Shown here: in pieces, positions 1 through 64,000 of the stretch
Layout: every line of letters starts with the position of its first letter
How positions within the stretch are numbered: position 1 is the stretch's first letter
Assembly: GCF_009184905.1 (NCBI RefSeq)
Contig: NZ_WESC01000009.1
Span: forward strand, 124,001 to 188,000
Source of the DNA: Parvibaculum sedimenti
Lineage (GTDB): Bacteria > Pseudomonadota > Alphaproteobacteria > Parvibaculales > Parvibaculaceae
DNA: 64,000 bases
Reading direction: 5' to 3'
The notes under the pieces: model-generated
Told to the model about the DNA's origin: nothing
Databases searched by the model: none
The model's input: the letters and a program-made list of their open reading frames with translations, nothing else
Position numbers and translations under genes: made by a program

Positions 1-324
1 ATAGTCGCCAAGCGTGATGCGTCCCTCGCGCCCATCGGTCGTCCAGGTGCAAAGCCGGATCATGTTGCCGACCGCGGCATTCAGATGGACGCAGGTGCCG
101 ATGCGAATGTTGCCGCCGAAGACCTCGACATTGCGGGGACTGCTGACGGCAAGGCCGGGGCCTGCCTCGTCGAAGGCGGGAACGAGGAAATGCTTCGTCT
201 GGAAACGCACCCAGGCGCCTTGCAGGCGACGAATGTAATAAGGCCGCCTTTCGCGCCGCAATTCCCGTACTCCCCCGATTAATTGGCCCGCGAGACGGAT
301 AGCACGAGCCCGTTCATGGCTCAC
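1..324 (-). CDS. Hexapeptide-repeat acyltransferase, C-terminus cut by window edge
   Basis: The frame is open from a GTG at 324 to the left edge (108 codons), so the C-terminal part is missing. The N-terminus is rich in Arg (residues 5-35). It is followed by a segment containing FQTKHFLVP, then VFGGNIRIG and GRITLGDY near the edge. These look like the first coils of a left-handed beta-helix, as in the acyltransferases of the sugar and LPS-modifying LbH family. The start is uncertain: an ATG at 317 is in another frame that stops at once, so GTG is the best choice. Substrate cannot be deduced. Confidence 0.6.
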   Translation of the reverse strand, partial: MSHERARAIRLAGQLIGGVRELRRERRPYYIRRLQGAWVRFQTKHFLVPAFDEAGPGLAVSSPRNVEVFGGNIRIGTCVHLNAAVGNMIRLCTWTTDGREGRITLGDY

Positions 325-350
325 CCTAAATCGGCGCGGCTGAAACCCGC

Positions 351-683
351 CTAATGAGCGGTCTTTGCGCGAATAGTGTAGATGCCACCATGCATGGGAC
401 CGAACAGCTCTTTCACCTGCGGGTGGCGAACGGGCTCGCCCGTTTCATCCGGCAGCAGGTTCTGCTCGGAGACATAGGCGACATATTCCGTCTCCGCATT
501 CTCCGCGAGCAGGTGATAAAAGGGCTGGTCCTTGCGCGGGCGCATTTGCTCCGGAATCGAGAGCCACCATTCCTCGGTATTGTTGAAGGTCGGGTCCACG
601 TCATAGATGACGCCCCGGAACGGGAAATACTTGTGGCGAACGATCTGCCCGATCTGAAATCTCGCCTGCCGGTTGATCTCCAT
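351..683 (-). CDS. hspQ: Heat shock protein HspQ (YccV-like, hemimethylated-DNA-binding family)
   Basis: A 110-residue protein that fits the HspQ/YccV family over its whole length. The diagnostic stretch is RFQIGQIVRHKYFPFRGVIY near the N-terminus, followed by NTEEWW and the C-terminal QNLLPDE motif. In enterobacteria HspQ is a specificity factor for Lon protease and has been described as binding hemimethylated DNA. I chose the ATG at 683 rather than the TTG at 704, because family members begin close to the RFQIGQ motif and a GCGGA sequence precedes it. It lies 27 bases after the stop of the deacetylase gene on the same strand, so co-transcription is possible. Confidence 0.9.
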   Translation of the reverse strand: MEINRQARFQIGQIVRHKYFPFRGVIYDVDPTFNNTEEWWLSIPEQMRPRKDQPFYHLLAENAETEYVAYVSEQNLLPDETGEPVRHPQVKELFGPMHGGIYTIRAKTAH

Positions 684-710
684 GACGTATTCCGCGCTCC
701 ACAAGTACCG

Positions 711-1616
711 TCACGAAGAGTAGCAGTTCGGCATGAGGGCCTGCAATTCGCGGCAGCCGATAAGCCTGACGCCTGCCTTTTCGAGTTTGTCGCGAACGCG
801 GCCCGAGCGAAGCAGCTCATAATCGGCGACTCGGGAACGCCAATCCGGGCAGATGCCGCGAAGTTCGGGCGTATCGAGAGCCGGGTGAAAGATCACATAG
901 GCAATCTGGCCGGGCTCGATGCGGCTGATCAGATGGAGCGTGTGCTCCAGCCGGTCTTCTCCCACGGAGAGTGAGAGCATGAGCATCCGGTCGAGAAAGG
1001 GCACGCCCCGCGCTTCGAGCCTGCCGACGGTCTCCGAAAGAACGCGAGAAGTCTCCTCGTCATAGCCACCCTTGCGCCACTGTTCGGCGCGTAGCCTGAG
1101 CCCGAAGGGCACAGCGCCCGCTTCCAGCGCCGCAGATGTGAACTCTCCATAGAGGCGCGCATTCAGCACCGAGCCCATATGCGTATCGAAATGCGTGGGG
1201 CTGATGCCGGCCTCGCGGGCGAGCTGAAGTTGCAGGCGCAATTCGGCGCCGGCGGCCACCGGATTCGCATGGGCCGCGACCTCCGCCGAGCTGCGCGGGA
1301 AGCAGCGCTCGTCATCCATGAGGCCGCCCGCCGGATCGCGCGTCGACACAGGCCCCCAGCGGTAGCCGCTCCATTCGCTGGTCAGCGTCGCATGAACCCC
1401 GAGATCGACATCCGCGTTATCGCGCGCCCAGGCAGCGGTGGCGCGGAACCAGGGGCAGGGCACCATGACCGAACCGCATGTCACGGCGCGGGCAGCCCAG
1501 AGTTCGGCGAAGGCATCGAGCGAAGCCCCGCACATGCCCACATCGTCGACATGGAGGATCGCCACCCGGTCGGTCTCTTTGAGACCCAGTCGCATCAACG
1601 CCGGATTGGCTTCCAT
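711..1616 (-). CDS. ChbG/HpnK (YdjC-like) family carbohydrate deacetylase
   Basis: A 301-residue protein of the YdjC/ChbG fold, which removes acetyl groups from N-acetylated sugars with a divalent metal. The motifs seen are HVDDVG near residue 22 (metal-binding Asp pair), DLGVHATL (His ligand) and THFDTHMGS (His/Asp). FHPALD near the C-terminus is also family-typical. The frame extends upstream to 1772, but the ATG at 1616 follows CGGGGGAAGC, a good ribosome site, and aligns with family starts. It is divergent from the old-yellow-enzyme gene. The substrate could be a chito-oligosaccharide or a hopanoid or LPS sugar; the sequence does not decide. Confidence 0.82.
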   Translation of the reverse strand: MEANPALMRLGLKETDRVAILHVDDVGMCGASLDAFAELWAARAVTCGSVMVPCPWFRATAAWARDNADVDLGVHATLTSEWSGYRWGPVSTRDPAGGLMDDERCFPRSSAEVAAHANPVAAGAELRLQLQLAREAGISPTHFDTHMGSVLNARLYGEFTSAALEAGAVPFGLRLRAEQWRKGGYDEETSRVLSETVGRLEARGVPFLDRMLMLSLSVGEDRLEHTLHLISRIEPGQIAYVIFHPALDTPELRGICPDWRSRVADYELLRSGRVRDKLEKAGVRLIGCRELQALMPNCYSS

Positions 1617-1714
1617 GCCGCTTCCCCCGTTCATTTTATTTTGATCGCGGAGCCGCGATCGGCATTTGCACTTTGGCTTTGGATACCCAATATGCACCCA
1701 ACTGAAATTGGCCG

Positions 1715-1730
1715 GAAACCCCATGGTTTC
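1715..1730. promoter_or_regulatory. Inverted repeat upstream of the old-yellow-enzyme gene
   Basis: GAAACC-ccat-GGTTTC is a 6-bp-arm inverted repeat 24 bases before the start of the gene at 1754, in the divergent intergenic region. The position suits a repressor operator overlapping the promoter or leader. No regulator gene of obvious match lies beside it. Confidence 0.35.
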
Positions 1731-1753
1731 ACGGCGAGATATTGGAGAACTGA

Positions 1754-2857
1754 ATGAGCCGATCCGTCGCACCCCTGTTTCGTCCCTTCACGATCAACGG
1801 GCTGGAGCTTCCCAACCGCATCGTCATGGCCCCCATGACGCGCACGCAATCACCAGGCGGCATTCCGGGTGCCAACGTGGCCGCCTATTATCGCCGCCGC
1901 GCCGAAAACGAAACGGGCCTCATCATCACCGAAGGCACCACGATCAACGATCCCGTGTCGTCGCTCGATGTTGGCGTGCCGAACTTCTTCGGCGAGGCGC
2001 TGGAAGGCTGGAAGCGCGTCGTGGAAGAGGTTCACGGCGTCGGCGGCAAGATCATGCCGCAGCTCTGGCATGTCGGCACCGCGCGCAACCAGAAGGGCAA
2101 TGTCTGGCATCCCGAATTGCCGAGCGCAGGACCTTCGGGACTCGCCGCACCCACCAAGCAGGTCGCCGAACCGATGACCAGGCAGCACATCCAGCATGTC
2201 GTGGACGCCTTCGCCCGCGCCGCCGCGGATGCGCGCGAGATCGGCTTCGACGGCATCGAACTTCATGGCGCGCATGGCTATCTGATCGACCAGTTCTTCT
2301 GGGAAGGCCTCAACAAGCGCGATGACGAATACGGCGGCAGCATGCTGAAGCGCGAGCGCTTCGCCATCGAGATCATCGAAGCAGTCCGTCGCGAAGTCGG
2401 CAAGGACTATCCGCTCATCCTGCGCTTCTCGCAGTGGAAGCAGCAGGATTACACAGCGCGCCTCGCATCCACGCCGGAACTTCTCGGCGAATTCCTGAAG
2501 CCGCTTTCGGAAGCCGGCGTCGACGTCTTCCATTGCTCGCAGCGCCGCTTCTGGGAGCCGGAATTCGAGGGCTCGGACCTGAACCTTGCAGGCTGGACGA
2601 AGAAGCTCACCGGCAAGCCCACGATCACGGTCGGCAGCGTCAGTCTTTCGGGCGAATTCATCGCGGCCTTCGGCGGTGAATCCTCGACGCCTACCGGCAT
2701 CGACGATCTGCTGGCGCGTCTGGAACGCGATGAGTTCGATCTTGTCGCGGTGGGCCGCGCGCTGCTGGTCGATCCCGCCTGGGGCCGCAAGATCCACGAA
2801 GAGCGTTACACCGCGCTGGAGCCCTTCAGCCCGGCGGCGCTCGCGACGCTGTCGTAA
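1754..2857 (+). CDS. Old yellow enzyme family NADH:flavin oxidoreductase
   Basis: A 367-residue FMN-dependent ene-reductase of the OYE family, a single (beta/alpha)8 barrel. Family marks are MAPMTRTQS (25-33), the flavin-contacting QLWHVG (103-108), the catalytic HxxHxY segment HGAHGY at 171-176, and VAVGRALLVDPAW (331-343), which binds the FMN phosphate. It reduces activated C=C bonds with NAD(P)H; related proteins act as N-ethylmaleimide or enone reductases. It is cytoplasmic and transcribed alone. The ATG at 1754 follows TTGGAGAACTGA, a usable ribosome site. Length matches the classical single-domain OYEs, not the larger 2,4-dienoyl-CoA reductase type. Confidence 0.92.
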   Translation: MSRSVAPLFRPFTINGLELPNRIVMAPMTRTQSPGGIPGANVAAYYRRRAENETGLIITEGTTINDPVSSLDVGVPNFFGEALEGWKRVVEEVHGVGGKIMPQLWHVGTARNQKGNVWHPELPSAGPSGLAAPTKQVAEPMTRQHIQHVVDAFARAAADAREIGFDGIELHGAHGYLIDQFFWEGLNKRDDEYGGSMLKRERFAIEIIEAVRREVGKDYPLILRFSQWKQQDYTARLASTPELLGEFLKPLSEAGVDVFHCSQRRFWEPEFEGSDLNLAGWTKKLTGKPTITVGSVSLSGEFIAAFGGESSTPTGIDDLLARLERDEFDLVAVGRALLVDPAWGRKIHEERYTALEPFSPAALATLS

Positions 2858-2875
2858 GAGCAGGCGCCGTAACGA

Positions 2876-3955
2876 TCAAGGCCGTATCACCGTCATCCTG
2901 AACGGACCGGTATTCGCCGCGGCATGCGCAACGGCTTCGTTCGCATTGTCGAGGTCAAACGTCGTAATGGCGTATTGATCGAGGTTGATGAGACCCGCCC
3001 GAATGAGCCCGATCATCATGGTCGCGGCCTCGGGCGGGTACATCCACTTGCCATGAATGCTGATGCAGTTCCGCATGATCCAAGGGTAGGGCAGGTCGAG
3101 CCCCGCGCCGCCGAGCATGCCGACGCCCCCCATCAGAACAACCCTGCCATAGGGGCGCACTGCCATGATTGCTGTGCGAGCCTGCACAGCGCTTGCGGCA
3201 GGCGGGAGCAGGTCCAGGACGCAATCGATCGGGCCCGCCGCTGTTTCCCGAATTCGCTCGCGATCATCTTCCTCACCGCCGCGCATCGCCACAGTGCGGA
3301 GTCGAGGACCGAAACGGCCCGCAAGATCCTCAAGCACCTCCACGTTCCGGCCGGTCGCCACGACCCGACCGGCCCCCATGGCAAGCCCGACCGCGATCGC
3401 CGCGCTGCCGAAAGATCCTGTCGCACCATTGATCAGGAGAGTCTCGCCAGCCTGCAGCTTTGCCAGAAGCAACCCGCCATAGGGCACGAGGAGCCTGCCG
3501 AGGACGCACCACCGCGCCGCATCGGCCTCGTCGAGAGAACCGATCCGAATGGCATTCTCAGTGGGCACGCGCATCTGCTCCGCCCATGAGCCGTCTCGAA
3601 AATACTTTTGCAGCCTGAGACCGCCTTCGCCGCCGGCGCTCAAGCCCTGCAGCGTGATATCGGGAGAAAGCGCGTTATCGCGCGACCGCACGGTTGGATC
3701 GCAATAGACCCAGTCGCCGGAAATGAGATGGGTCGCGTCCGGCCCGGTAGCACGCACCCGGCCAATCGCGCCCGGTCCCGGGATGACCGGCAGATCCAGC
3801 AGATATTGCCGCTCGCCGCTGAACACTTCATTGGCATAGGCGAGAACGCCCGTGGCGACGACATCGACAATAACTTCGCCGGTGCCCAAAATCGGGTCCG
3901 GCACATTCTCAATTGTGAGCGGCGTTCCAAACGCCTTCAGGACGGCAGCTTTCAT
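2876..3955 (-). CDS. MDR-family (medium-chain) zinc-independent alcohol dehydrogenase / quinone oxidoreductase
   Basis: A 359-residue medium-chain dehydrogenase/reductase. The Rossmann fold is marked by NGATGSFG (176-183) and ATGRN (200-204), which would bind NAD(P)H. The N-terminal GroES-like domain has VIPGPGAIG (57-65) where zinc enzymes carry GHE, and the catalytic Cys/His zinc set is absent, so it is probably a zinc-independent reductase. The start is the ATG at 3955 after GGAAGAGGATTG. It is divergent from the XRE regulator at 4064, with a palindrome between them, so local control is likely. The gene ends 19 bases from the OYE gene, convergently. Confidence 0.87.
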   Translation of the reverse strand: MKAAVLKAFGTPLTIENVPDPILGTGEVIVDVVATGVLAYANEVFSGERQYLLDLPVIPGPGAIGRVRATGPDATHLISGDWVYCDPTVRSRDNALSPDITLQGLSAGGEGGLRLQKYFRDGSWAEQMRVPTENAIRIGSLDEADAARWCVLGRLLVPYGGLLLAKLQAGETLLINGATGSFGSAAIAVGLAMGAGRVVATGRNVEVLEDLAGRFGPRLRTVAMRGGEEDDRERIRETAAGPIDCVLDLLPPAASAVQARTAIMAVRPYGRVVLMGGVGMLGGAGLDLPYPWIMRNCISIHGKWMYPPEAATMMIGLIRAGLINLDQYAITTFDLDNANEAVAHAAANTGPFRMTVIRP

Positions 3956-4017
3956 GGTCAATCCTCTTCCTTGGATGAGCCATGGTCGCATCGCTTTCAC
4001 ATTTTAATCAGGCCTGG

Positions 4018-4035
4018 TATTATCCTAGGATAATA
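4018..4035. promoter_or_regulatory. Perfect 18-bp palindrome between divergent MDR and XRE genes
   Basis: TATTATCCTAGGATAATA is a perfect dyad centred at 4026/4027, lying 28 bases before the regulator start and 62 before the oxidoreductase start. Its AT-rich ends could also supply the -10 regions of both divergent promoters. The simplest reading is an operator for the XRE-family protein encoded next to it. Confidence 0.7.
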
Positions 4036-4063
4036 AAGTCCCTCCCAATGAGGAGCGAAGACG

Positions 4064-4837
4064 ATGGTGGACGCATACCGGAGCGAGCTCGGCGACTTTC
4101 TTCGGTCGCGCCGGGAGAGGCTAAGCCCCGAGGCTGTCGGGCTTCCGGAGGGACGACGCCGCCGGACATCGGGCCTCAGGCGCGAGGAAGTGGCGGAACT
4201 CGCTGGCATCGGCGTCGACTGGTACATCCGGCTGGAGCAGGGTCGTGCCGTCAGCCCGTCCATCACCACGATCGATGCGCTCGCCCGGGCACTCCGCCTC
4301 AACAAGACGGAACATGCCCATTTACGCGCGCTGACGGAGAGTGCCGGTCGCCGTCCTTTTTCGCCGGAAGTTGTGCCTGACCACATCAAAAGGCTAATCG
4401 ACAGCCTGCCACAGCCTGCCTATGTCACCGGGCGGCGATGGGACGTTCTGGCGTGGAACGCAGCCGCGGACAAGATCTTCGCCTATAGCCGTCTTCCGGA
4501 GGAGGACCGCAACACACTCATCTGCATACTGACCAATCCCGTCACGCGACGTCTCTTCGGAGAGAGCTGGGCCAGTGAGGCGGAACGCATGGTGGCACAA
4601 TTTCGCGCGACGCATGATCTCTGGGCAGGCGATCCGGCCTTTGTCGACTTACTGGATCGACTTCGGCAAGGCTGCCCCGAATTCGAGAGCTGGTGGGGAG
4701 CGCATGACATCGGCAGCGTCATCGCCGGCCAGAAGGTGCTAAACCATCCAAAGAAGGGCGCGCTACGCTTCGAATATGCGAGCTTTCAGTCGAATGACGA
4801 CCCCGCACTGAAGCTTGTCATCTACACACCAGCATGA
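4064..4837 (+). CDS. XRE-family transcriptional regulator with MmyB-like C-terminal domain
   Basis: A 257-residue regulator. The N-terminal helix-turn-helix is TSGLRREEVAELAGI (about residues 35-49) followed by WYIRLEQG, the pattern of the XRE subfamily paired with a MmyB-like ligand-binding domain. From about residue 100 the sequence (PAYVTGRRWDVLAWN, then NTLICILTNP) matches that C-terminal domain, thought to bind a fatty-acid-like or other small ligand. Genes of this subfamily often sit divergent from the oxidoreductase they control, as here. The start is the ATG at 4064, with GAGGAGCG 7-14 bases upstream. Confidence 0.9.
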   Translation: MVDAYRSELGDFLRSRRERLSPEAVGLPEGRRRRTSGLRREEVAELAGIGVDWYIRLEQGRAVSPSITTIDALARALRLNKTEHAHLRALTESAGRRPFSPEVVPDHIKRLIDSLPQPAYVTGRRWDVLAWNAAADKIFAYSRLPEEDRNTLICILTNPVTRRLFGESWASEAERMVAQFRATHDLWAGDPAFVDLLDRLRQGCPEFESWWGAHDIGSVIAGQKVLNHPKKGALRFEYASFQSNDDPALKLVIYTPA

Positions 4838-4845
4838 GACGCATC

Positions 4846-4879
4846 CCGTCATGGCCGGGCAGTTTCCCGGCCATGACGG
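4846..4879. terminator. Bidirectional hairpin between convergent genes
   Basis: A 14-bp perfect stem, CCGTCATGGCCGGG pairing with CCCGGCCATGACGG around the loop CAGTTT. It sits in the 51-base gap between the XRE regulator stop (4837) and the lyase stop (4889). There is no long T-run, but the strength and position fit transcription termination from both sides. Confidence 0.7.
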
Positions 4880-4888
4880 AACGGGACG

Positions 4889-5932
4889 TCAGAACCCGTA
4901 GGCCTTTGCGAGTTCCGGATCGCGGGCGGCAACCTTCTTCGCCAGATCGACGATGACCTTCGCCTGTTTCCAGGTCGCGTCATCCTGCATCTTGCCGTCG
5001 ATCATCGCGACGCCGGTGCCGTCGGGCATGGCTTCGAGGATCTTCTTCGCGAAAAGGACTTCGCTCGGCTCCGGGCTGAAGACTCGCTTCGCGATGGCGA
5101 TCTGGTTGGGATGCAGCGACCAGGCGCCGACGCAACCCATGAGGAAGGCGTTACGGAACTGCTGCTCGCAGGCGTCGAGATCCTGAATGTCGCCGAAGGG
5201 GCCATAGAAGGGGCTAATGCCGTTGGCGACGCAGGCGTCGACCATCTTGGCGAATGTATAGTGCCAGAGGTCCTGCTGCGCGGAGGCGCGGGGTGAACCG
5301 TCGGCATGCGGATCTTCAAGCACGCGGTAATAGGGGTGGCCGCCGCCAACGCGCGTCGTCTTCATCTTGCGTGACGCCGCGAGATCGGCAGGCCCGAGGC
5401 TCATGCCATGCATGCGCGGGCTCGCGGACGCAATGTCCTCGACATTCTTCACGCCTTGCGCCGTTTCAAGAATGGCGTGAATGAGGATGGGCTTCTTCAA
5501 GCCATGCCTGGCTTCGAGCTGGGCGAGAAGCTGATCGAGATAGTGAATATCCCACGGGCCTTCGACCTTGGGCAGCATAATGACGTCGAGCTTGTTGCCG
5601 ACCTCGGCGACGATCTCGGCGATATCGTCGAGCACCCACGGGCTGTTCAACGGATTGATGCGCGTCCAGAGGCCGGTCTGGCCAAAATCATGAGCCTTCG
5701 CCACTTCGATGAAGCCGCGACGCGCCGCTTCCTTGGCGTCTGCAGGGACAGCGTCTTCGAGATTGCCGAGCAGCACGTCTACCTGCGGGATCATCTCGCC
5801 GATGCGCGCGCGCACCTTCTCGTTATGGCCCGGGAAAAAGTGGATCATGCGCTCCAGCGCCACCGGCAACTCGCGATAGGGTTCCGGCGCGCCAATGGCG
5901 AGGGGCTTGTAGAAATTCGAAGGCAACTTCAT
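4889..5932 (-). CDS. HpcH/HpaI-CitE family CoA-ester lyase, malyl-CoA lyase-like
   Basis: A 347-residue member of the CitE/HpcH aldolase barrel family. [15 protein letters not shown] carries the acidic residues expected around the Mg site; [22 protein letters not shown] and [10 protein letters not shown] follow in the usual order, and [14 protein letters not shown] near the C-terminus is typical of malyl-CoA/beta-methylmalyl-CoA lyases. These enzymes cleave malyl-CoA to glyoxylate and acetyl-CoA (or the methyl homologue) in acetate-assimilation and ethylmalonyl-CoA pathways. I start at the ATG at 5932; the longer frame to 6019 adds residues unlike the family. No other ethylmalonyl-CoA gene is in the window, so the exact substrate is inferred. 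Confidence 0.8.
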
Positions 5933-6111
5933 GGGAAATCCGCTGGTCGAAGGGAGGTTGCCGCAGTCTAGAGCGCCATCCCCAAAAGTGTAAGTGGCTT
6001 TGTGAGCCGAATGCTGCAAGCCTTTGTTTCTCCGCCCACATTTAGCACAGAAGACGCCTCTTTCGGGGCCGTGGGCACTGGAGCTACCTGGGCCGGGCCG
6101 GGAATTGGGAT

Positions 6112-6131
6112 CTAGCCCCCCGATGGGCTAG
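6112..6131. promoter_or_regulatory. Hairpin upstream of the secreted AOC-like gene
   Basis: CTAGCCC and GGGCTAG form a 7-bp inverted repeat around a 6-base loop, 45 bases before the start at 6177. It may act as an operator or as an mRNA leader stem. Confidence 0.35.
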
Positions 6132-6176
6132 CATCTTCCGGCGGCGGCCAAGCCGCATTCAACCCCGGAGACGATC

Positions 6177-6647
6177 ATGCCTGCTATCGCAAAGTCTGGC
6201 CTTCTCGTTCCAGTGTCGGTTGCGTTCGTTGCAGCGTTTCTCTCTATCGCCCCCAGCCATGCCGAGGAGAGTGACAAGACACAGCTGGTCGTTGTCGAGC
6301 ATGCAACGACCGACGCCACGCTCGATCTCGGCGCGAAGGGCGACAGCAATGGCGACGTTCTCACCTTCGCCAATGAGGTCTTCGACAAGTCGAACAAGGA
6401 AAAAGTCGGCACGGATAACGGCTACTGCGTACGAACGGTTGCGGGCAAGGCATGGGAGTGCATCTGGACCCTGTCGCTCGCAAAAGGGCAGATCACTGTC
6501 GAAGGACCGTTCCTCGATGCAGGTGACTCCATGCTCGCGATCACTGGCGGCTCCGGCGAATACGCACATGCTCGTGGCGACATGCTGCTGCATGCTCGCA
6601 ACGCGCAAGGAAGCGAATACGATTTCACCTATAACTTGAACGAATGA
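6177..6647 (+). CDS. Secreted allene-oxide-cyclase / dirigent-like beta-barrel protein
   Basis: 156 residues with a Sec signal peptide: a hydrophobic stretch at residues 8-27 ending SHA-EE, so cleavage after residue 30. The mature part begins QLVVVEHATTD and contains DVLTFANEVFD, GYCVRT, GQITVEGPF and ITGGSGEYAHARGDM, the conserved order of the plant allene oxide cyclase/dirigent barrel. In plants this fold cyclises or orients reactive intermediates. In bacteria it is known mainly as an uncharacterised secreted protein. Two cysteines could form a disulfide. It is flanked by convergent transcription on its right. The role is unknown; I would not transfer the plant activity. Confidence 0.75.
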   Translation: MPAIAKSGLLVPVSVAFVAAFLSIAPSHAEESDKTQLVVVEHATTDATLDLGAKGDSNGDVLTFANEVFDKSNKEKVGTDNGYCVRTVAGKAWECIWTLSLAKGQITVEGPFLDAGDSMLAITGGSGEYAHARGDMLLHARNAQGSEYDFTYNLNE

Positions 6648-6661
6648 CTTGACCGCGGCGG

Positions 6662-7912
6662 CTAGCGGGCGAGTTCCGCGCGGACCGGACCGGCTGAGAT
6701 CATGGCGGCAAGGCCGATCAGCGAGACACCGACAAGAACCGAGAAGGAAACGCTGTAGCCGCCGCGTTCATACAGCAGACCGACGAGCATGGGCCCGAAA
6801 GCATTCGCGCAGGTGACGATCATCTGGGCGAGAGAGAGAATGCGCGCATAGGCCCGGAGACCGAAGGCTTCCGCCATCATCAGGGGCAGCATCATCTGCA
6901 GGTTTCCAACGGTCATGCCGAAGATGATCGAAACGGCAATCAGCGGCACCGATGCGTAGGAGATCGAGAACACCGCATAAGCCAGCGTCTGAAGCACCAT
7001 GACGCCGATGAGATAATGCTTCGATGACATGCGCGGAAGCATCCAGCCACCAATGAGACGTCCGCCGATGCTGCCGGCCGCCATGAGCGAAACAGCGAGC
7101 GCCGCGACATGATCATTGTCCGTCCGCGTCGCGACAAGGCGGAACTGGTGCGCCAGTGCGCCGACCTGCGCCATCATTGAAAAGACATAGGACAGCGTGA
7201 AAAGAATGAAGAAGCGGCTGCGGACCGCATGTGCGAAGCCGACGCCATCGGTCATAGTGCCGCCATGCTCGCTTTTCTCGACCACCGGGTCGCCGTCTGG
7301 CGCGAGGCCCATGTCGGACGGCCGCGCCCGAAGGAAGAGCCATGTCACCGGCACAATGCCGATGATGAAAAAGAAGGCGAGCCAGTAGGCCGCATGTTCG
7401 AGGCCAAGGCCCTGGATGAGCGCCACCGAAATGGGCGTGAAGACAATGCCGCCGAGCGAAAGCCCCGTCGAGGCATAGGCGATCGCCTTTGAGCGCTCGC
7501 GATTGAACCAGCGCGCAACGATGGCCGTGCCCGGAATGACGGCCGTCGCCGCATAACCCGCGCCGAAGAGGATGTAGAAGAAATAGAGTTCGGTCAGGCC
7601 TTTGACATGGCCCGCGCAGGCGAGCGCAGCGGCCGAGGCAACGGCGCCGATGGTGATCAGGATGCGCGGATCGTAGCGGTCGAGCGCCCAGCCCACGGCA
7701 AGGCCCGTTATGCCATTGGCGAGGAAAAAGGCGGCGTTGGCCGAGGAAACCGCCGTGACCGAAAGCCCGCCATCGCTGACGAAGGCTTTCAGGAATACCG
7801 AAAGGTTGTAGAAGCCCAGGCCGCAGGCAACCGTCTGCACGACAAAGACGGTGGCGACGACATACCAGCCATAGAAAAGACCGCCTTTCGGGCGGTCGGG
7901 CGGCGTACTCAT
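6662..7912 (-). CDS. MFS transporter, monocarboxylate/OFA-like
   Basis: A 416-residue inner-membrane protein with about twelve hydrophobic segments. It begins with FYGWYVVATVFVVQ, typical of the MFS branch containing oxalate:formate antiporters and monocarboxylate carriers. AVGWALDRYDPR is the loop 2-3 motif and AYASTGLSLGGIVF the fifth helix motif. I prefer the ATG at 7912, which has GGAG nine bases upstream, over the GTG at 7921. It follows the carbonic anhydrase gene on the same strand with about 100 bases between, including a hairpin. The substrate is probably a small carboxylate but cannot be fixed from sequence. Confidence 0.85.
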   Translation of the reverse strand: MSTPPDRPKGGLFYGWYVVATVFVVQTVACGLGFYNLSVFLKAFVSDGGLSVTAVSSANAAFFLANGITGLAVGWALDRYDPRILITIGAVASAAALACAGHVKGLTELYFFYILFGAGYAATAVIPGTAIVARWFNRERSKAIAYASTGLSLGGIVFTPISVALIQGLGLEHAAYWLAFFFIIGIVPVTWLFLRARPSDMGLAPDGDPVVEKSEHGGTMTDGVGFAHAVRSRFFILFTLSYVFSMMAQVGALAHQFRLVATRTDNDHVAALAVSLMAAGSIGGRLIGGWMLPRMSSKHYLIGVMVLQTLAYAVFSISYASVPLIAVSIIFGMTVGNLQMMLPLMMAEAFGLRAYARILSLAQMIVTCANAFGPMLVGLLYERGGYSVSFSVLVGVSLIGLAAMISAGPVRAELAR

Positions 7913-7936
7913 CTTCGGCACTCCAGCGGAACGCGA

Positions 7937-7957
7937 AGCGGCCCATCAAGGGCCGCT
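7937..7957. other. GC-rich hairpin between carbonic anhydrase and MFS genes
   Basis: AGCGGCCC-atcaa-GGGCCGCT is a perfect 8-bp stem in the 101-base gap between the two genes. No T-run follows on either strand, so it is not a canonical intrinsic terminator. It may tune read-through from the carbonic anhydrase gene into the transporter. Confidence 0.35.
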
Positions 7958-8013
7958 CACAGGCGCTTAATTAATCATTCCCCGGCAGCGGACAAGCGAA
8001 ATCGTCGTACGCC

Positions 8014-8595
8014 CTAATTTCCGCTTGCCAGTGCCTGAAGTTCGGCCGCCATGACCTGGCGAAACTCGTCCCGGTCGGTGATCCGGTGGTCGCCCCGCGC
8101 ATAGGCCTTCGCGTTCTCGAAGTAGAAGGCCGCGTTCATGATATTCGCCACCCGGTTGTCCCGGGTCTTGATGACCCTGGCGGGCGAGCCGGCGGCGATG
8201 GAGTTCTCGGGGATCACGGTTCCCTCGGTCACGATGGAATGGCCGGCCACTATGGAGTTCGCGCCGATCTTCGCCCCATCCATCAGCGTGGCGTTGATGC
8301 CGATCAGGCAATTGTCGCCAATCTCCGCGCCGTGGATCGTGCAGTGATGGGTGATCGAGCAATTGGCGCCAATGATCGTCGGCGTCGTATTGCCGACATG
8401 GATCATCACGAAATCCTGAATGTTGGTACGCCTGCCGATGCGCACCTCATGCATTTCGCTGCGGATGACGACATAGGGCCAGAGCGACGCGCCTTCGCCG
8501 ATATGCACATGGCCATAGACGAGGGCGGTGTCGTGGATGAAGGCCGGATTGTCGAGGACCACGCCGGGTCCAAATCGCTTCTGTGGATCGTTCAT
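8014..8595 (-). CDS. Gamma carbonic anhydrase family protein (YrdA-like)
   Basis: 193 residues of left-handed beta-helix made of hexapeptide repeats (IGEGAS, IGANCS, IGDNCL, IGANSI). The three expected zinc ligands are His66 (DFVMIHV), His83 and His88 (ITHHCTIH), the spacing of YrdA/CaiE-type gamma carbonic anhydrases. Such proteins hydrate CO2 or, in some branches, act as acyl-CoA-related accessory proteins. The ATG at 8595 follows GAGGTCAA. The frame continues upstream to 8739 without family similarity and was not used. It is divergent from the GST gene. Confidence 0.88.
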   Translation of the reverse strand: MNDPQKRFGPGVVLDNPAFIHDTALVYGHVHIGEGASLWPYVVIRSEMHEVRIGRRTNIQDFVMIHVGNTTPTIIGANCSITHHCTIHGAEIGDNCLIGINATLMDGAKIGANSIVAGHSIVTEGTVIPENSIAAGSPARVIKTRDNRVANIMNAAFYFENAKAYARGDHRITDRDEFRQVMAAELQALASGN

Positions 8596-8756
8596 TTGAC
8601 CTCTCGTTCTGAATCGCTTGCGCCCGGATAGTCTGGGGACCGGCAGCCACCGCGCAAGGGCCTGATCCGGCGAAGCACGACGCTGGCATGTGCAGGGACG
8701 ATCAGCTAAGGATTCACCTATCGGCATCAAGACCGACATCAGACAGGGAGGACTTA

Positions 8757-9374
8757 ATGAAACTGTACAATTCCGTCGGCCCGAACCCGCGCGTCGTGCG
8801 CATGTTCATGAAGGAAAAGGGCATCGAGCTTCCCCTTGAGGCCATCGACCTCATGAAGGGCGACAATCGCCGCGAACCCTATCTGTCGAAGAATCCCTCC
8901 GGCCAGCTTCCGGCACTCGAACTCGACAATGGGCTCGTCCTCGCCGAAATCACGGCCATCTGCGAATATCTCGACGAGAAGTTCCCGGCCAATCCGCTGA
9001 TCGGCTCGACGCCCGAGGAACGCGCCGAGACGCGGATGTGGACGCGCCGCGTCGATCTCAAGATCTGCGAGCCGCTGACCATGGGCTTCCGCTATGCCGA
9101 GGGGCTCGGCCTCTTCAAGGAGCGCATGCGCTGCCTGCCTGAAGCGGCGGCGGGCCTCAAGGCCATCGCGCAGGACGGGCTTGCCTGGCTCGACGGGCAG
9201 CTTGAGGGCCGCGAGTTCATTGCCGGCAAGCGACTGACGCTCGCCGACATTCTGCTTTTCGGCTTCCTCGACTTCGGCATCGTGGTCGGTCAGCCGCTCG
9301 ATCCCGCGAACAAGAATGTGCTCGCCTGGTTCGAGCGCATGAAGGCCCGCCCGAGCGCGGCGGCTTCCGCCTGA
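8757..9374 (+). CDS. Glutathione S-transferase family protein
   Basis: 205 residues with the two-domain GST fold. The thioredoxin-like N-terminal half (1-80) contains NSVGPNPRVVRMFMKEKG, the cis-Pro segment GQLPALEL and the glutathione-contacting LAEITAICEYLDE. The all-helical C-terminal half ends with LTLADILLFGFLDF, the N-capping and hydrophobic-staple region. It conjugates or reduces electrophiles with glutathione in the cytoplasm; the specific substrate is unknown. The ATG at 8757 follows GGGAGGACTTA, a strong ribosome site. A clear intrinsic terminator follows the gene. Confidence 0.92.
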   Translation: MKLYNSVGPNPRVVRMFMKEKGIELPLEAIDLMKGDNRREPYLSKNPSGQLPALELDNGLVLAEITAICEYLDEKFPANPLIGSTPEERAETRMWTRRVDLKICEPLTMGFRYAEGLGLFKERMRCLPEAAAGLKAIAQDGLAWLDGQLEGREFIAGKRLTLADILLFGFLDFGIVVGQPLDPANKNVLAWFERMKARPSAAASA

Positions 9375-9398
9375 ACGATCCGCATTCGGTGGCGACGG

Positions 9399-9430
9399 AC
9401 CGGCCCCCATCGCGGGGCCGGTTTTGCTTT
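9399..9430 (+). terminator. Intrinsic terminator after the GST gene
   Basis: ACCGGCCCC pairs with GGGGCCGGT around a 6-base loop and is followed by TTTTGCTTT. It begins 24 bases after the GST stop codon at 9374. Confidence 0.85.
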
Positions 9431-9491
9431 GTCTTCCGAGGCGAAACGGCTAGGGTCGTAAAGTTCCGTTACTATCGGGGAGGGTGGCGAC

Positions 9492-9878
9492 TTGAGGTTT
9501 TTCGTACAAGGTTTTTTCACCGTCGCGCTGGCGCTGGTCGCATGGACCGCGCTGCCGCAAGAAGCCCATGCCGACAAGGCACCGGACTGCCTGGAGAGCA
9601 CGGAGCGCCCCATGGCGCCGGGCTTCACCCAGACCTGGTGGGACAAGCGCACGCCGCAGCAACAGAAATATATTCGCGAGCTGCCTTGCGAAGAACGCTA
9701 CATCCCGATGGTCTGCATCCTGCTCGCCGATCCGGACCTGAAACAATGCACCAATTCGCGCGTTGCGGACTTCCGCGCGAGCCGCGCCTGCAAAGGCAAG
9801 GGCGCCGATTTCATGTCGGAAGAATTTGCGGCCTGCAGAGAAGCGTTTAAAAAGACCTTCGTCCCGCCGTTCAAATAA
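9492..9878 (+). CDS. Small secreted cysteine-rich protein, function unknown
   Basis: 128 residues with a signal peptide (hydrophobic residues 4-20, likely cleavage after AHA at 25-27). Six cysteines in the mature part (PDC, LPC, MVC, KQC, RAC, AAC) suggest up to three disulfides in the periplasm. The start is TTG at 9492, which follows GGGGAGGGTGGCGAC, a strong ribosome site; no ATG is available near it. I do not recognise the family. It lies between the GST terminator and a thioesterase gene and may be transcribed with the latter, which starts 39 bases on. Confidence 0.65.
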   Translation: MRFFVQGFFTVALALVAWTALPQEAHADKAPDCLESTERPMAPGFTQTWWDKRTPQQQKYIRELPCEERYIPMVCILLADPDLKQCTNSRVADFRASRACKGKGADFMSEEFAACREAFKKTFVPPFK

Positions 9879-9917
9879 GGCCGGATAAACCCGCGACCGG
9901 CCTGGAGGATCGACGAC

Positions 9918-10334
9918 GTGACCGACATCTCGCCCGACAATGCGCTTGATCCCGACTGGGAGTCTCCGGCCGCCGTCACGCTCGGCAAGAAGGTTCTGGA
10001 GCTCGATCCGGCGCGGGGCTATGTCCGCGCCTCCTATTACGCTGGCGACAATTTCGTCAATCGCGGCGGGCGCATCTATGGCGGTTTCCTCGCCGCCATG
10101 CTCGACGGGCTTTGCGGTCACGCGGTACGGCTCACCCATCGCGAGCCGGGTACGCCGCAGGTCACGCTGGAACTCAAAACCAGCTTCATCGGCCGGGCCG
10201 ACAAGGGCACCCTGACCGGAGAGGGCTGGGTGCGCCATCGCGGCAAGTCGATCGCCTTCGCTGAGGCCGAATTGCGCAACGAGCAGGGCGAGATCGTCGC
10301 CCGCGCCAGCGCGACCTTCAAGATCGGCGCCTGA
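9918..10334 (+). CDS. PaaI-like hotdog-fold thioesterase
   Basis: 138 residues of the hotdog thioesterase superfamily (PaaI/YbgC-like). The active-site helix is NRGGRIYGGFLAAMLDG (about 50-66), with an Asp in the position that serves as the acid/base in this family. The C-terminal strands contain LELKTSFIGRA and the usual RASATFKI ending. Members hydrolyse acyl-CoA thioesters. The GTG at 9918 follows GGAGGATCGACGAC. Substrate is unassigned. Confidence 0.85.
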   Translation: MTDISPDNALDPDWESPAAVTLGKKVLELDPARGYVRASYYAGDNFVNRGGRIYGGFLAAMLDGLCGHAVRLTHREPGTPQVTLELKTSFIGRADKGTLTGEGWVRHRGKSIAFAEAELRNEQGEIVARASATFKIGA

Positions 10335-10362
10335 CTCCTCAACGCTTCCATTTTTAATAATA

Positions 10363-10377
10363 AAGAACTTGCTTAAC
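10363..10377 (+). promoter_or_regulatory. First copy of a direct repeat in the ArsR promoter
   Basis: AAGAACTTGCTTAAC matches the second copy at 10397-10411 at 13 of 15 bases (AAGnACnTGCTTAAC). The copies are 34 bases apart, about three helical turns. Two such sites on one face of the helix fit autoregulation by the ArsR-family dimer encoded immediately downstream. Confidence 0.5.
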
Positions 10378-10396
10378 TATCGTCGCCGCGATACTA

Positions 10397-10411
10397 AAGC
10401 ACATGCTTAAC
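10397..10411 (+). promoter_or_regulatory. Second direct-repeat copy, overlapping the ArsR start codon
   Basis: AAGCACATGCTTAAC contains the internal dyad AAGCA-ca-TGCTT, and its ATG is the start codon of the regulator gene at 10403. Binding here would block initiation directly. Confidence 0.5.
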
Positions 10412-10747
10412 CAATTGACCCAACTCGACAAGGCCTTTCAGGCACTCGCTGACCCGACCCGCCGGGCGATGGTGGAGCGTCTGGCGCGCGGCCCGGTCTC
10501 GGTCAGCGACCTCGCGCGGCCGCTCGACATGTCGCTGCCGGCGGTGATGCAGCACCTCGCTGTGCTGGAAAGCTCAGGCCTCGTCCAGTCGCGGAAGGTC
10601 GGTCGCGTTCGCACCTGTCAGATCAATCCGGAGGCGCTCAGCGCCGCAGAGCAGTGGATCAATCAACGGCGGATCGAGTGGGAACACCGCCTCGACCGGC
10701 TGGGCCAGTATCTCGAAACATTGAAGACCGAAGGAGAGAAAAAATGA
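10403..10747 (+). CDS. ArsR-family transcriptional regulator (SRPBCC-linked type)
   Basis: 114 residues, a winged helix regulator. LADPTRRAMVERLARG opens the domain and VSDLARPLDMSLPAVMQHLAVLE is the recognition helix region. The metal-binding ELCVCDL motif of classical ArsR is absent. This is the non-metal subclass that pairs with SRPBCC (AHSA1-like) proteins, as confirmed by the gene overlapping its stop codon (ATGA). The C-terminal helix RRIEWEHRLDRLGQYLE would dimerise. A direct repeat over its promoter and start codon suggests autorepression. Confidence 0.93.
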   Translation: MLNQLTQLDKAFQALADPTRRAMVERLARGPVSVSDLARPLDMSLPAVMQHLAVLESSGLVQSRKVGRVRTCQINPEALSAAEQWINQRRIEWEHRLDRLGQYLETLKTEGEKK

Positions 10748-11670
10748 GCACGTCGCCAGTTCGGATTGCCCGCACCTTTCCCACCTTGCGCGAAACGGTA
10801 TTCAAGGCATGGAGTTCCACCGATCATGTGAAGCGCTGGTTCGCACCGTCCGGCTTCACCATACCGCATGCAAAAGTGCAGATGCATGTCGGCGGCCCTT
10901 TTGAGGTCTGCATGCGCGGGCCGGACGGAACGGATTACTGGACGCGCGGAACCTTTACGGAAGTCTCTCCGGTCGACCGGCTCGTGCTGGATCTTTACGC
11001 CGAAGACCTGAGCGGCCATCGCTTATTCCGTGCACGAACGGAAGTGACTTTCGCCGACGCCGTCGGCGGCACGCACATGGAAGTCGTGCAGAGCTACACA
11101 GTGCTTGATCCGAACGCCGCGCCGATGATTGAGGGCGCCCCCGTCGGCTGGAACCAGACGCTGGAACGGCTCGAAGCCGAGATCGCGCGAATGGACGGAA
11201 AAGCCGAAGCGCCGCGCTCCGTCGTGCATTCCATGTTTCATCTCGAACGTACCTATGATGCGCCGATTCATCGCGTCTTCGAGGCATTCTCGACCGAGGC
11301 CGGCAAGTCCCGGTGGTTCGGCGGCGAGGCTGGCCAGTGGGAATCTCTTGAACGGCACATGGACTTTCGCGTCGGTGGCACCGAGCGGGCGAGTGGCCGC
11401 TGGCAAGGCGGCGTGGTCTCGACCTTCGACGCGATCTACCACGACATCATTCCGATGGAACGGATCGTCTATACCTATGAGATGCATCTCGACGACAAGA
11501 AGATTTCAGTGTCACTCGCAACGATCCAGTTCAAGCGCGTCAACGATGGCCGCACCACGCTGAAGATCACGGAGCAGGGTGCCTTCCTCGACGGCTACGA
11601 CGACGCGGGGTCGCGCGAAGAGGGCACCGCCGGGCTTCTGGATCGGCTAGCCGCTTCGCTAAAACGATGA
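10744..11670 (+). CDS. Tandem SRPBCC (AHSA1-like) protein, two domains fused
   Basis: 308 residues containing two successive AHSA1-type SRPBCC domains. The first (about 1-150) starts ARTFPTLRETVFKAWSS and has RWFAPSGF and GGPFEVCMRGPDG. The second (about 160-308) starts ERTYDAPIHRVFEAFS and has SRWFGGEAG and FRVGGTERASGRW. Each has the family ending with a Trp or aromatic-containing helix (GWNQTLERLEAEI; GLLDRLAASL). SRPBCC domains form a deep hydrophobic cavity that binds small ligands. The gene overlaps the ArsR stop by four bases, so the two are translationally coupled. Usual partners of this regulator class are single-domain proteins of 140-160 residues, so the fusion is notable. Confidence 0.9.
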   Translation: MSTSPVRIARTFPTLRETVFKAWSSTDHVKRWFAPSGFTIPHAKVQMHVGGPFEVCMRGPDGTDYWTRGTFTEVSPVDRLVLDLYAEDLSGHRLFRARTEVTFADAVGGTHMEVVQSYTVLDPNAAPMIEGAPVGWNQTLERLEAEIARMDGKAEAPRSVVHSMFHLERTYDAPIHRVFEAFSTEAGKSRWFGGEAGQWESLERHMDFRVGGTERASGRWQGGVVSTFDAIYHDIIPMERIVYTYEMHLDDKKISVSLATIQFKRVNDGRTTLKITEQGAFLDGYDDAGSREEGTAGLLDRLAASLKR

Positions 11671-12183
11671 GCCAAAGCAAATAGGCGAGCAGCGCCCGAC
11701 GAAGATGCGCAATATAAAATCATCATAATCCTTTAATAATTATGCAGATATTCCGCAATTAGGCAATAATTAGGGGCTTTTGGCAGCGGTTGCGTAGCTA
11801 AGGGTGGCCATGTCGGATGATTGGCGGGGTATTTTCCGCTTTGCGTCCAATTGTTCCGGTGTGAGGCGGAATACGACAACCCTGAAACCAGACGCGACTT
11901 CAAGCTCGCTCAAGGCCGTTGGATCGACCAAACGTGGGACTTTTCCGCCAGTCCACTTTTGCGCAGCCATCGGTCACGTGCGGACGTCGACGGCCTGCTT
12001 AGCCGCTATGCCGCATATGGAGCCGATCATGCCGGCTGATCGAATTTGCATCGCACGGGATACCAAAGCGGCGGCGTCGGCTCCGCGGCGTCGAATAGCT
12101 GTAACCATCATCGTTGGCTTGCGATGCGCAGCACACGTATCATAGGTTGCAAAACTGACACTCCCCCAAGAGAAGATGTTAAC
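11671..12183. other. Gene-poor AT-richer interval left of the orphan nuclease-like gene
   Basis: About 510 bases without a convincing gene. 11700-11780 is visibly richer in A and T than the surroundings (runs such as TCCTTTAATAATTATGC). One short minus-strand frame (11770-11970) is listed separately. No repeat of the nearby tRNA-Ser 3' end was found here, and no transposase fragment was recognised. Confidence 0.5.
11770..11970 (-). CDS. Possible small protein of unknown function (66 residues)
   Basis: An ATG-initiated frame of 66 residues with balanced composition (VPRLVDPTALSELEVASGF, then VVFRLTPEQLDAKRKIP). No ribosome site precedes the ATG, and no family is recognised. It may be a remnant of acquired DNA or chance. 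Kept because the interval is otherwise empty and the residue composition is not that of a typical antisense shadow. Confidence 0.22.
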   Translation of the reverse strand: MAAQKWTGGKVPRLVDPTALSELEVASGFRVVVFRLTPEQLDAKRKIPRQSSDMATLSYATAAKSP

Positions 12184-13455
12184 GTGCCGAAAGATATCCC
12201 AAGCAAGAAGCTCGCAATCAAGTCGAAGCCGACCAAATCCTCGAAACTGGTCAAGTCTGCAACGCCCAAGCCCGCCGCATCAGCATCGGCGAAGGCGGGT
12301 ACGCCCAAGTCCGCCACCGCGGGAAAGCCTGTTGCAGCCCCCAAGGCTGCTGCCGGCGCGAAGGCCACGGCTGCGCCCACGAAGACTCCGAAACAGCGCG
12401 ATCCGAGCAAGACTGAGCGTAACCGCATCATCAAGGAGATGACGGAAGAACTGCGCGCCATGCAGCCCCTGGTTTTGGAGGAAACCGGGTGGCCGAGCGA
12501 AGCCTCTCTCAATGCGGTCATCGGCGGCAAGGCCGCCGAGTTCATGGACCTTCATCACGAGCAGATTCTATCTGCCGAAGCCTATGTTTCGCTCTACATG
12601 AAAGGCTTTAAGGCGGCGATGGCGCAGCGGGACGCCACCACGCATCGCGAAAATTACGGGCGGCTAAAAAAATCCAAGGTCGCCCAGAAATATTTCATGC
12701 TGTTCCTCAAGCGTTCGTACCTAAAGCATTTCGATGAATATTCGCGCAAGCGCCCCCAACTCTATGAATCGGTGATCTGGATCGGCCAAAACAAGGCAGA
12801 CTACGGCCTGTTCATCACGCCCGTCTGGCGCAAGGGCGAATGGGTCAATGACCGCAGTGAGATCCGACATTTCCCCAAGCGTTACTGGACCATAGGTCAT
12901 GTGATCGAAACAGGGTTGGTCGTTAATGGCGACCCCGACCCCATCATGTTCAATGACATCGAGGCCTACCTTGTGTTCTTTAAGAACACGCTGGTTCGCG
13001 CTTCGGGTTCCCCTTACGAAAGGGAGGTCGCGAATCTCTACGTCGACTTCGTCCGGGCCTCGCCCGAGCCTGAGCATGTGCCACTTCTGATCCCGGAGTT
13101 CCGCTATGGCGGTAAAGCGGCGAAGCACGACTTTCGGCTCGACTTTACCATCATCAACCCCTTCACGATGGAGAGGGTTGGCTTCGAGCTCTCACCTTGG
13201 TCGACGCATGGCTACCTCGCTGGGCTGAAGGGTCTTACACAGGCCAAGATCAACGAGATGGCGAAGGACAATTTTGAGCAGGAGATGAAAAAGCACCGCT
13301 CGTTCTTCGACAAGCACGGCGTCTATGCGCTGATCTATACGGACCAGCAGCTTAAGAATATCCCGGCCTTGTTCACCGAGATGCAGAAATATCTGACGCC
13401 TGTCGACAAGGTTGCGCAGCTCGATTTTGCGCTGCTAAACGCCTTCTTCGCTTGA
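12184..13455 (+). CDS. Orphan protein with histone-like Lys/Ala/Pro tail and possible PD-(D/E)XK-type C-terminal domain
   Basis: 423 residues from the GTG at 12184 (AAGAGAAGA upstream); the frame continues to 12046 but without a better start. Residues about 5-75 are low-complexity Lys/Ala/Pro/Ser/Thr, like a histone H1 or AlgP tail, and would be strongly basic. The rest is globular: a helical middle with SLYMKGFKAAM and KSYLKHFDEYSRKRPQ-like segments, then PEFRYGGKAAKHDFRLDFTI and VGFELSPWSTHG. The order E...D...ExS with a nearby Lys resembles the core of PD-(D/E)XK nucleases, but I cannot confirm that fold. It stands alone between the SRPBCC gene and tRNA-Ser, in DNA of lower GC. A defence or mobile-element role is possible but unproven. 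Confidence 0.6.
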   Translation: MPKDIPSKKLAIKSKPTKSSKLVKSATPKPAASASAKAGTPKSATAGKPVAAPKAAAGAKATAAPTKTPKQRDPSKTERNRIIKEMTEELRAMQPLVLEETGWPSEASLNAVIGGKAAEFMDLHHEQILSAEAYVSLYMKGFKAAMAQRDATTHRENYGRLKKSKVAQKYFMLFLKRSYLKHFDEYSRKRPQLYESVIWIGQNKADYGLFITPVWRKGEWVNDRSEIRHFPKRYWTIGHVIETGLVVNGDPDPIMFNDIEAYLVFFKNTLVRASGSPYEREVANLYVDFVRASPEPEHVPLLIPEFRYGGKAAKHDFRLDFTIINPFTMERVGFELSPWSTHGYLAGLKGLTQAKINEMAKDNFEQEMKKHRSFFDKHGVYALIYTDQQLKNIPALFTEMQKYLTPVDKVAQLDFALLNAFFA

Positions 13456-13575
13456 AGCGCCCCCGCCGGAGACCCAGAAAGTAGGACGGGTTTCGAGGTA
13501 AGTTGCTCCCAGCCCAAATGGCTTCATCTGGTCGGGAGCGGTCGAAGACGTGAAGCCCAAGGGAATGGGCGGGGC

Positions 13576-13663
13576 TGGCGGAAGGGGTGGGATTCGAACC
13601 CACGGATGGTTGCCCATCGCCGGTTTTCAAGACCGGTGCCTTAAACCACTCGGCCACCCTTCC
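13576..13663 (-). tRNA. tRNA-Ser (anticodon TGA)
   Basis: On the minus strand the acceptor stem GGAAGGG pairs with CCCTTCC, with discriminator G and an encoded CCA (13576-13578). The anticodon stem-loop is CCGGTCTTGAAAACCGG, with anticodon TGA, and the T-arm is GTGGGTTCGAATCCCAC. A long variable arm (GATGGGCAACCATC) between anticodon and T-arms marks a class II tRNA, as expected for serine. It reads UCN codons. Confidence 0.97.
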
Positions 13664-13727
13664 ATGAGGAAGCCATTACCGGCTTCGGACGGCTGACTCA
13701 ACAGGGAAACGCTCGCGGGGTGCAAGA

Positions 13728-14525
13728 TTACGCCTTGCCGAAGGCGATTTTCACATGTTCGAGACTGGCTCGCCTAAGCCGGAGGTAAAGGCGCTCGAAG
13801 GGCCGCGCGGTTTCCCGGGTGAGCTTCGCAAGCCCTTTGCGCTTGCGCCGGAGCTCGCGCAGGGACAGGCGAAGGGGCTCAATCGAGCTTGCGAATTCGC
13901 TGGTCTCGTCCAGCTCGCCCAGCCACATCTCCTGAATGCAGAGGGCGGGTTCGAGCTGGAGAACGTCGAGGCTGCCTGAGCCGAGTGCGGCATCGAACAT
14001 CAAATCGTCAATCGCCCGGTCCATGCGCGTCGTCAGATCGAGGAGCCGCCGGGTGCCCTCCCGGCTGACAATGTAGCCTGCCGTGCCCTGATGGCAGGAC
14101 CGCAGGCGCGACAGCGCATGGCCCGGAAAGGCGGGCCTCTTTTTCCGGCTGACCCAGACTCGCTGGCCCATCGTCTCGATCTTGATGACGTCAAAGGGAA
14201 GCAAGGCCCAGTCCTTCGCGGCCTTCAAGGCGGAGCCGAAATCCTCCGCCAGCCGCACATCGTCTTCCAGCACGCAACAAAGCTCTTCATCGCTCGCGAG
14301 GAAGCGCTGTCAGGCGGCGCGATGGCTGAGAAGACAGGCTATCTCGGGCCGGGACAGGTTGATGAGCGGCGCCGGCGAAAGAATGGCAGCCGCGTCTGCG
14401 TCGCTCAGGTTGTCGCCATCGACCGCCCGCATGCGCTCGAACGACAGGCCGCAAGCAGCAAGCTGGGCGTTCATCCGCTCAAGTCTGAGCTTGTGCCGAT
14501 CGAGGTTGACGACGAGAACCAGCAT
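13728..14525 (-). pseudogene. GT25-family (LPS/LOS-type) glycosyltransferase interrupted by in-frame TGA
   Basis: Two frames in the same phase together make a family 25 glycosyltransferase of about 265 residues. The first (14525-14310) gives LVVNLDRHKLRLERM, the FERMRAVDG segment and the LSRPEIACLLSHRAA motif. The second carries the metal-binding VLEDDVRL and AFPGHALSRL, then QGTAGYIVSREGTRRLLDL. They are separated by a single TGA at 14310-14312 followed by an open, family-like stretch (QRFLASDEELCC). In GT25 proteins a Trp normally follows this ALSH segment, so TGG to TGA is the simplest explanation. Either a real nonsense mutation or a sequencing error; no frameshift is needed. Confidence 0.75.
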
Positions 14526-14609
14526 TCGGAGCGCCTTGAGATTCCACGGGCGCGCATGATGCGTGTCCCGTACGGACGAAACAAGACGTTTAAAACAGCG
14601 GCGCTGGCC

Positions 14610-16055
14610 TCATTCCTGCGCCCGCGCAGGCTCCACAGCCGGGCGACCGCTAACCGCGTCGCCTGCATCGCGTGGCAAGGGCCAGAAGAAAATCAGCGAA
14701 CCGAGGCTGATCGCCGCGATGACGAAAAAGGCCGGGCTGAAATCGCCGGCAGTCAAATGCGCATTGCCGCTCATCACAAGCGTCATGTGAAGCAAAAGCG
14801 CGCCGATGCCGACGCCGAAGCTCAGGGAGAGCTGTTGCCCGACGGCGGAGAGCGTCGTGGCGCGGCTCATCAACGGCACGGGGATATCGGCAAAGGCAAT
14901 CGTGTTGAGGCTGGTGAACTGGAGCGAGCGGAAGAAGCCGCCGGTCAGCAGGATCGCGATGATGAGAAGATGCGGCGTCTCCGCCGTGAAAAACCCGTAA
15001 AGCGCCATGAAGAAGGCACATATGAAGGTGTTGGCAAGAAGGACGGGCCGGTAGCCGAAATGGCGGATGATCGGCCCGGCCGTGAACTTCATGGTCATCG
15101 CTCCTGCGGCGCCCGCGAAGGTGATCATGCCCGACGCGAAGGGCGTGAGGCCAAATCCCAGCTGCAACATCATGGGCGTCAGGAAGGGCAGCGCGCCGAT
15201 ACCCATGCGGAAAAGAAACCCTCCCAATATGCTCGCGCCGAATGTCTGCACACGAAGCAATGACAGGTCGATGATCGGTGCCGCGCTCACCCGCGTGTGG
15301 CGATAGTAGAGCGCGAGGAGGGCGATGCCCACTGCGAGAAGGGAAACGATGACGGGCGTCGGCAGGATGCCGCGTCCGACATTCTCGAAGCCGAACATGG
15401 TGGCCGCAACGCCGAGGCTGACGATCACGAAACCATATGCGTCGAAGCGCTCCGTGCGCGTTTCCTTCGTGTTCTCGATGAAGGTGATGGCCAGCGCAAT
15501 TCCGAGAATGCCGATGGGAATGTTGATGAGAAAAATCCAGCGCCAGCTTCCGAAGGTCGAGATGAAGCCGCCGACCGGAGGCCCAAGCACGGGGCCGAGC
15601 AGGGCGGGCACGGTGAGCCAGGCCATGGCGTTGACGAGATCGGCCTTGGGCACGGTGCGCAGAATGACGAGGCGCCCGACCGGCACCATCATCGCGCCGC
15701 CTATGCCCTGAAGGATGCGCGCGGCAACCATTTCCGGCAGGCCGTTGACGGCCGAGCAGCCGACCGAGCCCAGCGTGAAAACAGCGATCGCCGAACAGAA
15801 AATGGTTCGCGCGCCGAAGCGGTCCGCCATCCAGCCCGATAGCGGAATGAAGATGCCGAGGCTGAGCAGATAGGAGGTGATCGCGAGGTTGAGGCGCAGC
15901 GGATCTTCGCCGAAGGAACGCGCGATGGCCGGAAGCGAGGTCGCGATGACCGTCGAGTCCAGATTTTCCATGAACAGCGCGCAAGCAACGATCAACGGGA
16001 CGAGAAACCGTCTCGGGTTCGGCGCTTCTGACATGGATGAAGACGTTCGGGACAC
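14610..16055 (-). CDS. DHA2-family MFS multidrug exporter (EmrB/QacA type)
   Basis: 481 residues with about fourteen transmembrane helices, the layout of the drug:H+ antiporter-2 family. Motif D1 is seen as ALFMENLDSTVIATSLPAIA in helix 1, motif A as GWMADRFGARTIF, and motif C as GPVLGPPVGGFIS in helix 5. These proteins export hydrophobic drugs, dyes or bile acids using the proton gradient. The start is GTG at 16055 (weak AGAAAG upstream); an internal ATG at 16034 has no ribosome site. No partner membrane fusion protein lies beside it. The 3' end is about 85 bases from the broken GT25 gene. Confidence 0.9.
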   Translation of the reverse strand: MSRTSSSMSEAPNPRRFLVPLIVACALFMENLDSTVIATSLPAIARSFGEDPLRLNLAITSYLLSLGIFIPLSGWMADRFGARTIFCSAIAVFTLGSVGCSAVNGLPEMVAARILQGIGGAMMVPVGRLVILRTVPKADLVNAMAWLTVPALLGPVLGPPVGGFISTFGSWRWIFLINIPIGILGIALAITFIENTKETRTERFDAYGFVIVSLGVAATMFGFENVGRGILPTPVIVSLLAVGIALLALYYRHTRVSAAPIIDLSLLRVQTFGASILGGFLFRMGIGALPFLTPMMLQLGFGLTPFASGMITFAGAAGAMTMKFTAGPIIRHFGYRPVLLANTFICAFFMALYGFFTAETPHLLIIAILLTGGFFRSLQFTSLNTIAFADIPVPLMSRATTLSAVGQQLSLSFGVGIGALLLHMTLVMSGNAHLTAGDFSPAFFVIAAISLGSLIFFWPLPRDAGDAVSGRPAVEPARAQE

Positions 16056-16235
16056 GGGCGCTTTCTAGCTCCGTCTGGTCGCGAGGAGCAAGTCATTCGT
16101 CCTGCCCATAAACCATAGTTTTGTTGTGGCCTTTAGAAACCCTTTTGCACCAGGGGTCCTCTGAGCCAGAATGGCACAAAACAAAGTGGCCCGGGAGGAA
16201 CCGGAAAGCCACGCGCGATATTGGGGGGATTAAGC

Positions 16236-16598
16236 GTGTCGGCAGTGGATCTCACATCGACCTGGATTCCTTTGGGAATCCTCGGGGTACTCCTTCTCTA
16301 CATGATCCATCTGTTCCTTCAGGAGCGGAGAATCTCGCGGGAGCTTCTGGCGGCTGAGGCCGTCGCCCCGGCGACGCCTGAACCCATTGAGGCACCCGCC
16401 GTCGCCGCGCCCGTGGTCGAGGCAGCTCCCGTCGAAGCGAAGGTGGCGGAGCCCGTGAGCGAGAAGCCCACGGCAAAGCGCAGCCTGGTCTGGCGGACGG
16501 CCTGGATCTGGCTGCCCTTCCTCATCGGCGTTGGCGGGCAGGCCTATCTCGACCACAAGCCGCTGATCGACCCACTGCTGCAAAAGGCAATGAGCTGA
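16236..16598 (+). CDS. Small membrane protein with Pro/Ala/Glu-rich linker, function unknown
   Basis: 120 residues from a GTG at 16236, chosen because GGGGGGAT lies eight bases upstream. A transmembrane helix at about 9-26 (WIPLGILGVLLLYMIHLFL) is followed by a Pro/Ala/Val/Glu-rich stretch of about 50 residues, then a second hydrophobic segment (TAWIWLPFLIGVGGQAYL). The linker probably crosses or extends into the periplasm or cytoplasm. I do not recognise a family. It ends three bases from the convergent PrpD-family gene. Confidence 0.65.
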   Translation: MSAVDLTSTWIPLGILGVLLLYMIHLFLQERRISRELLAAEAVAPATPEPIEAPAVAAPVVEAAPVEAKVAEPVSEKPTAKRSLVWRTAWIWLPFLIGVGGQAYLDHKPLIDPLLQKAMS

Positions 16599-16601
16599 TC
16601 T

Positions 16602-17951
16602 TCAGATCACGCCGAGGTCAGGGAGGCTTCCGCCTGAGGCAAGGCCAAGAACCCCGTCAATGATGCGGTCTGCGTCGGCAACGCCGCCATGCGCGAGCAG
16701 CATGCGGGCCTTCGCCACCATGTCCGCATGCGAGAGCGGCGCTTCAGGATCGCCCTTGGCGTTGGTTCGGGCAATTTCGAGCTTCGTTCCATCGGCAAGG
16801 CGAACGCGCACGGCAGAACCCCAGGAGGTGGGATAGGCCGAGAGATAGGGCTCGCGGGCGGCGACAGAAACCTTCAGCGCCAGCGCCGCGCATTCGCTGC
16901 GGGCGGCGGGACCGAAGGCTTCGAAATCGACGGGATGGCGCGTCAGCGCCGCCGCGACCGCATGCTGGAGCGAGAACTTCGCCTCGTAGTCGCTGTTGAC
17001 CACCGGGCGATTGCAGACATCGAGCGCGGCCTGATAGGCGTCGACCTCGACTGCTTCGATTTTGCGCCCCGCGATCTTTACGCGCAGTTCCTCGGCGGCA
17101 TCAATGGCCGGATGCGTGTGGCGGCAGGACGGCCAGGGCTTGATCGAGGTGAGCCGAAGCTGCCACGGCGCATCGGGCGCGCGCAGCACGGCAGAGGGAT
17201 CGGCATCCGGGCAGGCGGCGCGGAAGAAGCCCTTTTCGCCTTCGAGAATATGCGGTGGGCCGGTGAAGCCGAAGACAGCCAGCTCGGCTGCCTTGAGACC
17301 CGCCTCTGCCGCATGGCCCGCATGAAGATGCTTCGTCATTGCACCCGTTTCGAGGAACTGCCAGAGCCCCGCCGACTGGCTGCCGGCATTGCCCAGAGCA
17401 TCGACCGCCTGCGCATCCGAAAGACCGAGGAGGGCGGCGGCCGCCATGGCCGAGCCATAGGGGCCGCAGGTCGCCGTGTTGTGCCAGATGCGGTAATGAG
17501 CAGGCCCCACGGCCATGCCGACGCGGGTCGTCGCCTCGAAGCCATGCAGGATGGATTCGAGCAGCACGCGTCCACTCGCCCGACGATGCTGCGCAAGCGC
17601 CCATGCAGCGGGAACCACCACGCAGCCCGGATGCACCACGGAGCCGCGGTGAAGGTCGTCTGTTTCCAGAATGTGGCAAAGGCCGCCCATCAGAAAGGCG
17701 AGGTGTTCTGGATCGGGCTCGGCATTGCTGCGCATCTTCTCCGCCGACCAGGCGAGCAGCGCGCGACCGGGGACGGAGTTGCGGCCCGCGAGGATGTTCG
17801 CGACCGCATCCAGCGTGAAAAGCGCCGCCGCGTCGAGATCGCCGGGGCCAACAGCCTTCGAGCGGATCAGGCGGACGAGCCCCTGGGTAAGCGACTGGTT
17901 CGCGCTATTTTCCAGAACCTCGGCGGGTCGCTCGGCAGTATTCGTCGTCAT
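16602..17951 (-). CDS. MmgE/PrpD family protein (2-methylcitrate dehydratase-like)
   Basis: 449 residues of the MmgE/PrpD fold. The N-terminal helical domain includes AALFTLDAVANILAGRNSVPGRALL, then HPGCVVVPAAWALAQ and ESILHGFEATTRVGMAVG, which carry the family's active-site His and Asp. The C-terminal lid has AKFSLQHAVAAALTR. Family members dehydrate 2-methylcitrate, decarboxylate cis-aconitate or isomerise related acids. No prpB, prpC or citrate synthase gene is adjacent, so the substrate is open. The ATG at 17951 follows GGGGACAAGT. It is divergent from rlpA. Confidence 0.88.
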   Translation of the reverse strand: MTTNTAERPAEVLENSANQSLTQGLVRLIRSKAVGPGDLDAAALFTLDAVANILAGRNSVPGRALLAWSAEKMRSNAEPDPEHLAFLMGGLCHILETDDLHRGSVVHPGCVVVPAAWALAQHRRASGRVLLESILHGFEATTRVGMAVGPAHYRIWHNTATCGPYGSAMAAAALLGLSDAQAVDALGNAGSQSAGLWQFLETGAMTKHLHAGHAAEAGLKAAELAVFGFTGPPHILEGEKGFFRAACPDADPSAVLRAPDAPWQLRLTSIKPWPSCRHTHPAIDAAEELRVKIAGRKIEAVEVDAYQAALDVCNRPVVNSDYEAKFSLQHAVAAALTRHPVDFEAFGPAARSECAALALKVSVAAREPYLSAYPTSWGSAVRVRLADGTKLEIARTNAKGDPEAPLSHADMVAKARMLLAHGGVADADRIIDGVLGLASGGSLPDLGVI

Positions 17952-18175
17952 ACTTGTCCCCGGTCCGCGACAGGCGGCTATTGTCGTCAATCGTTAACGC
18001 GGCTCAGGCAGAAAGGAAAGGCATGCGAGGGGATGAAAGGAACGAACGGCGCTTCTTGCCGCTCCACCTGCGGCTGATTATAAGCATCTTGATGTTCGCG
18101 CGCGTGAGTCGCCGGTCCGGATGGCAGGCAGGGTTGTCCGGAGGCGCAGTTCCGCGCGGAACCAGGGGTATCCGA

Positions 18176-19267
18176 ATGAGCCGTTCGATGTCGTCTGCTA
18201 TGGTCTGGCCCGCGCCGATCAGGTCACGGGCGTTTCCATTCGGCTGGGCGGCGATAACGGCGATGGCGCTGATGCTTGCCGCCTGCGGCACAAGCAGCAG
18301 CACGGACCACGTTCCGACGGGCGAGGGCGGCAGCTACAAGATCGGCAAGCCCTATCAGGTCGCCGGCGTCTGGTACTACCCGCATGAAGACGAGAATTAT
18401 GACTCCACGGGCATTGGCTCATGGTACGGCCCGCAGTTTCACGGCAAGCTGACTGCGAATGGCGAGGTCTTCGATCAGGAAGCGCTGACCGCCGCGCATC
18501 CGACCCTGCCCATGCCGGTGCTTGTTCGCGTCACCAATCTCGAGAATGGCCGCTCGGTGGTCGTCCGGGTCAATGATCGCGGCCCCTTCGTCAATGGCCG
18601 CGAGATCGACCTCTCCCGCAAGGCCGCCGAGCTTTTGGGCTACGACCGCAAGGGTACGGCAAAGGTCCGTGTACAGTATGTCGGCCGCGCTCCGCTGCCG
18701 GGCATTCCCGGCACGATGAAGACTCAGGTCGCTTCCGCCACCGGGCAGGAAACCTTCATCGCGCCGAAGCCCGCTATGGACGAGAGCGAGAAGCAGGTTG
18801 CGGTTGTGCCGAAATCCTCGGTCACCGCAGTCGAGCTCGCGCCGGTCAGTGGGGTGAACGTCGCTCCCGCGACGCCAGTTTCCTCAAAGCCCGCTTCCGT
18901 CTCATCCTCGACGCTTTCCGCGCCGAGACCGGCCGCGGGGATGCAACCCGTTTCCGACGATACGCAAGTCGCCAGCGCCAATGTGCTGCCGCCGACGCCC
19001 GCCGCCGTTGAGCATCTGCCCGTGACCGCTGGCACGAACATCTTCGTGCAGGCTGGTTCTTTCCGCAGCTTCGCCAATGCCGAGTCCGTGCATCAGCAGT
19101 TGCTGGCGCAAGGCTTCAACAACGTGCAGGTGAAGCCGGTGCAGGTCGAAGGGGCGCAATATTATCGTGTGCGCGTCGGGCCGCTGCCCAATGTGTCCGC
19201 CGCCGACGCATCGCTGCAGAACGTCATTCAGAAGGGCCACGCAGGGGCGCGCATCATCGTCGACTGA
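18176..19267 (+). CDS. rlpA: Septal ring lytic transglycosylase RlpA family lipoprotein with SPOR domain
   Basis: 363 residues. A lipoprotein signal ends in LMLAAC-G (Cys near 36), so it is anchored to the outer membrane. The double-psi beta-barrel follows: GIGSWYGPQFHGKLTANGE, then RVNDRGPFVNGREIDLS with the catalytic-type Asp and His context. A Ser/Ala/Pro-rich linker precedes a C-terminal SPOR domain (NIFVQAGSFRSFANAE to YYRVRVGPLP), which binds denuded glycan at the septum. The start is the ATG at 18176 after AGGGGTATCC. It heads a cell-wall cluster with the carboxypeptidase 48 bases downstream. Confidence 0.93.
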   Translation: MSRSMSSAMVWPAPIRSRAFPFGWAAITAMALMLAACGTSSSTDHVPTGEGGSYKIGKPYQVAGVWYYPHEDENYDSTGIGSWYGPQFHGKLTANGEVFDQEALTAAHPTLPMPVLVRVTNLENGRSVVVRVNDRGPFVNGREIDLSRKAAELLGYDRKGTAKVRVQYVGRAPLPGIPGTMKTQVASATGQETFIAPKPAMDESEKQVAVVPKSSVTAVELAPVSGVNVAPATPVSSKPASVSSSTLSAPRPAAGMQPVSDDTQVASANVLPPTPAAVEHLPVTAGTNIFVQAGSFRSFANAESVHQQLLAQGFNNVQVKPVQVEGAQYYRVRVGPLPNVSAADASLQNVIQKGHAGARIIVD

Positions 19268-19315
19268 GACGATAATGTCCGACCTCGCCAATGCCACCGA
19301 AAGGGAATATCCGAT

Positions 19316-20476
19316 ATGAAGCGAATGAAGCCGATCCTCCACCGCATGGCGCTTGCCGCCATCGCCCTTGTGGCGATCCTTGCCGCGCGGCCCGCGCTCG
19401 CCTTCGACACGACGGCGCAATATGCGGTGCTGATGGACGCGGCGACGGGCGCGGTGCTGTGGGAAAAGGATGGCGACGTCCGCATGCATCCGGCGAGCAT
19501 GAGCAAGCTCATGACGCTGTCGATGCTCTTCGACGCATTGAAGTCAGGCACGGTGAAGCTCACCGACGAATTCCCCGTCAGCGAGCACGCCTGGCGCGCA
19601 GGCGGCACGACGTCGGGTTCGTCGACCATGTTTGCGCAGGTCGGCTCGCGCATTCCGGTCGAGGTGCTGATCCAGGGTATCATCGTTCAGTCTGCCAATG
19701 ACGGCTGCATCACGGTCGCGGAGGCATTGAAGGGCTCGGAACCGGAATTCGCCGCCGCGATGACGGAGCGCGCGAAGGAACTTGGCCTGACGGATTCAAC
19801 CTTCGCGAACTCCACCGGCTGGCCAGATCCGAACCAGATGATGACGGCGCACGATCTCGCGCGGCTCGCTCGTCACATCATCTATGACTTCCCGGAATAT
19901 TATCATTACTTCAGCGAGAAGGAGTTCACCTGGAACGGCATCCACCAGGAGAACCGCAATCCGGCGCTGTATCTCGATCCGACTGTCGACGGCTTGAAGA
20001 CCGGCCACACCGAAGCATCGGGCTTTGGCCTTGTGGTTTCTGCCAAGCGCGGTGATGAACGCCTCATCCTCGTCCTCAACGGTATGCCGACGAACAAGGC
20101 CCGGGCCGAGGAAAGCGTGCGCGTGCTCGACTGGGGCTTCCGCTCGTTCAAGAAGTACCAGATCTTCGCCAAGGGCGCGGCGGTGGAAAACGCGCCGGTC
20201 TGGCAGGGCACCTATTCGCAAGTGCCGCTCGTGGCGGGCAACGATGTTTCGCTCATCATGACGCCCGATCAGCGCAAGGGCATGAAGGTGTCGGTGAACT
20301 ATTCCTCGCCCGTGAAGGCCCCCATCGCCGCAGGCCAGCAGCTTGGCACCCTTCGCATCGAAGTGCCCGACAAGCCCGTGCAGGAAATTCCTCTGCTCGC
20401 TGGCGCCAATGTCGACAGGCTGGGCATATTCGGCCGCGCGATGAATGCGCTCAAGCACATGATCTTCGGCGCTTGA
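19316..20476 (+). CDS. dacC: D-alanyl-D-alanine carboxypeptidase (PBP5/6-like)
   Basis: 386 residues. Sec signal peptide at 1-29 (ALA-F). The three serine-peptidase motifs are in order: SMSK at 61-64 (nucleophile Ser61, general base Lys64), SAN at 126-128 and KTG at 228-230. A C-terminal PBP5_C beta-domain and an amphipathic tail ending RAMNALKHMIFGA would attach it to the membrane. It trims the terminal D-Ala from peptidoglycan pentapeptides. The gene overlaps or abuts tmk, suggesting co-transcription. Whether this is DacA, DacC or another paralogue is not certain. Confidence 0.93.
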   Translation: MKRMKPILHRMALAAIALVAILAARPALAFDTTAQYAVLMDAATGAVLWEKDGDVRMHPASMSKLMTLSMLFDALKSGTVKLTDEFPVSEHAWRAGGTTSGSSTMFAQVGSRIPVEVLIQGIIVQSANDGCITVAEALKGSEPEFAAAMTERAKELGLTDSTFANSTGWPDPNQMMTAHDLARLARHIIYDFPEYYHYFSEKEFTWNGIHQENRNPALYLDPTVDGLKTGHTEASGFGLVVSAKRGDERLILVLNGMPTNKARAEESVRVLDWGFRSFKKYQIFAKGAAVENAPVWQGTYSQVPLVAGNDVSLIMTPDQRKGMKVSVNYSSPVKAPIAAGQQLGTLRIEVPDKPVQEIPLLAGANVDRLGIFGRAMNALKHMIFGA

Positions 20477-20481
20477 GAGCA

Positions 20482-21123
20482 GTGACCCAGCCGCGCTTCA
20501 TCACACTGGAAGGGGGCGAGGGCGCCGGCAAGTCGACGCAGGCGCGCGCCCTCCGAACGCGGCTGGAGGCTCTTGGCCATGAGGTCGTGCTGACGCGCGA
20601 GCCGGGTGGCGCGCCGGGGGCAGAGGCCATCCGGCACCTGCTCGTCACCGGCGATACGGGCCGCTGGACACCGCTTGCGGAGACGCTGTTGCACTTCGCG
20701 GCGCGCGAAGACCATCTCGCGCATACGATCCGCCCGGCGCTGGCGCGTGGGGCCTGGGTTGTCTCGGATCGTTTCGTGGACTCCACCTTCGCCTATCAGG
20801 GCGGGGCTCAGGGCGTGGGCGAGGAGACGGTGAAAGCCTTGTCCGCGCTCGTCATTGGCGCGGATATGCCCGCGCTGACAATCATCCTCGACCTGCCGGT
20901 GGAGACGGGCCTCGCGCGTGCACATAGCCGCGCAGGTGTGGATAACTCTGGCGAGGATCGCTATGAGCGAATGGAACAAGTGTTCCATCAAACGCTGCGT
21001 GATGCCTTTCTTGCCATCGCGAAAGCGCAGCCGGAGCGATGTGTCGTCATCGATGCGTCACAAAGCGAGGAAGATGTGGCGCGGCAAATTTGGCACAGTG
21101 TGACATCGCGATTGGCCACATAG
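20482..21123 (+). CDS. tmk: Thymidylate kinase
   Basis: 213 residues. The P-loop is GGEGAGKST, immediately after the start, followed by LTREPGG (DR(Y/H)-type dTMP-binding element), SDRFVDSTFAYQGG, and a LID region around ARAHSRAGVDNSGEDRYE. It phosphorylates dTMP to dTDP. A TTG at 20473 overlaps the dacC stop, but the GTG at 20482 gives the usual TQPRFITLEGGEG beginning, so I use it; the difference is three codons. It precedes an M23 peptidase with its own promoter. Confidence 0.95.
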   Translation: MTQPRFITLEGGEGAGKSTQARALRTRLEALGHEVVLTREPGGAPGAEAIRHLLVTGDTGRWTPLAETLLHFAAREDHLAHTIRPALARGAWVVSDRFVDSTFAYQGGAQGVGEETVKALSALVIGADMPALTIILDLPVETGLARAHSRAGVDNSGEDRYERMEQVFHQTLRDAFLAIAKAQPERCVVIDASQSEEDVARQIWHSVTSRLAT

Positions 21124-21151
21124 TTCATTGATCCGTATGGTAAATTCCTGT

Positions 21152-21181
21152 TTGACCCATCACCGAAGGTTCGACTATAGA
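21152..21181 (+). promoter_or_regulatory. Sigma-70-like promoter of the M23 peptidase gene
   Basis: TTGACC (21152-21157) and TATAGA (21176-21181) are separated by 18 bases, close to consensus for a housekeeping promoter. The start codon lies 60 bases downstream. Confidence 0.65.
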
Positions 21182-21240
21182 AGCTTCTCTGGTAGCGCTC
21201 CGGCTCGCGGCGGGGGGCAGTAAACAAGGGAAGCCGACGC

Positions 21241-22281
21241 ATGAAACAGCGACAGAGAAACAAACAAAATCTGTTGCCGTTCATCAGCGCCTCGCTCGCT
21301 TCCTCCTTCCTCCTCTTCAATTCGCTTCCGGCTCAGGCCAATACGCTCGGCACACTGAGCATTCCTTCCTCCGATCTGCCGGCCGGCATGCGCGGCGACA
21401 TTGACGCCGCTATCGACGCCGCCATCCTGAAGGGCGCCGCGATGCGCCACGACATGGTGGCGAGCCGCACCGTCAAATTCATGAAGGGCGACACGCTCGC
21501 CAAGGTTCTGACCCGCGAAGGCGTCGACAAGGCGCAGCGCGATGCTGCACTCAAGGCGCTGGGCGCCCATTTCGATGTCTCGAAGCTCAAGGCCGGCGAC
21601 AAGGTCGATGTGGCGATGCGCGGCAGCGAACCCTCGAAGCGCAATCTCGTCGCTCTGCGCCTCCACGCGGGCAAGGCGCAGGAAGTCGCCATCGTTTCCG
21701 GCGCTGACGGCGCCTTCAGCATGCAGGGCAAGGCGCCTGCTGCGGAGAACCCGGCGATCGAGAAGGCCGTGGCCGTGTCGACGGAAAGCTGGCCGGTCGC
21801 CGCGGCGGCGCTGACCCTCGGTTCGCCCGTGCGCACGGGCCGCATGACGTCACCCTGGGGCTGGCGCATTCATCCGGTGCTTGGCGTGCGCAAGTTCCAC
21901 AAGGGTGTCGACTACGCCGCCCCCAAGGGCACACCGGTCTATGCGACCGACGACGGCGAGGTGCAGACCATCGGCTGGCGCGGCAATTACGGCCGCTACA
22001 TCAAGCTCACCCATAATGAGCACCTCGCAACCGCCTATGCCCATCTTTCAAGATTCGCTGCCGGATTGAAGCCCGGCGCCCATGTCCGCAAGGGGCAGGT
22101 GATTGCCTATATCGGCGCTTCAGGCCTCGCCACCGGCAACCATCTCTATTACGAGGTGATTGTGGACAACAAGCGGGTAAACCCGCTGCAGAACATTGTG
22201 GTGCAGACAAATCTGGATGGCAGCAAGCAGGTCGAACTTGAGCCCTATGCCACGCAGCTCAGCGAGAATGTTCGCCGCTGA
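21241..22281 (+). CDS. M23-family (LytM-like) peptidoglycan endopeptidase
   Basis: 346 residues. Signal peptide to about residue 33 (PAQA-N). The middle contains a LysM/opacity-like region (KFMKGDTLAKVLTREGV). The C-terminal LytM domain has the zinc ligands His220 and Asp224 in HKGVDYAAPKG, His268 in AYAHLS and His301 in GNHLYYEV, so it should be an active D,D-endopeptidase of the MepM type rather than an inactive EnvC-like activator. It acts in the periplasm on peptidoglycan cross-links. It has its own promoter and is followed by holB after 58 bases. Confidence 0.92.
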   Translation: MKQRQRNKQNLLPFISASLASSFLLFNSLPAQANTLGTLSIPSSDLPAGMRGDIDAAIDAAILKGAAMRHDMVASRTVKFMKGDTLAKVLTREGVDKAQRDAALKALGAHFDVSKLKAGDKVDVAMRGSEPSKRNLVALRLHAGKAQEVAIVSGADGAFSMQGKAPAAENPAIEKAVAVSTESWPVAAAALTLGSPVRTGRMTSPWGWRIHPVLGVRKFHKGVDYAAPKGTPVYATDDGEVQTIGWRGNYGRYIKLTHNEHLATAYAHLSRFAAGLKPGAHVRKGQVIAYIGASGLATGNHLYYEVIVDNKRVNPLQNIVVQTNLDGSKQVELEPYATQLSENVRR

Positions 22282-22339
22282 TGCGAGCTTGAAGCCAGCC
22301 TCGTTGAGGCGGCCACCCGCCCTGTGATACGACAGGTGC

Positions 22340-23452
22340 ATGAGCGATATTCCCGAAAGCGACCGGCTTGGCGACTTTCCGCATCCGCGCGAGGTCTCGA
22401 CGCTGATCGGCCAGGACGAAGCCGAACGCGCCGTCTTCGACGCCTTCATGGGCGGGCGCATGCACCACGCCTGGCTGCTGACGGGCCCCAAGGGCATCGG
22501 CAAGGCAACGCTCGCCTATCGCATTGCGCGCTTCCTGCTGCGCTACGGCGAGCCCGAGGTGGCCAGGGCCGCGCGGGCGCATGATCTCTCCGTTCCCGGA
22601 GACGACGCTGTGTTCCGCCAGATCGCGGCGCAGAGCCATCCCAATCTTCTCGTCATCCGCCGCCCCTATGACGACAAGGCCAAGCGTCTGAAAACGGTCA
22701 TCCCGGTGGAGGAAGTGCGGCGCACGTCGAACTTCTTCGGCATGAGCGCGGGCGCGGGCGGCTGGCGCGTCGCCATAGTCGATGCTGCCGACGACATGAA
22801 CGTCAACGCGGAAAATGCGTTGCTGAAAATCCTTGAAGAGCCGCCGGCGCGGGGCCTCTTCATCCTCGTCAGCCATCAGCCAGGGCGCCTGTTGCCGACG
22901 ATCCGCTCGCGCTGCCGCGTGCTGACGCTGAAGCCGCTCGACGCGCCGCATATTGCCGACGTGCTGGCCGCGAACGAGACCAGGGCCAATGCGGAAGAGC
23001 GCGTCGCCATAGGCCGCCTGGCCGAAGGCAGCGCCGGGCGCGCGCTCACCATTGCGGCCGGCGGCGGGCTCGATCTCTACCGCGAGCTCGTGGCGCTGCT
23101 CATGCCGCTGCCCCGCCTCAACGTCAAAGGCATCCATGCCCTTGCCGACAAGGTGGGCCGCCGAGGCGCGGACGAAGCCTATGAAACCTTCACCGACCTC
23201 CTGTCCGACTGGCTGCAAAGACTGGTGCGGACGGGCGCCGGAGCAGACGCTACGGGCGACATCGTGGCGGGCGAGGGGGCAGCCATGGCGCGGCTCGCTG
23301 GCGGCACCGGCCTTGATCGCTGGGTCGAGGTATGGGAAAAGATCAACCAATCGGTCGCCCGGGCGGAAGCGCTCAATACGGATCGCAAGCTCGTGATCCT
23401 GAACGCTTTTTCGATGCTGGAAAGCGTCGCCGGCGAGCGCATTGGAGCGTGA
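22340..23452 (+). CDS. holB: DNA polymerase III subunit delta'
   Basis: 370 residues of clamp-loader AAA+ fold. LIGQDEAERAVFDAFMGGRMHHAWLLTGPKGIGK contains the altered P-loop region of delta', which usually does not hydrolyse ATP. NAENALLKILEEPP and ILVSHQPGRLLPTIRSRC are the Sensor-1/arginine-finger region. It is part of the clamp loader that places the beta clamp on DNA. Delta' is often beside tmk and tatD in alphaproteobacteria, as here. It lies 45 bases before metG. Confidence 0.94.
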   Translation: MSDIPESDRLGDFPHPREVSTLIGQDEAERAVFDAFMGGRMHHAWLLTGPKGIGKATLAYRIARFLLRYGEPEVARAARAHDLSVPGDDAVFRQIAAQSHPNLLVIRRPYDDKAKRLKTVIPVEEVRRTSNFFGMSAGAGGWRVAIVDAADDMNVNAENALLKILEEPPARGLFILVSHQPGRLLPTIRSRCRVLTLKPLDAPHIADVLAANETRANAEERVAIGRLAEGSAGRALTIAAGGGLDLYRELVALLMPLPRLNVKGIHALADKVGRRGADEAYETFTDLLSDWLQRLVRTGAGADATGDIVAGEGAAMARLAGGTGLDRWVEVWEKINQSVARAEALNTDRKLVILNAFSMLESVAGERIGA

Positions 23453-23497
23453 TGCTCCGCGCCCCTCAAGGCGCCATTCTCGACAGGTTCGCCCAAG

Positions 23498-25072
23498 ATG
23501 ACGGCTCGAAAAGCCTTTTACATAACGACTGCGATTTCCTATCCCAACGGCGCGCCGCATATCGGCCATGCCTATGAGATGATCTCGACCGATGTCATCG
23601 CGCGCTTCAAGCGGCTCGACGGCTTCGACGTGCGCTTCCAGACGGGTGTGGACGACCACGGCCAGAAGATGGTGCAGACGGCGAGGGCACGCGGCATCAC
23701 CGCCCAGGAACTCGCCGACGAGATGGCGCCGAAATTCAAGGCCATGGCGGCATTCCTCAACGCCTCGAATGACGACTTCATTCGCACGATCGAGGACCGT
23801 CATGTGCGGTCCTGCCAGCACCTGTGGAAGACCATCGCGGCGAATAAGGGCCCGATGGGGCCGGACATTTTCCGCGACGCCTATTCGGGCTGGTACTCGG
23901 TGCGCGACGAAGCGTTTTACGGCGAAGACGAGCTGACGAAAAACGAAGAGGGCAAGCTCTTCGCGCCAACCGGCACGCCCGTCGAGTGGATGGAGGAAGA
24001 GACCTATTTCTTCCGCCTCTCCGCCTATCAGGACAGGCTTCTCGAGCACTACGAAAAGCACCCGGATTTCATCCAGCCGGTGTCGCGCCGCAACGAGGTC
24101 CTCGCCTTCGTCAAGCGCGGCCTGAAGGATCTCTCGATCTCCCGTGCACGGACGAAACTCGACTGGGGCATCGACGTGCCGGGCGATCCGAGCCACGTCA
24201 TGTATGTCTGGTTCGACGCGCTGACCAACTACATCACCGGCGTCGGCTATCCCGATGTCGAAAGCAAGGCCTTCAGAAAATACTGGCCGGCCGACGCGCA
24301 TATCATCGGCAAGGATATCGTTCGCTTCCACGCGGTGATCTGGCCTGCCATGCTGATGGCAGCAGGCGTCGAGCTTCCGAAGCGCGTTTTCGGCCACGGC
24401 TTTCTCTATAACCGCGGCGAGAAAATGTCGAAGTCGGTCGGCAATGTGATCGACCCCCAGACACTGGTCGAGACTTATGGCGTCGACCAGATTCGCTATT
24501 TCTTCTGCCGCGAAGTGCCTTATGGACAGGACGGCAGCTACAGCCACGAAACGGTGGTGAACCGCGTCAATGCCGATCTCGCGAACGATATCGGCAATCT
24601 CGCGCAGCGCTCGCTCTCGATGATCGCGAAAAATTGCGAAGCGAAAGTTCCGGCGCGCAGCGAATTGAGCGACGAGGACAAGGAACTTCTCCGCGCGGCG
24701 GCGAACCTTCTTCCGACGGTGCGCGACCAGATGGAGCGCTTCGAAATTCATCATTATCTCGCATCCGTGTTCGAGGTAGTGAGCGCGGCTAACCGTTACT
24801 TCGCAAGCCAGGAACCATGGGCGCTGAAGAAGACCGATCCGGCACGCATGGCGACGGTGCTTTACGTGACGATCGAAACGGTACGCCACGCCGCGATCCT
24901 GTTGCAGCCGGTCATGCCGGCTTCGATGGCGCGGCTGCTCGATATGCTTGGTGTGCCGGAGGAGAACCGCACGTTCGAGGCCATTGAGGCGCATCCGCTG
25001 AAGGCCGGCGTTGAATTGCCTGCGCCCGAAGGCGTTTTCCCGCGCCTCGTCGACGAGCCGGCGGAAGACTGA
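23498..25072 (+). CDS. metG: Methionine--tRNA ligase
   Basis: 524 residues, class I aminoacyl-tRNA synthetase. HIGH signature at residues 21-24 (APHIGHAY), KMSKS signature near 310 ([10 protein letters not shown]), and the [13 protein letters not shown] segment between them. The CP1 knuckle lacks the zinc-binding Cys set of the long E. coli enzyme, so this is the shorter type without the C-terminal dimerisation domain. It charges tRNA-Met and tRNA-fMet. The stop is two bases before tatD. Confidence 0.97.
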
Positions 25073-25074
25073 GC

Positions 25075-25875
25075 ATGGCGGTTCTGGTCGACAGTCATTG
25101 CCATCTCGACTTTCCGGACTTCGCGTCGGAAGTGGATGAGGTCGTGTCGCGCGCGCACGACGCAGGCGTCGGCCTCATGGTGACGATTTCGACAAAGATC
25201 TCGCAGTTCGACCGCATTGTCGCCATCGCCGAGCGCTTCCCGAACGTCTATTGCACGGTCGGCATTCATCCGCATGAAGCGGCGAGCGAACCCGATACGG
25301 ATACGGCGCGGCTGGTCGAGCTTGCGCGGCATCCCAAGGTCGTCGGCATTGGCGAAACCGGTCTCGATTATTTTTATGAGCATGCGCCGCGTGACGCGCA
25401 GAAACGCGCATTCCGCGCTCACATCGGCGCGGCGCGTGAAACGCAATTACCGCTCGTCGTGCATACGCGCGATGCGGACGCCGACACCGCCGATCTGTTG
25501 ACGGAGGAAATGGGGAAGGGTGCGTTTCCGGGCCTTCTGCATTGCTTCACGTCGAGCCGCAAGCTCGCGGAAGAGGCGCTGGCGCTCGGCTTCTACATCT
25601 CGATGTCCGGCATCGTGACATTCAAGAGTGCCGCCGAATTGCAGGAAACGGTGCGCCATGTACCGCTGGAGCGGCTGCTGGTCGAGACGGATTCACCTTA
25701 TCTCGCGCCGATCCCGAAGCGCGGCAAACGCAACGAGCCGTCTTTCGTCGTGCATACGGCGGCGAAAGTCGCGGAACTGAAGGGCGTCTCGGCCGATACG
25801 CTTGCCGATACGACGAGCGAGAATTTCCTGCGGCTCTTTTCCCGCGTTCCGCGCGAGGCTGTGTTCGCCAAATGA
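25075..25875 (+). CDS. tatD: TatD-family metal-dependent hydrolase (DNase)
   Basis: 266 residues of the amidohydrolase-like TIM barrel. Metal-site motifs are DSHCHLDF near the N-terminus, GIGETGLDYF, VVHTRDAD, LLHCFTSS and VETDSPYLAPIP. TatD proteins are 3'-5' exonucleases involved in DNA repair and degradation. The gene follows metG by two bases and overlaps the next by four (ATGA), so it belongs to the same operon. Confidence 0.93.
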   Translation: MAVLVDSHCHLDFPDFASEVDEVVSRAHDAGVGLMVTISTKISQFDRIVAIAERFPNVYCTVGIHPHEAASEPDTDTARLVELARHPKVVGIGETGLDYFYEHAPRDAQKRAFRAHIGAARETQLPLVVHTRDADADTADLLTEEMGKGAFPGLLHCFTSSRKLAEEALALGFYISMSGIVTFKSAAELQETVRHVPLERLLVETDSPYLAPIPKRGKRNEPSFVVHTAAKVAELKGVSADTLADTTSENFLRLFSRVPREAVFAK

Positions 25876-26681
25876 AAATACGCGCGACCATTCTCGGCTC
25901 CGGCTCGTCCGGCGGCGTTCCACGCATCGGCGGATATTGGGGCGCTTGCGATCCCGCGGAGCCGCGAAATCGCCGCCGCCGCTGCTCGTTGCTGATCGAG
26001 CAATGGGACGACAATCCGCACGAAAAAACGACTGTGCTCGTCGATACATCGCCCGACATGCGCGAACAGTTGCTCGATGCGAATGTGAGCTGGATCGACG
26101 GGGTACTTTTCACCCATGACCATGCCGACCAGTGCCACGGGATCGACGATCTGCGCATGATCGCGCATAACGGCCATGCCCGCGTGAATGTCTGGATGGA
26201 CGGACCGACGACCTCGACGCTGACGACGCGCTTCCGCTATTGCTTCCTGGAGGAAGACGGCTCGGGCTATCCGGCAATCCTCAATGCGCATCTGATCGAG
26301 GAAATGGGAAGGCCGATCCGCGTCGAAGGCGCCGGCGGGACCATCGAGGCCATTCCATTCGACCAGGACCACGGCGCCATCCGGTCGCTCGGATTCCGCT
26401 TCGGACCGCTGGCATATTCGAGCGACGTGGTCGGCATGCCGGATGAGAGCTTCGATCTGGTTGACGGCATCGAATGCTGGATCGTCGACGCGCTGCGTTA
26501 CACGCCGCATCCGACGCATGCGCATGTTGACCTGGCGCTGCAGTGGATCGCGCGCGCCAACGCACCGCGCGGCGTGCTCACCAATCTCCATGTCGATCTG
26601 GACTACCGCAAGCTCGCGTCAGAGCTGCCGGAAGGCGTCGTACCGGCTTATGACGGCATGACGCTGGAATTCGAGTTCTGA
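25872..26681 (+). CDS. MBL-fold metallohydrolase (PhnP-like)
   Basis: 269 residues beginning MKIRATILGSGSSGGVPRIGG, the typical start of the PhnP/metallo-beta-lactamase phosphodiesterase group. The metal motif is THDHADQCHG (81-90). Compared with HxHxDH, the last His is Gln, a change common in this alphaproteobacterial branch. A long basic segment (RNRRRRCSL) lies in the CDPAE loop. Translationally coupled to tatD (ATGA overlap). The substrate is unknown; PhnP itself is a cyclic phosphodiesterase. Confidence 0.88.
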   Translation: MKIRATILGSGSSGGVPRIGGYWGACDPAEPRNRRRRCSLLIEQWDDNPHEKTTVLVDTSPDMREQLLDANVSWIDGVLFTHDHADQCHGIDDLRMIAHNGHARVNVWMDGPTTSTLTTRFRYCFLEEDGSGYPAILNAHLIEEMGRPIRVEGAGGTIEAIPFDQDHGAIRSLGFRFGPLAYSSDVVGMPDESFDLVDGIECWIVDALRYTPHPTHAHVDLALQWIARANAPRGVLTNLHVDLDYRKLASELPEGVVPAYDGMTLEFEF

Positions 26682-26830
26682 AGATCGCACAAAGCGCATA
26701 ATATCAAAGTCCCATTATTTGACACAACATCTCGCGCTCATCGGATCAACGCCCGCACACACCGCTTACCGGAAGCGGGGCGTATTGCGACGTTTACCTA
26801 CCGCTTGCGACAATCTCTACACGGATGTTC

Positions 26831-26844
26831 TTGATCTGGATCAA
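26831..26844. promoter_or_regulatory. Exact FNR/FixK-type box
   Basis: TTGATCTGGATCAA matches the consensus TTGAT-N4-ATCAA at all ten fixed positions. It is about 490 bases before the nearest downstream gene, which weakens the case for a functional promoter site unless an unannotated transcript starts here. Confidence 0.4.
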
Positions 26845-27040
26845 CGGTGTGCCGTTCGCGTCGATGAGGGCGGCGGGTTCGCATGTTGGTCTGGGTGATA
26901 AGACCGAGCGAGCGCCGGCACCGCCGATTTTCCTTATGGCCACCAATCATCCCGATCCGCTGTTAGATCGTGAAAGGGAATTGGTCATGAACCCAGCGGG
27001 GCGGCGCCACAGGGGTCCGTCCGATCTGGACGCGTCATGC

Positions 27041-27067
27041 GTGTTTCACTATACACCCGTGAAACAC
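27041..27067. other. Inverted repeat in the empty region
   Basis: GTGTTTCAC (27041-27049) and GTGAAACAC (27059-27067) are perfect 9-bp complements around the spacer TATACACCC. It could be a hairpin or a two-half operator. It lies 13 bases from the AT palindrome at 27080. Confidence 0.5.
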
Positions 27068-27079
27068 AACATAATCTCC

Positions 27080-27093
27080 ATAATATATATTAT
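27080..27093. promoter_or_regulatory. Perfect 14-bp AT palindrome
   Basis: ATAATATATATTAT is a perfect dyad made only of A and T, unusual in this GC-rich DNA. It is a possible operator or unwinding element next to the hairpin at 27041. Confidence 0.4.
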
Positions 27094-27335
27094 CGGATAA
27101 ATGCACCAATCGTCTTGTGGTGGAAAATCCGGGTATTCCGGCCTCCGACCCAGCTTGCCTCTTCCGGTTCAAACAAAGTCGTATGCCCACCTTGCGATGA
27201 CCATCGGTGGCCATGTAAAAGGCGGCCTTGACCAGCCGGATGCTTGTGTTCGCACCGCGGCTCTGGAATGCGGGCGACGACCTCGGCTGGCGCCCCTGTG
27301 AGTGCTGTAATCGGGTGGCGTAAGGGTTTCTGATC

Positions 27336-28070
27336 ATGCTTATACGACAAGGTCCGGATCGCGACGATCATGTCGACCTCCGTCTTGGTTGCCTCCTCGC
27401 AGGCGTCGCTGGCGCCCTCAACGCGGCCGCGTTTCATGCCGTGGGATTCTTCTCCGCCAACATGACGGGAAATGTCTCAGCGCTCTCCGACCACATCGCG
27501 CTCGGCAGCTTTACGACCGGCACCTTCTTTCTCGCGATCATTCTGATCTTTGTTTTCGGTGCGCTCGTCTCGACCTTGCTCATCAATGCCGGCCGCCGGC
27601 GCAGAATGCACAGCATCTACGCCTTCAGCATCCTCGCTGAGGCTGTTCTTTTGACATTGCTTGGCTGTGCAGACCTCTGGCTCCCCGCCGCCCAGCGAGG
27701 CCCTGCATTGATCCTGGGGCTCAGCTTCCTGATGGGCCTGCAGAACGCGCTCGTCACCCGCATCTCGGATACACGCGTTCGGACGACGCATGTCTCCGGC
27801 ATGACAACCGACATTGGCATCGAGCTGGCAATGTTGCTCGACATTGCGCTGAGACGCGAACCCAGTGTCGACCCCTCGCCCTATAAATCCAAACTGCGCC
27901 TGCATCTGCAGACCGTGTTGTCGTTTCTGGTCGGCGGCGTCATTGGCGTCGCAGTCTACCACGCCGTCGGCGCCCTGCTCCTTTTCGGAACCGCGCTGTT
28001 TCTCTTCGCTATCGCCATTGAAGGGATTCTCAGCGCGCGCGACATGCCATCCACCGCCGCGAATATCTGA
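27336..28070 (+). CDS. YoaK/DUF1275 family membrane protein
   Basis: 244 residues with about six transmembrane helices. LAGVAGALNAAAF and SANMTGNVSAL at the N-terminus and GLQNALVTRISDTRVRTTHVSGMTTDIG in the middle are the diagnostic DUF1275 blocks. The function of the family is unknown; it has been proposed to be a transporter. The ATG at 27336 follows AAGGGTTTCTGATC. It converges on the OsmC-like gene with a 37-base gap. Confidence 0.9.
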   Translation: MLIRQGPDRDDHVDLRLGCLLAGVAGALNAAAFHAVGFFSANMTGNVSALSDHIALGSFTTGTFFLAIILIFVFGALVSTLLINAGRRRRMHSIYAFSILAEAVLLTLLGCADLWLPAAQRGPALILGLSFLMGLQNALVTRISDTRVRTTHVSGMTTDIGIELAMLLDIALRREPSVDPSPYKSKLRLHLQTVLSFLVGGVIGVAVYHAVGALLLFGTALFLFAIAIEGILSARDMPSTAANI

Positions 28071-28107
28071 TGCTTCCCGAGCGTTGCCGCACCTCGTCGT
28101 CCTGACC

Positions 28108-28521
28108 TTATTCCGCCAGGGACGTAGCGATCTCGGAGGACCGTTGGAGCGTCTGACTCACCGGGCATCGGTCGGCGATTTCCAGCAGACGCGCGCGCTG
28201 CTCGTCGCTGAATTCGCCCTTGATCTCGATGACGCGCTCGAACCGGTCGTGCGGTCCATCCGCGCCGACCGCGCGCCTGACGTAACGGAGGCGGACTTCG
28301 ATATGCTCCACCGGCCATTGATGCCGTGCTGCATACATGCGCAGCGTCATGGCCGTGCAGGCGCCCAAGGCCGAAAGGAGTATCTCGTAAGGGTCCGGGC
28401 CGGTGTCCTGCCCGCCGACCGTCTCTCGCTCATCGGCGCCAAGAACATGATGCCCGGCTGTGATGAACTCGCCATAGGGACCGTTACCACTCTCGGAAAC
28501 CGTTACGCTGCGCTCTCTCAT
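28108..28521 (-). CDS. OsmC/Ohr family peroxiredoxin-like protein
   Basis: 137 residues. The two family cysteines are present: Cys55 in ALGACTAMTLRMYA and Cys119 in DRCPVSQTL. OsmC/Ohr proteins reduce organic hydroperoxides and, in some bacteria, reactive sulfur species. It is last of a minus-strand set after the DUF2892 and SQR genes (46-55 bases after SQR), which suggests a role with persulfide or sulfide. The start is uncertain by three codons (ATG at 28521 or 28530); the first has weak AGATGG upstream. Confidence 0.9.
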   Translation of the reverse strand: MRERSVTVSESGNGPYGEFITAGHHVLGADERETVGGQDTGPDPYEILLSALGACTAMTLRMYAARHQWPVEHIEVRLRYVRRAVGADGPHDRFERVIEIKGEFSDEQRARLLEIADRCPVSQTLQRSSEIATSLAE

Positions 28522-28576
28522 CGCCACCATCTCTACAAGCGTTTCGTTGATCTCGCGCCTGAAGCCTGGCGCGACC

Positions 28577-29869
28577 TCACTTCGAGCGCAGCTTGTTGAT
28601 CCCGAGAAGGTTCATCACGATACGCTCATAGCCGGGCTCGCTCATCCCGCTACGAACCTTGTGCATGAAATATTTCTCAAAGGCTACCTTCGCGAGATGG
28701 ACCCAGTAGCCCTGCCCCGACCAGTTCACGTTGCGGGGCGGAATCTGGGGCACGGCGACAAATGCCACGCCGTCGTCACCGAAATCGGCGAGGCAGACCG
28801 CGTTCCATGTCGCCTCTTCCTGCGGCTCCTTGCCCGCCATGACGTCGCGAATGTTATGAGCGACTGCGGTGGCCATGGACTCGATCATATAGCCAGTCTT
28901 GGGCACACCGACCGGCACGGGCGTCTGCTCGAATGGCGGAATCGCCACGCAAACGCCAACCGCATAGACGTTGGAATATTTCGGATTGCGCTGCTGCTTG
29001 TCGATCAGCACGAAGCCGCGCGGATTGACCAGCCCTTCAATCGGCTTCCCGTCTTCGCCGAAGAAACACGAAACGCCCTTGAACGCGGGAATCATCATGT
29101 TAAGGCGCGACGGAATCTCGTGAACCTTCTTGAGCGTCCCCTCCTCCGTCATCTCGCTGACATAGACCTTGTCGGGGCCAACGCGATCGACCTTGGCGTT
29201 GGTGATCCACTTGATGTCGCGGTCACGCAAGGCCGATTCCATCAGGCTCTTGGTGTCGCCGACGCCGCCAAGGCCCAGATGACCGATATAGGGCTCGGAG
29301 GTGATGAAGGTGATCGGCACACGGTTCCTGATCTTCCGCTTGCGGAGATCGGCATTGGCGAGGAACGCGAATTCATAGGCCGGACCGAAGCAGGAAGCCC
29401 CCTGCACCGCGCCTACGACCATCGGGCCGGGATCGGCGCAGAACCGCTCCCACTTTTCCGCCAGAGCCGTTGCGTGGTCGACATGGCAGATGGAGCCGCT
29501 GTTGTGCTCCGGGCCAAATCCCTCGATTTCATCGAAGGCGAGCGCCGGTCCCGTCGCAACGACGAGGTAGTCATATTCCATCCGCGTTCCATCGCCGAGC
29601 AGGAGCGCATTCTCCGACGGCAGGACGCGCGCGGCGCCCGCAGCCGAAAAGCCGATGCCAAGCTTGGACAGAACGTCAGGAAGATGAATCTTGATGTCCT
29701 TGGGCTCACGCCATTTAAGCGCGACCCACGGATTTGACGGCACGAAGTGGAACCACTCCGTATTGGAAACGACGGTGATCTCGGCTCCGGCGCCAAGTGT
29801 CGCCTTCAATTCGTATGCCACGGTGGTGCCGCCCAAACCAGCACCCAGCACGACAACTTTCTTTCCCAT
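28577..29869 (-). CDS. Sulfide:quinone oxidoreductase-type flavoprotein
   Basis: 430 residues. The N-terminal FAD-binding motif is VVVLGAGLGGTTVAYEL (5-21), with the second at YDYLVVATGP. Conserved cysteines are Cys160 (GASCFGP), Cys268 (VSCFFGE) and Cys307 (VGVCVAI), the first in the place of an SQR redox cysteine. VPKTGYMIESMA near 322 is the FAD/quinone-side motif. The likely reaction is oxidation of sulfide to polysulfide or persulfide with electrons to ubiquinone at the inner membrane face. The ATG at 29869 follows GGAGGAGTAGGT. The alternative is a flavocytochrome c-like or NDH-2-like reductase. Confidence 0.85.
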   Translation of the reverse strand: MGKKVVVLGAGLGGTTVAYELKATLGAGAEITVVSNTEWFHFVPSNPWVALKWREPKDIKIHLPDVLSKLGIGFSAAGAARVLPSENALLLGDGTRMEYDYLVVATGPALAFDEIEGFGPEHNSGSICHVDHATALAEKWERFCADPGPMVVGAVQGASCFGPAYEFAFLANADLRKRKIRNRVPITFITSEPYIGHLGLGGVGDTKSLMESALRDRDIKWITNAKVDRVGPDKVYVSEMTEEGTLKKVHEIPSRLNMMIPAFKGVSCFFGEDGKPIEGLVNPRGFVLIDKQQRNPKYSNVYAVGVCVAIPPFEQTPVPVGVPKTGYMIESMATAVAHNIRDVMAGKEPQEEATWNAVCLADFGDDGVAFVAVPQIPPRNVNWSGQGYWVHLAKVAFEKYFMHKVRSGMSEPGYERIVMNLLGINKLRSK

Positions 29870-29952
29870 ACCTACTCCTCCCAAGGCGGGCTACCGCCGT
29901 TGCCATAGACCTCGCAGCGCAATCCGTTCCTCGCCTGAAGGGCGCCTGGACG

Positions 29953-30153
29953 TCAGAAAGCGTTTCCGGACTTGAGGCCCAGCTTGCGGAAAATCATCGC
30001 AGCGGGGCAAAAGCCCGTGAACGAAGACTGCAACAGATTGGCACCGACAAAGGCGGTGAACCAGAGCCAGTAAGGGCTGTGAATCTGACTCAATACGAGG
30101 CTGGCGAGAATCATGAATCCCGCAAAGGCTATTACGGCACGATCGATTGACAT
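29953..30153 (-). CDS. DUF2892 (YgaP-type transmembrane) small membrane protein
   Basis: 66 residues with two transmembrane helices (AVIAFAGFMILASLVLSQI and WLWFTAFVGANLLQSSF) and the signature TGFCPA with Cys49. In other bacteria this domain is fused to rhodanese (YgaP) or encoded beside SQR genes. The ATG at 30153 follows AGGGAG. It is the first gene of the probable DUF2892-SQR-OsmC operon, 83 bases before SQR. Confidence 0.88.
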   Translation of the reverse strand: MSIDRAVIAFAGFMILASLVLSQIHSPYWLWFTAFVGANLLQSSFTGFCPAAMIFRKLGLKSGNAF

Positions 30154-30167
30154 GGCTATCTCCCTGA

Positions 30168-30184
30168 AAGCCGCACTTCGGCTT
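30168..30184. other. Small hairpin in the leader of the DUF2892 gene
   Basis: AAGCCG and CGGCTT form a 6-bp stem around CACTT, 15 bases upstream of the ATG at 30153, so on the minus strand it is in the transcript leader or overlaps the promoter. Confidence 0.3.
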
Positions 30185-30214
30185 AACTTCTGCACCAACC
30201 CGAGGCGGCGCGAT

Positions 30215-30228
30215 ATGATCTGGCTCAA
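30215..30228 (-). promoter_or_regulatory. FNR-like box upstream of the DUF2892-SQR operon
   Basis: Read on the minus strand, TTGAGCCAGATCAT matches TTGAT-N4-ATCAA at eight of ten positions. It lies 62 bases before the ATG at 30153, the distance expected of a class II FNR/CRP-type activated promoter. A regulator of the CRP/FNR family is only inferred. Confidence 0.4.
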
Positions 30229-30247
30229 TCCTCAGGAGGCCTGTCTG

Positions 30248-30261
30248 TGATCAAATAATCA
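30248..30261. promoter_or_regulatory. Inverted repeat before the RND pump genes
   Basis: TGAT-caaata-ATCA, extended by flanking CTG (30245-30247) and ACAG (30263-30266). It is 78 bases before the MFP start and is a weak candidate operator for either divergent unit. Confidence 0.3.
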
Positions 30262-30338
30262 TACAGGCTTTTATATTCGTCGTTGTTAATTTAGTATTGT
30301 CTGATATATGAGTCAAACGCAACATGGCTGGGGTCGGT

Positions 30339-31315
30339 ATGTCACGACGCATAGTTCTTTCCGTTCTTACGCTCGCGCTCAGCTACGCCAGTGCCGCTGC
30401 GGCGCAGGGTGAAACAGCCACTGTTCATCTGACATCCGTGGACGATCGAAAGGCCGTTGTCGCGACCGTTGAGCCTGTCCATCAGCTCCTCGCCCGCTCC
30501 CGCATCGCCGGCACCATCACCGCCGTCAATGTGAAGGAAGGCGACAAGGTCAAGGCGGGCGACAAGATCGCCATTGTGGGCGACGAAAAGCTCATGCTGC
30601 AGATGCGCGCAACCCAGTCGCGCATCGAGGCGCAGCAGGCAGAGCGCGCCCAGGCCAAGATCGACTTCGACCGCGCCACGACGCTGCGCCGCACCGGCGC
30701 GGGTTCGCAGGCAAAGCTCGACGAGGCAAAGACCCGCCTTCAGGTCGCCGAGCGCACGCTTCAGGCCCTTCAGTCGGACCGTCAGGTCATCGAACAGCAG
30801 TCGATCGAGGGGGCCGTGCTCGCGCCGGGCGCGGGCCGTATCCTGACCGTCCCCGTGGCCGAGGGCAGCGTCGTGATGGGCGGCGACACGGTCGCTACCA
30901 TGGCGACGGACGACTATATCCTTCGCCTGGAATTGCCGGAGCGGCACGCTCGCTTCCTGAAAGCAGGCGATGAAATTCTCGTCGGCGCCCGAGGCATGCG
31001 CGAGACCGACAATTCGGCGATCCGTCCCGGCAAGGTCGTCCTTGTCTATCCACATATCGACCAGGGCCGCGTCATTGCGGATGTCGCGGTAGCCGGTCTT
31101 GGCGATTATTTCGTCGGAGAGCGGACGCGCGTATTCGTCGCAACCGGCAAGCGCGAAGCGCTTGTGCTGCCTGAATCCTTCATCTACCGCCGTTTCGGGG
31201 TCAGCTATGCAAAGCTCAAGAGCGGCGTGGAGGTCGTTGTTCAGGTCGGCGAGCCGGTGACCGGCGGCATCGAAATTCTTTCAGGCCTGCATGATGGCGA
31301 CGTTGTGGTGATGCC

Positions 31316-31319
<4 letters not shown>
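30339..31319 (+). CDS. RND efflux periplasmic adaptor subunit (MFP)
   Basis: 326 residues. Signal peptide (SVLTLALSYASAAAAQ). The lipoyl halves are GTITAVNVKEGDKVKAGDKIA and the AGRILTVPVAEGSVVMGGD segment around a short helical hairpin rich in Gln/Ala (RIEAQQAERAQAKIDF). The hairpin is shorter than in AcrA, so the pump may not need a classic TolC contact. I start at the ATG at 30339. It overlaps the RND gene by four bases (GTGA). It is divergent from DUF2892-SQR. Confidence 0.92.
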
Positions 31320-34540
<3,221 letters not shown>

Positions 34541-34557
34541 GAGCCAGGAGGATCGGC

Positions 34558-34998
34558 ATGCCTGAAAGCATTCACATTCCCTGCCCGAGATGTGGCGCCA
34601 TCAATCGCCTCCCCGAAACGCGGCGTGAGGACCACCCGACATGCGGCAAATGCGGAGCCGCGCTATTCGACGGCCACCCGATTACGATCACCGCCGGGAA
34701 CTTCTCGCGACACGCCAATGCGCAGGACCTTCCCCTGCTCGTCGATTGCTGGGCTGCGTGGTGCGGGCCGTGTCGCGCCATGGCGCCCGTCTTCGAGGCT
34801 GCCGCAGCCGAATTCGAGCCTCGCATTCGCCTCGGCAAACTCGACACTGAGGCCGAGCCGGAACTCGCCACGAAATTTCAGATCCGCGCCATTCCGACAT
34901 TGATCCTGTTCCGCGGCGGACGCGAAATTGCCCGGCACAGCGGCGCCATGAACGCGGCGATGTTACGCAACTGGATGCAGGAACATCTTCCGGCATGA
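34558..34998 (+). CDS. trxC: Thioredoxin 2 (TrxC-type, zinc-binding N-terminus)
   Basis: 146 residues. An N-terminal zinc ribbon has Cys9, Cys12, Cys29 and Cys32 (CPRC...CGKC), followed by a thioredoxin domain with the active site WCGPC at 68-72. TrxC reduces disulfides in the cytoplasm and is part of the oxidative-stress response in E. coli. It follows the RND gene by 17 bases with the ribosome site AGGAGGATCGGC, and so is probably in the same transcript. Confidence 0.95.
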   Translation: MPESIHIPCPRCGAINRLPETRREDHPTCGKCGAALFDGHPITITAGNFSRHANAQDLPLLVDCWAAWCGPCRAMAPVFEAAAAEFEPRIRLGKLDTEAEPELATKFQIRAIPTLILFRGGREIARHSGAMNAAMLRNWMQEHLPA

Positions 34999-35168
34999 GA
35001 CGGGCGGTCACTTCGGATGTGACCAAAATGAAATCCTTCCATCGTAAATTCTCCCAAGCTCCTTGTGCGACAGTTCCGCTCAGGCACAATCAGCACATGA
35101 CTATGGGCGCGATAGGCAGTAACCTCCGACGCATCCCGGATCGCCCAAGGGCGAAAGACGGAGAGCCC

Positions 35169-35393
35169 ATGGCCCTGAACAGCCTCCGAGCAAATGTCGC
35201 AACGCGACCGCATCCACTCGTCCGCGAGATCGGACTGGTGTTGGCGTTCAAGCTCGTTGCGCTGTTTTTTCTCTACACATTCTTTTTCGGCCCCTCGCAT
35301 CGCGTCGACGTGACGCCGGACGGCGTGCATGCTGCTGTCTTCGGGCCCCACACCACCAGCCCAGCCGATCCGCTGACGCGTCCTGGAGGATAA
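35169..35393 (+). CDS. cydP: Cytochrome bd oxidase small protein CydP-like
   Basis: 74 residues with one transmembrane helix (IGLVLAFKLVALFFLYTFFFG) preceded by the RPHPLVRE segment. This matches the CydP family encoded just upstream of cydA in many proteobacteria. CydP has been reported as a factor in bd oxidase maturation or stability. The ATG at 35169 follows GGAGAG. The stop is one base before the cydA start. Confidence 0.8.
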   Translation: MALNSLRANVATRPHPLVREIGLVLAFKLVALFFLYTFFFGPSHRVDVTPDGVHAAVFGPHTTSPADPLTRPGG

Positions 35394-35394
35394 G

Positions 35395-36948
35395 ATGCAC
35401 GAAATAGATATCGTAACCCTGTCGCGGCTCCAGTTCGCGCTGACGGCGCTCTATCACTTCCTCTTTGTGCCGCTCACTCTCGGTCTTTCCATACTGCTCG
35501 CCATCATGGAAACCGTCTATGTCATGACGGGACGCACCATCTGGCGTGACATGGTGAAGTTCTGGGGCACGTTGTTCGGCATCAATTTCGCCATGGGCGT
35601 CGCCACCGGCATCACCATGGAGTTCCAGTTCGGCACGAACTGGGCCTATTACTCGCACTATGTCGGCGATGTGTTCGGCGTGCCGCTTGCGATCGAAGGC
35701 CTCATGGCCTTTTTCCTCGAAGGCACTTTCGTCGGCCTCTTCTTCTTCGGCTGGGATCGCATGAGCAAGCGCGCCCATATGGTCGTAACCTGGCTGGTCG
35801 CGATCGGCAGCAATCTCTCGGCCTTGTGGATTCTCGTTGCCAATGCCTGGATGCAAAATCCGGTCGGGACGACATTCAATCCGCAGACAATGCGGATGGA
35901 AGTGAGCTCCTTCTTCGACGTGCTCTTCAATCCGGTCGCGCAGGCAAAATTTGTCCACACTGTGAGCGCGGGCTATGTCACCGGCGCCATGTTCATGCTG
36001 TCCATCGGCGCCTATTACCTGCTCCGCGGGCGGCACACCGAAATTGCGCGCCGTTCCATCACGGTCGCTGCGAGCTTCGGCCTGGCCTCCGCTCTCTCCG
36101 TCGTGGTTCTCGGCGATGAGAGCGGATACACCGCCGGCCAGGACCAGAAGATGAAGATCGCCGCAATCGAATCCATGTGGGAGACCGAACCGGCGCCCGC
36201 ACCCTTCACGCTTATCGGCATCCCCGACAGCAAAGCGCAGACGACACATTATGCCGTTCAAATTCCCTGGGCCCTCGGCCTCATAGCGACGCGCTCGCTC
36301 AACCTGCCCGTCGAAGGCATCAAGGATCTGGTGACCCAGGCGGAAGGCCGCATCCGCAACGGGCTTGTCGCCTATCGCGCATTGGCCAAGGTACAGGGCA
36401 AGGCTGGCGCCACCCTGCCCCATGAGGTCGAACCCGCGACACGAGATCTCGGTTATGCGCTGTTGCTGAAAGGTATCCGCCCGGACATCGAAAACGCGAC
36501 CGACGCCGAAATCCACGAAGCCGCCATGTCGACGATCCCCAATGTCGGCGTCCTCTTCTGGGGCTTCCGGTTCATGGTGGGCCTCGGCTTCTACTTCATC
36601 GCGCTCTTCGCGCTCGCCTTCTACCTGTCGAGCTGGCGGCGTCTCGACCGCAAGTGGTTCCTCCGCGCTGCCTTGCTGAGCCTGCCCCTACCCTGGGTCG
36701 CGGCAGAACTCGGGTGGATCGTCGCCGAATATGGACGCCAACCCTGGATCATCGATGGCGTGTTGCCGACTTTCCTCGGCGTCTCCGACGTTCCGGCAAG
36801 CAATGTTCTTCTGAGCCTTGCGGGCTTCGTCCTCTTCTACAGCACGCTCGCGGCGGTCGATCTCTATCTGATGATCAAATATGTGCGCCTCGGGCCTGAT
36901 GCGCCGACGCCGAACGCCATCCTTCATGTTCCCGCGCGAGCGGATTGA
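35395..36948 (+). CDS. cydA: Cytochrome bd ubiquinol oxidase subunit I
   Basis: 517 residues, nearly the E. coli length (522), so it has the long Q-loop (around ESGYTAGQDQKMKIAAIES to the TLPHEVEPA region). The heme-ligand His near residue 21 (ALTALYHFLFVP) and the GFRFMVGLGF segment with the heme b558 Met are present. It oxidises ubiquinol and reduces oxygen with high affinity at the inner membrane. Immediately downstream of cydP and 10 bases before cydB. Confidence 0.97.
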   Translation: MHEIDIVTLSRLQFALTALYHFLFVPLTLGLSILLAIMETVYVMTGRTIWRDMVKFWGTLFGINFAMGVATGITMEFQFGTNWAYYSHYVGDVFGVPLAIEGLMAFFLEGTFVGLFFFGWDRMSKRAHMVVTWLVAIGSNLSALWILVANAWMQNPVGTTFNPQTMRMEVSSFFDVLFNPVAQAKFVHTVSAGYVTGAMFMLSIGAYYLLRGRHTEIARRSITVAASFGLASALSVVVLGDESGYTAGQDQKMKIAAIESMWETEPAPAPFTLIGIPDSKAQTTHYAVQIPWALGLIATRSLNLPVEGIKDLVTQAEGRIRNGLVAYRALAKVQGKAGATLPHEVEPATRDLGYALLLKGIRPDIENATDAEIHEAAMSTIPNVGVLFWGFRFMVGLGFYFIALFALAFYLSSWRRLDRKWFLRAALLSLPLPWVAAELGWIVAEYGRQPWIIDGVLPTFLGVSDVPASNVLLSLAGFVLFYSTLAAVDLYLMIKYVRLGPDAPTPNAILHVPARAD

Positions 36949-36958
36949 GGAGCATCCC

Positions 36959-38104
36959 ATGGAACTGTTCGACTATACCGTCTTGCGTCTCATCTGGTGG
37001 GCCCTGCTCGGCATTCTCCTGATCGCTTTCGCCATCATGGACGGTTTCGACTTCGGCATCGCCATGTTGCAGCCCTATGTCGCCCGCAACGATGTCGAGC
37101 GGCGCGTGTTGCTCAACGTGATCGGCCCGGTATGGGAGGGAAACCAGGTCTGGTTCATTCTCGGCGGCGGCGCGATCTTCGCCGCATGGCCGATGCTCTA
37201 TGCGGTTTCCTTCTCCGGCTTCTATCTCGCGATGTTCCTGATCCTGCTGGCGCTCATCGTGCGGCCTGTCGCGATCGCCTTTCGCGGCAAGGTCGACAAT
37301 GAGCGGTGGCGGCGCATCTGGGACTGGACGTTCGTCGTCTCCGGTTTCGTTCCCTCGCTGATCTTCGGCGTGGCGTTCGGCAATCTGCTGTTGGGCGTTC
37401 CCTTCCATTTCGACCAGACGCTGCGCCTGACCTATGAAGGCAACCTGTTCGGGTTGCTCAATCCCTTCTCCCTTCTTTGCGGCCTCATAAGCCTCCTTAT
37501 GATCGCGATGCAGGGTGGCACATTCCTCGCGCTCAAGAGCGAAGAGCCGATTGCCGGACGAGCCGTGAAAGCCACGAGCGTTGCCGCTATTGCCTACATT
37601 CTGCTCTTCACTGTTGCGGGCGTCTGGATGGCCTATTCCATCAAGGGCTATGTCATTGAGGCGCCTATGATCTCCGATGGGCCGTCCAATCCGCTCCTGA
37701 AGGCCGTGAGCCGCGCAGATGGCGCGTGGCTTGCCAATTACACCAGCCACCCGTGGACCATCCTTGCCCCGGTGGTCGCCTATATCGGCGCCTTGGGCAC
37801 GCTGATCTTCGCTCGCAAGCGGTCCACCATGCTGGCATTCGCGGTGAGCAGCCTCACAATTACAGGAACGATCTGCACGGCGGGGTTCAGCCTGTTCCCT
37901 TTCCTGATGCCCTCGTCCAGCAATCCGCAAAGCAGTCTGACAGTCTGGGATGCGTCGTCCAGCCCGACCACGCTCTTCATCATGCTGGTCGCGGCCGTCA
38001 TCTTTGTACCGATCATCATCGCCTACACGAGCTGGGTCTTCCATGTGATGCGCGGTCCGGTGACGGCAGAACAGATCAAAACAGGCTCTCACAACCTCTA
38101 TTGA
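36959..38104 (+). CDS. cydB: Cytochrome bd ubiquinol oxidase subunit II
   Basis: 381 residues. IAFAIMDGFDFGIAMLQPYV and IGPVWEGNQVWFILGGGAIFAAWP are the conserved CydB N-terminal blocks, the second holding residues of the proton path. It pairs with CydA. The ATG at 36959 follows GAGGAGCATCCC. It is followed by cydX after 15 bases. Confidence 0.97.
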   Translation: MELFDYTVLRLIWWALLGILLIAFAIMDGFDFGIAMLQPYVARNDVERRVLLNVIGPVWEGNQVWFILGGGAIFAAWPMLYAVSFSGFYLAMFLILLALIVRPVAIAFRGKVDNERWRRIWDWTFVVSGFVPSLIFGVAFGNLLLGVPFHFDQTLRLTYEGNLFGLLNPFSLLCGLISLLMIAMQGGTFLALKSEEPIAGRAVKATSVAAIAYILLFTVAGVWMAYSIKGYVIEAPMISDGPSNPLLKAVSRADGAWLANYTSHPWTILAPVVAYIGALGTLIFARKRSTMLAFAVSSLTITGTICTAGFSLFPFLMPSSSNPQSSLTVWDASSSPTTLFIMLVAAVIFVPIIIAYTSWVFHVMRGPVTAEQIKTGSHNLY

Positions 38105-38119
38105 GAGGAGGATGAATTC

Positions 38120-38224
38120 ATGTGGTATTTTTCCTGGGTACTCGGCCTCGGCCTCGCCTGCTCCTTCGCAATCTTCAACGCCATGTGGCTTGAATTTCAC
38201 GAAGACAACGAAGACCTGGGCTGA
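38120..38224 (+). CDS. cydX: Cytochrome bd oxidase accessory small protein CydX
   Basis: 34 residues: MWYFSWVLGLGLACSFAIFN and then an acidic tail ending EDNEDLG. This is the CydX/YbgT single-helix subunit that stabilises the CydAB hemes. It lies 15 bases after cydB, with GAGAGGAGGA as ribosome site. Too short for many gene callers, but it fits the family in length, position and the WYFSW start. Confidence 0.93.
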   Translation: MWYFSWVLGLGLACSFAIFNAMWLEFHEDNEDLG

Positions 38225-38225
38225 A

Positions 38226-38242
38226 AGCCGATCGGATCGGCT
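38226..38242. terminator. Possible weak terminator after cydX
   Basis: AGCCGAT and ATCGGCT form a 7-bp stem around CGG, two bases after the cydX stop and 18 before the glgX start. No T-run follows, so it may attenuate rather than end transcription. Confidence 0.35.
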
Positions 38243-38259
38243 CACCCGCCGGCAAGGCG

Positions 38260-40398
38260 ATGACGGGGAAACCCATGACCTCGCCCGGATCAAGGTTGGA
38301 AGATGGACGGCCCCATCCGCTCGGCGCGACGTTCGACGGCGATGGCGTGAACTTCGCGCTCTTCTCGGCCAATGCCCGCAAAGTGGAACTCTGCCTCTTC
38401 GACGAGACCGGCGCGCGCGAAATAGAGCGGATCGCCCTTCCCGAATATACCGACGAGGTATGGCACGGCTACCTTCCAGGCACGCATCCCGGACTTCTAT
38501 ATGGTTACAGGGTGCACGGCCCCTATGATCCCATGAGCGGCCACCGCTTCAATCCGAACAAGCTGCTTGTCGATCCTTATGCGAAGGAATTGAACAGCTC
38601 GTTCATCTGGAGCGACCTGAACCTCGGCTATGTCGCCGGCGACTCCCGCGAAGACCTGTCCTTCGACGAGCGCGACAACGCCCATGTCGCGCCGAAATGC
38701 CGGGTCGTTGGCGCAGCGCCCGGCAGCAACGGCCATATCCGCCCGGACACGCCCTGGCACAGGACGACCATCTACGAATTGCACGTCCGCGGCTACACGA
38801 TGCGTCATCCCCGGATACGTCCGGATATGCGCGGCACGATGGCAGCACTAGCGCGGCCCGAAGTCATCGACTATCTGCATGATCTTGGCATCACCGCCGT
38901 CGAACTCATGCCGCTGAACCCCATCGCCGCCGACATGCATCTCGCAGCGAACGGGTTGCCCAATTACTGGGGCTACAACTCCTGCAACTTCTTCGCGGTT
39001 GAGCCGCGCTATCTCGCCAGCGGAGAACGCGAAGAGTTCCGACGCGCGGTCGATGCGTTCCACGCGGCCGGCATCGAGGTCATTCTGGATGTCGTCTATA
39101 ATCATACCGGCGAGGGCGGGGAACTCGGGGCCACACTATCCTTTCGCGGCATCGACAACGCGACCTACTACATGCTCCGGGACGACAAGCGCCGCTATCT
39201 CGATTTCACCGGCTGTCAGAACACGCTGAATGTGGGCCATCCGCGTGTCCTGCAGATGGTGATGGACTCGTTGCGCTACTGGGCCGGGGAAATGCATGTC
39301 GACGGATTTCGCTTCGACCTCACCGTGGCGCTGGCGCGGGAAAAGCACCACTTCGCAGCAAATGCCTTATTTCTTGCAGCCGTTGCGCAGGATCCGCTTC
39401 TCGCCAGAACCAAACTGATCGCGGAGCCCTGGGACCTCGGCCCAGACGGCTACAGGCTTGGCGGATTTCCGCCCGGCTGGTCCGAATGGAACGACAGGTT
39501 TCGCGACGGGGTGCGCAAATACTGGCGCGGCGATCACGGCACGATAGGCGATCTCGCCTTCCGCCTCACCGGCTCAAGCGACATCTTCCACACGCGCGGG
39601 CGCAAAGCCTGGTCGAGCATAAACTTCGTCACGGCGCATGATGGCTTCACGCTCGAGGACCTTGTGAGCTATGAGCGCAAGCACAATGACGCCAATCTCG
39701 AAAATAATGCCGATGGCTCCGACAATAATCTGAGCTGGAATTGCGGCGTCGAAGGCCCGACAGACGATCCGGCAATCCTCGCTCTCAGACAGCGGCAGAA
39801 GCGAAACATGGTGACAACGCTGCTCCTCTCGCAGGGTGTCCCCATGCTTCTCGCCGGCGATGAATTCGGACGCAGCCAGAGCGGCAACAACAACCCCTAT
39901 TGCCAGGACAATGAAACGAGCTGGATCGACTGGGAACATTGGACGGATGACGACAAGGCTTTTCTGGATTTCGTCAGAGAGCTCCTGCTGTTGAGGGCGC
40001 AGCATCCGGCATTTCACAGGCAACATTTCTTTCATGGTCGCCATATCGATGCCGACAGCATAAAGGACATTACGTGGTTGACGCCGGAGGGTCAGGAGAT
40101 GAGCGATCTCGACTGGCTCATTCCTCAACGGAGATGTCTCGGTTTTCATCTCAACGGCAAATTGAAAGCAGGCTCGGTTGCCGCGGCCGAAGGCCAGCCG
40201 GAACATGACTTCATCGTTCTTCTGAACGCCGCAGAGTGGGCGCAACCATTCCGTCTCCCGAAAGCGGCGTTTGGAGAACGCTGGAAAGTCATAATCGATA
40301 CGGCGCTGGCGAGGCCACAGCCTGACGAACGCCAGATCGGCGCCGGAGAAATCCTGGAGCTTTCCGCGCGCTCCCTCGCCCTTCTGTTGGAGAGTTGA
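38260..40398 (+). CDS. glgX: Glycogen debranching enzyme (GlgX-type isoamylase)
   Basis: 712 residues. An N-terminal CBM48-like domain (HPLGATFDGDGVNFALFSANA) precedes a GH13 barrel. The nucleophile Asp is in DGFRFDLTVAL, the acid/base Glu in IAEPWDLGPDGYRLGGFP and the transition-state Asp in TAHDGFTLEDLVSY. It removes limit-dextrin branches left by phosphorylase. Two close ATGs (38260 and 38275) both have purine-rich leaders. It opens the glycogen block right after the cyd operon. Confidence 0.95.
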   Translation: MTGKPMTSPGSRLEDGRPHPLGATFDGDGVNFALFSANARKVELCLFDETGAREIERIALPEYTDEVWHGYLPGTHPGLLYGYRVHGPYDPMSGHRFNPNKLLVDPYAKELNSSFIWSDLNLGYVAGDSREDLSFDERDNAHVAPKCRVVGAAPGSNGHIRPDTPWHRTTIYELHVRGYTMRHPRIRPDMRGTMAALARPEVIDYLHDLGITAVELMPLNPIAADMHLAANGLPNYWGYNSCNFFAVEPRYLASGEREEFRRAVDAFHAAGIEVILDVVYNHTGEGGELGATLSFRGIDNATYYMLRDDKRRYLDFTGCQNTLNVGHPRVLQMVMDSLRYWAGEMHVDGFRFDLTVALAREKHHFAANALFLAAVAQDPLLARTKLIAEPWDLGPDGYRLGGFPPGWSEWNDRFRDGVRKYWRGDHGTIGDLAFRLTGSSDIFHTRGRKAWSSINFVTAHDGFTLEDLVSYERKHNDANLENNADGSDNNLSWNCGVEGPTDDPAILALRQRQKRNMVTTLLLSQGVPMLLAGDEFGRSQSGNNNPYCQDNETSWIDWEHWTDDDKAFLDFVRELLLLRAQHPAFHRQHFFHGRHIDADSIKDITWLTPEGQEMSDLDWLIPQRRCLGFHLNGKLKAGSVAAAEGQPEHDFIVLLNAAEWAQPFRLPKAAFGERWKVIIDTALARPQPDERQIGAGEILELSARSLALLLES

Positions 40399-40430
40399 AT
40401 GACGCACCGCCCGCAGGAGCCCGGTAGAGG

Positions 40431-42617
40431 ATGAGTGAAGACGACCGCCTTCGCCGCCTTTCCGCTCTAGCCGGAATTGAATCTCACTATTGGGACATTG
40501 CCGGCGCGCGCCATGAGACACCTCCCGACACCGCGCGGCGGCTTCTTTCGGCGCTCGGATTTCCTGCAAGTAATGAAGCCGAACTGACCGCGAGCCTCGC
40601 GACGATCGAGGAGCGGGAATGGCGCCGCCTGCTCCCCCCGGTCATGGTGGTCCGGCTGCATCATATTGCGACCGTGCCCCTTAACCTGCCCGCCGACGAG
40701 CCCCGCGACGCCGTCGAATGGCGCGTTGTTCTGGAAGATGGCGAGATCCGGCGGGGCACGCATGCGCATCACACCCTCAAGCGGGATGCGCGCCGTTTTG
40801 TTGATGGCCGCGACATCGACCGCCTGCTACTGCCGTTGCCGGCACTCCCGCTTGGCTACCACGAGTTTCTTCTTGACGGATTCCCCTCTGCGCCACGCAT
40901 GTCTCTCGTCGTCGCTCCAGTCCAATGCTATCTGCCGCCCCAACTTACGAGCGGCCGCCGTCTCTGGGGCCTCGCGGCCCAGCTCTACAGCATCACATCG
41001 GAGCGCGACCGGGGCATCGGCGATTTCACGGATCTCGGTACCCTTGCGCAATGGGCCGCCGAACTCGGCGCCGACGCAATCGGCCTCAATCCGCTGCACG
41101 CGCTCTTTCCTTCGCTTCCCGAAAACGCCAGCCCCTATTCGCCAAACAGCCGCCTCTTCCGTAACTCGCTCTATCTGGATGTGACAGCGATAGACGAGTA
41201 CCGGCATAGCGCGGCGGTACAGGGACCGACAACCAAGCCTGCATTTTCTGATTTTCCGTCCACGGCGCACAGCGTGGAATTTGTTGATTATACCACTGTC
41301 ACCCATCACAAATCCGGCGAGCTTGAACGTCTCCATTCGGAGTTTCGCCGAGCCTGCCGTGTTGGAAGCGATGACGGACGCGCTGACGCATTTCAGAACT
41401 TCCGGAACCGGCGCAGCGAGGCGCTTCATCACTTCGCGCTTTTTCAGGTCATGACTGAGGTTTTTGGTACAAACGACTGGACGCAATGGCCTTTGCCATA
41501 TCGCGATCCATCAGCAAATTCTGTAAGTGCCTTCACACAGGATCACGCAGAGCGCGTCTCCTTCTTCGAATACGTCCAGTGGCAATGCGACCTGCAGATC
41601 GGCGGCGCATCCCAACGCGCCAGAGACGCGGGTATGGCAATCGGCCTTTATGGCGATGTCGCGGTGAGCGTCGATCCCGCGGGCGCCGACCACTGGAGCC
41701 GGCAAACACTATTCGCCGGAGAGGCCCGCCTTGGCGCACCGCCCGATCCCTTCAATGCGCTCGGTCAGGAATGGGGCGTCGTGCCCATGAACCCGTGGGT
41801 CATGCGCGACACCGCTTATGCGGATTTCATCGCTCTGTTGAGAGCCAACATGTGCCACGCGGGAGCCTTGCGCATCGACCACGTCATGGGCTTGCAGCAT
41901 TCGTTCTGGGTCCCGCGCGGCTCTCCTCCCTCGGCGGGCGCTTATGTCAGTTATCCCTTTGACGATCTCCTCGGCATTCTCGCGCTCGAAAGCCATCGCA
42001 ATGAATGCCTGATTGTCGGCGAGGCGCTTGGAACAGTGCCGGAAGGATTTCGTCCGCGCATGGCGGAAGCGAACGTCCTTTCCTACCGCGTTCTCTATTT
42101 CGAGACCGAGCAAGATCGCCAGAGGCGACCCGTGGAATATCCGTATCTTGCGGCCACTTGCGTTTCCACGCACGACCTCGCCACTCTCAAGGGCTTCTGG
42201 AACGCGACCGATCTCGATGCGCGCCGCCGTCTCGGCCTTTATCCAACACCGGAGCATGGCGAGCGGGCGCGTCACGAGCGTGAGCATGACAAGTGGCTGC
42301 TTCTCCGCGCACTAGCAGATGAGAATTTGCTGCCCTCGGGCCTCGATACGGACAGGCTCGGCGACATCGAAATGACGCCCGCGCTCGCCTCCGCCGTGCA
42401 TGCCTACCTCGCCCGCTCTTCTGCCTGCCTGTTCATGGTGCAGATCGACGATCTCATCGGCGAAGACCAGCAGGTCAATCTGCCGGGCACATCGTCGGAA
42501 TATCCGAACTGGCGGCGCCGGCTTTCCCGATCCCTCAATGAGATATTCTCCGATCCCGGCATCGTCGAAATGGTGCGGCGGATATCGCGCGAACGCGAAC
42601 AAACCTCGGGCGCCTGA
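40431..42617 (+). CDS. malQ: 4-alpha-glucanotransferase (amylomaltase)
   Basis: 728 residues, GH77. The nucleophile Asp is in LRIDHVMGLQ, the acid/base Glu in IVGEALGTVPEG and the third Asp in STHDLATLKGFW. An N-terminal extension of about 130 residues is typical of the long GlgX-linked forms. It disproportionates maltodextrins so that phosphorylase can reuse them. It starts 32 bases after glgX and is convergent with pfk, four bases apart. Confidence 0.94.
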   Translation: MSEDDRLRRLSALAGIESHYWDIAGARHETPPDTARRLLSALGFPASNEAELTASLATIEEREWRRLLPPVMVVRLHHIATVPLNLPADEPRDAVEWRVVLEDGEIRRGTHAHHTLKRDARRFVDGRDIDRLLLPLPALPLGYHEFLLDGFPSAPRMSLVVAPVQCYLPPQLTSGRRLWGLAAQLYSITSERDRGIGDFTDLGTLAQWAAELGADAIGLNPLHALFPSLPENASPYSPNSRLFRNSLYLDVTAIDEYRHSAAVQGPTTKPAFSDFPSTAHSVEFVDYTTVTHHKSGELERLHSEFRRACRVGSDDGRADAFQNFRNRRSEALHHFALFQVMTEVFGTNDWTQWPLPYRDPSANSVSAFTQDHAERVSFFEYVQWQCDLQIGGASQRARDAGMAIGLYGDVAVSVDPAGADHWSRQTLFAGEARLGAPPDPFNALGQEWGVVPMNPWVMRDTAYADFIALLRANMCHAGALRIDHVMGLQHSFWVPRGSPPSAGAYVSYPFDDLLGILALESHRNECLIVGEALGTVPEGFRPRMAEANVLSYRVLYFETEQDRQRRPVEYPYLAATCVSTHDLATLKGFWNATDLDARRRLGLYPTPEHGERARHEREHDKWLLLRALADENLLPSGLDTDRLGDIEMTPALASAVHAYLARSSACLFMVQIDDLIGEDQQVNLPGTSSEYPNWRRRLSRSLNEIFSDPGIVEMVRRISREREQTSGA

Positions 42618-42621
42618 AGGT

Positions 42622-43776
42622 TCAGTTCAGGAACATCGCCTTTCCATGAATATTTGCGATACGTGGGCGATAGGTATCCGTATCGTAAAGCGCCGCGACA
42701 TCGACACGGCGCTTTCCTGAAAGGCAAGTGTCGGCGGGCACAATGTCATACTTGCCATCCCGAATGACTGTCATGAGCCCGGTCCTTCCCTCGGCAATCA
42801 TCTGTACCGCGAGCGCTCCGTAACTTCTCGCCACCATCTGGTCCAGCGCATCGGGCGCACCGGCGCGCATCAGGTAACCGAGGCTTTGGCTGATCGCATC
42901 CACCCCGGTGATACGCGCAATCTCCTCGCCGAGAATTTGCCCTATGCCGCCGAACCGCCGCCGACCATGTTCATCCGCCTCGCCATGCCGGACGACTCCG
43001 CCGCCCAGCATCCTCGCACCCTCCGAGATAACCACGATGGCATAGTTGGATGGATTTCTGGCCCGGTCCACCATGACCAGTTCAGCCAGGCGCGTGACAT
43101 CGAACGGAACCTCGGCGATAAGCGCGCGATCCGCATCGGCAAGATAGCTTGAAATGAGTGCGGTCTCGCCGGAGTTGCGCCCGAAGAGTTCGATCACGGC
43201 GATGCGCTCATGGCTCCCGGTCGATGTGCGCAAGCTGTTGATGTGTTCGACCGAACGTGAAACGGCCGTCGAAAAGCCGATGCAGTAGTCGGTGCCAAAA
43301 ACGTCATTGTCCATGGTCTTCGGGATCGAGATGAGATTGAATCCCTGGCGATGAAGATGCGCGCTGTAGGTCAGCGTCCCGTCGCCGCCTATCGTCACTA
43401 TTACATCGATGCCCAAATGCTCCATGACGCGCAGGATATGCGGCGTGCAATCAAGGGTGCCGTCCGGCGAAGGTACAAATCTGCCTTTCAGGAACGGCGG
43501 GAGCTTGTCTTCCGTGATCCGTCTCGGATCGGTGCGCGTCGTGTGCAGGATCGTTCCGCCTGTACGATCGATTGTGCGCACGGCTTCGCGATCGAGGCGC
43601 ATGAGATATTTTTGATTGCCTTGTGGGTCTTCCGGATCGCAAAAGAGCGGCCCCTCCCAACCACGACGAAATCCCAATACCTCCCAGCCCTGCTCTCCGG
43701 CGGCGGTCGTCACCGCCTTGATGCAGGGATTGAGGCCCGGAACATCGCCGCCTCCCGTCAGAATTCCGATCCGCAT
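42622..43776 (-). CDS. 6-phosphofructokinase (group with Lys in the PKTxDND motif)
   Basis: 384 residues. GGDGT at 130-134 has the Gly that marks ATP use, while PKTMDND at 152-158 has the Lys usual in PPi-dependent enzymes; the combination is known in the ATP-using 'group III/trypanosomal-like' PFKs. The N-terminus GILTGGGDVPGLN and ELFGRNSG (196-203) are family blocks. It phosphorylates fructose-6-phosphate, the next step after glycogen breakdown to glucose-6-phosphate. Convergent with malQ and downstream of glgB on the same strand. Confidence 0.9.
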   Translation of the reverse strand: MRIGILTGGGDVPGLNPCIKAVTTAAGEQGWEVLGFRRGWEGPLFCDPEDPQGNQKYLMRLDREAVRTIDRTGGTILHTTRTDPRRITEDKLPPFLKGRFVPSPDGTLDCTPHILRVMEHLGIDVIVTIGGDGTLTYSAHLHRQGFNLISIPKTMDNDVFGTDYCIGFSTAVSRSVEHINSLRTSTGSHERIAVIELFGRNSGETALISSYLADADRALIAEVPFDVTRLAELVMVDRARNPSNYAIVVISEGARMLGGGVVRHGEADEHGRRRFGGIGQILGEEIARITGVDAISQSLGYLMRAGAPDALDQMVARSYGALAVQMIAEGRTGLMTVIRDGKYDIVPADTCLSGKRRVDVAALYDTDTYRPRIANIHGKAMFLN

Positions 43777-43803
43777 GTAAAGACCTTCACCTCTGTCGCG
43801 ATG

Positions 43804-46029
43804 TCAGCCTCCAGACACCGGCCTCAGGATAAGCGTTGCGAGCGGTGGGAGCATGATGGAAAGCGATTGCGGATATCCATGCGCGCTTATCGCCTCGCTC
43901 GCAATGTTGCCCGCATTGCCGACATTGCCACCGCCGTAGAAGCTTGAGTCCGTATTCAGAACTTCACGATAATTGCCGGAATGCGGCACTCCGATCCGAT
44001 AGGCAGAGCGTGCGACTGGTGTAAAATTGCACAGGATCACCGCGAAATCGTCGGGGTCAACGCCCCGCCGAATATAGGAAATCACGCTTGCCTCCGCATC
44101 GTTGCAGTCTATCCAGGCAAAACCCTCCGGCTCGCAATCGCGTTCATGAAGCGCGGGCATGTCGCGATAGAGATGGTTCAAGTCGCGGACAAGCGCCTGA
44201 ACACCTCCATGCATGGGATCGGCCTCGAGGTGCCAATCGAGGCTCTGGTCGTGGTTCCATTCGCGCTCTTGCGCGAACTCGCCGCCCATGAAGAGCAGCT
44301 TCTTGCCGGGCTGCGTATACATAAAGGCGAAATAGGCGCGGAGATTGGCGAACTTCTGCCAGCGGTCCCCCGACATCTTGCCAAGCAGCGATCCCTTGCC
44401 GTGAACAACCTCATCATGCGAAAGCGGAAGAACGAAGTTTTCGGTAAAAGCATAGAGGAGACCGAAGGTCAGGCGATCGTGATGGAATTTCCGGTGAACG
44501 GGATCCTTCGACATATAGTCGAGCGTGTCGTGCATCCAGCCGAGATTCCACTTGTAGCCGAATCCCAACCCGCCGAGATAGGTCGGCCGGGAGACCATCG
44601 GCCAAGCCGTCGACTCTTCCGCCACCGTCATCGCATCGGGATAATGTCCATAGACGAGCTCGTTGAGACGCCGAAGAAAATCAATCGCCTCCAGGTTCTC
44701 CACGCCACCATAAACATTCGCAATCCACTCGCCTTCCTTGCGGCTGTAGTTGCGATAGAGCATCGAGGCGACGGCGTCGACACGCAGGCCATCTACGCCA
44801 AAACGCTTCAGCCAGAAAAGCGCGTTTGCAAGCAGGTAGCCGCGCACTTCGTTGCGGCCAAAATTGTAGATATGCGTGTTCCAGTCAGGGTGAAAGCCTT
44901 CCTTCGGATCTGCATGTTCGTAGAGATGCGTTCCATCGAAGTGAGCAAGTCCGTGCGCATCATTCGGAAAATGTCCTGCGACCCAATCGATGATAACGCC
45001 CATGCCCTCCGCATGACATCGCTCGACGAACTGAAGGAATTCGCCCGGTGTGCCATGACGGCTGGTTGGCGCAAACAGCCCCGTCGGCTGATAGCCCCAT
45101 GAGCCATCGAACGGATATTCACTGACGGGCATCAACTCGATATGCGTGAAACCCATGTTCTTTGCGTAAGGCACCAGCGTGTCGGCCAGCTCAGCATATG
45201 TGAGCGGGCGATGCCCTTCTTCCGGGATGCGGCGCCAGGAGCCCAGATGTACCTCGTAGATCGACACTGGCGCGCGGCGGTCGCCACGCGGCCCGCGCTG
45301 TACGCCTTCCGCGAGGTTGCGGCGCAGATCGACGGATACGACTGAGGCGGTATGCGGGGGCCGTTCCGCTTCGAAGGCAAAGGGATCGGCCTTGAGCAGA
45401 ATGGAATTGTCCCGCGTCTTGATTTCATATTTATAACGCGCGCCCGGCGCAACGCCTGGCAGAAATATCTCCCAGATGCCTGCGCCGGGATGCAGCCGCA
45501 TCGGATGACGCCGCCCGTCCCATCCATTGAAGTCGCCGACGACGCTGACACGCCGCGCATTCGGTGCCCACACCGCGAAGCTCACGCCCGACACACCGTC
45601 GAGAACAAGCGGATGCGCGCCCATCTTCTCGAAGCTCAGCGGATTCTGCCCCTCCGCATGGAGATAGAGATCGAGCTCGCCGAGTATCGGACCAAAGGAA
45701 TATGGATCGTCGACATGGTTCAGCGACCTCCCCGTCTTCACGCGCAAGCGATAAGGAAAGGGCTTGTGCCTGGTTGCGATAATGCCGGTAAAGAATCCTG
45801 CCTCGTGCACACGAGAAAGCTTCGCAAGTTCGGCGCCGTCGTCGCGATCGACTACAGACACCGCCGAGGCGCCCGGCTGAAAGACGCGAACAAGAGGACT
45901 TCCGCTGCTCGCATCCTCATGCATGCCAAAATATGAAAAGGGATCGCCCTCATCACCGGCCAAAATGCCCCATATCCGCTGGTGAACGGATGCATGCGCC
46001 GCAGGCATCTTCGCATCGGACTTCCGCAT
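43804..46029 (-). CDS. glgB: 1,4-alpha-glucan branching enzyme
   Basis: 741 residues. An N-terminal branching-enzyme domain (FSYFGMHED) and CBM48 ([18 protein letters not shown]) precede the GH13 barrel. The catalytic Asp is in [12 protein letters not shown] (around residue 415), the Glu in VAEESTAWP and the third Asp in [15 protein letters not shown]. It adds alpha-1,6 branches to growing glycogen. Divergent from glgA across about 200 bases, and 27 bases upstream of the phosphofructokinase gene, so the two may form a unit. Confidence 0.96.
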
Positions 46030-46091
46030 GGATTGCGCTTACCCTCGCATGGAGGAACCGTCATCTTCTCTGCGCCGCATTGTAGTTTTAC

Positions 46092-46110
46092 ATCCTAGAG
46101 TTTTCAGGAT
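46092..46110. promoter_or_regulatory. Inverted repeat in the glgB-glgA divergent promoter region
   Basis: ATCCT (46092-46096) and AGGAT (46106-46110) flank AGAGTTTTC. It is a short dyad between the two divergent genes and a weak candidate for shared regulation. Confidence 0.25.
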
Positions 46111-46235
46111 ATGATTGTCACCTTGGCTTCTTCTCATGAATACGCTGAGCCAATAACGGTCTGCTCGTTGCCACTTCCCGAGCCGACCGCAGAGGTAAGT
46201 TGAACGCGATCTCCACGTTGTATGCGGGTGTCGAG

Positions 46236-47858
46236 ATGCGGTTGCTTTATGTGACTTCGGAAGTTTTCCCTCTGGCAAAAACCGGTGGCCTGGCAGACAT
46301 TTCCCGCTCATTGCCCATAGCGTTGAAGCGGCTTGAGGTCGATGTCCGGCTTCTAATTCCGGCCTATCCAAGCGCCCTCGCGCACATCGAAAAGTTACGT
46401 CCACTCGCCAAGCTGAAGCCGATGCTCGGCATTGATGAGGCATTGCTCCTGACCGGGATCCTTCCCGGCTCGAACGTGCCGGTTCTGCTCATCGACGCGC
46501 CGTCTCTTTTCCAGCGCAGCGGCGGACTCTACCAAAGCCGCAATGGCGTGGAGTGGCCGGACAACCCGCTTCGCTTCGCCTACCTGTCTCATGTCGCCGC
46601 ACAGATCGCGATGGGGCGGACCGAGCTTGGCTGGAGACCCGATGTGGTGCATGCCAATGACTGGCACACGGGCATCCTGCCCCTGCTCCTCTCCACCGAA
46701 GAAGCGCCTCGACCCGGCACGGTTTTCACCGCGCACAACATGGCGTTCCAAGGCAATTTCCCGCCCGACATCTTGCCGACGATCGGCATTTGCGAAGACC
46801 ATTTTCACAATGGCGACATCGAGTTTTACGGGCAGGCCTCCTTCCTGAAGGCCGGCCTTCACTATGCCGACCGCGTCACCACAGTAAGCCCGACTTATGC
46901 CAGGGAGATCCTGACGCCTGAATTCGGTTACGGGCTCGACGGCGTGTTACGCGGCCGCGGGTCCGACTTCAGCGGAATTCTCAACGGCATAGACGAGGCT
47001 CTTTGGAATCCTGAGACCGATCCTCATCTGCCCCGAACGTTCGGGGCAAGAAGCATCGCGGGCAAGCGGGTTTGCAAGGCTGCGCTGCAAGAGGAATTTG
47101 GCCTGCCGATATCGCCAAACACGCCTCTGATCGGTTTTGTCAGCCGTACCACTCATCAGAAAATGGCGGACGCAATCCTGACCGCACTGCCTTGGCTCAG
47201 CGCACAGGGCGCGCAGTTCATCCTTCTTGGTCAGGGAGAAACGGTGCTGGAGGCCGAATTTATCAAGGCACAGGCCGAATACGAAAATTGCGTGTCTGTT
47301 CACATCGGCTATGACGAAGCGCTGGCGCACCGGCTTCAGGCTGGCAGCGACATTATCCTCGCGCCTGCGCGGTTCGAACCCTGCGGAATGACACAGCTCT
47401 ATGCGCTGCGCTACGGCGCGCTGCCGGTCGTTCGGCGCACGGGCGGACTGGCCGACACGGTGGTTGATGCAGACGCGCATAGTATCGCCGACAGGACGGC
47501 GACAGGGTTTATCTTCGATGAGGCAAGCCCGGATGGCCTCGTCTCCGCAATTGAAAGGGCTCTCGCTGCCTATCGTCAGCCTTTGACGTGGCGCCGGCTG
47601 CAGCTACAGGCCATGGCGCAAAATTTCAGTTGCGACGCAAGCGCCACTCAATACATGTCGCTCTATCGTGAGATTGCGGGCGCCGCGCCCGTGCTGCGCG
47701 AGATCAAGGGCGGGCCGTCGGAAGAAGCTATCCGCCTCGCAAAGCAACTTCTCGACGCGGGCAGCTCACCCGCCCGCGCTTCCACGTCGGACAGGCCCTT
47801 CCCTCATCCTCAAGAGGATGCCCCCGACGATCGCCCCGCCCTCAACCAAACTCATTAG
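46236..47858 (+). CDS. glgA: Glycogen synthase (ADP-glucose type)
   Basis: 540 residues of the GT5 family. The ADP-glucose-binding Lys is in AKTGGLADIS (Lys15). The C-terminal half has the usual RFEPCGMTQLYALRYGALPVVRRTGGLADTV block. An extra tail of about 40 residues (EEAIRLAKQLLDAGSSPAR and a Pro-rich end) is unlike the core family. The ATG at 46236 fits family starts; a TTG at 46200 with GAGGTAAG is an alternative. No glgC is present in the window to supply its substrate. Confidence 0.94.
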   Translation: MRLLYVTSEVFPLAKTGGLADISRSLPIALKRLEVDVRLLIPAYPSALAHIEKLRPLAKLKPMLGIDEALLLTGILPGSNVPVLLIDAPSLFQRSGGLYQSRNGVEWPDNPLRFAYLSHVAAQIAMGRTELGWRPDVVHANDWHTGILPLLLSTEEAPRPGTVFTAHNMAFQGNFPPDILPTIGICEDHFHNGDIEFYGQASFLKAGLHYADRVTTVSPTYAREILTPEFGYGLDGVLRGRGSDFSGILNGIDEALWNPETDPHLPRTFGARSIAGKRVCKAALQEEFGLPISPNTPLIGFVSRTTHQKMADAILTALPWLSAQGAQFILLGQGETVLEAEFIKAQAEYENCVSVHIGYDEALAHRLQAGSDIILAPARFEPCGMTQLYALRYGALPVVRRTGGLADTVVDADAHSIADRTATGFIFDEASPDGLVSAIERALAAYRQPLTWRRLQLQAMAQNFSCDASATQYMSLYREIAGAAPVLREIKGGPSEEAIRLAKQLLDAGSSPARASTSDRPFPHPQEDAPDDRPALNQTH

Positions 47859-48085
47859 GAGCGCTGCGCGGGGACGCGATGAGACACGCCGCGTGTTTCA
47901 AATATAAACTCGTCCGCTGCTCCTTACTGTCAGTCATACGCCCGACACATTTCGTGGATTTGATGATATTGAAAAGGCGCGCTTGAGCGCAAAGCCTGAT
48001 GGGCGCAATATTCTCAGCCCAACCACAGGTTTCAATTTGTGGATCGAAAAAGGATTTCATTCAACCTTATCGATGGGAGCGCGGC

Positions 48086-48364
48086 ATGGCCTATTACGAC
48101 ACATTTGATATTTCCGAAGAGGCTATCCAGTTGCGCAGCTATCTGATCTGGGTGGCCGAGGGCTGCCCGGATGGCGCGGATATCGAACATTGGTTGCGCG
48201 CGGAAGCGGAGCTTGCCTGGGAGCGGCGTCCCGCCTCCGTTCAGACCAAACTGACGGCCTATGTCGCGCCGCGCATCCCCATTTCAACTCCGCCATGCAG
48301 GAGCACAGCCGCCCGGCTCTTCCTGCAACGTGGCTCTGCCTCCGTCAGCGTTGCCAGGCAATAA
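48086..48364 (+). CDS. DUF2934-containing small protein
   Basis: 92 residues. AIQLRSYLIWVAEGCPDGADIEHWLRAE is the DUF2934 signature, a small domain of unknown role often found in stress or glycogen clusters of alphaproteobacteria. The ATG at 48086 follows GGGAG; the frame extends upstream but without match. The 3' end overlaps the convergent glgP by 20 bases. Confidence 0.75.
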   Translation: MAYYDTFDISEEAIQLRSYLIWVAEGCPDGADIEHWLRAEAELAWERRPASVQTKLTAYVAPRIPISTPPCRSTAARLFLQRGSASVSVARQ

Positions 48365-50867
48365 GCGGAAGCTCGTTAGGCAAGACGACATCGGGATGAT
48401 CGGGCACAATGCGGGCCGTATAGTCATCGATCGAACGGGACGTCGAGACCGCGCCAGCATAGACAAAGCCGTTGATGGATCCGGGAATTTCATGTTCGCG
48501 GTGGAGCAGAACGATTTCGGGCACAAGCTCGTCCCTCGCATCGGCGAATAGCTCCACACGCACGGATGACGGCGCCACCTCACCAAGATGAACCGGCACG
48601 ACCACGTTCCAGGTTGCTTCGTTCCGCGTGATCGTCGGCCTTCCGATATGCAGTGACGACCATCCCGCATGCAGGTCCCTGGACCACTTGTTCATCTCCC
48701 GCGCCTTTGCGTTCTTGTCCTTTAATCGCTCTGCCACTGCCTGCGCACGCGGAAGATAGGCCTGCTCGATATAGTCTTTCATCATTCGCGAGCCCGCGAA
48801 TGCTGGCGTCAGTATGGACATGCTATTTCGAATTCTTTGCAGCCATGCCCTCGGCACCCCCGCAACGTCACAATCGTAGAATTCCGGAATGACCCTGGTT
48901 TCGAGCGTTTCATAGAGGCTTTCCGCGTCGCGCGCATCGACATCTTCAACCGAGCCACCGCGAGCGTCCCCGATCGCCCAGCCGACATCCGGCCGGTAGG
49001 CTTCATCCCACCATCCATCCAGGATCGAACAGTTGAGACCGCCATTGACGAGAATCTTCATGCCGCTCGTGCCGCACGCTTCCCACGGCCTGCGCGGCGT
49101 ATTGATCCAGACATCCACCCCCTGAACAAGATGCTGCGCCAGATCGATGTCATAATCCTCGAGAAATACGACGCGCTGCCGGAATTTCGGCTGACGCGCC
49201 ACATTGATCCACGAGCGGATCATTTCCTTTCCTACCGAATCCGCCGGATGGGCCTTGCCGGACATGACGATCTGCGCGGGCCGGTTTTCATTGAGAAGTA
49301 GGCGTCCCAGACGGTCGAGGTCGCGAAGAAGAATGTCCGTTCGCTTGTATTCGGTGAACCGTCGCGAAAATCCGATCATCAGAATATTCGGATCGAGTGC
49401 AGTATCGGCGGTGTGCACCGCCTCCGCATCCCGGCCCCGCTCCCGGAGTTGGGTCGCCAGATGCCGACGTGTCAGATGGACGAGGTGTGCGCGGTTCTTG
49501 TTGCGCATCGCCCATAGCTCCTCGTCGGGGACCTGGGCGATATTCTCAACCTCGGTGCCGGGGTCTGACCGCCATCTTTCCTTTCCGCAAGCCTCCGTCC
49601 ATATCCTGTCGGCTTCCGCGGAGTCCCATGTCGGCATGTGAACGCCGTTGGTGATGTGTCCTACCGGCACCTCGCAGGTTGGCCAACGCGGAAAGAGGGG
49701 CTGAAATATCCGGCGACTGAATTCGCCATGCAGGCGACTGACACCCACGCAAGTCGCCGAACCGCGCAGGGCGAGATACGCCATATTGAACTGCTCCTCC
49801 TCATCGTCCGGGTTGATCCGGCCGAGCGCCAGTATGTCTGCCAGCGTGAGGCTATCTCCCGCAATCGATCCTTCGACATAGGGCAGATATTTCCGTAACA
49901 AATCAGCCGGAAACCGATCGAAGCCCGCCGCTACGGGCGTATGCGTCGTGAAGACATTGCCTGCCCGTGTCGCCCACAAGCCGTCCCAAAAGTCGATATT
50001 CTCCTTCAGCGCCTGTTGGCGCGCACGCTCAATGATCGCGAAGGCGGCGTGCCCCTCATTGATATGGCAAACTTCAATCTCCGGATGGAGAGCCTTGACG
50101 ACGCGCCAGCCGCCAATGCCGAGCACGATCTCCTGCATCAGACGGGTCTCTGTTCCACCGCCATAAAGCTTTGCGGTAATGCCGCGATCCGGCGGCCCGT
50201 TGAGCGCATCATTGCTGTCGAGCAGATAGAGCTTCACGCGTCCCACATTCGCCTGCCAGACCCGCAACAGCACAACGCGGCCCGGCATTTCAAGCGGGAT
50301 GCGCAACCAGCCGCCTTCGGGGAGAATGACGGGCTCTATCGGCATCGCGGCCGGCTCGTTAAATGGGTAAAATTCCTGCTGGCCGCCGCTCGCATCCAGG
50401 ACCTGGCGGAAATAGCCTTCCTGATAGAGAAGCCCTATCCCGACAATCGGAACATCGAGATCGCTGGCCGCCTTCAGAAAATCTCCCGCCAGAATGCCAA
50501 GGCCGCCAGCGTAGAGCGGCAGCGCAGCTCCAAGACCGAATTCCATGCTGAAATAGGCCACGCCCCCCAGCTGCGATGCTTGCTCTGAGCTTCGAAACCA
50601 GCCAGGCGTCTTCAAATATCGTTCCCGGACCGCCACAAAACTCGCAAGCTCATCAAGAAACTTCTTGTCCCTTGCCAGCGCCTTGAAACGCTCCGCAGGT
50701 GTACTCTGCAGGACGACCCATGGATTGTGCGTGCGTTCCCACAAGTCCTCATTGACACAGGACCACAGGGCATCGCCCTCGTGACTCCATGTCCAGCGCA
50801 GATCGAGCGTAAGTGATTGAAGAATGGATATCTCGCCCGGCAATGTCGGCAGGGGAAGTGCAACCAT
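48345..50867 (-). CDS. glgP: Glycogen/alpha-glucan phosphorylase (DUF3417-type)
   Basis: 840 residues of the alpha-glucan phosphorylase family that carries an N-terminal DUF3417 domain (LDLRWTWSHEGDALW). VAYFSMEFGLG is a family block and GTSGMKILVNGGLN carries the PLP-binding Lys. It releases glucose-1-phosphate from glycogen. The ATG at 50867 follows GGAGTGAAGTC. Divergent from the hypoxia-like operon at 51149. Confidence 0.94.
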   Translation of the reverse strand: MVALPLPTLPGEISILQSLTLDLRWTWSHEGDALWSCVNEDLWERTHNPWVVLQSTPAERFKALARDKKFLDELASFVAVRERYLKTPGWFRSSEQASQLGGVAYFSMEFGLGAALPLYAGGLGILAGDFLKAASDLDVPIVGIGLLYQEGYFRQVLDASGGQQEFYPFNEPAAMPIEPVILPEGGWLRIPLEMPGRVVLLRVWQANVGRVKLYLLDSNDALNGPPDRGITAKLYGGGTETRLMQEIVLGIGGWRVVKALHPEIEVCHINEGHAAFAIIERARQQALKENIDFWDGLWATRAGNVFTTHTPVAAGFDRFPADLLRKYLPYVEGSIAGDSLTLADILALGRINPDDEEEQFNMAYLALRGSATCVGVSRLHGEFSRRIFQPLFPRWPTCEVPVGHITNGVHMPTWDSAEADRIWTEACGKERWRSDPGTEVENIAQVPDEELWAMRNKNRAHLVHLTRRHLATQLRERGRDAEAVHTADTALDPNILMIGFSRRFTEYKRTDILLRDLDRLGRLLLNENRPAQIVMSGKAHPADSVGKEMIRSWINVARQPKFRQRVVFLEDYDIDLAQHLVQGVDVWINTPRRPWEACGTSGMKILVNGGLNCSILDGWWDEAYRPDVGWAIGDARGGSVEDVDARDAESLYETLETRVIPEFYDCDVAGVPRAWLQRIRNSMSILTPAFAGSRMMKDYIEQAYLPRAQAVAERLKDKNAKAREMNKWSRDLHAGWSSLHIGRPTITRNEATWNVVVPVHLGEVAPSSVRVELFADARDELVPEIVLLHREHEIPGSINGFVYAGAVSTSRSIDDYTARIVPDHPDVVLPNELPLIAWQR

Positions 50868-51065
50868 GACTTCACTCCGTACATTCAGGTGCCGTGTGAG
50901 CACCTGTCACTTTCGCCCGAAGGCGAAACGCAACCTGCCGGTCATCATGACGCCTTCTTGCGGTAAAATCCACGGTAACGGCCTTGACGCATGATGCGCC
51001 GCGCGACATTGCGTGCCCTTCATGCGGGGCAGGATGAAGGCTGTCGAACTGCACAAGCGAAAGCC

Positions 51066-51079
51066 TTGAGGGAAATCAA
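51066..51079. promoter_or_regulatory. FNR-like box upstream of the hydrolase-PRTase operon
   Basis: TTGAGGGAAATCAA matches TTGAT-N4-ATCAA at nine of ten fixed positions. It is 69 bases before the ATG at 51149. A -10-like TTTAAT lies at 51107-51112, which would put the box near -46, close to the -41.5 of a class II FNR-activated promoter. Confidence 0.55.
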
Positions 51080-51106
51080 TGCCCCCGACCGTCACCGCGC
51101 ATCTGA

Positions 51107-51112
51107 TTTAAT
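51107..51112 (+). promoter_or_regulatory. Candidate -10 element of the operon at 51149
   Basis: TTTAAT differs from TATAAT at one base and lies at the right distance from the FNR-like box at 51066. No -35 match precedes it, as expected of an activator-dependent promoter. Confidence 0.4.
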
Positions 51113-51148
51113 CCATAAATCGCTATTCGCCCCCAGCAGAGGTTCGTC

Positions 51149-51814
51149 ATGTCCGGTCACTCTGCGCGGTCCACGACGCACGGCACCGTGTGCATACCGC
51201 CCTTTGGACTTCCCGGCTCGCTCGATATTCCAGCGGGTGCCAAGGGTATCATTCTCTTTGCGCATGGCAGCGGAAGCAGCCGGCTCAGCCCACGAAACAA
51301 CTATGTCGGCAAGGCGCTCCGCGACGGAGGTCTAGGCACCCTTCTCTTCGATCTTCTCACCGAGGAAGAGGAGGCGGTCCGCGCCCATGTCTTCGACATA
51401 GAGCTCCTTGCCGGTCGGCTGTCGACAGCGGCGGAGTGGCTCGTGGCGGAGCCGGTTGCCGCAGGGCTTTCACTGGGCTTGTTCGGCGCGAGCACAGGCG
51501 CCGCGGCGGCCCTCGTTGCGGCAGCGCGCGCAGATATTTACGGCGCCATCGTATCGCGCGGCGGCAGACCCGACCTTGCAGGCGAGGCCTTGTCACTCGT
51601 TACAGCGCCCACCCTGCTCATTGTCGGCGGCAACGACCGCGATGTCCTGGCGCTGAACCGCGAGGCGCTTGCTCAACTGAGATGCACGAAAGAACTCGCG
51701 ATCGTGCCGGGCGCCACCCATCTCTTCGAAGAGCCCGGCGCGCTCGACCAGGTGATCGAACTCGCGCGTGACTGGTTTCTCCTGCATTTGCCTCAAGCCG
51801 GAAAGAGAGCCTGA
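51149..51814 (+). CDS. Alpha/beta hydrolase (dienelactone-hydrolase-like)
   Basis: 221 residues. ILFAHGSGSS is the oxyanion-side strand, GLFGASTGAAAAL carries the nucleophile elbow (GxSxG) with Ser, and GATHLFEEPGAL contains the catalytic His. Small hydrolases of this group, often fused to or beside a phosphoribosyltransferase, belong to stress or low-oxygen gene sets. First gene of a five-gene run; its stop directly abuts the next start. Confidence 0.88.
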   Translation: MSGHSARSTTHGTVCIPPFGLPGSLDIPAGAKGIILFAHGSGSSRLSPRNNYVGKALRDGGLGTLLFDLLTEEEEAVRAHVFDIELLAGRLSTAAEWLVAEPVAAGLSLGLFGASTGAAAALVAAARADIYGAIVSRGGRPDLAGEALSLVTAPTLLIVGGNDRDVLALNREALAQLRCTKELAIVPGATHLFEEPGALDQVIELARDWFLLHLPQAGKRA

Positions 51815-52483
51815 ATGTTCGCCGATCGTGAGGAGGCCGGCCGAAAGCTTGGCGCCAGGTTGCTGCGCTTCAAGGATCAGAAACCCTGCATTCTGGCGCT
51901 TCCGCGTGGCGGCGTACCGGTGGGCCTCGAAGTCGCAAAGATGCTCGGCGCCCCACTCGATCTCATCATCGTGCGCAAGCTCGGCGCGCCCTGGCAACGG
52001 GAACTCGCAATCGGTGCGATCGTTGACGGCGACAAGCCGCAACTCGTCCTCAACAGGGACATCATCGCCCAGCTCGGCATTACGCCCGAAGAGATAGAGT
52101 CGGCAAAGAAACAGCAGATTGCGGAAATCGAGCGCCGGCGCGCGGCCTACCTCGCGGGCCGACCCCGCGTCGCAATTGAAGGCCGCACGGCCATCATCGT
52201 CGATGATGGGATCGCCACCGGCGCGACCATCAGGGCGGCCATTCTGGCCACCCGCGCAGCACATCCAATGAAGATCGTGCTCGCCGTCCCCGTCGCGCCG
52301 ACGGACACCATTGCGGCACTCAACCGTGAGGCGGATGAAATCGTCTGTCTCGAGACGCATGACGATTTTGCCGCGCTCAGCCTCTACTACATGGATTTTC
52401 GTCAGCTCGAGGACGAGGAAATGCGCGCGCTGCTCGCCCGCGCGCCGCATGCCCCGCCCAGCACGGCCTTCTCACAAGACTGA
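51815..52483 (+). CDS. Phosphoribosyltransferase family protein
   Basis: 222 residues of type I PRTase fold. The PRPP-binding loop is IIVDDGIATGATI, with DDGIATGAT at 130-138. ILALPRGGVPVGLEVAKMLG is the N-terminal family block and VRKLGAPWQREL follows. The base or other acceptor is unknown. Adjacent to the hydrolase with no gap. In mycobacteria, the DosR-regulated Rv0571c carries a PRTase and a hydrolase domain in one protein. Confidence 0.88.
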   Translation: MFADREEAGRKLGARLLRFKDQKPCILALPRGGVPVGLEVAKMLGAPLDLIIVRKLGAPWQRELAIGAIVDGDKPQLVLNRDIIAQLGITPEEIESAKKQQIAEIERRRAAYLAGRPRVAIEGRTAIIVDDGIATGATIRAAILATRAAHPMKIVLAVPVAPTDTIAALNREADEIVCLETHDDFAALSLYYMDFRQLEDEEMRALLARAPHAPPSTAFSQD

Positions 52484-52496
52484 AAGGACATCGCCC

Positions 52497-53069
52497 ATGC
52501 AACGTCCCCTTTCCATCGCCTTCCGCGACATGGAGCCCTCTCCCGCCGTAGAGGCACGCATCAGAACCCATGTCGAAAAGCTCGAACACCTGTATCGCCA
52601 GATCATCGGCTGCCACGTCGTCATCGAGGCGCCGCACCACCACCAGCATAAGGGCAAGCTTTACCGCGCCAGCATCAACGTCAAGGTTCCGAGCGGTGAA
52701 ATCGTCGTGAACAGCACCGGGCCGCAAAATCATGCGCATGAAGACGTGTATGTCGCCATCCGCGACGCCTTCGATGCGCTGGCGCGGCGCCTCGAAGACC
52801 ACTCCCGCCGCGATCGCGGCGTGGAGAAAGCTCATGCGGTCCCCACACACGGAAAGGTGCAAAAGCTCTTTCCAGCTGAGGGCTATGGCTTCGTCATCAC
52901 AAGCGATGGCGACGAAATCTATTTTCATGAAAACAGCGTCGCAAACCACGGCTTTGGCGCATTGAAAGTCGGGACCGAAGTGCGCCTCGTCATCGCCGAA
53001 AAGGAAGGCGAGCATGGAGCACAGGCGAGCACCGTCACGCCGATCGGCAAACACCACCCGACGCCCTGA
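52497..53069 (+). CDS. HPF/RaiA-type ribosome hibernation factor fused to a cold-shock domain
   Basis: 190 residues. The N-terminal 110 residues form an HPF/RaiA domain (RPLSIAFRDMEPSPAVEA through RDAFDALARRLEDHSRR). From about 118 a cold-shock domain follows, with GKVQKLFPAEGYGFV and DEIYFHENSV, the two RNA-binding motifs. HPF domains bind the 30S decoding site and silence ribosomes; the CSD could add RNA binding. The ATG at 52497 follows GAAAGGACA. Twelve bases separate it from the PRTase gene and nine from CapA. Confidence 0.9.
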   Translation: MQRPLSIAFRDMEPSPAVEARIRTHVEKLEHLYRQIIGCHVVIEAPHHHQHKGKLYRASINVKVPSGEIVVNSTGPQNHAHEDVYVAIRDAFDALARRLEDHSRRDRGVEKAHAVPTHGKVQKLFPAEGYGFVITSDGDEIYFHENSVANHGFGALKVGTEVRLVIAEKEGEHGAQASTVTPIGKHHPTP

Positions 53070-53078
53070 GCCAGGCGC

Positions 53079-54206
53079 ATGGGGCGAATAGTGAAAATGT
53101 TCCTCGCCGGTGACGTCATGCTGGGACGCGGCATCGACCAGATACTGCCCTATCCCGGCGATCCGACGCTTTACGAACGCTATATGCCGTCGGCAGAGGA
53201 TTATGTGCGGCTCGCTGAAAACGTCCATGGGCACATCCCACGACAGGTGGCCCCAGCCTATGTCTGGGGCGATGCCCTGGCGGAGCTTGATCGGTACGCG
53301 CCCGATCTCCGCATCGTCAACCTCGAAACGGCGGTTACCACTTCTAAAAGTCATGAGCCGAAAGGCATCAATTACAGAATGAATCCGCGAAACGCCGAAA
53401 CGCTGCGCGCATTCCGGATCGACTGTTGTACGCTTGCCAACAATCATGTGCTCGACTGGGGCCGGAAGGGGCTCATCGAAACAATCGAAAGCATGAACGG
53501 AATCTGCATTGCCGCGACGGGCGCAGGGCGCAACGAGGCGGAGGCCCAGACGCCAGCCATTCTCAATGTGGCGGACGGCGTTCGCGTCCTCGTCTTTGCA
53601 GCGGCCATGCCGACGAGCGGCGTTCCGGCGAAATGGGCAGCCGGAGAAAAGAAAGCCGGCATCTCGTTCCTCAAAGATATGTCGAATACCAGCGTTGACG
53701 CCGTCGCCCACAGGATCGCCTCCCTGAAAGGCCCCGGCGACATCGCCGCACTGTCGCTTCATTGGGGCACCAACTGGGGTTATCGCATTTCCCAGAAGGA
53801 GATCGCCTTCGCGCATGCGCTCATGGACCACGCGGGCGTGGACCTTCTGCACGGTCATTCATCGCACCATGCCAAGGCCGTCGAGTTATATCGAGGCAAG
53901 CTGATCCTTTATGGCTGCGGCGACTTTATCAACGACTATGAGGGAATCCCGGGGCACAAGGGATACCGCAGCGACCTGGCGCTCGCCTATCTCGCCTCAC
54001 TCGATGCCGCGAATGGCGGGCACCTGAATGCCCTCTCGATCATCCCCTTCCAGATACGAAACTTCCAGCTTCGGAGTGCTTCAAGCGAAGACGCAAATTG
54101 GTTGCAGGATACGCTCACCCGCGAAAGCTGCCATTTCGGAGTTCGCTTCGTCGCCTCGGACACCCGCGAGTTGAAGCTCGTCCGGGAGGTTGCCCGAATT
54201 GATTGA
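53079..54206 (+). CDS. CapA-like metallophosphatase family protein
   Basis: 375 residues of the CapA/poly-gamma-glutamate-synthesis phosphatase fold. LAGDVMLGRGIDQ carries the first metal-binding Asp, NLETAVT and LANNHVLDWG the Asn/His block, HWGTNWGY and HGHSSHHAKAVE later His ligands. No signal peptide or membrane helix precedes it, so it is probably cytoplasmic, unlike CapA of Bacillus. The role outside capsule synthesis is unknown; the DosR-regulated Rv0574c is a family relative. The GTG at 53091 is an alternative start. Confidence 0.85.
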   Translation: MGRIVKMFLAGDVMLGRGIDQILPYPGDPTLYERYMPSAEDYVRLAENVHGHIPRQVAPAYVWGDALAELDRYAPDLRIVNLETAVTTSKSHEPKGINYRMNPRNAETLRAFRIDCCTLANNHVLDWGRKGLIETIESMNGICIAATGAGRNEAEAQTPAILNVADGVRVLVFAAAMPTSGVPAKWAAGEKKAGISFLKDMSNTSVDAVAHRIASLKGPGDIAALSLHWGTNWGYRISQKEIAFAHALMDHAGVDLLHGHSSHHAKAVELYRGKLILYGCGDFINDYEGIPGHKGYRSDLALAYLASLDAANGGHLNALSIIPFQIRNFQLRSASSEDANWLQDTLTRESCHFGVRFVASDTRELKLVREVARID

Positions 54207-54245
54207 AATCATCGCAGTAACACCCCGGAATCATAAGCTCACTCC

Positions 54246-55223
54246 ATGAAACTATTCGCTCTCAATGCCAGCCGGGACTTCGGCGAAAAGGTTGCGATCT
54301 CGCTCGGCGTCGCGCTCGACGCGCATGAGGAGCGCAAGTTCGAAGATGGCGAACACAAGGCACGACCGCTGGTCAGCGTGCGTGGTGAGGATGTCTATAT
54401 TGTCCAGAGCCTCCATGGCGGGCCGGATCAATCACCGAACGACAAGCTCTGCCGCCTGCTCTTCTACATTGGCACCATGAAGGAAAACGGCGCTTCGCGC
54501 GTCACCGCCGTCATTCCCTATCTCGCCTATGCGCGAAAGGACCGGCAGACGAAAAGCCGCGATCCCGTGACGACGCGCTATGTCGCGCAGCTTCTCGAGG
54601 CCGTTGGAACCGATTGCGTCGTGACAATGGAAGTTCACAATATCGTCGCCTTCCAGAATGCGTTTCGCTGCCAGACGATTCATCTCGACACATGCCGTCT
54701 TTTCTCGAACGTGGCGGCAAAGATTGCCGGCGACGGGCCGGTAGTTGTCGCCTCGCCTGATCCCGGCGGCGTGAAGCGTGCGCAGCTATTCCGCGAGGCG
54801 CTTGAAACATCGCTCGGCCGCCCTGTCGGAAGCGCTTTCATGGAAAAGCGCCGCAGCGCGGGCGTGGTGAGCGGCAACCTGCTCGTCGGCGAGGTACGGG
54901 GCGCCAATGTCCTCATTGTTGACGATCTCATCGCCAGCGGCGGAACCATGACGCGGGCGGCAAGTGCCTGTCGCGAGGCAGGCGCGCGAGCGACCTATGC
55001 GTTTGCCGCGCATGGGCTGTTTACGGGCAATGCCGCGACCACGATCGAGAACCCGGACCTCGCGAAGCTCATCATCGCCGACACCGTGCCGCCCTTCCGT
55101 CTCGACGCGCAAACCCTCGTGTCCCACGTTGAAATCGTCAGCGCCGCGCCCCTCTTCGCCGAGACGATCCGCAGACTCCACGCAGATGGCTCAATCAACG
55201 ATCTCCTCGAAGGGCGGAGCTGA
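54246..55223 (+). CDS. Ribose-phosphate pyrophosphokinase (PRPP synthetase), likely paralogue
   Basis: 325 residues. PRPP-binding DDLIASGGT at 226-234, MEVHN with His131 and the ATP-side segment IPYLAYARKDRQ (90-101). Classical class I Prs has YARQDR; here Lys replaces Gln. Together with the operon context, this suggests a stress-linked paralogue beside a housekeeping prs elsewhere. It would supply PRPP to the PRTase in the same cluster. The 3' end overlaps the convergent kinase gene by 29 bases. Confidence 0.88.
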   Translation: MKLFALNASRDFGEKVAISLGVALDAHEERKFEDGEHKARPLVSVRGEDVYIVQSLHGGPDQSPNDKLCRLLFYIGTMKENGASRVTAVIPYLAYARKDRQTKSRDPVTTRYVAQLLEAVGTDCVVTMEVHNIVAFQNAFRCQTIHLDTCRLFSNVAAKIAGDGPVVVASPDPGGVKRAQLFREALETSLGRPVGSAFMEKRRSAGVVSGNLLVGEVRGANVLIVDDLIASGGTMTRAASACREAGARATYAFAAHGLFTGNAATTIENPDLAKLIIADTVPPFRLDAQTLVSHVEIVSAAPLFAETIRRLHADGSINDLLEGRS

Positions 55224-56229
55224 GTTCCGGCGCCTCCGCGAGCGCCAGATATTGCATCGCCAGCGGCAACCATTTCTCCGGTTTGCGCGGGTCATGCTCG
55301 ATGATGTGAACGAGCGAGAGCCGCGCGCGCAGGCAAGCCCGATAGCGCCAATAGAATGCGACGAGCTCCGGCGATGGCCTGTCGCCAAGGCGCTCGGCAT
55401 AGCGATCGAGAAGCGTAGCCTCGATCCAGCCGTCTCCGAGACGCCTGCATTCGAGCCCCAGAAACGTCAGCTCATCCACCGGGTCGACGAGGCGAAATGC
55501 ACGGTTGAACTCCAGACAATCGATGATGACCGGCGGCGTATTGAGACACACATGTTCGGGTCGCAAATCGCCATGTCCTTCAACGATGCGCCCCGCCTCT
55601 ACCCGCGCCCTCAGCAAGCCATTGTCTGCTAGCAACACCTCGTCTATCTGCCGCAGTGTGTCCTCAATCCTGGCGCCGTCGAGAGCGAAGGCCGGGTCCG
55701 TGAGCACTGTGCGCGTATTCGCCTGTTCGCGCCGGAATTGATCCACATAAGCGTCGGGCGTCAGATCGGCGTGCTCGGCGCTCTCGTAGAAATCGCATAG
55801 GCGGTCGGCGACCGAAACGACGTCGCCGCGCCCCACCTCTCCCGCCGCGAGCGCCCGATCGAGCATTCGCTCGCGGGGCAGACGCCGCATAAGCACGAGC
55901 CAATCGACAGGCGCGCCCTGCCCGCCAATCGCAAGTTCGCCCGCCCCATCCACAGTCAAAGGCGCCACCCCGAGATACACATCCGGCGCGAGCCGCCGGT
56001 TGAGCCTCACCTCTTCGCGGCAGTCCTTTGCCCGGGCCTCGACCGTGCTGAAGTCGAGAAAGGGATAGCGCACGGGCTTCTTGAGCTTGTAGACCCGTTT
56101 GCCCACCAGAAAGACCCACGACATATGAGTTTCACTGGCAATCACTTCATCCAGCCCCCCGTCATAGGAGGACGGGCGCCGAAGAAAGCGCAGTTTTTCC
56201 TCAAGAGAAATTTCCGGAACGTCAGCCAA
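55195..56229 (-). CDS. APH-like kinase domain protein (stand-alone)
   Basis: 344 residues. The Brenner motif HGDLRPEHV (about 225-235) and the following IDCLEFNRAFR place it in the aminoglycoside-phosphotransferase-like kinases. Many relatives are fused to a P-loop AAA_33 kinase of about 170 residues; that half is absent here. The start is TTG at 56229 after GGGGGACCA. Substrate unknown. It is last in line after the RND pump genes on the same strand, separated by 51 bases. Confidence 0.82.
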   Translation of the reverse strand: MADVPEISLEEKLRFLRRPSSYDGGLDEVIASETHMSWVFLVGKRVYKLKKPVRYPFLDFSTVEARAKDCREEVRLNRRLAPDVYLGVAPLTVDGAGELAIGGQGAPVDWLVLMRRLPRERMLDRALAAGEVGRGDVVSVADRLCDFYESAEHADLTPDAYVDQFRREQANTRTVLTDPAFALDGARIEDTLRQIDEVLLADNGLLRARVEAGRIVEGHGDLRPEHVCLNTPPVIIDCLEFNRAFRLVDPVDELTFLGLECRRLGDGWIEATLLDRYAERLGDRPSPELVAFYWRYRACLRARLSLVHIIEHDPRKPEKWLPLAMQYLALAEAPELSSALRGDR

Positions 56230-56280
56230 TGGTCCCCCGGCGCTTATTGTTCAGCGGTCGGCCTCCCAACTCATGCCAGT

Positions 56281-57675
56281 CTATACCTTCCAGCCTCCGC
56301 CGAGGGAGCGGTAAAACGAAACCGCATTGTTCGCCTGCGCGAGCTGCAGCCGGATCAGGTCCTCCTGCGCCGCATAAAGCGAACGCTGATTGACCAGGAC
56401 GTTGAGATAGCTGTCCACGCCCTCGCGGTAACGCTTCTGCGAAAGCGTATAGGCCGTAGACGAGGATTGGACGAGCCCGAGCTGCGCCTTCTTCTGCCGG
56501 TCGTATGTCTCGACACCATCAAGCGCGTCCGAAACTTCCCGGAAGGCCGTCTGGATTGCCTTTTGATAATTCGCGATCTCAATATCCTTGCTGATGGTTG
56601 CGACGTCGAGATTGGCCTGGTTGCGCCCGAAATCAAAAATCGGAACGGTGATCGTAGGAACGAAGGACCATGCGGCACTGCCGGCGTCGAACAGTCCGCT
56701 GAGGCTCGCGCTTGAGCTGCTTCCCTCGGCGGTGAGCGAAATTCGAGGGAAAAAGGCCGCCCGTGCCGCGCCGATATTGGCATTGGCCGCCAGCAGACTA
56801 TGCTCCGCCGCCATAATGTCAGGACGCCGCGTCAGCAGGTCCGACGGAAGGCCCACAGGCAGGTCTGTCGTCAAGGCCGAGGTTTCGATCCCCACCGGCA
56901 CGAGTAGATCAGCCTGCAGCGGCTGACCGACAAGCAGGGTCAGGGCATTGATGTCCTGTTTCACCTGACGGTCATATTGCGCGAGGTTGGCTTCCGCCTG
57001 CCGCACCGATGTTTCGGCCTGAGCCACATCGAGCGAGGACGAGGTCTCGTTCGTGAAGCCCGCCTGCACAATTTTCAGCGACTCGCGCTGGCTCGCCAGC
57101 GTGTCGACCGTCAGCTGACGGAGTTCCTGATCGGCCTGCAGCGCCAACCAGGCATTGGCCACTTCACCGATGAGGCTGATCTGCGCTGCCTTGCGCGTCT
57201 CCGTGCTCGCAAAAAATTGCTCGAGCGCCTGCTCGTTCAGGCTGCGCACACGCCCAAAGAGATCGAGCTCATAGGAGGCGAGTCCGCCGGCCACGTAGGA
57301 TCGGCTGTTCAATGCCTGTCCCGTGCTGGATAGATCGGCGGGCGTCCGCGCTTTCGACATGGTCGCCTGGCCTGAAATGCTTGGCAACAGGTCGGCGCGC
57401 TGGATGCGGTACTGCGCGCGCACCACTTCAACATTGAGGACCGAGACGCGCAGATCCCGATTGTTGGCGAGCGCCAGTTCGATCAGCTGCCTGAGATGCG
57501 GCTCGCGATAAAAGACCTGCCAGTCGATATCAGCAGCGGCCTCCCCGCTTTTGCCCGCCGCCGCGCCGGCAAATGTGCCGGCGACGGCGGGGGCCGGGCG
57601 CTCAAGGGGGGGGATCATTGAGCAGCCCGTAAGCAGCAGGCTCGTGGTCAGGATAATCAGCTTGTTCGCACTCAT
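56281..57675 (-). CDS. RND efflux outer-membrane factor (OprM/NodT type lipoprotein)
   Basis: 464 residues. Lipoprotein signal with LLLTGC-S (Cys18). Two TolC-like repeats are seen, each with long helical segments ([31 protein letters not shown] to [16 protein letters not shown]). [10 protein letters not shown] is the family block. It forms the outer-membrane channel of the pump. Its start overlaps the RND stop by four bases (ATGA). Confidence 0.94.
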
Positions 57676-60600
57676 AACGTCACCTCCTCGGCTTTCGGCG
57701 CCTTAAGGCGTTCGAAGAGCCGGGTAACCAGAACGTAGAAAAGGGGCACAAAGAAAATGGCGAGGAAAGTGGCCGACAACGTGCCGCCCACGACGCCTGT
57801 GCCGACGGAATGCTGGCTGCCAGATCCTGCGCCGCTGGACACAGTAAGCGGCAGGACGCCAAGCACAAAGGCGATGGACGTCATGATGATCGGGCGCAGG
57901 CGCAGACGCGCGGCCTCAATCGCCGCAGCGATCAAGGGCTTCCCCTGCCGCTCGTGAAGATCCTTGGCAAACTCCACGATCAGAATGGCATTCTTCGCCG
58001 ACAATCCGATCGTCGTCAGAAGGCCGACCTGGAAGAAGACGTCGTTGGTCAACCCGCGAGCCAATGTTGCGACGACTGCGCCGAAGACACCGAGCGGAAT
58101 CACCATCAGCACCGAGAATGGAATCGACCAGCTCTCGTATAGCGCCGCTAGGCAAAGAAAGACGATCAGGATCGAGAGCGCATAAAGAGCTGGCGCCTGG
58201 GAGCCCGACATCTTTTCCTCGTAGGAAAGACCCGTGGTCGCAATGCTGAAGCCCGGTGGCAATGTCGCCGCGATCCGCTCCACTTCTTTCATGGCGTCGC
58301 CCGAGCTATAACCCTGCGCGGGTCCGCCCTGTAACTCGACCGCAGAGGCACCGTTATAGCGCTCGAGCTTGGGCGAGCCGACTTCCCATGTTCCGTTGGC
58401 GATGGCGGAGAAGGGAACCATCGCGCCATCCGCATTACGCAGATACCACTTGTTGAAATCCTCGGGCGAGATGCGCGAATCGACATCGCCCTGAAGGAAG
58501 ACTTTTTTCACGCGGCCCTTGTCGATGAAGTCATTGATATATTCCGAGCCCCAGGCCGCGCTCATCGTTTCATTGACGTCCTCGATGCTGACTTTCAGCG
58601 CGCGCGCCTTCTCGTCGTCGACGACGATGCGATATTGCGGCTCATCGTCCATGCCGTTTGGACGCACGCCTGACAGGAGCGGGCTCTGCGACGCCATGCC
58701 CAGGAACTGGCCGCGGGCCGCCATCAGTGCGTCGTGCCCCTTCCCCCCGTCATCCTGCAGATAGATATCGAAGCCTTGCGAATTGCCCATCTCGGAAATG
58801 GCAGGGGGTACAATCGGAATAACCATTCCATCCTTGATCTGCGAAAAGGCGCCGAACGCGCGGTCGGCCAGGGCGAAGACGGATGTATCCCTGCCCTTGC
58901 GCTCCTCCCAGCTCTTCAGATTGACGAAAGCCATGCCGGAATTCTGCCCACGTCCGGCAAAGTTGAAGCCGCGCACCGTGAACACCGACTGAACGATATC
59001 GCCCTCGTCCTTCAGCAGGTAATCGCGAACAGAGGTCAGAGCCGCCTCCGTCCGCTCGGCGCTCGCATTGCCGGGCAGCTGCACCTGCACGAATAACTGC
59101 CCTTGATCTTCCTGTGGGAGGAACGCTGTCGGTATGCGGACGAAAAGAAGTCCCACGCCAACAACAAGAACTCCATAGACGACGATATAACGCGCCTTGT
59201 TGTTCAGGATATTGCCCACGGCGCGTTCATAACGCCTGGTGCTCCGGTCGAAAGTCTTGTTGAACCAGCCGAAAAAACCTTTTTTATGCTCATGATCGAC
59301 ATCGCCGGGCCGAAGAATGGTCGCACAGAGTGCCGGTGTGAAGACGAGTGCCACAAGCACGGAAAGCGACATGGCCGAGATGATCGTGACCGAGAACTGC
59401 CGATAGATCACGCCCGTCGAACCAGGGAAGAAGGCCATGGGCAGGAAGACGGCGGATAGAACGAGAGCGATGCCGACGAGCGCGCCCTGAATCTGTCCCA
59501 TCGACTTACGCGTCGCGTCTTTGGCGCTCAGATTCTCCTCAGTCATCACGCGCTCGACATTCTCGACCACGACAATGGCGTCGTCGACGAGCAGACCGAT
59601 GGCCAGCACCATGCCGAACATGGTGAGGATGTTGATGCTGAAGCCGAATGCGGCGAGAGCGGCAAATGTTCCGAGCAGGACCACCGGCACAGCAAGTGTC
59701 GGGATGAGCGTTGCGCGAAAATTCTGCAGGAAGAGGAACATGACCAAGAAGACGAGGACGATACCTTCGACGAGCGTCTTCACGACCTCCTTCATGGACG
59801 CGCTGACGACCGGAGACGTGTCGAGAGGATATTCAACCGTCACGCCCGGCGGCAGTAGAGCCGACTTCTGGGCAATCAGCTCACGCACAGCGGCAACCGT
59901 GTCGAGAAGATTGGCGCCCGTCGCGAGGCGGAGCGCCATGCCCGCGGCAGGCTTTCCATTATGCTTGCCCGCGATCGAGAAATCCTGCGAGCCGAGTTCT
60001 ACCTTGGCGACATCACGAAGACGAACCTGCGAGCCGTTGCTATCGACCTTGAGCAGGATTTCGCGGAACTGCTCAGGCGTGGAGAGGCGCGTCTTGCCGA
60101 TCACCGCCGCGTTCAACTGCACGCCGTCGCGCGTCGGCAACCCGCCGAGCTGTCCGGAGGAAACCTGAACATTCTGGGCTTGAATGGCCGTGGCGACATC
60201 CTGCGGCGTCAGCGAATAGCTGTTGAGCTTCGCCGGATCAAGCCAGATGCGCATCGCATGCGGCGCGCCCATCAGGAGGTAGTCGCCCACGCCCTTTGTG
60301 CGCAGGATCGGGTCTTGCAGATTGGAGACGAGAAAGTCGCCAAGTGCCTCGCTGGAGATCTTGCCGTCCTGCGAGACGAGGCTGAGCACCAGCATGAAGT
60401 TGATCTGGTACTTCGCGACGCGAATACCCTGCTGCTGCACTTCCTGCGGCAAGAGCGGCGTCGCAAGCTGCAGCTTGTTCTGTACCTGAACCTGGGCAAT
60501 GTCGGGATTGGTTCCCTGATCGAAGGTGACAATGATCTCCGCACTGCCGTCGGAGTTGCTCGCCGATGACATGTAGCGCAGCCCGTCGAGGCCATTCATC

Positions 60601-60803
60601 TGCTGCTCTATCACCTGCACAACGGCGTCTTGCACCGTCTGCGCAGAGGCGCCGGGATAGGCGACCGAAATGGAGATCGCAGGTGCGGCGATGTTCGGAT
60701 ATTGGGTGACGGCAAGCGTACGGATCGAAAGGATGCCCGCCAGCATGATGACGATGGCGATGACCCAGGCGAAAATCGGCCGGTTAATGAAGAAATTCGA
60801 CAT
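57672..60803 (-). CDS. HAE1-family RND multidrug efflux permease (AcrB/MexB-like)
   Basis: 1043 residues, the AcrB size. [18 protein letters not shown] has the Asp pair of helix 4. The porter domain has [20 protein letters not shown], and the C-terminal half [23 protein letters not shown], as in AcrB. It is the inner-membrane proton-driven pump of a complete tripartite system. Co-transcribed between the MFP (12 bases upstream) and OMF genes. Confidence 0.96.
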
Positions 60804-60814
60804 GATGACCCCGC

Positions 60815-61975
60815 TCAGTTGGCGCGCGGGCTGGGCGCCGCGGTCGCGGCATCGCCGAGATCGACCCGCACATTGGAAGCGGGCTTCGCCACGACGGGCA
60901 CGTTCGGCGGAAGCATCCGAAGCTTTTGCGCGCCCTCGGTGACGACGCTTTCTCCGGGCGCAAGGCCCGCTTCAACAAGCCACGTGTTGCCGATGGTGCG
61001 ATTGACGACGATCTCGCGCTGCGTCGCCTTCTGGTCCTTGACGACCCAGACGACCGCCTTGCCCGCCGGGTCGCGCGACACGGCCTGCTGCGGCACCAGA
61101 ACGGCATTGGGCCGCACACCCTCGTCGACACGCACATGGACGAACATGCCGGGCAGCAACAGCCTCTCAGGATTCGGGAAGGCGGCGCGCAGCGTCACCG
61201 AGCCGGTGCCCTTATCGACATTGACTTCGCCGAACTTCAGCGTGCCGCGATGCGGATAGGTCGTACCGTCCTCAAGCACGAGTTCGAGCGATGCCTCGCC
61301 CTCCTTGCCCGGCGCGAGCTCGCCGCTGGCAAGCTCACGCTTCAGGCGCAGAAGTTCGACCGAGGATTGGGTGACATCGACATAGATGGGATCGAGCTGC
61401 GTAACGATGGCGAGATACTGCGCCTGACCATTGGTCACCAGAGCGCCCTCCGTCACCGAGGATCGCCCGATGCGTCCGGCAATCGGCGACTTGACCTTTG
61501 TATAGGCGAGATTGACCCGCGCCGTTTCGACATCGGCCGCCGTTTGGCGATAGGTCGAAAGCGCGTCGTCATATTGCTGCCGGCTGACGGCCTTGTCGGC
61601 CAGGAGCCGTGCATAGCGGTCAGCAAGAAGTTTTGCCGAGGCCATGGCCGCGTCAGCCTTCTTGTAGGCCGACTGGTAGAGCGCGTCGTCGATCTGGTAG
61701 AGCTGCTGACCCTCTTCGACCTCGGCGCCCTCGGTGAAGAGGCGGCGCTGGATGATGCCCGTTACCTGAGGCCTGACCTCCGCCACGCGCTGTGCGCTGA
61801 CACGGCCCGGCAGCGTCGAGCGGATGTTCACCGGCTGCGCGGAAAGCTCGACTGCCCCCACCTCGACCGGGGCGCCATGATTTGCCTGTGCCCCCTCGTC
61901 GCCGCATCCGGCCAATGACAAAGAGGCGACGAGCGCGAGAAGCGCACTACCGCGGAAAAGAGCTCTGGCACGCAT
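60815..61975 (-). CDS. RND efflux periplasmic adaptor (AcrA/MexA-like lipoprotein)
   Basis: 386 residues. Lipoprotein signal LSLAGC-G (Cys24). [20 protein letters not shown] and [20 protein letters not shown] are the lipoyl halves, with an alpha-hairpin between them ([20 protein letters not shown]). It links the RND pump to the outer-membrane channel. First gene of the operon; the ATG at 61975 follows AAGGATCAG. Confidence 0.95.
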
Positions 61976-62060
61976 GTAACTGATCCTTCAATCCGCCCGG
62001 CATTGCCGAACATCGACAGCCGGACCCGGCATCTGAACGCCATGGACCGGTCATATTTAA

Positions 62061-62102
62061 GTACCGCTTGGTTTCCTTTTGTATTAGAAAACCATCCGGT
62101 AC
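62061..62102. promoter_or_regulatory. 42-bp interrupted palindrome, probable TetR operator
   Basis: GTACCGCTTGGTTT (62061-62074) and AAACCATCCGGTAC (62089-62102) pair at 12 of 14 positions around a 14-base centre. It lies midway between the divergent pump and tetR genes. On the minus strand a TTGACA (62112-62107) just before it and TCTAAT/TAATAC within it are candidate promoter elements of the pump operon, so binding would repress the pump. Confidence 0.75.
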
Positions 62103-62153
62103 CCTTTTGTCAAGCGCGATTTACCGCTAAGCAGGCGTCGGAGGACCGATCTG

Positions 62154-62807
62154 ATGACCAACGAAGAAAAACGGGGACCGGGCCGGCCGCGCGTCCTGAC
62201 CCACGAGGAGCGCAAGGCGCGGATTCTCGACGCGGCGGAGGCGCTGTTTGTCCGCCAGGGCTATGCCGCGACCAGCATGGGCGACGTTGCCCGGGCAAGC
62301 TCGATGTCCAAGAAAACCGTCTACGACATGTTCGAGACGAAAGAAGCGCTGTTTTCAGCGCTGGTGCTTTCGCGCAATGAATTCGAGCCGCGGCTTCTGG
62401 AGTGCGACACGGCCGGAAAGACGGCGCGAGAAGGCTTGCAGATGATTTTGCAAAAGAGCGCCGAACTCGTCCTCGCCCCGCATCAGATCGCCCTCACCCG
62501 TCTTGTCATTGCGGAGACCGCAAAGGCTCCGGAGCTTGCCGACCAGTTTTACAAGCAAGGCATCGACAGAGCCGAGCAAGCGCTCGCGAGCCAGTTCGAA
62601 CGCCTCTGCAAGCAGCACGATCTGCGCGTCGACGACCCAAAGGAAATGGTGAACTTTTTCTTCGGCGCCATTCTCTGCGACGAGCTTATGGATGGCCTGA
62701 TGCGTCGTCCCCGTGTCAGTAACAAGCGCCCTCTGTCCAAACAGATCAGCCGCCTGCTCGATATCTTCGGTCCCGCAATCGGACTGGACGACGGCGCGCG
62801 CTCATAA
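62154..62807 (+). CDS. TetR/AcrR-family repressor of the adjacent RND pump
   Basis: 217 residues. The N-terminal HTH is ILDAAEALFVRQGYAATSMGDVARASSMSKKTVYDMFETKEALF in standard TetR order (about 20-65). The C-terminal helical domain (TRLVIAETAKAPELADQFY) would bind the inducer. Divergent from the MFP gene with a large palindrome between, hence likely the local repressor. The ATG at 62154 follows GGAGGACCGATCTG. Confidence 0.94.
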   Translation: MTNEEKRGPGRPRVLTHEERKARILDAAEALFVRQGYAATSMGDVARASSMSKKTVYDMFETKEALFSALVLSRNEFEPRLLECDTAGKTAREGLQMILQKSAELVLAPHQIALTRLVIAETAKAPELADQFYKQGIDRAEQALASQFERLCKQHDLRVDDPKEMVNFFFGAILCDELMDGLMRRPRVSNKRPLSKQISRLLDIFGPAIGLDDGARS

Positions 62808-63060
62808 CTCGCGATCGCATTTGCGCGCACCGCCGATGTTGCAGCCTCATGTCCCACTCCGGAACGGTTTTTGCTGTGCGACGACGCTCTCCAATACGGA
62901 CGCAATACTTCCAACGTCTCTCAACATGAAACAGAAGGCCAGGGTTTTGCGTTGTCCGCAAGACTCATGGGTGCAATGTTCTTGATCAGGCGTCGGCCCG
63001 CATTGCGCCAACCATCGCAGTGCTGCGTCCTCCTCTGTCTACGGAGAAGACACAACGACG
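62808..63060. other. Intergenic, no feature recognised
   Basis: 253 bases between tetR and the CHASE protein. No gene, tRNA or strong hairpin seen; only weak inverted repeats. Confidence 0.5.
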
Positions 63061-64000
63061 ATGAATGAACCGGGAGCCTCACCGGCAGGGAAATCAAATC
63101 CAGCCAACGACGCGAAGTTGGCGGCCCGGCGCACGTCTACCCTTCCCGCCTGGCTCGTGCTTTTCGCAGGCGTTCTCATAACAATCGTCCTGTCCGTCAA
63201 TCAAAAGCAGGGCATCGACGACGTCGCGAGACGGCAATTTGCCTTCACCGCCGATCAGGTCACGCTCAAGATTCACGAACGTCTTGAATCCTATGAACTG
63301 ATCCTTCGCTGTGCTTCTGGCCTCTTCGCCGACTCTGATGGCGTCAGCCGCAGTGAGTGGAAGCAGTTCGTAGACAAGATACAGGCGGATAAAATCGTTC
63401 CCGGCATTCAAGGTATCGGTTTTTCGGCACTCATTCAGCCGAGTGAGCTGCCCGCTCATATAGCAGCGATACGCGCGGAAGGCTTCCCAAACTACACGCC
63501 GTATCCGCCGGGCAACCGCCCTGTCTATACGAGCATCATCTACCTGGAGCCGTTCCGAGGGCGCAATCTGCGCGCCTTCGGCTTCGACATGTATTCCGAG
63601 CCGGTGCGGCGCGCCGCTATGGAGCGCGCACGGGACACCGGCAAAGCCGCCCTGTCCGGCCCGGTAAGACTGGTGCAGGAAACCGAGTCCGATGTTCAAA
63701 CCGGTACCTTGATGTATGTCCCGGTCTACCGCAACGGAATGCCTGTCGAAACGGTGGAACAAAGGCGAGAGGCCCTGATCGGCTGGACGTATAGCCCCTA
63801 CCGTACGAAAGATCTCATGTCCGGCATCCTTCAGGATTGGGAGGGCAAAGAGGGGAAGTATGTCGATCTGCGTATCTACGAGGATACAGAGGCCAAACCG
63901 GCGCATCTGCTCTATCAGAGCACGAACGAAAGCAATGCTCTCCAACCCTCCAGCTTCCACCAACAACGCATCATAGATTTTCATGGCCAATCATGGTTGC
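63061..64000 (+). CDS. CHASE-domain sensor protein, C-terminus cut by window edge
   Basis: The frame is open to the right edge (about 313 codons). A basic N-terminus is followed by a transmembrane helix (AWLVLFAGVLITIVLSV) and then a periplasmic CHASE domain: GIQGIGFSALI, NRPVYTSIIYLEPF, RNLRAFGFDMYSEPVRR and LSGPVRLVQE. CHASE domains sense small ligands and sit before histidine kinase or GGDEF/EAL modules; which output this one has lies beyond the window. The ATG at 63061 follows GGAGAAG at 11 bases. Confidence 0.85.
   Translation, partial: MNEPGASPAGKSNPANDAKLAARRTSTLPAWLVLFAGVLITIVLSVNQKQGIDDVARRQFAFTADQVTLKIHERLESYELILRCASGLFADSDGVSRSEWKQFVDKIQADKIVPGIQGIGFSALIQPSELPAHIAAIRAEGFPNYTPYPPGNRPVYTSIIYLEPFRGRNLRAFGFDMYSEPVRRAAMERARDTGKAALSGPVRLVQETESDVQTGTLMYVPVYRNGMPVETVEQRREALIGWTYSPYRTKDLMSGILQDWEGKEGKYVDLRIYEDTEAKPAHLLYQSTNESNALQPSSFHQQRIIDFHGQSWL

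Follow-up and report, generated by a model that had tools for sequence, protein, structure and literature searches.

The gene and its basic tail

The question raised by this locus is whether an isolated ORF beside a tRNA-Ser gene of Parvibaculum sedimenti encodes an undescribed defence nuclease. The window, that is, the whole stretch of DNA analyzed, comprises 64,000 nucleotides of contig NZ_WESC01000009.1, and coordinates refer to it unless another locus is named. A 423-aa ORF at 12184-13455 with a basic tail and a globular region had been described in a first-pass annotation, and this description was borne out. The gene is divided as follows.

12184-13455, + strand: gene of an unnamed family, 423 aa plus stop, GTG start, homologues found
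12184-12396, + strand: tail, residues 1-71, rich in Lys, Ala, Pro, Ser and Thr, basic, not conserved
12397-12933, + strand: N-terminal domain, residues 72-250, conserved, of no known family (WIGQN..DYG, SEIRHF...YWTIGH)
12934-13452, + strand: predicted Vsr-like PD-(D/E)XK nuclease domain, residues 251-423

The sequence GAGAAGA lies just 5' of the GTG start. Lys, Ala, Pro, Ser and Thr make up 83% of residues 1-71, which carry a net charge of +15. The full 71-aa tail was present only in the window copy, and the tail of the Sphingobium homologue was shorter (about 35 aa). The tail was absent from the Bosea, Rhizobium and Tritonibacter copies, the start of the last being taken as the TTG at 8992 for this comparison, and from the N-terminal piece of the P. 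aeruginosa copy. A conserved basic tail of the kind seen in bacterial histone-like basic proteins was thus not found, as only one of the five homologues has a tail. Missing from 4/5 homologues, the histone-like tail is a feature of the lineage rather than the core of the gene, and the earlier view of the tail as a defining part of the protein was not upheld.

The GC content of the gene core was 55.0% and that of the upstream gap 53.4%, while the other window genes measured had 59.7-66.5%. The more AT-rich DNA that had been noted here was therefore confirmed in part. However, the third-position GC of the gene (73.4%) was inside the range of the other window genes (72.3-82.0%), near its low end, which indicates that much of the GC difference reflects amino-acid composition.

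The protein gave no credible match in the family libraries, the best E-values being 9.4 in Pfam (DUF6465), 0.074 in PADLOC, 0.35 in PHROGs and 1 in NCBIfam. The library matches of the whole protein fall or begin in the low-complexity tail. The PADLOC 2.0.0 value is that of TmtA (residues 13-137), the sole hit, and no system model of that collection was credibly matched. None of the five homologue cores had a Pfam match. Against PDB sequences, the best E-value was 9.5 for the protein and 0.93 for a profile of the five cores.

Homologues, selection and distribution

Homologues were searched for with the core (residues 72-423) as query. They were found in Bosea sp. WAO, Sphingobium sp. TomTYG65, Rhizobium sp. 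AB2/73, Tritonibacter mobilis F1926 and a Pseudomonas aeruginosa plasmid, giving five loci beside the window; the two Rhizobium sp. AB2/73 records are of one strain and were counted once. The gene had been called an orphan, which holds for the family libraries but not for these five loci. Identity to the window core was 69% in Bosea, 70% in Sphingobium, 55% in Rhizobium and 52% in Tritonibacter. The P. aeruginosa copy is in two pieces, with identities of 46% and 55%. These pieces (L007 1427-2044 and 8977-9522) are interrupted by IS66 and a mercury-resistance (mer) region.

Synonymous divergence (NG86) could be estimated in 2/10 pairs, the other eight giving no value. The dN/dS values were 0.20/2.27 for the window against Sphingobium and 0.39/2.37 for the window against Rhizobium. 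The low dN/dS in the two estimable pairs showed that the gene is under purifying selection. Together with four homologues 52-70% identical over the core, this argues for a real gene, beyond chance.

The distribution of the gene was investigated in several genome sets. Among 98 relatives, the only match was in the window's own genome, and the same was seen among 40 genomes of the window's order, a set overlapping the 98. The class search (385 genomes) and the phylum search (398 genomes) each returned the window's own genome and one match judged spurious (L008 and L010, respectively). These two weak matches were rejected because they overlap longer ORFs that look real by eye and have 1 and 2 in-frame stops. 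Among 397 genomes of the order of Bosea, Bosea itself was found, as was one 57-residue match (L017, E 1.4e-4) that was left out of the homologue count. Viral contigs contained no relatives by protein, by alignment or by one DNA pattern, and the window query matched nothing in phage records at E<=1. With the Tritonibacter query, matches of 53 residues to T4-like phages (E 0.4-0.6) were obtained and taken as noise; the H38 phage match was on the strand opposite the annotated genes. The family is rare and very sporadic, and the gene probably moves horizontally between distant bacteria.

A variable slot beside tRNA-Ser

The adjoining tRNA and the accessory interval that holds the gene are located as follows.

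13576-13663, - strand: tRNA-Ser(tga), anchor of the variable slot, 120 bp past the stop of the gene
10335-13575, no strand assigned: accessory interval between the thioesterase gene and tRNA-Ser, three genes

The interval was compared with the stretches of ten of the 26 other relatives in the genus search. Of these ten, nine had the thioesterase gene (9918-10334) and seven the gene at 16221-16598. Both were present in six; in the other four, one flank is missing or the stretch stops close to it. Besides the target gene, the window interval encodes an ArsR-type regulator and an AHSA1 protein, and its three genes had no match in the ten stretches. In a sister species (G004), the slot contained an HNH endonuclease (PADLOC HNH, E 8.5e-18) and a SnoaL-like gene; in another relative (G015), it held about 15 kb whose ORFs resemble nucleotide-sugar and glycan genes. 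In the genus, the tRNA-Ser stretch is a variable slot flanked by two conserved genes. The tRNA that had been noted beside the gene is thus confirmed, and the proposal of acquired DNA at this site is supported, given the absence of the gene from relatives and the variable slot content. The HNH protein of the sister-species slot (L085 9808-10707) was 69% identical over 303 aa to an HNH protein of the Rhizobium plasmid (L005 2586-3560), which lies about 5.4 kb from the homologue of the target gene. This identity suggests that the slot and the island may be supplied from a common pool.

No integrase or transposase was recognised in the window interval. At 11000-14400, a single pair of direct repeats of at least 14 nt was present (11148 and 11882), and it does not flank the gene. 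A duplication of the tRNA end was looked for as an integration scar, and none was found.

Two further observations were made around the slot. Among the fetched relatives (L078-L087), nine show the thioesterase gene. The tRNA-Ser(tga) was next to it and on the same strand in five of them (L078, L079, L083, L084 and L087), and the strand was opposite in the other four and in the window. A glycosyltransferase family 25 ORF at 13728-14273 matched only the end of the Pfam model (92-199 of 199), so this ORF may be truncated or start further upstream.

A probable Vsr-like nuclease domain at the C-terminus

An E...D...ExS pattern similar to PD-(D/E)XK cores had been noted in the globular region. We found it as E279, D320 and E335-L-S337, invariant in 6/6 C-terminal sequences. 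The candidate active-site residues are listed here.

13018-13020, + strand: E279, helix glutamate (SPYE), candidate active-site residue, aligned with SPFE of MTES_1575
13141-13143, + strand: D320 (RLDF), candidate metal-binding Asp, aligned with RIDL of MTES_1575
13186-13188, + strand: E335 (FELSPWSTHG), candidate Glu of an E-x-S replacing E-x-K/E-x-D, aligned with GIECDG of MTES_1575
13207-13209, + strand: H342, candidate equivalent of the His in Vsr-like E-x-DG-x-x-H

The invariant positions were E279, D320, the run E335-L-S-P-W-S-T-H342-G, Q353 and N357. The helix Glu, strand Asp, strand Glu and His were in the Vsr-like order in all six sequences, with H342 in or beside the aligned His column depending on the Vsr-like set. 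The E-x-D-G motif of Vsr-like and MTES_1575 domains was not found in any of the six, all of which have E-L-S-P. By eye, SPYEREVA, FRLDFTIINP and GFELSPWSTHG parallel SPFEEAVA, FRIDLGIVHP and GVECDGATYH of MTES_1575 domains.

Profile comparisons were carried out with several sets of nuclease sequences. The first comparison of the C-terminal domain with DUF559 (20 loci cut out by the E-x-D-G-x-x-H pattern) gave a score of 17.58, which was reached by 0/60 shuffles. When uncleaned sets and fresh shuffles were used, 4/100 shuffles for DUF559, 7/100 for TnsA (after 3/17 rows, L154, L159 and L162, had been dropped) and 1/100 for MTES_1575 reached the real score. After this comparison, in which the uncleaned sets did not separate from shuffles, cleaned Vsr-like sets were built from loci L118-L147 (PF18741 matches), with segments picked by a D...E-x-D pattern. 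Eight MTES_1575-type sequences (L120-L122, L124-L126, L130 and L132) and 14 DUF559-like sequences (L133-L146) were kept. L119, L123, L128 and L129 were dropped as wrongly excised and L147 as aberrant, while L118, L127 and L131 were not excised by the script. L127 is in the window's own genome (contig C17) and is a near-full MTES_1575 match (1-89 of 96, E 2.2e-33).

With hhalign, the six C-terminal sequences scored 26.48 against the cleaned MTES_1575 set (8 sequences) and 25.73 against the combined MTES_1575 and DUF559-type set (22 sequences). Neither score was reached by any of 200 column shuffles, which had maxima of 21.11 and 20.89, respectively. The default MTES_1575 alignment covered 17 columns, and a relaxed setting gave 109 columns with Glu, Asp and Glu in register. 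The hhalign probability against the cleaned Vsr-like sets was 18-19%. The same domain was also compared with 25 unrelated window families (14 alignments and 11 extra, seven of the extra being single sequences), which scored at most 22.22 with the domain as query. When the MTES_1575 set was run against unrelated families, its maxima were 18.97 (14 families) and 23.85 (a further 11). In the other search direction, in which the domain served as template, MTES_1575 scored 24.74 and the combined set 21.8, each reached by 0/100 shuffles. However, one of the 25 unrelated families (window 25075-25875) scored 27.54 over 28 columns, above MTES_1575. That family also beat its own 100 shuffles; its high score was taken as chance, and it indicates that such scores can arise without kinship. 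With HMMER, among 32 proteins, 6/6 target domains ranked top with the MTES_1575 model and 5/6 with the combined model, at E-values of 0.02-0.5, none of them significant alone.

The PD-(D/E)XK idea of the first-pass annotation is moderately strengthened by the Glu, Asp and Glu in register and the shuffle comparison, and weakened by the one unrelated family that scored higher in one direction. Residue order and invariance weigh as much as profile scores here, and judged from these the C-terminal domain quite likely has a Vsr-like PD-(D/E)XK nuclease fold.

Structure prediction by AlphaFold was of low confidence, with a mean pLDDT of 46.6 for the core and 49.4 for the C-terminal domain. The low-confidence core model (pLDDT 46.6) has a helix followed by three strands. 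Foldseek against PDB with the poor C-terminal domain model gave nothing at E<=0.001 (best E 0.88), and no weight was placed on this outcome because the model was poor.

The target matches neither Pfam family of this group. Like MTES_1575 (PF18741), it has in one order a helix Glu in S-P-[FY]-E, an [RI]-D strand and a G-x-E strand. In contrast to MTES_1575, it has no Pfam match, carries ELSPW in place of E-C-D-G and has a longer stretch ahead of the last helix. It also bears a new N-terminal domain, whereas MTES_1575 occurs in a giant helicase protein; in PMC3710099, the MTES_1575 REase is described as a domain of the Vsr fold that occurs in HEPN/SF-I helicase/wHTH conflict proteins. With DUF559 (PF04480), the Asp, Glu and His align in order, with a weak score. 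DUF559 differs in that its segments carry E-x-D-G-x-x-H, although they were excised by that motif.

Defence genes lie near most homologues

The gene neighbourhoods of the homologues were analyzed. In Bosea, LmuA (Cap4 nuclease), LmuC and LmuB (Lamassu-like), an AbiJ-type Abi_C protein and DarT were found within about 6 kb downstream, and the upstream genes looked metabolic by eye. In Rhizobium, AbiEi, AbiEii and an Abi_C protein lie upstream on the same strand, the Abi_C gene ending 45 bp before the homologue. An HNH gene and an annotated class I DNA methyltransferase with an S subunit (type I genes) lie further up, and an LmuB/PtuA-like ATPase is encoded downstream on the other strand. In Sphingobium, the genes just upstream on the same strand encode a small unknown protein and, 0.8 kb upstream, a type IIG enzyme; choline dehydrogenase and GroEL genes lie further out. 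Four same-strand hypothetical proteins around the Sphingobium copy (L004 8115-8831 and 10202-12504) had no Pfam or PADLOC match at E<=0.01 and are possible further unknown defence genes. The P. aeruginosa plasmid carries type III res and mod genes beyond the C-terminal piece, followed by an annotated SIR2 gene. In Tritonibacter, TniQ lies just upstream, HNH proteins are nearby and PADLOC matches were weak only (HNH, ZorE model). A TnsA-like protein about 3.7 kb away scored 26.0 bits, just under the Pfam cut-off of 26.5.

PADLOC matches to RM, Abi, Lmu or DarT genes were thus present at 4/5 homologue loci, a repeated defence-gene neighbourhood. The window copy is adjoined by no known defence gene. 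As a control, 300 annotated rows in six 50-kb stretches (three annotated plasmids) were examined by gene names. Names of restriction, DNA methyltransferase and abortive infection genes were absent, and the genes present were two for thermonucleases and one each for DndB, a PIN toxin, an HNH protein and a UvrD helicase. One flank looked metabolic or housekeeping at the Bosea, Sphingobium and Tritonibacter loci; a consistent location in core metabolic operons, which would have spoken against the earlier proposal, was not seen.

BLASTP (E<=1e-5, ORFs of at least 100 aa) revealed no partner gene recurring across the five loci. Besides the target, what recurred was its antisense shadow and one short match between ORFs located within or next to transposase regions. 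Domain models of Abi_C and of LmuB-like ATPases gave hits near both the Bosea and the Rhizobium homologues, so a distant recurring partner is possible. AbiJ/Abi_C proteins (PF14355) share these defence islands with two target homologues, and the target does not match their models.

Proposed function and alternatives

We lean, by a modest degree, towards a rare, horizontally moving, single-gene phage-defence nuclease with a Vsr-like domain and a new N-terminal domain. The defence role that had been suggested earlier is supported by neighbourhood, namely the defence genes at four of the five homologue loci, five being a small number. More tentatively, and with somewhat less than even confidence, we propose an undescribed single-gene anti-phage system that joins a new N-terminal sensor to a nuclease of divergent Vsr-like type with an E-x-S site. 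Mobile elements would have carried this system across alphaproteobacterial orders and into Pseudomonas.

Homology, residue invariance, purifying selection, the variable tRNA slot and the defence-gene neighbourhoods are shown by the data, and the nuclease fold is supported by profile comparison. We infer sensing, cleavage, mode of action, phage target and tail function as follows. The C-terminal 173 residues would form a Vsr-like PD-(D/E)XK DNA endonuclease using E279, D320, E335 and H342. The strongly conserved N-terminal domain (72-250) may sense what is cut, in a putative recognition role, and the sensed target would most likely be a property of invading DNA, for example a base modification, a mismatch or a structure. 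The basic tail would be an optional extension, probably raising non-specific DNA affinity. Since no methyltransferase travels with the gene, modification-dependent (type IV-like) or abortive cleavage appears likelier than classical type II restriction.

Alternatively, the protein could be a Vsr-like endonuclease of DNA repair or DNA handling (mismatch or damage repair), carried as accessory cargo rather than as a defence gene. We consider this unlikely. The very sporadic distribution and the defence-gene surroundings at 4/5 loci fit it poorly, and no methyltransferase recurs beside the gene, although the closest profile is Vsr-like. The Caulobacter DUF559 protein VsrA is proposed, in PMC12907096, to be a mismatch-repair endonuclease. 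The same source ties VsrA functionally to an unlinked cytosine methyltransferase and links this DUF559 Vsr-like protein to DNA damage once the solitary cytosine methyltransferase is removed. The Caulobacter result keeps the repair explanation alive.

A nuclease of a mobile element, TnsA-like or homing-like, might help DNA to move rather than defend the cell. The TnsA-like N-terminal endonuclease (PF08722) belongs to the PD-(D/E)XK class, the Tritonibacter copy lies just downstream of TniQ with the TnsA-like gene close by, and the uncleaned TnsA profile scored like DUF559. However, TniQ is beside only one of the five homologues, the window interval is devoid of a recognised transposase or integrase and of a bounding direct repeat, and the Tn7 TnsA comparison was not above shuffles, so we rate this explanation as quite improbable. 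The least probable in our estimate is that the gene is the restriction half of a type II-like system with a methyltransferase elsewhere, or encodes a toxin whose antitoxin went unrecognised. In favour of this explanation are the type IIG, type III and AbiE genes adjacent in three loci and the Abi_C proteins near two homologues. Against it, BLASTP detected no recurring neighbour, and the RM genes that adjoin the homologues come with nuclease parts of their own.

As one gene without an evident partner, the preferred candidate, a phage-defence nuclease, could easily be tested in a laboratory strain, and the residues to mutate follow from the Vsr-like reading. If this reading is right, it would add a defence family that is lacking from PADLOC 2.0.0 and from the Pfam copy used, and one with a conserved N-terminal domain of a new kind.
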